Assembly: GCA_024641425.1 (NCBI GenBank)
Contig: JAHEDC010000007.1
Location: forward strand, 1-33,235
DNA: 33,235 bases
Direction of reading: 5' to 3'
Origin: Verrucomicrobiales bacterium
GTDB taxonomy: Bacteria; Verrucomicrobiota; Verrucomicrobiia; Verrucomicrobiales; DEV007
Shown here: positions 1 to 33,235 of the stretch, in pieces
Layout: each line of letters begins with the position of its first letter
Position numbering within the stretch: position 1 is the stretch's first letter
Notes under the pieces: model-generated
Database searches by the model: none
What the model saw: the letters and a program-made list of their open reading frames with translations, nothing else
Told to the model about the DNA's origin: nothing
Made by a program: the position numbers and the translations under genes

Positions 1-82
1 CCCAGAGTCCCGGATTGATTTGCTCTTCTTCCTCCTCGTAGGCGGGAAACTTGGACGACCGGAATTCGACTTGTGTTTTCAT
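1..82 (-). CDS. Start of an unknown protein (5' partial fragment)
   Basis: An ATG on the minus strand at 82 opens a reading frame that runs off the window edge after 27 codons. The visible N-terminus starts MKTQVEFRSSKFPAYE and continues with a run of five Glu, then QINPGLW. It is hydrophilic with no signal peptide, so the protein is probably cytoplasmic. No family can be assigned. There is no clear Shine-Dalgarno sequence before the ATG, but most genes in this window also lack one. The call rests on an uninterrupted frame at the edge and a protein-like composition. Confidence 0.45.
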   Translation of the reverse strand, partial: MKTQVEFRSSKFPAYEEEEEQINPGLW

Positions 83-226
83 GAGGCGTATTCTCTACGG
101 GCAGCCGTGCCCCACCGCCGGAAGCCTCACCTCTTCGCGCACTCACGGCAACCCCGTAGTAGCATCGATTGGAAATGACCGACTTCATCGCCCCCCTTCT
201 TGGAGTAATCAGAATGGCAGCCCTCC

Positions 227-1333
227 CTAAATCCCCAATTCCAACTGCATCTCTCCCGGACGGCGGAAAGCCAGTGTATTCAACGGTAGACGCGGGCGAT
301 CCAGCCCGGCCCGGCGGCGGCTAACCTCGAAAAGCTGTCGTATGCCGTCGGCGATCGGGCCCGAACCACGCATGCGCTCGCCGAATCTCCCGTCGTTGAG
401 TTTGCCCCCGCGCATCTCCCGAATGCGGCCGAGCACACGTTCCTTCCGATCCGGAAAGTGCCGCTCCAACCAACCCGAGAAGAGATCGGCCACTCCGTGG
501 GGCAACCGCACCGCCGTGTAAAATGCCCCGACGGCCCCGTGCTCGGCCGCCGCGTTCAGGATCGCCGGGATCTCGTGATCGTTGAGCCCTGGAATCATCG
601 GCGCCGCTGAAACCCCCACGGGAATCCCCGCTTCGGTCAGCTCGCGGATTGCCCGCAGCCGGCTCTCCGGTCCCGAGGCGCGAGGCTCCAATACGCGGGC
701 AAGATCGCGGTCGAGTGAGGTGATCGAAAGATGCACATAAGCAGCCCCGATCGAGGCAAGTTCGGCAAGAGGGTCCTTGTCCCGCGTCACAAGGGCATTC
801 TTCGTGATGATCCCGACCGGATTTCGGAACCGTGCAAGAACCTCCAGACAACTCCGAGTGATCCGCAACTCACGCTCCACCGGCTGGTAGCAATCGGTCA
901 CCCCGCTGCAGGCCAGCACCTTCGGCTGCCAGTTCCTCGCCGAAAGCTCACGTTCCAGCAATTCCGCCGCTTTCTCCTTCACCATGATCTTCGATTCGAA
1001 ATCGACCCCCGCGTTGAACCCAAGATACTCGTGATAGGGGCGTGCGTAACAATACGCACAGCCGTGTTCGCAACCGCGGTAGGGATTCAAACTCGCGTCG
1101 AATCCAAGATCCGGACTGTCGTTTGTCGAAATGATCGATTGCGAATCGTCGCGATAATAGACCGTCTTCCTCAATAGCGGCCCGCCCCCTTCGGGGTCGT
1201 TGGCCTGGATCTCCTCCATCGCGCCCCAGTCGATCTCCACGCGGAGTTTCTCGAAACGAGTGCCTGGTGACTCCACGGCCCCGCGACCTCGGATTCCCCC
1301 GAGGATTTCCTCCGCCGTTGGTTGATTTCGCAT
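227..1333 (-). CDS. PA0069-type radical SAM protein
   Basis: A 368-residue cytoplasmic radical SAM enzyme. The [4Fe-4S]-binding motif is C88-x3-C92-x2-C95 (RGCEHGCAYCYARPYHEY), followed by the usual TIM-barrel signatures: ITKN, an SITSLD segment and PMIPGLND. This layout matches the PA0069/Rv2578c family, related to spore photoproduct lyase, whose substrate is not established. Length is normal for the family. The start is the first Met of the frame, MRNQPTAEEI. It lies 32 bases downstream of the acetyltransferase stop on the same strand, so the two may be cotranscribed. Confidence 0.9.
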   Translation of the reverse strand: MRNQPTAEEILGGIRGRGAVESPGTRFEKLRVEIDWGAMEEIQANDPEGGGPLLRKTVYYRDDSQSIISTNDSPDLGFDASLNPYRGCEHGCAYCYARPYHEYLGFNAGVDFESKIMVKEKAAELLERELSARNWQPKVLACSGVTDCYQPVERELRITRSCLEVLARFRNPVGIITKNALVTRDKDPLAELASIGAAYVHLSITSLDRDLARVLEPRASGPESRLRAIRELTEAGIPVGVSAAPMIPGLNDHEIPAILNAAAEHGAVGAFYTAVRLPHGVADLFSGWLERHFPDRKERVLGRIREMRGGKLNDGRFGERMRGSGPIADGIRQLFEVSRRRAGLDRPRLPLNTLAFRRPGEMQLELGI

Positions 1334-1365
1334 ATGCCCACAATACGTTCATGCGAACAGATACG

Positions 1366-1815
1366 TCAACGTGATTCATACATCCGGTAATACGTTTCCC
1401 CCATCCCCAGCGCCACATAGGTTTGCCGTGCGGCCTCGTTATCCTTCTCAACGTAAAGACGGAACCCGCAGACGCCTCCGCGTCCTTCCGCCAGCTTCCT
1501 CACAAACTCGTAGAGCAACCGGTAGAGCCCGCGTCGCCGGAACTCCGGCCGGACGTAGACGCTCTGGATCCACCAGAAGCATCCATTCCGCCAATCGCTC
1601 CATTCGTAGGTCACCATCAGCGCCGCCACCACGCCTTGGACCGGATGCTCCGCGACCACGTAAAAGCCCAAACCTTCGCGTGCGAAGAGGGCGCTTACTC
1701 CACCGGCAAGGATCTCACGGTTCAGTTCCTTTCCCTCCGTCTCCAACGCCATGCGCAGATTGAACTCGACCAACGCGTCGATGTCCTCGGTCGTGGACAA
1801 ACGAATCGCGATCAT
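1366..1815 (-). CDS. GNAT-family N-acetyltransferase
   Basis: A 149-residue acetyl-CoA-dependent N-acetyltransferase. The acetyl-CoA-binding motif A is visible as VYVRPEFRRRGLYRLLYEF (R-x-x-G-x pattern), followed by the typical end segment in which an N-x-x-A-x-x-x-Y helix (NEAARQTYVALGM) precedes the last strand. I chose the Met beginning MIAIRLSTTED because the domain starts immediately there. An in-frame Met nine codons upstream (1842) would add only a Pro-rich tail. The acyl acceptor cannot be read from sequence. It is divergent from the alpha/beta hydrolase and upstream of the radical SAM gene. Confidence 0.85.
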   Translation of the reverse strand: MIAIRLSTTEDIDALVEFNLRMALETEGKELNREILAGGVSALFAREGLGFYVVAEHPVQGVVAALMVTYEWSDWRNGCFWWIQSVYVRPEFRRRGLYRLLYEFVRKLAEGRGGVCGFRLYVEKDNEAARQTYVALGMGETYYRMYESR

Positions 1816-1914
1816 TCCAGAAGGAGGGACGTCGGGGGGCATCCGGCGACCCTACGCGGGTCGGAGCCCCGTGCAAACCTTGGATTCTCATTGCCAGGCC
1901 AATGCGATCCGGCT

Positions 1915-1920
1915 AGGAGG
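1915..1920 (+). promoter_or_regulatory. Strong Shine-Dalgarno site
   Basis: A perfect AGGAGG lies seven bases before the ATG at 1928. It decides the start of the hydrolase against an upstream in-frame Met at 1751. It is also notable because nearly every other gene in the window lacks a recognisable Shine-Dalgarno sequence. Confidence 0.8.
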
Positions 1921-1927
1921 AACTTCC

Positions 1928-2539
1928 ATGATCCATATCTACCCGGGAATGGGTGCGAACCACCGAATGTATGGCCCGCCCTGGGACGAACTCGAAGGGG
2001 CGACCTTCCATAATTGGCCCGCATGGAAAGGCGAGACGGAAATCGCAGAATTCGCAATGCGACTGATTGCCGAACACGGGATCAAGGACGGAGACTGCGT
2101 TGCGGGGTCGTCGCTCGGAGGCATTCTCGCCTGCGAGATCGGGAAGCACGTCCCTCTGCGAGTGGTGATCCCGATAGGGAGCGCGGTGAGGCCCGAAGAA
2201 ATCCATCGTCTCATCTCCGCTCTTCGTCCCCTCTTCCCTCTGGCGCCCCTGCCCTTGCTCAAGGCGCTCTCCGGAAGAATCCCGAACGACCTGACCCGCA
2301 TGTTTGCGGCCAGCGACCCCGCTTTCATGAAGGCAATGGCTGCGGCCATCTTCCGTTGGGACGGTCTCGCGGATAACGTGCCGCGCTTCCGCATTCACGG
2401 TCGAAAGGACAGGGTCATTCCCCTCCCACCGGGAATCGACAGAATCATCGATGGCGGCCACCTCATCGCGATGACCCACGCAAGGGAATGCGTCGAGGCT
2501 CTTCGCCAGCACTCTGCCCTCTCGCCGTCCGACCCGTGA
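1928..2539 (+). CDS. Alpha/beta hydrolase-fold protein
   Basis: A 203-residue small alpha/beta hydrolase, probably cytoplasmic, as no signal is present. The N-terminus MIHIYPGMGANHRMYG resembles the oxyanion-hole strand of the fold. The nucleophile elbow is G-S-S62-L-G, and the likely acid and base are the Asp of HGRKDRVIP and the His of DGGHLIAM near the C-terminus. The order Ser-Asp-His is as expected, so the triad looks intact. The substrate is unknown. The start is fixed by AGGAGG at 1915-1920. It is divergent from the GNAT gene. Confidence 0.8.
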   Translation: MIHIYPGMGANHRMYGPPWDELEGATFHNWPAWKGETEIAEFAMRLIAEHGIKDGDCVAGSSLGGILACEIGKHVPLRVVIPIGSAVRPEEIHRLISALRPLFPLAPLPLLKALSGRIPNDLTRMFAASDPAFMKAMAAAIFRWDGLADNVPRFRIHGRKDRVIPLPPGIDRIIDGGHLIAMTHARECVEALRQHSALSPSDP

Positions 2540-2623
2540 CCTCTCCCGCCAACTGTTCGCGCGGATTGAACTCTTTCTCGAATCGGTTGTCCGATCCATC
2601 ACAATTCCCCAGTCCCCACGCCC

Positions 2624-3154
2624 ATGCCACGACGTCCACTTCTCCTCGCTTTCGTTCTCCTCGCGATTCTCGTCGCGGTGTATCTCTTCGGCATCCGGTG
2701 GCGCCCCGAAGCGACGGTTCGCCGCCATCACGCCGCCTTCATCGAGGCGATCGAGGACAAGAAATGGGGCAAATGCCGTGGCCTCGTCGCAGGCCAGTAT
2801 GGCGACAAGTGGGGATTCAACCGCTCCGATGTCACCCTTGCGATCGAGGATGTGGCCGGCCAGTTTCTTATTGTTCTTGATTTCGAATGGACGACCACCA
2901 GCCTCATTCCCAGCGATGAAGGCAGGACCTACACTCTCGTGGGAAAGGGCAAGATGAACGGAAAGGGCACGCCCCTGGCCGCCATGATCGTCAACCAGTC
3001 CGCAGCTTACGCCGCCGAACCCTTCACCTTCGTATGGAAGAAACAAAGCGCCCTGCCCTGGGACTGGAAACTGCAGAAAATCGAGCATCCGACGCTTGAC
3101 GTCCCCTCCACCTATCATCCTGGTGACATCGGTCGCGCCTCCCTCTCGTTCTGA
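2624..3154 (+). CDS. Small membrane-anchored protein of unknown function
   Basis: A 176-residue protein with an N-terminal hydrophobic helix (residues about 6-23, LLLAFVLLAILVAVYLFG) and a soluble remainder. It is therefore either a single-pass membrane protein or has an uncleaved signal. The soluble part begins with a helix (VRRHHAAFIEAIEDKKWGK) followed by alternating strands, reminiscent of NTF2-like folds. That is only a structural impression. No catalytic motif is visible. It sits 84 bases after the hydrolase, in the same direction, next to another small exported protein. Confidence 0.65.
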   Translation: MPRRPLLLAFVLLAILVAVYLFGIRWRPEATVRRHHAAFIEAIEDKKWGKCRGLVAGQYGDKWGFNRSDVTLAIEDVAGQFLIVLDFEWTTTSLIPSDEGRTYTLVGKGKMNGKGTPLAAMIVNQSAAYAAEPFTFVWKKQSALPWDWKLQKIEHPTLDVPSTYHPGDIGRASLSF

Positions 3155-3214
3155 TTCCGTTTCACGAACTGCGATCCCATTCCTTTTTCCCTCCTCGACC
3201 GCCTCGCACATCCT

Positions 3215-3243
3215 TTGACAAGGCACACCGCTCCCGGCATACT
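3215..3243 (+). promoter_or_regulatory. Sigma-70-type promoter
   Basis: A consensus -35 hexamer TTGACA (3215-3220), a 17-base spacer and a CATACT -10 (3238-3243, four of six consensus bases) lie 44 bases before the ATG at 3287. The -35 is perfect and the spacing ideal, so this is the best promoter match noticed in the window. It would give a leader of roughly 35-40 bases. Confidence 0.5.
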
Positions 3244-3286
3244 GCAGGGAAGACCAAGCCTCGAAACCCCATTCCAAGCCGCCGCC

Positions 3287-3859
3287 ATGAATTCCTCGTC
3301 CCTTCGCCGATCCCCTCTCGCCATCCTCCTCGCCGCCACGCTTGGTCTTGTCATGCTTTCCATCCACGAGGCCCCCGCTCAGGCAACCGCGCCGAAGCGA
3401 TCGAGTTCGACGACCGACGAGGCGATTCCCACCAAGTTCTGGCACGCCGTCCTGCCCGGTGGCCAGTATATGGTCGCGCTTGGTCGCATCTCGAATATCG
3501 GCATTCACGAATACGTGGCCAACGCCACCGCCCGCGTCTACGAGGTCACCATCGCCGCCGATGGGGCCGCCCTCGCGCGTTTCTATTATATGGAGCCCAT
3601 GACCGACAAGTCACCGCTCAACGTCGGCCAGATTGTTGCCGATCGTATCAAAGGCAGCTCCGACGAACTCGGAAAGCGCACCGGACTCGGCGATGCCTGG
3701 CAGAAGGTCGTCAAGGACTACCCGAACACGACCCACGCCCACACCATCGAGTTCCGCCTTGACTACAAGGACGACCTCGAGAAACTCTTCTCCAGCGTTC
3801 AACGGGCTTGGGAAACCGGTCGCGGCACCCGCTTCAAGATTGTCAATTCCGAGGGCTAA
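3287..3859 (+). CDS. Exported protein of unknown function
   Basis: A 190-residue protein with a clear Sec signal peptide: MNSSSLRRSP, then a hydrophobic core ILLAATLGLVML and an AQA-type cleavage region near residue 30. The mature part is mixed alpha/beta with no recognisable family. It contains a YYMEPM segment and ends ...WETGRGTRFKIVNSEG. I chose the Met at 3287 over an in-frame Met at 3215 because 3215 falls inside the promoter and the signal peptide begins at 3287. It is probably periplasmic. It appears to be a single-gene unit, with a promoter before it and a possible hairpin after it. Confidence 0.65.
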   Translation: MNSSSLRRSPLAILLAATLGLVMLSIHEAPAQATAPKRSSSTTDEAIPTKFWHAVLPGGQYMVALGRISNIGIHEYVANATARVYEVTIAADGAALARFYYMEPMTDKSPLNVGQIVADRIKGSSDELGKRTGLGDAWQKVVKDYPNTTHAHTIEFRLDYKDDLEKLFSSVQRAWETGRGTRFKIVNSEG

Positions 3860-3880
3860 GGCCTTTTTGGCTTTGGCCTT
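3858..3880 (+). terminator. Possible terminator hairpin after the exported protein
   Basis: AAGGCC at 3858-3863 pairs with GGCCTT at 3875-3880 around an 11-base T-rich loop. The first arm overlaps the stop codon. The stem is short and only two or three T follow, so it is a weak candidate. Confidence 0.25.
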
Positions 3881-4035
3881 TCGAAGACAACGGAAATAAG
3901 CTTCTTCCATCGAGGCGGAAACTAACTGCCTCTTGATGGCGCTCACGGTCGATTCCTCGCAACTGCGATTGGAATCGATGATTGAAAATGTTTCCCGCGC
4001 GGAAACTCTGTTTCGTCCGACGGGTTTCACCTTGC

Positions 4036-6198
4036 ATGAAACCTTTCGCATTCATCGCCGCGTTCTGGCTTGTGATCCCCGGCCTCGCATCCGCCGAACC
4101 GTCCCAAGAAATCGATGCTCTCGTCGCCGCAGGTCTCAAGGCCACTGGCATCGAACCCAACGCGCCCGCCACTGACGCCGAATTCCTCCGCCGCACCTAT
4201 CTTGGGATCGCCGGGCGCATTCCGACCGCCGACGAAAGCCGTGCTTTCCTCGAGAGCAAGTCCCCGGACAAGCGCCCCGAATTGGTCGACGTCCTCCTCG
4301 ACTCGGACGGCTTCGTCAGCCACCAGTTTAATTACTGGGCCGACATTCTCCGTGCCCAAACCCGCCTCCAGGGAATTCGCGGCAATGCGGGCGATCCCTA
4401 CATCCTCTATCTCAAGGAAAGCCTCCGGGCGAACAAGCACTACGACGACCTCGTTCGCGAGCTGATCACAGCCTCGGGAGATACCTGGGAATCGGAGGCC
4501 GGAGCGACCGGCTTTTACCGGAGGGACAAAGGGATGCCCCTCGACCATATGTCCCTCACCGTGCAGGTGTTTTTGGGAACCCAACTCGCATGCGCGCAGT
4601 GTCATGATCACCCCTTCGACGACTGGACGCAGAAGGATTTCTACCAGATGGCGGCCTTCACAAGCATGCCTTCGTTCCAATTGCGCAATGGCGTCTCCGT
4701 CGAAATCACCGACAAGTCGGCCGACCTTCGTCGCGTTCAGATGTACCTGCGACGCCAAACTTCGGGCGCGAACGACACGGCGAGCCGTGCGATCGGCCAG
4801 ATCCTCCGGGACACCCTCGGCTTCGGCATTCCCGACGCGGGGACGGGCACCATCCGGTTGCCCAAGGACTACCAATATGATGACGCGAAACCAGGCGATA
4901 CGCTTCAGGCGAAAACGCTTTTCGGCGGAGCGGTGCCCTACGATCCCGCGTGGAGCAGTCGCAGTCGCGACGTGGACAGCCCGAACTCTCGGGACGCCTT
5001 TGCCGATTGGATGGTCTCTCCGGAAAACCCGCGCTTCACAAAGGTCATCGTGAACCGGCTTTGGAAACGGGTCATGGGACGCGGTCTCGTCGAGCCCGTC
5101 GATGATTTCAGGGACGACACGAAGCCCTCGAATCCGGAACTCCTGGCGTATCTTGAAAAGACGATGGTCGCGCTCGACTACGACATGAAGGCCTTCGTCC
5201 GTGTCCTCTACCACACGCAGACTTACCAGCGGAAGGCCAACGGCGAGGATCTTGAGCCCGGCGTCGCCTACCAGTTCCAAGGCCCGCTCCTTCAGCGCAT
5301 GACCGCGGAGCAGATGTGGGACTCGATCCTCACCCTGAAGCTTGCGGACGTGGACGCCTACAAGAACCCGCACGACTCCGGCATTCAGCACGCCGCCTAT
5401 GCGAAGCTCGACGCGATGGATGCCTCGGAAATGATCTCCTTCATCGACGAAATCCTCGACGAATTGAAAGGCGGAAGCAGCAACATCGGACAGGTCTATG
5501 CGGCCTTCGCGAAAAAAGTGGGCGCAGGCGACGCTTACCAGCAAATGGCAGGCGGGCAGGGCATGCGAGTGATGGAGGTGGCCGGCGAACTGTCCCCCGA
5601 GCAACGGCAGGTCTTCGTTCAGCGCGGCCCGGAACTTCGGCGTCTCTTTGAGCAAGGGAAGCGCGCACGGGAGGTCGGAGACACCGCCCGCGCCCGCGAG
5701 ATCTTTGTGAAGGCACAGTCCCTGCGCAAGGAAATGGGGCTCGATCCCGAGAAGATCCGCCGCCTTCTGCAGGGCGGCGGCGGTGGCGCGCCCGGACGCC
5801 GTGGCGCGGGTGGCCCGCCGTTCGTTCGGGCTTCCGAGATGGTCTCACCCGCTCCTCCCGGGCATTTCCTGCGTGAATTCGGCAGCGCCGACCGTGAGGC
5901 CGTTGAGAATTCCTGCCTCGAAGCCACCACCCCTCAGGCCTTGGAATTCCTCAACGGTATCGTGGACGAGACCCTCCTCGCCGACCGTGACGCCCGGCTC
6001 ATAAAAGGCCTCGCTGCCGCCGGCGATTCAGCACCGAAGAAAATCGAATTCCTCTATCTCAGCATCTGGAACCGCCTCCCCCGAGCGAAGGAGATCGACT
6101 ACCTCACAGAGTACGTCCGCGGGACGAAGGAGGGCAACGCCTATCACGACATCATCTGGGCGATGCTCAACAGCCACGAGTTCCGTTTTATTCAGTAA
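4036..6198 (+). CDS. DUF1549/DUF1553 cytochrome-like protein (PSCyt2-PSD1)
   Basis: A 720-residue exported protein of the PVC-specific DUF1549 (PSCyt2) plus DUF1553 (PSD1) architecture. The signal peptide is MKPFAFIAAFWLVIPGLASA. DUF1549 begins near residue 50 (EFLRRTYLGIAGRIPTADES) and contains the haem-type motif CAQCH at residues 186-190 (LACAQCHDHPFDDW). DUF1553 covers the central third, with FADWMVSPENPRFTKVIVNR and the WKRVMGRGLVEPVDDFRD signature. A Gly-rich hinge near residue 577 precedes a C-terminal helical part with NSHEFRFIQ. It is 18 bases upstream of a DUF1501 protein, its usual partner in Planctomycetota and Verrucomicrobiota. The biochemical role is unproven; a link to polysaccharide or sugar oxidation is commonly inferred. 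The start at 4036 was preferred over 3982 because it begins the signal peptide. Confidence 0.9.
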   Translation: MKPFAFIAAFWLVIPGLASAEPSQEIDALVAAGLKATGIEPNAPATDAEFLRRTYLGIAGRIPTADESRAFLESKSPDKRPELVDVLLDSDGFVSHQFNYWADILRAQTRLQGIRGNAGDPYILYLKESLRANKHYDDLVRELITASGDTWESEAGATGFYRRDKGMPLDHMSLTVQVFLGTQLACAQCHDHPFDDWTQKDFYQMAAFTSMPSFQLRNGVSVEITDKSADLRRVQMYLRRQTSGANDTASRAIGQILRDTLGFGIPDAGTGTIRLPKDYQYDDAKPGDTLQAKTLFGGAVPYDPAWSSRSRDVDSPNSRDAFADWMVSPENPRFTKVIVNRLWKRVMGRGLVEPVDDFRDDTKPSNPELLAYLEKTMVALDYDMKAFVRVLYHTQTYQRKANGEDLEPGVAYQFQGPLLQRMTAEQMWDSILTLKLADVDAYKNPHDSGIQHAAYAKLDAMDASEMISFIDEILDELKGGSSNIGQVYAAFAKKVGAGDAYQQMAGGQGMRVMEVAGELSPEQRQVFVQRGPELRRLFEQGKRAREVGDTARAREIFVKAQSLRKEMGLDPEKIRRLLQGGGGGAPGRRGAGGPPFVRASEMVSPAPPGHFLREFGSADREAVENSCLEATTPQALEFLNGIVDETLLADRDARLIKGLAAAGDSAPKKIEFLYLSIWNRLPRAKEIDYLTEYVRGTKEGNAYHDIIWAMLNSHEFRFIQ

Positions 6199-6216
6199 TT
6201 CACAAACCGACACGCC

Positions 6217-7500
6217 ATGAGAACCCACCGACACCTTTTGCAAGCCGATGAACCAACCCGGCGCGAGTTCCTCACCCGTGCTGCCCGTACCTTGCTCGGC
6301 GTCTCGATTCTGCCCATGTCCCTCGGGGCGGTTCGGGCGGAAGCGACTGCCAAGGCGACGGCGAAGCGCGTGATCTACCTCTTCATGACCGGCGGGATGA
6401 GTCAACTGGACACTTTCTCGCCCAAGCCCGAGGCCAGGGATGTGCAGGGCTCGACGACCGTTATTCCGACGAGCGCAGACGGCATCCGCATCGCGTCGAG
6501 CTTACCCCGGTTGGCGAAGCAGATGCACCACGTTGCGGTCATTGAATCCATGAATTCAAACCAGGGCGCGCACGAACAAGGCGTCTATTACCTGCACACG
6601 AACTACACCATGCGCGGGACGATCCAGCATCCCGGACTCGGGTCCTGGATTTCCTGTCTTGCCGAAAAGGCGAACCCGACGCTTCCTTCCAGCGTCGTCA
6701 TCAATGGCGGTAGCCGGATCTTCGGAGCCGGCTACATGGAATCGAAGTTCGCCCCGCTACCGATCGGGAATCCCTCGGCAGGCCTTCGCAATAGCCGCCT
6801 CGCCCATGGCGTGACCGAGCCCGTTTTCCAGCGCCGCCTCGACCTCGCCCAGACAATGAACACCTCGTTCCTCAGCCGCATCGACAACAAGAAAACCCGT
6901 TCCTACCGCGATGTCTACGACGAGGCGCTCGCCCTGATGAAGAGCGAGGATCTGAAGGCTTTCGATATCACCGAGGAATCCTCCGCGACCCGCGAGAGCT
7001 ACGGCGATTCGGCCTTCGGGCAAGGCTGTCTTCTTGCCCGCCGTCTTGCCGAGCACGCGGTCCGCTTCATTGAAGTCGATCTCGGTAACTGGGACACTCA
7101 CCAGGACAATTTCAACCGCGTGCCCGATCTCGCCGCGGACCTTGACCAGGGCATGGGCGCGCTCCTCGGGGATCTCGCGACTCGCGGGATGCTCGAGGAC
7201 ACCCTCGTCGTCCTCGCCACCGAATTCGGGCGTACCCCGGACATCAACGGAGGCGATGGTCGAGACCACTACCCGAAAGCCTTCACCTGCCTTATGGCGG
7301 GCGGTGGCGTAAAAGGAGGCCAAGTTTACGGAAAGACCGATGCCGAAGGCCGTGAGATCGCCGAAAACAAGGTCGAGGTACCGGATTTCAACGCCACCAT
7401 CGGCCACGCTCTCGGACTACCGGTGGCACAGGAAATCTTCGCCCCCAACGGGCGCCCGTTTACCATGGCCAACAAGGGAACTCCCATCGCCATCTTTTAG
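6217..7500 (+). CDS. DUF1501 (sulfatase-like) Tat-exported protein
   Basis: A 427-residue protein of the DUF1501 family, which has an alkaline-phosphatase/sulfatase-like fold. The N-terminus carries a twin-arginine signal (TRREFLTRAARTLLG, about residues 14-28), so it is predicted to be folded before export. Family signatures include FMTGGMSQLDTFSPKP near residue 60, SWISCLAEKANP, a D-x-G-x-W-D-T-H-x-D segment (VDLGNWDTHQDNF) and ATEFGRTPDINGGDGRDHYP, with metal-ligand-like Asp and His residues. It is probably transcribed with the DUF1549/DUF1553 gene 18 bases upstream. It converges on the next gene with only a 14-base gap. Confidence 0.9.
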   Translation: MRTHRHLLQADEPTRREFLTRAARTLLGVSILPMSLGAVRAEATAKATAKRVIYLFMTGGMSQLDTFSPKPEARDVQGSTTVIPTSADGIRIASSLPRLAKQMHHVAVIESMNSNQGAHEQGVYYLHTNYTMRGTIQHPGLGSWISCLAEKANPTLPSSVVINGGSRIFGAGYMESKFAPLPIGNPSAGLRNSRLAHGVTEPVFQRRLDLAQTMNTSFLSRIDNKKTRSYRDVYDEALALMKSEDLKAFDITEESSATRESYGDSAFGQGCLLARRLAEHAVRFIEVDLGNWDTHQDNFNRVPDLAADLDQGMGALLGDLATRGMLEDTLVVLATEFGRTPDINGGDGRDHYPKAFTCLMAGGGVKGGQVYGKTDAEGREIAENKVEVPDFNATIGHALGLPVAQEIFAPNGRPFTMANKGTPIAIF

Positions 7501-7514
7501 CCGCGCGGGCCGAC

Positions 7515-10511
7515 CTACTCCGAGGGCAAGGGAATCTGGTGTTGGTTCCGCAGATAGGCGATCAGGTTTCGAACCTGCTCCGGCGCGATCGCCATGAACA
7601 AGCCTTCCGGCATCACCGAGTTATCCAGTGTCTCCAATTTCGCGATTTCCTTGCGATCGAGGGCGCTGATTTGCCCGGCGGAATTCAGCGTGACCGTCCG
7701 GTCGTCCTGGATGGCCACGGCTCCACTATAGACGCGCCCGTCCTTCATTGTTGCCATCGTGATCTTGAATTCGACGGGAACACTCGCGTTCGGGTCAATG
7801 ATGTTCTCCAGCAGATAGTCGATGTTGTCCCGGTTCGCTCCCGTAAGATCGGGCCCGAGCGAGCCTCCCTCGCCATACAACATGTGGCAGGAGGAACAGA
7901 CCTGCGTGAAAGCCAAGCGCCCCCGGGAAAGATCGGCATTCCGCAGATGCTCGTCGGTCAGTTTTGCCTTCCACTCGCGGATAAGCCGCTGCTTGTCCTC
8001 GGGAGTGCTTCTTACGGATCCCCACCGCTCCTTCAGAAGCGCATCGATCTTCGGGTCACCGAACGCACCCATTTGCCGCGCCGCGAAAGCCGGAATATCA
8101 CTCTTCGGGATCCATCCTTTTCCCACCGCCTCCAAGAGCTTTAGGGCGAATGCGGGCCGCGAAGATAAGGTCAAGACGCCCGCGTTGCGGCCTTCGAAGT
8201 CGAGATTCCCGTAACGTCCGATGACGAGTTCAGGAATTTCCGGATCGTCATAGGACGCGAGCGCGCGCAAGGCTTCGATGCCGACTACCTTGTCTCCAAG
8301 CAGGCGCTTCACCAAGGCCATGCTGCCCTCCGGCTTGTTCTCGGCGACCACGCGCAGGGCATTTCGCCTCGCCTCAGGGGGAGCACTCTCATCGGCCGCC
8401 ACGTCGAAGAGGACTTCCAAAGCCTGGCCGTCCCCGAACACCACGGCGATCTCCTTCACCATGCGGGCCGATTCGTCCGACGCTCCGCCAAATGCAGTTG
8501 CCATCGCGTCCCACCCTCCGACTGGCTCCGCCTTACGCCAACCGCGTACCGCCGCCGCCATTCCACGCAGTAAGTCTTCGGCAAAGGCGGCGTCGGCGCG
8601 CTTGATCGAGCCCTTCAGCAACACCGCCACCGGTTCAGGGCGCGTCGCCGCATCGAGCATGAGTCGTCGCATGATGAACTCGCGTACTTTCGGAATCCGG
8701 CTCGCTTCGGCCAAGGCCACCGCCCGCTCCGGTTGCATCGTGACGCCCCCCTCGATGCCGTACCAGATCATGAGCGGTAGATTGTGGTCCCCGATATCCT
8801 CCTCATGGTTTGCGAGGGATTCCGCGATTTGCCAACGCTGATCAAAGGGCAGTTTTTGCAAGGTGCTCGCAAGATACAAACGCACCAGTCCCGATGTGTC
8901 GTCACTGGCCAATCCCGCGAAGCGACTTACTACCGATGGGGTCATCAACCCGTTATCCACCAAAAGCCGCAGCGCCCACACCCGCATTTCCTCGCCTTCG
9001 TCTGCCAGTAACCCGGAAAGCGTTGCCTCGTCAGCCGCACCCACCCCATTCAAGGCCCAGAGAAAGCGGAGTTTTCGGGTCAGGTCAGGATTCTCCGCGA
9101 TCTCCCGCAACGCCCGTTCCCTCACGGCGGCGACAATCTCCGGAATGCCCGCCCTTTCCTGAAGAATCCGGCGCGCTCGTCTCACGTACCAATCGTTCTT
9201 GTGGGACTGCAGGTCGAGCAATTCTCCGATTTCCTGCTGCCGGAGATCGAATCCCTCTGCCGGCGCAACAGGTGAGCCATACGCGATCTTGTAAATGCGT
9301 CCACTCGTCCGGTGCACCCCGTCATTGTCGTGACACTCGCCCAAGTCGACCCAGTCACTGACAAAGACCCCGCCGTCGGGGCCACTCTTGATCGTCACTC
9401 CCTTGAACCATGGTTGGTTGGCGAAAAGGAAATCCGGCGCCCGTTTGCCCACGTAGCCCGAGCCGGAACGCACAAGGAGATTCTCGTTGATCCGGCGACC
9501 GTGCGTGTTGCACATGAAGATAGCGTTCCGGTATTCGTCCGGCCAATTGTCACCAAGGTAAATCATCCCGCCACAGTGGGAATGCCCGCCACCGAGTTCG
9601 CCATGCACGCCGCTTGTGTCCCGCGAATCGGTCCAGTTCTTTCCGTTGTCCCAATGGTAGTGATCCGCGTGCTGATCGAGGAGTTCGAAGACAAAGGGAT
9701 TGGAATCCGCGCCGAACATGCGCTTGAAGTGCGCCCCGGGAATCGCATGCCAGAGGTGGCCGATCACATTGTTGGTGAAGAACATCTCGCCGAAGTCGTT
9801 GTAATCGAGCCCCCACGGGTTCGTAGTCCCTTCCAATACTTTCTCGAAAATCCTTCGGGTCGGGTGGTAGCGCCACAGACCGCAGCTTAGTTTCTGCCTT
9901 TGATTGGTCGGAGTGCCCGCCACCGCCGCATAGGATGGCGCGGTGATCCCGTGCCGCCCGTAGAGCCAGCCATCCGGCCCCCAAAACAGTCCGTTGACGA
10001 TGTTGTGCCCGATGTGCTCTACGTCAAAGCCGTCGACCCGTACCTCGGGATCGCCGTCAGGGACATCGTTACCGTCCGCGTCAGGAAGAAAGGCGAGCTT
10101 CCCGTCGTTGAGAATCCACACGCCGCCGAAACCGAAGGCAATGCTCGTAAGCGCCTTCCCCTGCTCCCAGAAAACTTTTCTTCCATCGGCGCGCCCGTCG
10201 TTGTCCTTGTCTTCCAGAATGACGATGCGGTCGCCGGAGTTCAAATCAAAGCCGTGTCCGGTGTAGGTGTAGTTCTCCGCGACCCAGAGCCGTCCCCGGT
10301 CATCGAATTCGAAATCGATCGGCTGCTGCACGTCGGGCTCCCCGGCGAACAGCGTTACCGCGAAACCGTCTGGAACCGCGATCGCGTCCGCAGCATCCTG
10401 AGGCGATGGCGGATGCTGCAAGGGATCCTGCGTATTTCGAATCTCCGGAAACTCGGTGGCAACGGCTAGGACACCGCAGAATGAGGAAAGGAGGAGTGGA
10501 AAACGGGACAT
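7515..10511 (-). CDS. PVC-type propeller-HEAT-cytochrome c protein
   Basis: A 998-residue exported protein with the PVC-type membrane-bound dehydrogenase architecture. A short signal (MSRFPLLLSSFCGVLAVA) is followed by a beta-propeller of about residues 40-420, seen in IAVPDGFAVTLFAGEPDVQ, FDDRGRLWVAENYTY and ILEDKDNDGRADG. A helical HEAT-like middle follows (about 430-850), then a C-terminal cytochrome c domain with CSSCH at 872-876 and GPDLTGANRDNIDYLLENII after it. These proteins are expanded in Planctomycetota and Verrucomicrobiota and are thought to oxidise sugars or alcohols, but the substrate is unproven. It is 101 bases downstream of ccsA on the same strand. It could be read through from the cytochrome operon or be separate. 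Confidence 0.92.
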   Translation of the reverse strand: MSRFPLLLSSFCGVLAVATEFPEIRNTQDPLQHPPSPQDAADAIAVPDGFAVTLFAGEPDVQQPIDFEFDDRGRLWVAENYTYTGHGFDLNSGDRIVILEDKDNDGRADGRKVFWEQGKALTSIAFGFGGVWILNDGKLAFLPDADGNDVPDGDPEVRVDGFDVEHIGHNIVNGLFWGPDGWLYGRHGITAPSYAAVAGTPTNQRQKLSCGLWRYHPTRRIFEKVLEGTTNPWGLDYNDFGEMFFTNNVIGHLWHAIPGAHFKRMFGADSNPFVFELLDQHADHYHWDNGKNWTDSRDTSGVHGELGGGHSHCGGMIYLGDNWPDEYRNAIFMCNTHGRRINENLLVRSGSGYVGKRAPDFLFANQPWFKGVTIKSGPDGGVFVSDWVDLGECHDNDGVHRTSGRIYKIAYGSPVAPAEGFDLRQQEIGELLDLQSHKNDWYVRRARRILQERAGIPEIVAAVRERALREIAENPDLTRKLRFLWALNGVGAADEATLSGLLADEGEEMRVWALRLLVDNGLMTPSVVSRFAGLASDDTSGLVRLYLASTLQKLPFDQRWQIAESLANHEEDIGDHNLPLMIWYGIEGGVTMQPERAVALAEASRIPKVREFIMRRLMLDAATRPEPVAVLLKGSIKRADAAFAEDLLRGMAAAVRGWRKAEPVGGWDAMATAFGGASDESARMVKEIAVVFGDGQALEVLFDVAADESAPPEARRNALRVVAENKPEGSMALVKRLLGDKVVGIEALRALASYDDPEIPELVIGRYGNLDFEGRNAGVLTLSSRPAFALKLLEAVGKGWIPKSDIPAFAARQMGAFGDPKIDALLKERWGSVRSTPEDKQRLIREWKAKLTDEHLRNADLSRGRLAFTQVCSSCHMLYGEGGSLGPDLTGANRDNIDYLLENIIDPNASVPVEFKITMATMKDGRVYSGAVAIQDDRTVTLNSAGQISALDRKEIAKLETLDNSVMPEGLFMAIAPEQVRNLIAYLRNQHQIPLPSE

Positions 10512-10612
10512 TTGGGAAAGTCTACCGCATCATTCCCGGCGAAAGCGATAGCGAAACGAAGCGGGGATTGGCAGTCGCGATGAGACGCGAACCCATTTGA
10601 GCGGCGGTGCCG

Positions 10613-12472
10613 CTATGCGACCGACGAGGAAGGCCGGGCCTCCGGTTCGCGCATCCTGATCGCGGCGAGCAGCATGACGAGCAATTGGCTGACAACGAAG
10701 CCGATGAGCCAGAGGTAAGCGGCATCGAGGAATCCGTAGGAGTGAAGACCAACGCCAAGCATGTTGGTGCCAAACCAGGACCAACTCGTAACGACGTTTC
10801 CGAAAACGGCCATCATCATGAGACCACGTTCCTTTATCATGCCCCCCCACCGGGCATGAAGGATGGTGGCATTCCAGAGGACGATAAGGACCGCCCCGTT
10901 TTCCTTCGGATCCCAACCCCAGAAACGGCCCCAGCTTTGATCGGCCCAGATCCCACCAAGAACGGTACCGACGAAACTGAAAAGGGTGGCAAAGCAAACA
11001 ATGCCATAAACCATTCCCCTGAGCGCTTTCCGGGTGTCGGGGGAAAGCTGGCCGAGGCTGCGGCCGATGATCGCGAAGATCGCGAGAATACCGGCAAGGA
11101 ACGTGGCGGAGTATCCCAGAGTGACGACGATGACATGGGTTGCGAGCCAGAAGTTCGAATCGAGAACGGCTCGCATCATCTCCAACGTATCCCCGTTGAG
11201 AGAGAGATGGTGCGCGATCACAAGAGTCGAGAAGCCGATGACTGCGGCGACGGCAGTCCCGAGCGCCTTCTTGTAGATCATCTCGAGAACGATGCTCAGG
11301 GTTATGGCTCCCCACCCGATGAAGACGGCGGAAGAATAGAGGTTCGTGACCGGCGGGCGGCCCTCAAGGAGCATTCGGGCGATGAGCCCCCCCGTATGGA
11401 GGAGGAAGCCGAGAAGGAGGATACGAAAGGCGGCCTTCGCGAGGGAATTGCCCCAACCCAGCCACGACAGGATCGCGGCGAGGAACGCGAGGACATAGAG
11501 CACCATGCACAGATAAAACGGAGCCAAGCGGTTGAAGTAGACCTCGCGTGCCGCTTTCCGTGCCTCGACGGGCCGTGCCCCGGCAACCCAATAGCGCATT
11601 TCAAGGACCGCCTGATTGAATTTTGCCACGCCGGCCTCCCCACCCTCCCCATAGCCGTCGGCGATACGCGCGTAATTGACGAGATAGGGATGGTATTCTC
11701 CGGTATCGATGGCAACGATCATCGATTCGCCGATCCGACGCCACTCGCTGTCGTCGCCAAGCGGAGGCAGCGGGATGAAGTATCCCGATTTCGGAAGCCT
11801 GAAGACGGGAGTCATCACGGCGGTCATGGCGTCGAGCACGGCCCCGTCGAATTCCTTTCCCTCGGCGCGCTTTTCCATTTCGGCACTGCCTTTCTCGGCG
11901 AGGTCGCGGAATTCCGCGAGGCGGGCCTCGTAGCTTCCGCTGCCGGGAAGGAAAAGTGATTGACGAAGATTCTCGTAGAGTTGCAACTCGCGTTGAAGTT
12001 TCATCAAGGCGCGTTCGTAGGCTTTCCACAACGGCTGCTCAATGGCCGCGATACGCGCTGCTTCGGTCTCGATCTTCTCCCGCGACACTTGGATTTCCGC
12101 ATAGCAGAAAAGCTTCCCGTCCTTCTCGCTCTTCCCGATTTCGCTCAGCACCTCACCGTGATGGATGACAAAGAGTTTCCGCACGTCGGCAGCATCGGGA
12201 TTGAAAAGTACCTCCAGCAGCCAGGGCATGGCGGCAAGGGTTTCCTCCCCTTTGGGGCGAAGTTCCTGTTTGCCCCTCAGAACGAGGAGCGCGTTTCGGG
12301 CCACGGAGCCAAGCGGCTGCACACGACCGTTGGCGAGCACCGGTACTTTGGCGAGTTCCCCGAAATGATACCCATCGCCCTGCCTTCCTGCCTGCATGGC
12401 AACCGAAACCAGCCAGAGAAGGCAAAGGGCGGGAAGAATTACCGGGAGCAGGTCTTTGATGCGCGCGCTCAT
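10613..12472 (-). CDS. ccsA: CcsA-type cytochrome c haem lyase, extended N-terminus
   Basis: A 619-residue System II cytochrome c maturation protein that presents haem for attachment to apocytochromes outside the membrane. The WWD domain reads WGRFWGWDPKENGA (about residues 514-527), and flanking helices hold conserved His in VIAHHLSLNGD and LHSYGF. About eight helices make up the C-terminal half. The N-terminal half has one helix then about 290 soluble residues containing VPVLANGRVQPLGSVARNALL. That segment is typical of PVC and Bacteroidota CcsA proteins and absent from short Bacillus or plastid CcsA. The start at 12472 gives an ATGA overlap with the resB stop and begins just before the first helix. 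Confidence 0.88.
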   Translation of the reverse strand: MSARIKDLLPVILPALCLLWLVSVAMQAGRQGDGYHFGELAKVPVLANGRVQPLGSVARNALLVLRGKQELRPKGEETLAAMPWLLEVLFNPDAADVRKLFVIHHGEVLSEIGKSEKDGKLFCYAEIQVSREKIETEAARIAAIEQPLWKAYERALMKLQRELQLYENLRQSLFLPGSGSYEARLAEFRDLAEKGSAEMEKRAEGKEFDGAVLDAMTAVMTPVFRLPKSGYFIPLPPLGDDSEWRRIGESMIVAIDTGEYHPYLVNYARIADGYGEGGEAGVAKFNQAVLEMRYWVAGARPVEARKAAREVYFNRLAPFYLCMVLYVLAFLAAILSWLGWGNSLAKAAFRILLLGFLLHTGGLIARMLLEGRPPVTNLYSSAVFIGWGAITLSIVLEMIYKKALGTAVAAVIGFSTLVIAHHLSLNGDTLEMMRAVLDSNFWLATHVIVVTLGYSATFLAGILAIFAIIGRSLGQLSPDTRKALRGMVYGIVCFATLFSFVGTVLGGIWADQSWGRFWGWDPKENGAVLIVLWNATILHARWGGMIKERGLMMMAVFGNVVTSWSWFGTNMLGVGLHSYGFLDAAYLWLIGFVVSQLLVMLLAAIRMREPEARPSSSVA

Positions 12473-13605
12473 TGATTCCGACGGGAGAGGAAGCGGCCGA
12501 GGTTCAAGAGAAAGGCGACGACCAGACCGAGGGTCACAAGCGCGCACGAAACGTAGGGTAGAATCCAGACCGGGTTCTTCACCACCTGGAGGATACTGGT
12601 CGTATCCGCGTTGTCGAAACTGGCCTGGTAAAAAGTAAGTCCGTCGTAGCGAAGCGGGTTGTTCATATAGATCACCACCTCCCGATCTTCGCCACTCTCT
12701 GGATTCTTCAATCGCACCTGACTGGAAAAATTCTTCGGTATTTCCGTACCCTCGTAGCGGTCGTGCTTGAAGTCCTTCAGCGTGATGGTGTAAGGCAGAT
12801 AGTCTCGACGCTCGCGAAGGAAGAGTTGGAAAGTCCGGTCGCCAACGGTTGCCTCCTGGGTGAGGGCGATGGCATTGGAAAGAAGGTAAATTCCCGCATT
12901 CTCCTTTGCATCCGGCACTACTAGCTCGACATAGACCGCCGGAGCGTCGCGACGGTTTGGCGCTGTCTCTCGAGGCTGCTCGATGGCCATGGTCTGCCGA
13001 CCGATTCCTCGGGTCGCAGGCGTCGGGCTGCCTTCGCGGGGCGGAAATGTCGCGTTTTGGAAATACTCGACGATCCGAAGTGAGAACGGCAATGAGCCTT
13101 CGGCGAAGACCGCGCCCTTCACGAGTCGACTCTGGGGAATGGCGACGACCCGCTCTTTCCCCTCCGCATTCGACTCGATGACGACGAGTTCCACTTCACG
13201 GGGCCGCGTAACGAAATTACTCGTCTGGCCTTCGTCGAGGCGCATTTGCGATTCCACAGTCATGATGCCGGTTAGGAGTTCGCCGACAAGGAGCAGCGCG
13301 ACGCCGGAGTGAATGAGGATCATTCCCAGTTTTCGGGCCTGCCACTTGAAACGCATGACGTGCGCGGCAAGCAGGTTGGCAAGAAGCAGTGTCCCCAAAA
13401 GCCATCCACCGGGAAGAGGAAAGCGCCATCCCCCCGGGGCCCCGAAGTCGACCCACGCGATCCACGCTCGAAAATAGCGACGCTGCACCTCATAGATCCC
13501 GAGATGGACCTGATCGAGCGTGGCGATGAAGATCAGGATCATGCTGGCCACAAGCAGCAAGACCGTGAGCCGTAGCGAGGTGAAGAACTTCAGAGGGGCG
13601 ATCAT
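12469..13605 (-). CDS. resB: ResB-like cytochrome c biogenesis protein
   Basis: A 378-residue integral membrane partner of CcsA in System II cytochrome c maturation. Helices are at about residues 13-33, 70-90 and 98-118, with a last one near the C-terminus (ILPYVSCALVTLGLVVAFLL). A large extracytoplasmic domain of about 230 residues lies between them. The SLRLTVLLLVASMILIFIAT opening and the NNPLRYDGLTFYQASFD segment before the last helix are typical of ResB. The start at 13605 overlaps the upstream lipoprotein stop as ATGA, and its own stop overlaps the ccsA start the same way. The three genes are therefore almost certainly translationally coupled. Confidence 0.88.
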   Translation of the reverse strand: MIAPLKFFTSLRLTVLLLVASMILIFIATLDQVHLGIYEVQRRYFRAWIAWVDFGAPGGWRFPLPGGWLLGTLLLANLLAAHVMRFKWQARKLGMILIHSGVALLLVGELLTGIMTVESQMRLDEGQTSNFVTRPREVELVVIESNAEGKERVVAIPQSRLVKGAVFAEGSLPFSLRIVEYFQNATFPPREGSPTPATRGIGRQTMAIEQPRETAPNRRDAPAVYVELVVPDAKENAGIYLLSNAIALTQEATVGDRTFQLFLRERRDYLPYTITLKDFKHDRYEGTEIPKNFSSQVRLKNPESGEDREVVIYMNNPLRYDGLTFYQASFDNADTTSILQVVKNPVWILPYVSCALVTLGLVVAFLLNLGRFLSRRNQ

Positions 13606-14660
13606 TTCGGGGCCGCGGTTTCCACAAAGCGAATGAATTTCTCCTTCTCCGCCGCCACCACGTCGAGATCCCCGGCCATCTTGAAGAACCAAGTGCGGGC
13701 TCCCACTTGGCCCATGGCTCCCAGGATGGCAGCCTTCCGCCCTTCTCCGAGAAGATCATCGGCACTCTCGAAATGAACCAGAGTAAGCGCCCCAAGTCCG
13801 GAATTGAGAGGCAAGGATTCGGCCTTCAGTTCCTGCTCGGTCAGGTCCCGCAGTTGCATCTGTGTCCGCCAAAGGTTCAAATTCGCTTCAAGGCCTCCGC
13901 CATCGTCCTTGAGCGAGACGACGGAAACGTCGGCCTCGTGCCCTCCGGCTCCCTTGACCCGGAAACTCGCCAGTCGCATGGAACTGCCCTGGGACTCTTC
14001 CCACCCGGCAGGAACATCCAGCTTTGGCGCGGCCACTTCGGGCAGCGCCGGAGGGGCCTCCTGTTCATGCGCCCCCGAATGATCGTGGGCTATCTCCACG
14101 GATTGAAGGAGCATCATGAAATTCTCCTTCTGCGCCGCAATCGCCGCCGAACTGCCGGTCATCTTGAAGAACCACATTTCGGCGGCGACTGGAAGCTGCG
14201 CCGCGAGTATGCCGCCAGCTTCCGCTCCGTCGAGGGCGAATACCTCGAATTCTCCCTGGCCATCCGAGACGGAAACCTTTTCGGGCGACAATGCTTCCTC
14301 GGTCGTAGGTCCCAGGTTCAACTGGCTCCGCCAGCGGTTGACGTTGGCAAGCGTCCCCCCGGCCGTGCCGCCGAGACGAATAACCGTGATCGCCGCCTCG
14401 GAACCATCGCCTCCGTCCGCCGTGTAATTGCCGAGCCGGGTTCCGTCGGGAGGAAGCTCTTTCCAGCTTTCCGGCTTCGCCCAGCGCACCATCGTCTCAT
14501 CAGCGGGGGACGATGTTCCACCTGACGGGACACTTTTTTCCTCACCCGTTCCCGCCGTGACGTGATAGACCCGGACTGGCTCCTCGCCGCAGGCCGCGAG
14601 CAACAGTGCGAATCCCGGAGCAAGCAGCTGCCGCCCCTGTATCACCCATGATCTAGGCAT
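13602..14660 (-). CDS. Lipoprotein with two tandem copies of one domain
   Basis: A 352-residue predicted lipoprotein. The lipobox is LLLAAC, with the lipidated Cys at residue 24 after a short hydrophobic stretch. The mature protein holds two copies of a domain of about 130 residues (about 58-183 and 215-350). Copy 1 has NVNRWRSQLNL and MWFFKMTGSSAAIAAQKENF; copy 2 has NLNLWRTQMQL and TWFFKMAGDLDVVAAEKEKF. A His-rich stretch (HDHSGAHEQ) links them. No named family is recognised. The gene overlaps the reductase stop by eight bases and the resB start by four, so it belongs to the cytochrome maturation operon. A role as chaperone or assembly factor for exported cytochromes is inferred from position only. 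Confidence 0.75.
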   Translation of the reverse strand: MPRSWVIQGRQLLAPGFALLLAACGEEPVRVYHVTAGTGEEKSVPSGGTSSPADETMVRWAKPESWKELPPDGTRLGNYTADGGDGSEAAITVIRLGGTAGGTLANVNRWRSQLNLGPTTEEALSPEKVSVSDGQGEFEVFALDGAEAGGILAAQLPVAAEMWFFKMTGSSAAIAAQKENFMMLLQSVEIAHDHSGAHEQEAPPALPEVAAPKLDVPAGWEESQGSSMRLASFRVKGAGGHEADVSVVSLKDDGGGLEANLNLWRTQMQLRDLTEQELKAESLPLNSGLGALTLVHFESADDLLGEGRKAAILGAMGQVGARTWFFKMAGDLDVVAAEKEKFIRFVETAAPK

Positions 14661-15888
14661 CGAGGACAATGTTCCCGTCAGGCACGCAAATGCAGGGTAG
14701 GCAGCAGCCCTTCTCAAGTTTGTCGAAAGTAGGCTTTGTCGAATACTTTACTTTCCCTTCGACCAGAGCCGTCATGCAGGTTCCACATTTTCCTAGCCAA
14801 CAGGCGGTTGGGATCTTGACTCCCTCGGATTCGGCGAACTTCACGAGGTTCGCGATCTCACCGTCGATGCCCACCTTCTTGCCTGTCCGCTTGAAATCAA
14901 CAGACGCCGAAACCTTGACCGACTTCGTGACTTGCATGAAGGCCTCGTCGTGGACCCGGGATTCCGGAACCCCCCATTCGGCCAAACCGTCGCGGACACC
15001 GTTCATCATCGGTGGTGGGCCACAGGTGTAAAAGTCGAAGTTGGCGGACGGGAGGAGCCTTTGGAAAAGATCCGCGCCAACCCGCCCCGCATAGTCATAG
15101 TCTTCCCCGAGCCGGTCGCTGCTGTCGGGGTCACTGTAGCACACGACGAAATGGACATTCGGAATCGCCGCCGCACGCCAGGCACGAATCTGCTCCTTCA
15201 GCATATTCTCGCTGCCGTTCCGCACCCCGTAGAAAAACCAAACCTCGCGCCGGGCCTTTTCCTCGATGATGGCGTTCAGCATACTCAACACAGGAGTCAC
15301 GCCCACTCCCGCACCCGAAAGGACGAGACCTCCGCTATCATGTGGATTGATGGCGAATTCGCCAGAGGGAGCTCTCACGTCGAGGATGTCCCCCACATTC
15401 ACCGAGTCGTGGAAATGTCCCGATACCTTGCCGGGCGGCAGTCCAGCGGGCTCGCGCGGAGCGAGCACTCGCTTGATGCTCACCCGGTAATGGTCAGGGC
15501 GGTGGCAGTCCGAAAGGCTGTAGCACCGAACAATCTCCTTACCGTCGAGATCAAGACGGAAGGTGAGGAATTGGCCAGGCTGAAACGAAGGCAAAGGAAC
15601 CTTTCCGTCGTTGGGAACAAGATAAAACGAACAAATACCCCCCGGTTCCGGAGTTTTCCGGTCGACCCGGAACTTGCGGATTCCATTCCATGCCACCGGA
15701 AGCGATTGTTGCCGCTCCCGGACTCCTCGCAGGGTTTGGAGTTTCTCCTCAAGAAGACGGAGTCGAGCCGCTGCGGTCTTTCCAGTCAGGGAGACAAGGC
15801 GACAATACTGCGCGAGCATGAGCAGCATCACGAGAGTCGCTCCACCGAGGAGGACAAGACCAAGAGTCTGAAGGATATTGGCGAGCAT
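14653..15888 (-). CDS. Membrane-anchored NADH reductase with C-terminal 2Fe-2S domain
   Basis: A 411-residue flavoprotein. Residues 5-27 are a membrane helix, and a short coiled coil follows (LRLLEEKLQTLRGVRERQQ). The FAD-binding motif is RCYSLSD (121-127), the pyridine-nucleotide site is SGAGVGVTPVLSM, and the CGPPPMMNGV signature is typical of ferredoxin-NADP reductase-like enzymes. A plant-type 2Fe-2S ferredoxin domain ends the protein, with C363-x4-C368-x2-C371-x27-C399. The likely reaction is transfer of electrons from NAD(P)H through FAD and 2Fe-2S to a partner. NqrF also has helix, ferredoxin and reductase domains, but its ferredoxin comes first, so this is not NqrF. It lies between the outer-membrane barrel gene and the cytochrome maturation genes. 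Confidence 0.85.
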   Translation of the reverse strand: MLANILQTLGLVLLGGATLVMLLMLAQYCRLVSLTGKTAAARLRLLEEKLQTLRGVRERQQSLPVAWNGIRKFRVDRKTPEPGGICSFYLVPNDGKVPLPSFQPGQFLTFRLDLDGKEIVRCYSLSDCHRPDHYRVSIKRVLAPREPAGLPPGKVSGHFHDSVNVGDILDVRAPSGEFAINPHDSGGLVLSGAGVGVTPVLSMLNAIIEEKARREVWFFYGVRNGSENMLKEQIRAWRAAAIPNVHFVVCYSDPDSSDRLGEDYDYAGRVGADLFQRLLPSANFDFYTCGPPPMMNGVRDGLAEWGVPESRVHDEAFMQVTKSVKVSASVDFKRTGKKVGIDGEIANLVKFAESEGVKIPTACWLGKCGTCMTALVEGKVKYSTKPTFDKLEKGCCLPCICVPDGNIVLDA

Positions 15889-15924
15889 GAATGAAGGGTA
15901 CCACGACAGTTGGGGAAAGGCGCC

Positions 15925-17448
15925 CTAGAATTTGATGCGCATTTCGCACCGGGCGCCGTGTCCAACTTCCCCATCATCGTAACCCGCGAAAAATCCATCA
16001 AGAACAAAAATTGCATGCTGATCAAGGGCCTGCTGATACCGCAGTCCGATGCCGCCGCCAGAGCGGGCATTCCCGTCGGTCGAGATCCGCCCCCCAATCT
16101 CACCCACCAGTTGTTTGGTGTTCAACTTGTCGAAGAAGTGCTGGTATCCCAGAGCTGACCCCACCGCATCATTGCTTCGATTCCCAAGCGCGGAGCCATA
16201 GCGGCCAAGCCCGACGGCCTCGAAAAGAATGCCTGTCTGGCCAAGCGGCCCACCTGTGGCCGAGTCCCGCGCAGCGGATGTGTAGTCGTCGATCCCCCAG
16301 AAAGTATTGAGGTAGGCGATGTCATCGTTGTAGTCCATCGTTCGGGAGATCTGCGCGAAAAGGAGCGTTCCGGTGTCAACCGCCGGCGTCTGTTCGTCAA
16401 GTGCCCAGGAGAAATTGGCCCTGAGCGTGGAATTCAATTTGCCCCACCGGCGGGTCTGGCCAAACCCCGCAAAGAAGCCATCGCCCCCTGTTTCATCGGA
16501 CGCGGAAACGTATGCCACATCGGCTTCGTAGGTCGAGCGATCATAATCAAACGCCGAAAACAGACCGAAAAGGTTGGCGCTGTCGTCAACAAGGTTGTCC
16601 CCGCGATTCACTTCGTTGAAACCCCAGAGAGCCGTGATCCGGGACGCGGAGGAACCAAAGAGAAAGAGGGAGGATCGGGTGATTCCGATGGCATCGATGG
16701 AATCGTTAATCATCATGCCGTCCTGAAAGGAAAGTGGCATGCGACCAACCGCGAATCCATAGTCGAGACTTTTTGAGTCGCTGAGATCGAGGTTCGGAAA
16801 AAGTTCCCCGAAATCTCCCTCAAAATAGAGACTCCGAATGTTAGCGTTGAAATTGTCCTGCCATCCGTCCTCGCCATCGCCGTCAAAGCGATATCCCGAA
16901 AAGTTGCCGCGCCGGTCCAACGGCCGAATACCCACGAGAATTCGCTCGGTCGGGGTGAGATAAAGGTTGGCAAAGAGATCGAGCCGGTTGGCCCAGTCAA
17001 ACGATTCCGCCAAGCCGTTGTCATAACTCTGGATAGCGGTCCGGTACTCCCCGTAGATGACGAGAACCGGCTGCCAGACCGCTCCGGTGGGAATCTCAAA
17101 ACCAGGATTGATCTCCCCTTGGCCCAAAAACGGGTTCCGACCGAAAATCGTCTTCCGTTGGGGTACTTCCTTGCTGAAGTCTCCGGTCTCGTTCCTCTCC
17201 TTGATGAGCATCTCCCGTTCGCGATTGACTGGAAACAACAAATCCTCAATCACTTCTGTCGTCGGCTTGGGACGCTCGAGAAAGTCATCCCCAATCGTGT
17301 CCCACGGCACCGCTTCATCACTGAGGCCCAAGGCATCCTCATGAGGGGAGGAATCCCCACCATGCGCTTCCTCCGCACCCCGGGAAAGGGTGGTCAGGAA
17401 AGGGAAAAGGCACCAACATGTAAGCGATAGGAATCCCGGATTTTTCAT
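15925..17448 (-). CDS. Predicted outer-membrane beta-barrel (porin-like)
   Basis: A 507-residue protein with a Sec signal (MKNPGFLSLTCWCLFPFLTT, cleavage near SRGAEE). A charged region of about 80 residues follows, then an alternating polar/apolar pattern typical of transmembrane strands, e.g. WANRLDLFANLYLTPTERIL and YGFAVGRMPLSFQDGMMIND. It ends in Phe after ARCEMRIKF, the usual outer-membrane barrel insertion signal. The family is not named here. It lies between the pentahaem cytochrome and the NADH reductase, so it could be the barrel of a porin-cytochrome conduit, or a nutrient porin. The barrel part is large enough for about 16-20 strands; that number is an estimate. Confidence 0.72.
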   Translation of the reverse strand: MKNPGFLSLTCWCLFPFLTTLSRGAEEAHGGDSSPHEDALGLSDEAVPWDTIGDDFLERPKPTTEVIEDLLFPVNREREMLIKERNETGDFSKEVPQRKTIFGRNPFLGQGEINPGFEIPTGAVWQPVLVIYGEYRTAIQSYDNGLAESFDWANRLDLFANLYLTPTERILVGIRPLDRRGNFSGYRFDGDGEDGWQDNFNANIRSLYFEGDFGELFPNLDLSDSKSLDYGFAVGRMPLSFQDGMMINDSIDAIGITRSSLFLFGSSASRITALWGFNEVNRGDNLVDDSANLFGLFSAFDYDRSTYEADVAYVSASDETGGDGFFAGFGQTRRWGKLNSTLRANFSWALDEQTPAVDTGTLLFAQISRTMDYNDDIAYLNTFWGIDDYTSAARDSATGGPLGQTGILFEAVGLGRYGSALGNRSNDAVGSALGYQHFFDKLNTKQLVGEIGGRISTDGNARSGGGIGLRYQQALDQHAIFVLDGFFAGYDDGEVGHGARCEMRIKF

Positions 17449-17540
17449 TTCTGGACGTGTGTTTTTGGTAGCGAGTGTGGAAGCGAATGTCCCGGGGAGA
17501 ATCGAGCTGCAGATATAGCCCGCCAGCGAGTGGGTTTTCT

Positions 17541-20387
17541 TTATCCTTTGCCAGCCTCCGGCGTAGCTGAAACGGCCGTCACCGGCGGAGTTACGGGATC
17601 TATCGGCGAGGAATCATCACCCTTCTCGGGAGCATCGGCAGGGGGAGTATCTCCCTCCTCTTTCGTGTCGCCTTCAGGAGGCGTTGGTGGGTCACCGAAA
17701 CTCTCTTCTACCGGTTCGTCACCGAAACTCTCCTCTCCTTCCACCTCCATAAGGATGTCCTCAGGGGCAAGGCTATCCGGTGAAAGCTCGATGATGCCCC
17801 CACCGCCCATTTCGGCCTGTTTCTCTTCGAATTTCGGATCGTAGGGGAAGGGAATCTCTCCCGCCGCCATGATCTCAGACTCCGTCGGGCTAAAATCCCA
17901 TTCGTTACGGCTTCCGTCGATGACGAATTTCTTTTCCCAGAGAACCAACGCGCCGCCCTTCCGATCCTCGTCCCGCTGGGACGAGGACACTCGATGGCCG
18001 AACGCCACCCGTTTTGCCACTTCCTTCGGCGACAGATTATAATCAAATCCGACAATACTAATGGTCTTAATCAGATTGATCGGGACCATCTGCGAAACGA
18101 ATTTTGCCTCCACGGTGTAGGGACGGGCTCCCGTAAGCGCCTCCGCAGGCACATTATAATCGGCCCAGCGCGAATCATTCGGAGCGAGAACCCTCGCCTG
18201 TTTCCGGGCCGCCCCGGGACGCGCCACGAGAATACCCGGCCGGGTATCAGGACGGATGTAAGGAAGCGGATCCAGCGAGTGGTTCACTGCGAGAACCTGC
18301 TCGCGTTCGCCACCGCGAAGGTTCCTTGTGATGAACTTCGACTGCAGGTTGAACAAGTCCTTGTCCTCTTTCCACTTCAAATCATAAGGTAACCGCTTCA
18401 GTCCTGCGGCATCCTTCCAGGCCGTCTGCTGAATATACTGAGACGACTTGTCCGCGTCATGGTGGACGTAGGACGAATGAAGATCGCGGACATCTCCGTT
18501 CGGATCGCGATCGCCAGACTGATAAATAACCCTTCCCTTCGCGTCCTTCACCTTCACGTCGAGATAGATGAGGCGCTCCGCGTCAAACCCGGTCGGCACC
18601 CCATGCCCGTCGGTTCCGTTCTTCACCTGGATCCGGAATGCAAGCCCCTTCGAGTCATCGCGCGTAACCTCCGTTTTGCCGAGTTGGAAACCACGCCGCA
18701 GAACCTGATGACGCTCGACACTGATTTGATTTAACAATCGGAACTGATCATTGAGCAGCAGACGAAAGTCCGAGCGATTCTGACGATCATCCCAGGGCCA
18801 TGGCAAGGCCATCTCGGCCTTCTCGTCCTCGCGGACTTTCTTCTCAAAGGCGCTCTCGGCATCGCCCCAGCCGTCTTCCCATTTGAAATCAAGCATGTGC
18901 GCCAGACCCGCGCGTTCGGCGACCTCCGTCTTCCCATCCTTCTCCTCCTGCCGCTGCCACTCCCAAAGCTTATCGCGCAAGGCCTTCGAATGGGGAAACA
19001 TCCCCGGATGCACAATCGAGTAATCCGGCCCCGCGAACATGTGATTCGTGCGCTTCCGGGGAGGGGTCGTCGTACCATACCCTGGATCGCCTTCCTTCAC
19101 CCAAACGCCGCCGCCAATCCGGGCGGCGGGCCCCTGCGCGAAATTATCCTCACCGTCAAGCTTCTTGCCGGGAATCTTGCCCATATGGCAGTCCTGACAG
19201 GTCTCGCCGTCCTTTGCTGCGGGCGAGTTCTTGAATTGGGTAAAGGCCTCCTCCAAACGGAAGCCGTTCAGCAAATTCACATCATGGCATGTCCCACAAA
19301 ATGCCGATGTGGAGATCGGATCGAATTTCACCACGTCGCCATGCACCTTCATCTGACCATCGTCCTCTTCGGAAGACTTGAGGTTCGAGACCTTGCCCAG
19401 CATTTCCTTGAGAATCGCGTTGCCTTTTGGCCCGTAGACCGGTTGGTACATGTCGCCTTCCAGCACTGCGGTCCGTCCGCTGACTTTCCCGTAATTGCGA
19501 TCCACCCGATGGCAGACGACACAAGTGATCCCTTCGAGGGAGGCCGGGTGCCGCTTTAAGTTGCTTGTAAAGATTGGCTCCTCCCTCTGCATCCCGATCT
19601 GCGTGTGACAGCGAATGCAGAAGTCCCCATTCGTGCCGGACGTCAATTTGAAGAGTGCCGCCTGGAAGGCGTTGAAGACCGGACTCATCTGCGCATAGGC
19701 ATGGGCGGACACCGACCACTCGCGGTAGTGATCCGGGTGACATTGGGCGCAAGTCGCGGCCGAGGGAAATCGTTTCTCGCTCTCCAGAAGATCAAGGAAG
19801 CGGGCATGTGCCTCCGCCGCATTTTTGAATGTCACCTCGGTACTGACATCCACATCATCGGCACCGTCTTCGATGTGGTCACTCGTTCCGGGCGGGAAGA
19901 GGTCGGAAGCGCCCCCTCCGGAAAAGTCGATCTCTCCCCCTTCACTGCCACCGCCTGAAAAGTCCTCTTCGCCCCCGCCACCTCCAAAATCCTCCGCTTC
20001 CTCACCGCCACCGAAACTCTCTTCTTCACCGACCTCACCTGCGGCCGCCTCTCCAATTCCCTCTTCAATCATCGCCTTCTCTTTTGACTCTTCAGCGGCG
20101 TCGATGCCACCATCGGCTTCGACAGGGGCGTCAATGCCACCATCGGCGTCGATCACGACGGCACCCTTGATCTCGGCGGGCGGCGCGGGAGCCTCCAGGA
20201 CATTCGTCGTATTGCTGGCATCCCCTTCGTCCTCCGCCGAGGCAGTGAGCGCCCAGAGGACTGAAAGACTTCCCGCCCCGACGAGGACAACGGCAAGGGA
20301 TCGCCCCATCCGCGCCCTCTGCGAAATCGAAAGTCGACCTGCGGCGCGACGGGCACTCCTCGTTAGACCAGTGAGGATCGTGTTCAT
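17541..20387 (-). CDS. Pentahaem c-type cytochrome with EESFG acidic tails
   Basis: A 948-residue exported protein with five CxxCH haem motifs: CAQCH 213, CIRCH 257, CVVCH 289, CGTCH 364 and CQDCH 397. The spacing and phrases such as HYREWSVSAHAYAQMSP resemble the cytochrome c554 superfamily. A hydrophobic helix at about residues 30-48 is a signal peptide or anchor. Between it and the first haem is a low-complexity acidic/Gly region with two EADGGIDA-like units, one EESFG (122-126) and related AEDFGGG, EEDFSGGG and EIDFSGGG units. After the last haem come about 480 haem-free residues, then two EESFGD units (885 and 894) and a Pro/Glu-rich tail. The Met at 20387 was chosen; 20465 would place a strong inverted repeat inside the gene, and 20309 is also possible. 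Confidence 0.82.
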   Translation of the reverse strand: MNTILTGLTRSARRAAGRLSISQRARMGRSLAVVLVGAGSLSVLWALTASAEDEGDASNTTNVLEAPAPPAEIKGAVVIDADGGIDAPVEADGGIDAAEESKEKAMIEEGIGEAAAGEVGEEESFGGGEEAEDFGGGGGEEDFSGGGSEGGEIDFSGGGASDLFPPGTSDHIEDGADDVDVSTEVTFKNAAEAHARFLDLLESEKRFPSAATCAQCHPDHYREWSVSAHAYAQMSPVFNAFQAALFKLTSGTNGDFCIRCHTQIGMQREEPIFTSNLKRHPASLEGITCVVCHRVDRNYGKVSGRTAVLEGDMYQPVYGPKGNAILKEMLGKVSNLKSSEEDDGQMKVHGDVVKFDPISTSAFCGTCHDVNLLNGFRLEEAFTQFKNSPAAKDGETCQDCHMGKIPGKKLDGEDNFAQGPAARIGGGVWVKEGDPGYGTTTPPRKRTNHMFAGPDYSIVHPGMFPHSKALRDKLWEWQRQEEKDGKTEVAERAGLAHMLDFKWEDGWGDAESAFEKKVREDEKAEMALPWPWDDRQNRSDFRLLLNDQFRLLNQISVERHQVLRRGFQLGKTEVTRDDSKGLAFRIQVKNGTDGHGVPTGFDAERLIYLDVKVKDAKGRVIYQSGDRDPNGDVRDLHSSYVHHDADKSSQYIQQTAWKDAAGLKRLPYDLKWKEDKDLFNLQSKFITRNLRGGEREQVLAVNHSLDPLPYIRPDTRPGILVARPGAARKQARVLAPNDSRWADYNVPAEALTGARPYTVEAKFVSQMVPINLIKTISIVGFDYNLSPKEVAKRVAFGHRVSSSQRDEDRKGGALVLWEKKFVIDGSRNEWDFSPTESEIMAAGEIPFPYDPKFEEKQAEMGGGGIIELSPDSLAPEDILMEVEGEESFGDEPVEESFGDPPTPPEGDTKEEGDTPPADAPEKGDDSSPIDPVTPPVTAVSATPEAGKG
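17691..17735 (-). repeat. Paired repeat encoding EESFGD near the pentahaem C-terminus
   Basis: Two 18-base units (17691-17708 and 17718-17735) differ at one base and have a 27-base period. On the minus strand each encodes EESFGD. They match in protein sequence the EESFG units near the N-terminus of the same protein and those in the decahaem cytochrome. Confidence 0.75.
19910..20024 (-). repeat. Degenerate acidic/Gly repeat before the pentahaem domain
   Basis: The coding strand specifies EESFGGG, AEDFGGGG, EEDFSGGG and EIDFSGGG in succession, about residues 122-157. The core is two acidic residues (or acidic plus apolar), then Phe and Gly. It joins the membrane-proximal region to the haem domain and is probably disordered. 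Confidence 0.7.
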
Positions 20388-20631
20388 AATGGTGGCGATA
20401 TTTGTTTTGATTCCTGTTGGTGCAATGTGCGGAGAGGCGAATTTAGGCTTGCCTCTCCATTGCAAATCCGCTTATTTTCGGAACAATTCCCATTAATTCC
20501 TAGCGGTCCGGCGGAATCTCGGCAACAAGATTTTTCGAAATAGTTAACATTTCTTACCTTTTTCCCTCGTCATTGTCCTGTTGCTGCGTTTCACTGAATC
20601 TAAATTTGAATCCAGAAATCTAAAAGGCACC
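20388..20631. promoter_or_regulatory. Divergent intergenic region of the cytochrome locus
   Basis: This 244-base region separates the pentahaem (minus) and tetrahaem (plus) genes and is visibly richer in A and T than its neighbours, as expected for two back-to-back promoters. It contains the inverted repeat at 20431-20458. It also has a near-palindrome, GAAAT-A-GTTAAC-ATTTC, at 20537-20553. No convincing pair of -35 and -10 boxes stands out for either gene. No FNR-type TTGAT-N4-ATCAA site was seen. Confidence 0.55.
20431..20458. promoter_or_regulatory. Perfect 8-bp inverted repeat upstream of the pentahaem gene
   Basis: GGAGAGGC (20431-20438) and GCCTCTCC (20451-20458) are perfect reverse complements separated by 12 bases. 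The repeat sits 44-71 bases before the pentahaem start codon. It could be an operator half-site pair, with centres two helical turns apart, or an RNA hairpin in the 5' leader. No T-run follows, so it is not a standard terminator. Confidence 0.5.
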
Positions 20632-21669
20632 ATGAAAAATCGCGTCACCATTTCACTCTTCGCGACGGGACTGTTCCTCGTCGTGGCAGGACAGTCGAAC
20701 GGTCAGGCCATCTCCACATTGCACCCGGAGAACGTCATCGGCTCCGAGCGTTGTGAGGAGTGCCACAAGGAAGAGGTCCTCGCGTGGAAGGCTTCGACCC
20801 ACTCCCGAAGCAACAATGTCCATCGTGACGCCAAGACAAAGGAACGGGCCGCCGAGATCGCCACGAAAATGGGGATCAAGAACGTCAATGACATCCCCGC
20901 CCATCCACTTTGCACCGAGTGCCACTTCACCCGTCAGAAAACAACCGTTTTGAAGGTCATCAGCGGGGTCAGTTGCGAGTCGTGCCACGGAGGAGCAAAG
21001 AACTACCGCGATGTCCATGGCAAAAAGGATGAAATTCCGGATCGCGCCGAGCGCCAGAAGCGTTCCAAGGCAGCTGGGATGCTCTACCCGCACGAAACCT
21101 ACAAGGTGGCGGAAAACTGCTACAATTGCCACATCGTCCGCGATGAGAAGCTCGTGAATGTGGGGGGACACAAGGCTCGCAGCGACAGTTTCAATCTGGT
21201 GGACTGGACGGCGGGCGAACTGCGTCACAATTTCTATGACACAAGTTACGAACGCCACGAGAAGGAGAATCTGGATACGCGCATCGAGCGCAAGCGTCTT
21301 TTCTTCACGGTCGGCATGACTCTCGATCTCGAGTATAGCCTGCGCGGGCTCGCCTCGGGAGTTCAGAAAGGGAGCAACTTCCCCTTCCGCACCACGATGG
21401 GTAAGCGCGCCTACGATATCATCAATAAGGAACTGCCCGCCGTTATCGCGAAATTGGGGGGTGAAGGCGCTGCGCCGAAGGAACTCGTCGAAATCCAGAA
21501 GATCGGCAAGGGCACGAAACTCACTGGAGATGCCGCCGACATCGTAAAGGCGGCGGATGCGATCAACGCCCAGATCGAGGCCTTTAGCGCAAGCCAGGAT
21601 GGAACCGGTCTCGGGGCCATCGACGCATTCCTTCCGAAGAACCCGAAGGGCACTCCTTACAAGCCGTAG
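20632..21669 (+). CDS. Tetrahaem cytochrome c554-like protein
   Basis: A 345-residue periplasmic cytochrome with a Sec signal (MKNRVTISLFATGLFLVVAG, cleavage near NGQ-AIS). There are four CxxCH motifs: CEECH 41, CTECH 94, CESCH 115 and CYNCH 163. The arrangement and the phrases VLAWKASTHSRSNN and GVSCESCHGGAKNY fit the cytochrome c554 family (Cytochrome_C554 type), in which extra His supply distal ligands. The C-terminal 180 residues are haem-free and helical. The start at 20632 begins the signal peptide; an upstream in-frame Met at 20581 would add 17 residues with no signal character. It is the first gene of the plus-strand cluster and probably a soluble electron carrier for the membrane proteins that follow. 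Confidence 0.87.
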   Translation: MKNRVTISLFATGLFLVVAGQSNGQAISTLHPENVIGSERCEECHKEEVLAWKASTHSRSNNVHRDAKTKERAAEIATKMGIKNVNDIPAHPLCTECHFTRQKTTVLKVISGVSCESCHGGAKNYRDVHGKKDEIPDRAERQKRSKAAGMLYPHETYKVAENCYNCHIVRDEKLVNVGGHKARSDSFNLVDWTAGELRHNFYDTSYERHEKENLDTRIERKRLFFTVGMTLDLEYSLRGLASGVQKGSNFPFRTTMGKRAYDIINKELPAVIAKLGGEGAAPKELVEIQKIGKGTKLTGDAADIVKAADAINAQIEAFSASQDGTGLGAIDAFLPKNPKGTPYKP

Positions 21670-21726
21670 CGACCGACCTGCCGGGCTGGAATGGTGTCCC
21701 CACCAGTGGATGCCGGACTTGAAGGA

Positions 21727-21743
21727 GGGGAACAAGGTTCTCC
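21727..21743 (+). other. Stem-loop between the tetrahaem and Fe-S genes
   Basis: GGGGAAC (21727-21733) can pair with GTTCTCC (21737-21743), with one G-U pair and a three-base loop. No T-run follows. It may be an mRNA-processing or stability element, or chance. Confidence 0.25.
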
Positions 21744-21777
21744 CACCCTACCCGCTGCGGTTCCCTGAGCGAATTCA

Positions 21778-23580
21778 ATGGAGGGTACGACCTTACCAGA
21801 GTCAGAACGTCCCCAGCGTTGGGATGCCCCCTTCGCACCGGATATGGGTGCGGGAGATGTGGCCCGATTGCTGAGGGTAGAGCCCTTTGCGTCCATTGAT
21901 CAGAGTCGTTTTCCCCGGCATCTCGCCCTCGAAGGCATCCTTCGCAACGACACGCGGGTGCTGAATCTCGCTGCCGGTGAGATCATCGTTCGGGAAGGAG
22001 ACTACGGAAATTCCGCCTTTCTCATTCTCAAGGGCGGCGCGAAGGTCTTCCAGCGCAGTCTTCCGACGGAAATGCTCGGTCGTGGCACGCAGGGGAAAAA
22101 GAGTATCCTCAAGACGATCGCGCGTGCCTTCAGGAACTCGCGCACGCCAGAAGTGCGTGTCCATCATACGCAGCGGAGCTTCAAGACGAGCGAAAAAACG
22201 GGAGTCCTTATCCAGGACTTTCCGAGGGTCATCCGCGAACACGCTTCAGAGGCCATCCAGTGCGGCGAACTCTTCGGCGAAATTGCCGCTCTCGGTAGGA
22301 CCCCTCGGGTGGCAACGATCGTGGCTTCGGAGGACGACACCGAGGTGCTCGAACTTCGCTGGCAAGGCTTGCGGGACATCATGAATTTCGCTCCTGCCTT
22401 CAATGCGTATATTGAAAGCCGGTTCCGGAAATACGGACTCATATCCCTTCTCCGCGCCCTCGACATCATGGATCGCCTTCCTCCCCAGGCCGCCGAGGAA
22501 GTCGCCACCCACACCGTTTTCGAACGCTACGGCCGTTTTGACTGGTACGGTTCCTACCAACAGATGCTCAAAAGCCGATCCGCCACCGAGCGCCTTGGCA
22601 AAGAACCCCTGATCCTCCAGGAAGGCGACTACCTCAACGGCCTCATCATCGTGCGGGGAGGCTTCGTCCGGGTAAGTAGACACTACAACCACGGCGAGCA
22701 GACCATTTCCTATTTGGGGAAGGGCCAGTACTTTGGACTCCGCGAAATCTACCACAACCATCTCCATCCCGACAGACCGGCTCCCGCTCAACTTTCCCTG
22801 CGGGGCGTCGGCTACGTCGATATTCTGGTCATTCCCACCAACCTCGTCGAGGAGCACATCATCCCCCATCTCACGCAGACGGAAATTCGCGATCTGACGG
22901 CCCACCCCCTCTCCACGATCGCCGGCTCGGAATTGTTGAGTTCAGCTCCCGTTTCCGCCGAGAGCGAGGCTACGGACGCGAGGAAGATCCTCGGGGCGAA
23001 CATGATTGAGTTCTTCATGGACCGGAGGGTGATCAACGGCGGCGCCACCATGCTGATCGATCTTGATCGATGCACACGTTGCGACGATTGCGTAAGGGCG
23101 TGCGCCTCGACCCACGATGGCAATCCCCGCTTCATCCGCCAAGGCCCCAACCAGCAGGGCATCCAGGTCACACAGGCTTGCATGCATTGCCACGATCCCA
23201 TCTGCATGATCCCCTGCCCCACCGGTGCGATCCACCGTCGGGAGGGTGGCGAGGTCGTCATCAACGACGATACCTGCATCGGGTGCGCGAATTGCGCCGA
23301 AAACTGCCCTTACCATAACATTCAGATGGTCGAGATCCGCTCCGAGAGCGGCGAGATCCAATTTCCCGTCAGCCTTGACGCCGAGGGCAATATCGTCTTC
23401 GGCAAGGACAAGAAGATGATACCCCGTACCGACCAGGGCCCCGTCCGCAGGGCCACCAAATGCGATCTCTGCTACGAGCACGTCGGCGGTCCCGCCTGCG
23501 CGCGGGCTTGTCCCCACGACGCGCTTCTTCGCGTCGACATGCAGGACACGCGGAAGGTCGCCGAATGGCTTTCCCGATGA
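21778..23580 (+). CDS. Twin cNMP-binding domains fused to a four-cluster ferredoxin
   Basis: A 600-residue cytoplasmic protein; no signal is present. Two cyclic-nucleotide-binding folds come first (about 55-220 and 235-400). Domain 1 keeps the phosphate-binding cassette, FGE168-IAALGRTPR177-VATIVA, with both the Glu and Arg that bind the ligand, but carries an insertion of about 70 residues before it. Domain 2 (GKGQYFGLREIYHNH) is degenerate. From residue 432 there is an NrfC/PsrB-like ferredoxin with four Cys groups: CTRCDDCVRAC, CMHCHDPICMIPC, CIGCANCAENC and CDLCYEH...CARAC. It should carry electrons through four [4Fe-4S] clusters, possibly gated by a cyclic nucleotide. No molybdopterin subunit is nearby. 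Its stop overlaps the next start (ATGA). Confidence 0.9.
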   Translation: MEGTTLPESERPQRWDAPFAPDMGAGDVARLLRVEPFASIDQSRFPRHLALEGILRNDTRVLNLAAGEIIVREGDYGNSAFLILKGGAKVFQRSLPTEMLGRGTQGKKSILKTIARAFRNSRTPEVRVHHTQRSFKTSEKTGVLIQDFPRVIREHASEAIQCGELFGEIAALGRTPRVATIVASEDDTEVLELRWQGLRDIMNFAPAFNAYIESRFRKYGLISLLRALDIMDRLPPQAAEEVATHTVFERYGRFDWYGSYQQMLKSRSATERLGKEPLILQEGDYLNGLIIVRGGFVRVSRHYNHGEQTISYLGKGQYFGLREIYHNHLHPDRPAPAQLSLRGVGYVDILVIPTNLVEEHIIPHLTQTEIRDLTAHPLSTIAGSELLSSAPVSAESEATDARKILGANMIEFFMDRRVINGGATMLIDLDRCTRCDDCVRACASTHDGNPRFIRQGPNQQGIQVTQACMHCHDPICMIPCPTGAIHRREGGEVVINDDTCIGCANCAENCPYHNIQMVEIRSESGEIQFPVSLDAEGNIVFGKDKKMIPRTDQGPVRRATKCDLCYEHVGGPACARACPHDALLRVDMQDTRKVAEWLSR

Positions 23581-24398
23581 ATTTCTTCAACAAAAGACGC
23601 CTCCGCAATTCGGCGGTCCTCGCAGGTGTGATCACCCTCAGCCTGGGCGGCTTTGCGATCGCCCGCACTGCCTTGCGCCCGACGGCCATTCACACCGGCC
23701 TGGTTCTTATCGCGCTCCTCTTCGGACTCTCCTTTCTCAACGGACGGAAAAAGCTTCCTTTTCTTCCGCTTTGGAAGGCGTCCACCTGGGTGCAGATCCA
23801 TATCTATGCCGGAATTTTCTCGGTGGTTCTATTCTTCGTCCACGTCGGCTTCCGCCTTCCGAATGGCACCCTCGAGATTTTTCTCAGCATTCTCTTTGCC
23901 ATTGTCGCCTTGAGCGGATTCTTCGGGCTCTTCATTTCCCGGTGGCTCCCCCCACGCGTTACGAGTTCCGGTGAATCCCTCGTCTACGAACGGATTCCGG
24001 CCCACCGGCAACAACTGCGGAAAGAAGTCGAGAAACTCGTTGTCGACGCGGAACGCGAATCGGGTTCATCAGCGATCGGGGATTTCTATCTCGATGTTCT
24101 TGCTCCCTATTTTCAGTATGATCACGGCGTCGCCATCCTTCTGGGGGACCCCCGGCGCTTCGAGCACCGCATCACCCGCCGCATCGACGAATTCTCGCGC
24201 TATCTGGATGCGGGAGAACTCGAAACCATCGGAGAAATCCGTGAACTGATCGCCCGGAAAAGGAACCTCGACTTTCAGCACGCCGCCCAACGGATCCTGA
24301 AGCTCTGGCTTTTCATCCACATTCCTTTTACCTATAGTCTGCTTCTTGTCGCCATCGTCCACGGGTGGATCGCCCTTTCCTACGCCGGCGCCCTATGA
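23577..24398 (+). CDS. Dihaem cytochrome b-like membrane protein
   Basis: A 273-residue protein with about five helices: 11-29, 36-54, 71-92, 98-117 and 240-265. Two helices each carry His 14 residues apart, H75/H89 and H248/H262, the H-x13-H pattern by which cytochrome b of bc1-type complexes holds two haems across the membrane. A soluble segment of about 120 residues lies between helices 4 and 5. The start ATG at 23577 overlaps the preceding TGA by four bases, so it should be made together with the Fe-S protein and probably takes electrons from it, or gives them to it. NrfD/PsrC is ruled out by size and the His pattern. No family name is claimed. Confidence 0.78.
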   Translation: MNFFNKRRLRNSAVLAGVITLSLGGFAIARTALRPTAIHTGLVLIALLFGLSFLNGRKKLPFLPLWKASTWVQIHIYAGIFSVVLFFVHVGFRLPNGTLEIFLSILFAIVALSGFFGLFISRWLPPRVTSSGESLVYERIPAHRQQLRKEVEKLVVDAERESGSSAIGDFYLDVLAPYFQYDHGVAILLGDPRRFEHRITRRIDEFSRYLDAGELETIGEIRELIARKRNLDFQHAAQRILKLWLFIHIPFTYSLLLVAIVHGWIALSYAGAL

Positions 24399-24424
24399 AT
24401 TAGTTTTCGCTCTCCCGCCCCTTC

Positions 24425-27109
24425 ATGCCCGAGCAATTCCAGGACTTCACCCATCGCGGATCCGTCTACGACCGCCCGAACCGCAAATGGATCTGCGGGG
24501 GCGCTTGCGAGGGCTGCCCCTGTCTTCTTGGCCCTTCCGCGAAGGGAAAATGCCAGGCCGGTGCGAAATTCGATGGCCGGATCTCCGGCGAGTGCCTTCC
24601 CGTGAAGCATGGCGATCTCTGGGTCTGCAACCGGGTGGACACCCATGGCGGAATTCCCTGCAACGAGGGACCGCTTCCGGACGGATCCTGCTGCCGCGCG
24701 GTCGCGAAATGCCAGCCCCGTCCCACGCTCCGACGGCTCCGTGGCCAATGTGTTCTCCTCGCCTGCCTGGCCACACTTGGATTCTTGCTTTGCCTTTTCA
24801 GCTCCGAATCGGCCAACAATGACGGCCCCCCCCTCGCTCTCGACGCGGGTCCCCTCTCGTTCTCCCACGCCTTTCTCGAGAAAGACTGCAAGAGCTGCCA
24901 TAGCGCTCCGGAGTTGGCGCCGGCCCGCCTCGCCGGTTTCAATCCCCATGGATTTGACCAACGCGCGATGAGCGACGGTCGACTTTGCATGAAATGCCAC
25001 ACCGAAATCGGGGAAAACCGCGGCGAGTTTGCCTTCCATCCCCACACCGCATCCCCTGCCACCCTTCCCAAACCTTCCAGTCTTCTGATTCAGCGGAATC
25101 CGAGCCTCAGGCTTGTTGGCGCCGCCGCGATCGCGACCGGTCTGGACGGCGACCACATCAGTTGCACCACCTGCCACGTCGAGCATCGCGGGGAGATGTT
25201 CGATATCAAGGCGCTTTCCAACGAACAATGTCAGATCTGCCACCAAAGCCGGTTCGGGAATTTCGAAAAAGGACACCCCGAGTTCGACCGGATGAACTAT
25301 CCGCATAACCGGCGCACCCGAATCTTCTTCGACCACTATTCGCACTACGAAAAGCATTTTCCGGAGAAGCAGAAAACCGAGCCGGACGCCGTTCCCATCG
25401 GCTTCGACGAAGCGCGCTCCCATGCGGAGAGCCAGTCCTGTACAACCTGCCACAGCCCCAGTACGGATTCAGGACAAATGAAAGTCAATGCCTTCGAGGA
25501 ATCCTGCGCGAAGTGCCACACGAAGAACGTCTTCTCCTCCGAAGCTTTTCCGGTGATCGCCATTCCGCGGGTGGACATCGATGCGATCAATGCCTTCGTG
25601 GAATTTCTTGGAACGAAGGAGAAACGGGAAGAGGAACAGGACGCCGGCGCCTGGTTCGTGGACTACCAGATCCAGGACGGATTCCCTTGGCCGATGCTCC
25701 TCTTCCTCGACAAGGAAACCCGGGAGAAATGGGATCTTTTGCTCAAGGAAGGCGTCGATATCAGCGACCTTTCCTCGGCCAGCCAGGACCAACTCCAGAC
25801 TGCCACGGACGTGGTTTTCGGCTTCAAGCAGCTCTTCGTTGATGTTTCGGAGGGCAGCGCGGAAGGAAAAAGGGGGAGCGCCGAACTTGCGCGGCGCCTG
25901 GAAGCCAATGGCTATCCAGCCCCCGCCGCCATGCTCAATGGTTTCCCGCAGGACGCCTTCCTCCGCTTCCGCGAGAAGATCTCGCCCTCGAAGACCGCAT
26001 TCCTCGCGAACTCGGCCAGCGAGGGGAAGCTCAGTCTCCTCGAGGAGAAACTGAAGGCCATCACCGATGCTTCCGACGACGAAGTGAAGAGGCAACTCGC
26101 GAGAGACCTCGCCGTTCCCTACGCATGGCGGGAACTGGTGAGGGAAATGAAGGATTACACCGAGAAAAAAACCTATCCAATCAAGAAGAAACCGGAACGC
26201 GCGCCCCGCGCAAAGCCTCCCGAAAATCCCGCGGGTTCCACAGCGCCCGGCGAGGAATCCTTCGGCGAGGAATCCTTTGGGGATCCGGCTCCCGCCACCG
26301 AAGAATCCTTTGGGGATCCGGCTCCCGCCGGGGAGGAATCGTTTGGCGACGACGCCGGAGAGGAATCGTTTGGAGGAGGGGTGGATGACGATGCCCTGGC
26401 CTTCGGTTCCGGCACCGATGCTCCGGCAGAAGTGGAAGAACCCGTCGATCTGCAGGATCCCAACGCGACCGCGTGGAGCGAGAATATTGGCGGCTGGTCC
26501 GAAGATCAGTTTATGATTTCCTACAAATCGACCGGACATTCCGATCCCTTGATGAAGGCCTGGATTGAAGCCCTTCTCGGGCGGATCGACGATGACGCTG
26601 CTCTTTCGGCGCTCCGCGAGAGTCTCAGGTTTTCCCAAGGGGTCGAGTCGCGGGCCGCCGGGAACTGCCTGATGTGCCACTCCATCGATGAGAAGCGCGA
26701 TAGCACAGGCAAACTGACGGGGGCGGTCGTAAACTGGCACTCGCAGGCGACCACTCCATTCAAGATGCCCGAGCGCGCGCTCACGCATTTCAATCACAGC
26801 GCCCACCTCCTCCTCGCCGACTGCCGTCAGTGCCACGTCACTGAAACCGACGAGAACGGCCGGGATCGCTACAAGGAGTCCTTCCCTTCCACCGAAAGCT
26901 GGAATCTCGGCAGCCGTTGGTTCGAAAAAGCAAATCCTCGACTTTTCCACAGTAACTTCCGGCAGCTCGACAAGGGCTCCTGCTCCACCTGCCACAATGG
27001 TTCGACTGCGGATGACAGTTGCCTCCACTGCCACCAGTATCATTTCCCGGTGAGCGACGCCGAAGCGCCGATTATCGATCGCCTCCTGAATCGGGAACAG
27101 ACCCCCTAG
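24425..27109 (+). CDS. Membrane-anchored decahaem cytochrome with Cys-rich N-terminus
   Basis: An 894-residue protein. Residues 20-100 hold eleven Cys (24, 28, 31, 33, 43, 57, 68, 79, 89, 90, 96) and no CxxCH, suggesting a metal or Fe-S site. RRLRGQ then leads into one membrane helix (about 109-126), which puts the Cys-rich part in the cytoplasm and the rest outside. Six haem motifs follow: CKSCH 155, CMKCH 188, CTTCH 247, CQICH 269, CTTCH 339 and CAKCH 361. A haem-free region (about 370-740) ends in five EESFG units (610-650). Four more haems come next: CLMCH 748, CRQCH 800, CSTCH 853 and CLHCH 866. The order of the first haems recalls cytochrome c3/c7 proteins. It lies 26 bases after the cytochrome b gene and is the last gene of the unit. 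Confidence 0.9.
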   Translation: MPEQFQDFTHRGSVYDRPNRKWICGGACEGCPCLLGPSAKGKCQAGAKFDGRISGECLPVKHGDLWVCNRVDTHGGIPCNEGPLPDGSCCRAVAKCQPRPTLRRLRGQCVLLACLATLGFLLCLFSSESANNDGPPLALDAGPLSFSHAFLEKDCKSCHSAPELAPARLAGFNPHGFDQRAMSDGRLCMKCHTEIGENRGEFAFHPHTASPATLPKPSSLLIQRNPSLRLVGAAAIATGLDGDHISCTTCHVEHRGEMFDIKALSNEQCQICHQSRFGNFEKGHPEFDRMNYPHNRRTRIFFDHYSHYEKHFPEKQKTEPDAVPIGFDEARSHAESQSCTTCHSPSTDSGQMKVNAFEESCAKCHTKNVFSSEAFPVIAIPRVDIDAINAFVEFLGTKEKREEEQDAGAWFVDYQIQDGFPWPMLLFLDKETREKWDLLLKEGVDISDLSSASQDQLQTATDVVFGFKQLFVDVSEGSAEGKRGSAELARRLEANGYPAPAAMLNGFPQDAFLRFREKISPSKTAFLANSASEGKLSLLEEKLKAITDASDDEVKRQLARDLAVPYAWRELVREMKDYTEKKTYPIKKKPERAPRAKPPENPAGSTAPGEESFGEESFGDPAPATEESFGDPAPAGEESFGDDAGEESFGGGVDDDALAFGSGTDAPAEVEEPVDLQDPNATAWSENIGGWSEDQFMISYKSTGHSDPLMKAWIEALLGRIDDDAALSALRESLRFSQGVESRAAGNCLMCHSIDEKRDSTGKLTGAVVNWHSQATTPFKMPERALTHFNHSAHLLLADCRQCHVTETDENGRDRYKESFPSTESWNLGSRWFEKANPRLFHSNFRQLDKGSCSTCHNGSTADDSCLHCHQYHFPVSDAEAPIIDRLLNREQTP
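26252..26374 (+). repeat. EESFG-encoding tandem repeat in the decahaem gene
   Basis: Five EESFG units begin at residues 610, 615, 626, 637 and 646. At the DNA level, 27 bases at 26270-26296 recur exactly at 26303-26329, a 33-base period that encodes EESFGDPAPA plus one variable residue. The exact DNA identity points to recent duplication, so copy number probably varies between strains. Confidence 0.85.
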
Positions 27110-27122
27110 CGATTTCGCAGAG

Positions 27123-27144
27123 ACCGGGCCATCGTCCCGGTTTT
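27123..27144 (+). terminator. Intrinsic terminator after the decahaem gene
   Basis: ACCGGG (27123-27128) pairs with CCCGGT (27136-27141) around a seven-base loop, and the stem runs straight into a TTTT. It starts 14 bases after the stop codon. It would end the tetrahaem-to-decahaem unit and separate it from the dehydrogenase subunit gene that follows. Confidence 0.6.
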
Positions 27145-27188
27145 GAAGCCTTGTCAGAATCACCTGTTTCTGTTTTCCTACCTCACGC

Positions 27189-27842
27189 ATGAGCGGAGAA
27201 TCCCACCCCACAGCCCTCGGCCGACGCGAGGCCCTGAAGAAACTCGTCACCGGAGCGGCGGCGGCACTTCCGGCCGGAACCACTCTCACTCCCTCCCGGG
27301 GGCAGGAATCGGCGGTTTCCACCAACCCGCCCGCGCGCCCCCCCTCGGATCCGTACCTATTCGGCCAGAAAGCGCACTGGGACAAACTCCTTGCCAAGGA
27401 GGAACTTCGGACGGCGAGCGCCCTCTGCGACACCATCCTGCCCGCCGACGAAGTTTCGATCGGCGCCAGTGCCGCCGGAGTGCCGGATTTCATCAACGAA
27501 TGGGTAAGCGCCCCGTATCCTACGCAGATCGCCGATCGGGAGATCATTCGGGGCGGGCTTGCGTGGATCAACACGGAATCCTCGAGGCGATTCTCCAAAC
27601 CCTATGCCGATCTCGCCGCCGAACAACAAACCGCACTCTGCGACGACATCTGCGATGCCTCGACCGTAGAGCCGGAATTCCTGTTCGGGGCCCGTTTTTT
27701 TGCGCTCTTCCGCGACCTCACGACCTCCGGTTTCTATACCACCGAGCACGGTCGAAAGGATCTCGGCTATATCGGGAATATCCCCCTTGCCTCGTTTGAT
27801 GGCCCACCCCCGGAAGTGCTCCAACACCTTGGTTTGGCCTGA
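27189..27842 (+). CDS. Gluconate 2-dehydrogenase subunit 3 family protein
   Basis: A 217-residue protein of the small-subunit family that partners GMC flavoproteins in membrane or periplasmic sugar dehydrogenases. The N-terminus has a twin-arginine signal (GRREALKKLVTGAAAALPAG, RR at 12-13). Family features include TASALCDTILPADEVSIGAS, FINEWVSAPYP and the end segment TSGFYTTEHGRKDLGYIGN. In such complexes the small subunit carries the Tat signal and takes the flavoprotein, which has none, across the membrane. Its likely partner is the GMC gene at 31325, separated here by sdhC, sdhA and a cNMP-domain gene. Confidence 0.85.
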   Translation: MSGESHPTALGRREALKKLVTGAAAALPAGTTLTPSRGQESAVSTNPPARPPSDPYLFGQKAHWDKLLAKEELRTASALCDTILPADEVSIGASAAGVPDFINEWVSAPYPTQIADREIIRGGLAWINTESSRRFSKPYADLAAEQQTALCDDICDASTVEPEFLFGARFFALFRDLTTSGFYTTEHGRKDLGYIGNIPLASFDGPPPEVLQHLGLA

Positions 27843-27977
27843 GCCCCCAACTTTTTGGCTTCCTGCCGCCGCCTGAGCGTATATTTCTTTGACCTGCGGG
27901 GCATTTTCGCCCATCGATGGTTGATCCGAAGTGGATTTCAGCCTCGTAACGATTATCAGCCAGGTTAATATCAGCAT

Positions 27978-28670
27978 ATGAATTCCTTCAGCGCCTTCTT
28001 CGCCTCGTCCATCGGCAAGAAATGGATCGTGGCCCTTACCGGCATCGCCTTCATGCTCTTTCTCGTAGGGCATTTGACCGGCAATCTTCTGATCTTCCTC
28101 GGTCCGGACGCGATCAACGAGTATGCAGTCTTCCTGCACAGCCTCGCCCACGGTTTCGGCATCTGGATTGCCCGCATCGGCCTGCTCGTATGCCTCGTTC
28201 TCCATGTCACCGCGACCCTCCAACTCGTCCGGGCGAACCGCGTTGCCCGCGAAGTCCGCTATCAGCACGAGGCCACGGTGCAGGCCAGCCGCGCGTCGCG
28301 CACCATGGCCATCAGCGGCCTGATCATCCTTGCCTTCGTCATCTTTCACATTCTTCATTTCACGGTCGGATTGAACAACGAATATTACGTGGAGAATGGG
28401 CCCTACTTCCTCGCGAACGGCCACCACGATGTCTACAAGATGGTGGTCGATGGCTTCTCGAACCTCCTCGTCTCGGGTTTCTACATCCTCGCTATGGGTT
28501 TGCTCTGCATGCATCTGGGCCACGGCTTCTCAAGCGTTTTCCAGACCCTCGGGCTGCGGACCGAACGCAATTGGCCCGCCATCCAGCGCGCAGGCCAGGC
28601 CTTCGCCGGCCTCATCTTCCTTGGAAACATCTCGATTCCCCTCTCCGTCCTCCTCGGTTTCGTCTCCTGA
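27978..28670 (+). CDS. sdhC: Succinate dehydrogenase cytochrome b subunit (type B)
   Basis: A 230-residue membrane anchor of succinate:quinone oxidoreductase of the cytochrome b558 type found in Bacillus, Bacteroidota, Chlamydiota and Verrucomicrobiota. About five helices are visible. His residues for two b haems occur in LVGHLTGNLLIF, FLHSLAHGF, LVLHVTATLQL, FHILHFTVG and MHLGHGFSS. It opens MNSFSAFFASSIGKKWIVAL, a typical start. It lies 45 bases before sdhA. Its role is to pass electrons from succinate to quinone in the membrane. Confidence 0.92.
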   Translation: MNSFSAFFASSIGKKWIVALTGIAFMLFLVGHLTGNLLIFLGPDAINEYAVFLHSLAHGFGIWIARIGLLVCLVLHVTATLQLVRANRVAREVRYQHEATVQASRASRTMAISGLIILAFVIFHILHFTVGLNNEYYVENGPYFLANGHHDVYKMVVDGFSNLLVSGFYILAMGLLCMHLGHGFSSVFQTLGLRTERNWPAIQRAGQAFAGLIFLGNISIPLSVLLGFVS

Positions 28671-28715
28671 CCTGCTGAAAACCGAAAACCGAACGCTGAA
28701 AACTTCCTCGCTTCC

Positions 28716-30626
<1,911 letters not shown>

Positions 30627-30656
30627 CGACGCGCGGGTCCTCTTGCCCGCCCGGAA

Positions 30657-31181
30657 TCAGGAAGTGCCATCCACCGCCTCTTCCAGGCGCTGCCGATAGT
30701 CCTCGACGAGTTGTTCCGAGGCCGCGAGCTTTTCCGTCGTCGCCTGAAGTCGTCGCTCCATGAGACGGGCGAGGAAAAGAAAGAGCTGGGCGTGGTAGGC
30801 GTGCCTCCGCTCGGAAGAGAGATCCTCCAGCGATGTCGCGTCCACGCGCAGGCAGTAGGTCTTATCGGCGGCGGCGATGACGGTCGCGGTATGCTGGCCG
30901 TCGGCAAGGAGGGCCATCTCGCCGAGAAGTTCCCCTGGTCGCCCGATCCCCGCCACGGGTTGCCCGAGCTTCATCACATGCACCTGCCCCTTCAGCAGGA
31001 TGTGGAGGGCGTGGTCGATGGTGCCATCGGTCAGGATCACGTCGCCCCGCTCGCATTCCAGCAGCGAGGCCTTCGAGAGAATAAGATCCACCTCTTCCTT
31101 ATGCAGGGCGCGGAGGAACGGAATCTCCGCGAGGTACGGCGGCAGGTGTTCCGGATCGTGCCGGTAGGGAAGGATCTTCAT
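30657..31181 (-). CDS. Cyclic-nucleotide-binding-domain protein without DNA-binding domain
   Basis: A 174-residue cytoplasmic protein with one cNMP-binding fold (about residues 18-130), followed by a Glu/Gln-rich helix that looks like a coiled coil (RRLQATTEKLAASEQLVED). The cassette reads GELLGEMALLADGQHTATV. The Glu is kept, but the Arg that normally contacts the cyclic phosphate is replaced around QH, so ligand binding is doubtful. There is no helix-turn-helix, so it is not a Crp/Fnr regulator. It is antisense between sdhA and the GMC gene. It may respond to a different ligand or act by protein contact. Confidence 0.82.
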   Translation of the reverse strand: MKILPYRHDPEHLPPYLAEIPFLRALHKEEVDLILSKASLLECERGDVILTDGTIDHALHILLKGQVHVMKLGQPVAGIGRPGELLGEMALLADGQHTATVIAAADKTYCLRVDATSLEDLSSERRHAYHAQLFLFLARLMERRLQATTEKLAASEQLVEDYRQRLEEAVDGTS

Positions 31182-31324
31182 CGCGCGGAAAGAATGGCAT
31201 TAAGACGACGTAAGGTCTTTTCGGCAAGGAAAAGTTGCGGCTGGATCGCTCGGCGTCATGCGGCTCGGCGCGCGCGAACAAAACTTCCTTCCCAGCGGCG
31301 CCCCCGCCGTGCTATGGGTTTCCC

Positions 31325-33118
31325 ATGGCCATTCTCACCGACCGCAAGACCACCCGCGATTACGACGTCATCATTGTCGGCTCCGGCGCTGCCGGGGGGA
31401 TGTGCGGTTACCTCCTCGCGATGCAGGGGGTGAAGGTGCTGATGCTGGAGGCGGGGCGCGATTACAATCCGCTCTCGGAGACACCCATGTTTGAGACGCC
31501 AGAGATGGCACCGCTGCGGAGCGCGGCGACGCCGGAGAAGCCGTTCGGCTTCTACGACGCGACGGTGGATGGTGGCTGGGACGTTCCCGGCGAACCCTAC
31601 ACAAGCGCGGAGGGCGTGGATTTCAAATGGTGGCGCGCCCGGATGCTGGGCGGCCGGACAAACCACTGGGGGCGTATCTCCCTGCGCATGGGCGAGTATG
31701 ACTTCAAGCCCCGCGCACGGGACGGTCTCGGGCTGGACTGGCCGATGGATTACCAGGATCTCGCGCCCTATTACGACAAGACCGAGGCGCTGGTCGGCAT
31801 CTACGGCACGAACGAGGGGCTGGAAAACACCCCGAATTCCGCCCCCGGCGTCCTCCTTCCGCCGCCAAAGCCGCGGGGTTACGAACTCCTCGTGAAGAAG
31901 CACGGCGCGGCGCTGGGGATTCCCGTCGTGCCCGTACACCGGGCGATCCTCACGCAACGGCAGGACGGCGCGGCGCTGGCGAAGTCGCTTCATCCGGACA
32001 ATCCCAACGCGAAGTATCTGGAGCAGCACGCGGCGACGCGGGCGGCCTGCTTCTGGGCGACGGGCTGCGGCCGCGGCTGCTCGATCAAGGCGAATTTCCA
32101 ATCCACGACCGTGCTGATTCCGCCTGCGATCATGACGGGGAACCTCGACATCCTCACGAATGCGATGGTGCGCGAGGTGACGGTCGACGACGCGGGGAAG
32201 GCGACGGGCGTGCACTACATCGACAAGGTCACGCGACGCGACGCGCATGCCAAGGCCCGCATTGTCATCCTCGCGGCGAGCGGCTGTTCCTCGGCGCGGA
32301 TTCTGCTGAATTCACGGAACGCGCGATTTCCGGCGGGAGTCGCCAATGGCACAGGACTAGTCGGACGCTATCTCATGGACACGGTGGGCGCGAAAGTGGT
32401 CGGACAGATCCCCGCGCTGGAGAACGTTCCCCCACACAACGAGGACGGCGATTCGGGCCTGCACATGTATGTCCCCTGGTGGGGCTACAAGGATCAGGCG
32501 GCGGGCAAGATGGACTTCGCACGCGGGTATCACATCGAATTTCACAGCGGGCGCACGATGCCGGGGCCTGGGATTTTCAACGGGCTCGAAAAGTTCACCG
32601 GAGGGGCCTACGGGAAGAAGCTGAAGGAGGAGGCGCGGCGCTACTACGGGAGCTTCATCAATTTCTCCGGTCGCGGCGAGATGATCCCGAACGAGGATAG
32701 CTATTGCGAGATCGACCCGTCGGGACGCGTCGACCAGTGGGGCATCCCGGTGCTGAAATTCCAATGGAAATGGAGCGAGCACGAGCTGAACCAGGCCCGC
32801 CACATGCACCAGAGCTTCGCGGGGATCATCGAGGCCATGGGCGGCAAACCGACCACGCCCGTCGAGACCGACGGCGCGAAGGCGATCTATCGCCCCGGCG
32901 AGATCATCCACGAAGTCGGCACGACCTGCATGGGCGCCGAGCCCGCGAAATCGGTGCTGAACCAATACTGTCAGAGCTGGGAGGTGAAGAACCTCTTCGT
33001 CACCGACGGTGGCCCCTTCGTCTCCAACGCCGACAAGAATCCCACTCTCAGCATCATGGCCATCGCCTGGCGCGCGATGGATTATCTCGTCGACGAGATG
33101 AAGAAGGGGAACGTGTGA
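31325..33118 (+). CDS. GMC-family sugar dehydrogenase flavoprotein
   Basis: A 597-residue flavoprotein. It has no signal of its own, which fits co-export with a Tat-bearing small subunit. The FAD site is DVIIVGSGAAGGMCGYLL. Other family marks are MLGGRTNHWGRISLRM, a Cys-rich CFWATGCGRGCSIKANF, and the active-site end with HEVGTTCMGAEPAKSVLN and SNADKNPTLSIMAIAWRAM, which contain the expected His and Asn. It resembles gluconate 2-dehydrogenase large subunits and the glycoside 3-dehydrogenases. The substrate cannot be fixed from sequence. The Met at 31325 begins just before the FAD strand; the in-frame Met at 31235 lies in the divergent intergenic region. Confidence 0.88.
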   Translation: MAILTDRKTTRDYDVIIVGSGAAGGMCGYLLAMQGVKVLMLEAGRDYNPLSETPMFETPEMAPLRSAATPEKPFGFYDATVDGGWDVPGEPYTSAEGVDFKWWRARMLGGRTNHWGRISLRMGEYDFKPRARDGLGLDWPMDYQDLAPYYDKTEALVGIYGTNEGLENTPNSAPGVLLPPPKPRGYELLVKKHGAALGIPVVPVHRAILTQRQDGAALAKSLHPDNPNAKYLEQHAATRAACFWATGCGRGCSIKANFQSTTVLIPPAIMTGNLDILTNAMVREVTVDDAGKATGVHYIDKVTRRDAHAKARIVILAASGCSSARILLNSRNARFPAGVANGTGLVGRYLMDTVGAKVVGQIPALENVPPHNEDGDSGLHMYVPWWGYKDQAAGKMDFARGYHIEFHSGRTMPGPGIFNGLEKFTGGAYGKKLKEEARRYYGSFINFSGRGEMIPNEDSYCEIDPSGRVDQWGIPVLKFQWKWSEHELNQARHMHQSFAGIIEAMGGKPTTPVETDGAKAIYRPGEIIHEVGTTCMGAEPAKSVLNQYCQSWEVKNLFVTDGGPFVSNADKNPTLSIMAIAWRAMDYLVDEMKKGNV

Positions 33119-33124
33119 GGCTCG

Positions 33125-33235
33125 TCACTCTTCCCGAATCTCAATTTCCTTGAACTCCACATTCATCTCCATCCCACCGTGGAGCTGGAGCCCAATGTAG
33201 CCTTCCTTACGGCCGGGATCGTCCTTCAGTTCGGC
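33125..33235 (-). CDS. C-terminal end of a DUF1080 (3-keto-disaccharide hydrolase) protein
   Basis: The last 36 codons of a minus-strand gene that continues beyond the window. The sequence ends GYIGLQLHGGMEMNVEFKEI and then EIREE before a TGA at 33125-33127. This is the characteristic last-strand signature of DUF1080 concanavalin-like domains, which include enzymes acting on 3-keto-glycosides. The fragment is too short to tell a hydrolase from a structural copy. It is convergent with the GMC gene, six bases from its stop. Confidence 0.78.
   Translation of the reverse strand, partial: AELKDDPGRKEGYIGLQLHGGMEMNVEFKEIEIREE

Follow-up and report, generated by a model that had tools for sequence, protein, structure and literature searches.

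What does a short peptide, EESFG, do in two different cytochromes that are encoded on opposite strands of one locus? The question is raised by the window, i.e. the whole stretch of 33,235 nucleotides of a Verrucomicrobiales bacterium that was analysed, in which an earlier note had recorded five copies of EESFG in a decahaem cytochrome and three in a pentahaem one, the latter lying at both ends of the protein together with degenerate EDFGGG-like copies. Exact search and translation bear out these counts and placements, as well as the opposite strands, and the haem counts are confirmed by 10 and 5 CxxCH motifs, respectively (Table 1). The same note had found no obvious overall similarity between the proteins. 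They are indeed different cytochromes, but both give weak matches to the Cytochrome_C7 and Mtrc-MtrF_II-IV Pfam models, so that their cores are not wholly unrelated.

Table 1. Features of the cluster and copies of the motif, in window positions.
Feature	Positions	Strand	Details
FAD/NAD(P)/2Fe-2S reductase of the cluster	14653..15888	-	PF00175, PF00970, PF00111
Predicted outer-membrane barrel, 507 aa (putative porin of PCC4)	15925..17448	-	no motif; adjoins pentahaem gene
Pentahaem cytochrome P0002, 974-aa reading frame	17541..20465	-	5 CxxCH
Disordered C-terminal tail, pentahaem	17544..17798	-	AlphaFold2 pLDDT mostly 30-41, model residues 864-948
EESFG unit, pentahaem C-terminal tail	17694-17708	-	exact search
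EESFG unit, pentahaem C-terminal tail	17721-17735	-	exact search
Disordered N-terminal tail, mature pentahaem	19836..20243	-	AlphaFold2 pLDDT about 30-38, model residues 49-184
Degenerate units EDFGGG, EDFSGGG, IDFSGGG after the N-terminal EESFG, pentahaem	19911..20009	-	translation
EESFG unit, pentahaem N-terminal tail	20010-20024	-	exact search
Tetrahaem cytochrome c554-like protein	20581..21669	+	4 CxxCH; no motif
Two cyclic-nucleotide-binding-type plus 4Fe-4S domains, Fe-S partner of inner-membrane protein	21778..23580	+	PF00027, PF13247, others
Inner-membrane protein, two WX3HX13H motifs plus SGXXG	23568..24398	+	WVQIHIYAGIFSVVLFFVH, WLFIHIPFTYSLLLVAIVH, SGFFG
Decahaem cytochrome P0001, 894 aa	24425..27109	+	10 CxxCH
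Helical insert (H domain) of decahaem, just before motif linker	25550..26023	+	HMM
EESFG units in decahaem linker, between haems 6 and 7	26252..26374	+	five copies, exact search
EESFG unit 1, decahaem	26252-26266	+	exact search
EESFG unit 2, decahaem	26267-26281	+	exact search
EESFG unit 3, decahaem	26300-26314	+	exact search
EESFG unit 4, decahaem	26333-26347	+	exact search
EESFG unit 5, decahaem	26360-26374	+	exact search

The gene cluster and its relation to PCC4

Judged by their sequences, the genes around the two cytochromes belong to a PCC4-type cluster, which is a known kind, while a published description of the motif was not found in the open literature searched. PCC4 is a putative porin-cytochrome conduit, linked to Fe(II) oxidisers, for which electron transfer across the envelope is the proposed function in the available part of its description (He, Barco, Emerson and Roden, 2017; PMC5566968). 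As characterised there, PCC4 subgroup II has a porin, for which the predicted barrel is the candidate in the window, and it has in common with the window multihaem cytochromes with 4, 5 and 10 haems; the 4, 5 and 10 CxxCH motifs found here make up the three-cytochrome set by which PCC4 is recognised. Also common to both are an inner-membrane protein with two WX3HX13H motifs and an SGXXG (all three present here), a pfam13247 Fe-S gene upstream of it (here PF13247, E 3.4e-10, in the gene directly before) and a flavin/2Fe-2S reductase, without an extracellular multihaem protein. By the published definition, as far as that part of the paper gives it, the decahaem protein is the 10-haem MHC of PCC4. 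The window differs from the cluster as described there in being split into two divergent arms, and in its host, Verrucomicrobiales being absent from the PCC4 hosts listed in the same part of the text. The tag and its disordered arrays likewise go unmentioned in it, repeats being discussed only for PCC3 (PMC5566968).

The same seven genes surround pentahaem homologues in Planctomycetota, Pseudomonadota, Nitrospinota, SAR324 and others, and the gene of the 507-aa barrel-like protein (recognised by eye) neighbours the pentahaem one at almost every locus. None of the remaining cluster proteins carries a repeated motif array. The MtrAB and PioAB conduits serve the same general task, in which a cytochrome associated with a barrel is supplied with electrons from the inner membrane and passes them across the outer one. 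Unlike theirs, the decahaem protein here appears to be membrane-anchored and is not of the MtrA/DmsE family, since TIGR03508 gives 19.7 bits for the decahaem and 28.1 bits for the pentahaem protein against a cut-off of 192.2, and the barrel lacks any Pfam or NCBIfam match. In the Fe-S protein, two cyclic-nucleotide-binding-type domains are fused ahead of the 4Fe-4S domains of this respiratory cluster, an arrangement which suggests ligand control of electron flow. The cluster is followed by ResB-like and CcsA-like genes resembling those of cytochrome c maturation (10613-13692, by eye), homologues of which also come after the cluster in locus L037.

The two motif-bearing cytochromes

From its N-terminus onwards the decahaem protein consists of a Cys-rich region, one transmembrane helix near residues 105-128 (by eye), haems 1-6, a helical insert termed the H domain, the motif linker and haems 7-10. 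A Cys-rich N-terminus and a hydrophobic stretch followed by haems are most simply placed at the inner membrane, where the protein appears to be anchored. The Cys-rich domain (24425-24740; WICGGACEGCPCLLGP...GECLPV...CNRVDTHGG...DGSCC) is kept in relatives such as L037, L045 and G250 and may bind metal on the cytoplasmic side. An HMM of the H domain, built here, matches residues 376-533 of the window protein (E 2e-8) and is detected in 35 of the 49 decahaem proteins; the domain is tandemly duplicated in those of L045, L047, G005 and G174. In a fragment of the L095 decahaem protein, AlphaFold2 predicts a confident helical counterpart (pLDDT mostly above 90), for which no fold match was found in the PDB, followed by a disordered linker (pLDDT mostly under 50).

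The pentahaem protein likely starts at the ATG at 20387, ahead of a signal-peptide-like helix. In the AlphaFold2 model of the window protein the core is well folded and the tails reach a pLDDT of only about 30-40. The fold of the core is related to that of the penta-haem cytochrome c552 of Thermochromatium tepidum (5ZE8; Foldseek E 5.8e-11, TM 0.66 by target; phmmer E 2.4e-9), but the match is limited to this core, the window protein being longer by its added disordered tails. The N-terminal tail also holds a 28-nt direct repeat (20093-20150, - strand) encoding IDADGGIDAPVEADGGIDA, a second low-complexity repeat in that region. In an acidobacterial locus (L051, 9614-13210), the pentahaem protein and the barrel form one continuous reading frame of 1199 aa, which supports a position of the pentahaem protein at the outer membrane. 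From these placements we infer that the carriers of the motif would sit at the two ends of the periplasmic gap.

Distribution of the motif

Within the window, an exact search of every frame finds no EESFG outside the decahaem and pentahaem proteins. Across the 6.5 Mb draft genome, a DNA pattern for EESFG followed by a sixth codon starting GR (GRN; Gly, Asp or Glu) gives 9 matches, 8 of which are the copies in these proteins while the ninth belongs to an antisense frame, and a control with the pattern reversed gives 0. A query with the 48-aa decahaem linker returned itself as the sole match (next E 0.16). Had the motif proved common in unrelated exported proteins, this would have spoken against the earlier note, but exact patterns run over the window genome and four relatives gave no such picture. 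The confinement of the arrays to two proteins of the cluster speaks for a role particular to these two. A looser pattern, GGNGARWSNTTYGGN, is too unspecific to be of use. Candidates for a third motif protein were rejected: single DDDFG matches in G005 and G028 fall mostly in antisense-looking or very short frames, with the exception of one membrane protein (L136), and the other match to a GESLLPE pattern in G031 is a short frame encoding a different peptide.

In relatives the spelling varies by lineage (ESFG, DDFG, ESLLP, DDLLG/DDLFG, DLLSG) and is usually common to both proteins of a genome. EESFG is found in both proteins of the window, EESFG/DEFG in both of L037, GESFG in L036, ENFG/KENFG in G250, DDDFG in L045, G005 and G174, GESLL(P) in G031 and G034, DDLLG plus DDLFG in L049 and DLLSG in L063. 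Further spellings are DSLLSG and DILSG (L095) and ELFG/ALFG (L094). Cultured carriers of matched arrays include Ferruginivarius sediminum WD2A32 and Tistlia consotensis USBA 355. In G031 and G034 the decahaem array has moved to the C-terminus, and in L036 and G139 GESFG is set within Ala/Pro-rich spacers. In the pentahaem tree, which like the other trees is a quick build, the ESFG, DDFG and ESLLP groups each form one supported clade (96, 99 and 99), and at least 8 changes of the label 'no array' fall on starred branches. In addition, Hyphomicrobium-type loci (L096, L102, L103, L106, L109, L110, L112) carry one conserved [STN]D[DE]LLxPTxxELRxxK in the decahaem linker, of which the pentahaem protein has no copy; this is possibly the same tag in a form that occurs once.

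Arrays are present in both proteins of 13 pairs, in the pentahaem protein only in 6, in the decahaem protein only in 0 and in neither in 30 (Fisher 1e-7, uncorrected for kinship), most relatives being draft MAGs in which neighbouring genes can be missing. No decahaem array occurs in the absence of a pentahaem one, and this dependence speaks for joint action of the two. The pairs with a pentahaem array and no significant decahaem array are L047, L052, L059, L070, L078 and L094. Among these, the decahaem proteins of L047, L052 and L078 hold repeats of a related but different spelling and that of L094 a single related unit, while neither related repeats nor units were found in those of L059 and L070; L059, L070 and L078 are counted among the mismatched pairs. 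Many PCC4 clusters, in Nitrospirota, Nitrospinota and Acidobacteriota, have neither array, and the tag is therefore optional.

A proposed docking tag and its alternatives

The explanation preferred here, to which about an even chance of being correct is given, is a co-evolving, multivalent docking tag that joins both cytochromes through a common putative periplasmic reader. EESFG would be one lineage's spelling of a short tag made up of one to three acidic or polar residues and then FG, LFG, LLG, LLS or LLP, several copies of which would lie in disordered parts of the pentahaem protein, with its outer-membrane barrel, and of the inner-membrane-anchored decahaem protein. Through weak, multivalent contacts these copies would engage a shared periplasmic reader in the decahaem-dependent part of the system, raising the local concentration of both cytochromes and of the electron carrier between them. 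As the preference of the reader drifts, both arrays would drift with it, and the spelling would usually match within a genome. The predicted disorder and the in-step change of spelling strengthen the earlier note's idea that the unit, placed in flexible linkers, serves docking or the binding of a partner, and the features expected of a docking motif are found, namely a short core in predicted disorder that is conserved above its surroundings and stays constant while the spacers change. Comparable arrangements exist elsewhere. In Paracoccus, cytochrome c1 has an acidic, disordered N-terminal domain that recruits a redox partner, although this domain is not known to hold a repeated hydrophobic core motif or to be shared with a second cytochrome. 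CsoS2 uses multivalent short docking motifs in a disordered protein as assembly tags, in this case for cytoplasmic carboxysome assembly and with no sequence link claimed.

An alternative is that the segments bind nothing and serve as long, soluble spacers prone to repeat expansion; their composition would follow the drift of the genome, giving rise to similar low-complexity words in both proteins. Repeat expansion is visible in the decahaem gene, where the EESFG units recur at 15, 33, 33 and 27 nt and the copies, at the 33-nt and 27-nt spacings, are partly tandem duplications, which means that the five copies are not five independent events. The spacers also drift by genome, being Ala/Pro-rich in both proteins of L036 and acidic in both of L037, and the segments are absent altogether from many clusters. 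Composition alone, however, predicts little of the agreement: in mature tails, own pairs have 39 hydrophobic-containing five-mers in common, compared with 1.6 (maximum 6) when sequences are shuffled at constant composition and 2.7 (maximum 20) when partners are permuted; these figures, like the array counts, are exploratory, as both the clades and the definition of a unit were chosen once the sequences had been viewed. The permutation p is 5e-5 among motif-bearing pairs only, and when each of nine clades is represented by one random pair, p has a median of 0.001 and is 0.003 at worst; a first version of the test on untrimmed tails agreed. Furthermore, units are several times as frequent in the tails as after shuffling of the residues of these tails (5 against 0.81 in the decahaem protein, p 0.0005; 3 against 0.61 in the pentahaem protein, p 0.02), the ESFG core persists as the spacer goes from acidic to near-neutral, and in the genomes scanned in full, repeated units are limited to these two proteins. 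Spacers of this sort are considered an unlikely explanation.

The arrays could also be homotypic stickers that bind each other as a zipper, by cation bridges or in a condensate, with no third reader. Identical spelling in both proteins is just what a like-binds-like contact would give, and the arrays are multivalent and predicted to be disordered; yet the pentahaem arrays of L059 and L070 face no hydrophobic array in the decahaem partner, and the strong acidity of most arrays, in either protein, should make them repel each other, which leaves direct contact distinctly improbable.

Charge as such probably has little bearing on the motif. The charge-based tether put forward in the earlier note fits poorly with the Akkermansia-like genomes, where ESFG is retained in near-neutral linkers, and this survival argues that the hydrophobic core matters and not bulk charge. 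Charge was also rejected as a common factor with the tetrahaem protein, the Spearman correlation of its net charge with linker charge being -0.03 (p 0.83). Acidic tails that keep iron or manganese close to the cytochromes, or steer it there, would suit the many tails rich in Asp and Glu and the link of PCC4 to Fe(II) oxidisers, but the units are still present in near-neutral linkers, at a net charge in the decahaem protein of -4 (L036) and 0 (G139), and the conserved part is hydrophobic (FG, LL) and provides no ligand set, so that metal binding is very improbable.

The least probable reading, scarcely to be credited, is that recombination placed a copy of one linker in the other gene, which would account for short identical words matched by lineage and for the high between-gene codon identity of several genomes (0.75-0.88), but which conflicts with the different place of the array in the decahaem proteins of G031 and G034 and with codons that differ sharply between the genes in the window (between-gene codon identity 0.52, within-gene 0.88) and in G031 (0.47 and 0.86), including two unlinked Ser codon boxes (AGT against TCC/TCG in the window). 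Recent copying is thus unlikely for the window, and matched spelling despite different codons, there and in G031, argues for selection on the peptide.

Motif-less paralogues and candidate readers

A docking tag with a reader in the decahaem-dependent part of the system can be set beside natural controls. A second pentahaem paralogue in Verrucomicrobiales, which adjoins a tetrahaem gene and, in most loci, a barrel gene, has no motif tails, and the decahaem, Fe-S and inner-membrane genes are absent nearby; by its gene content this locus is a shorter relative of PCC4 without the inner-membrane arm. In 12 of 12 Verrucomicrobiales genomes with only the motif-less paralogue no decahaem protein was found anywhere, although these paralogues form one clade, so that few independent events are represented and the lack may be a single one. 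The motif-bearing genomes searched do have a decahaem protein, and in G174, which has both paralogues, the tag is confined to the copy next to the decahaem gene. Carriers of the motif-less form include G110, G128, G134, G148, G164, G169, G105, G213, G218 and others (L172-L184). The converse case, an untagged decahaem protein without a pentahaem partner, is merely hinted at by G012, in which the decahaem linker is short and untagged and no pentahaem gene was found downstream or in the genome (83% complete), the contig ending inside the decahaem gene.

The barrel, which the earlier note had offered as a possible partner, is an unlikely reader, as it is kept in most of these motif-less, decahaem-less loci. 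The first candidates would instead be the H domain of the decahaem protein and then the tetrahaem c554-like protein, a candidate shuttle or reader. Motif-bearing pairs number 18 of the 35 with a detected H domain and 1 of the 14 without, which makes the domain a candidate reader, with kinship as a confounder. In AlphaFold2, no docking of the L095 decahaem linker onto its own H domain was seen, with an alignment of only 28 rows, and the alignment for a joined decahaem-pentahaem chain mixed the haem domains of both proteins. Binding by the motif, a single reader, its identity and an effect on electron transfer are what we infer from these patterns.

Implications for partner choice in the periplasm

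How electrons cross the periplasm, and how the right inner- and outer-membrane cytochromes pair, is an open question in extracellular electron transfer. A bolder and more tentative form of the docking-tag explanation, judged possible though on balance doubtful, is an address code, in which a lineage-specific tag on both cytochromes of the conduit, matched to one co-evolving reader, would decide the periplasmic wiring. Partner-finding would become testable with such a tag, which could be exchanged or removed while the haem domains stay intact, and the natural spellings (ESFG, DDFG, ESLLP, DDLLG) would supply ready cognate and non-cognate pairs.
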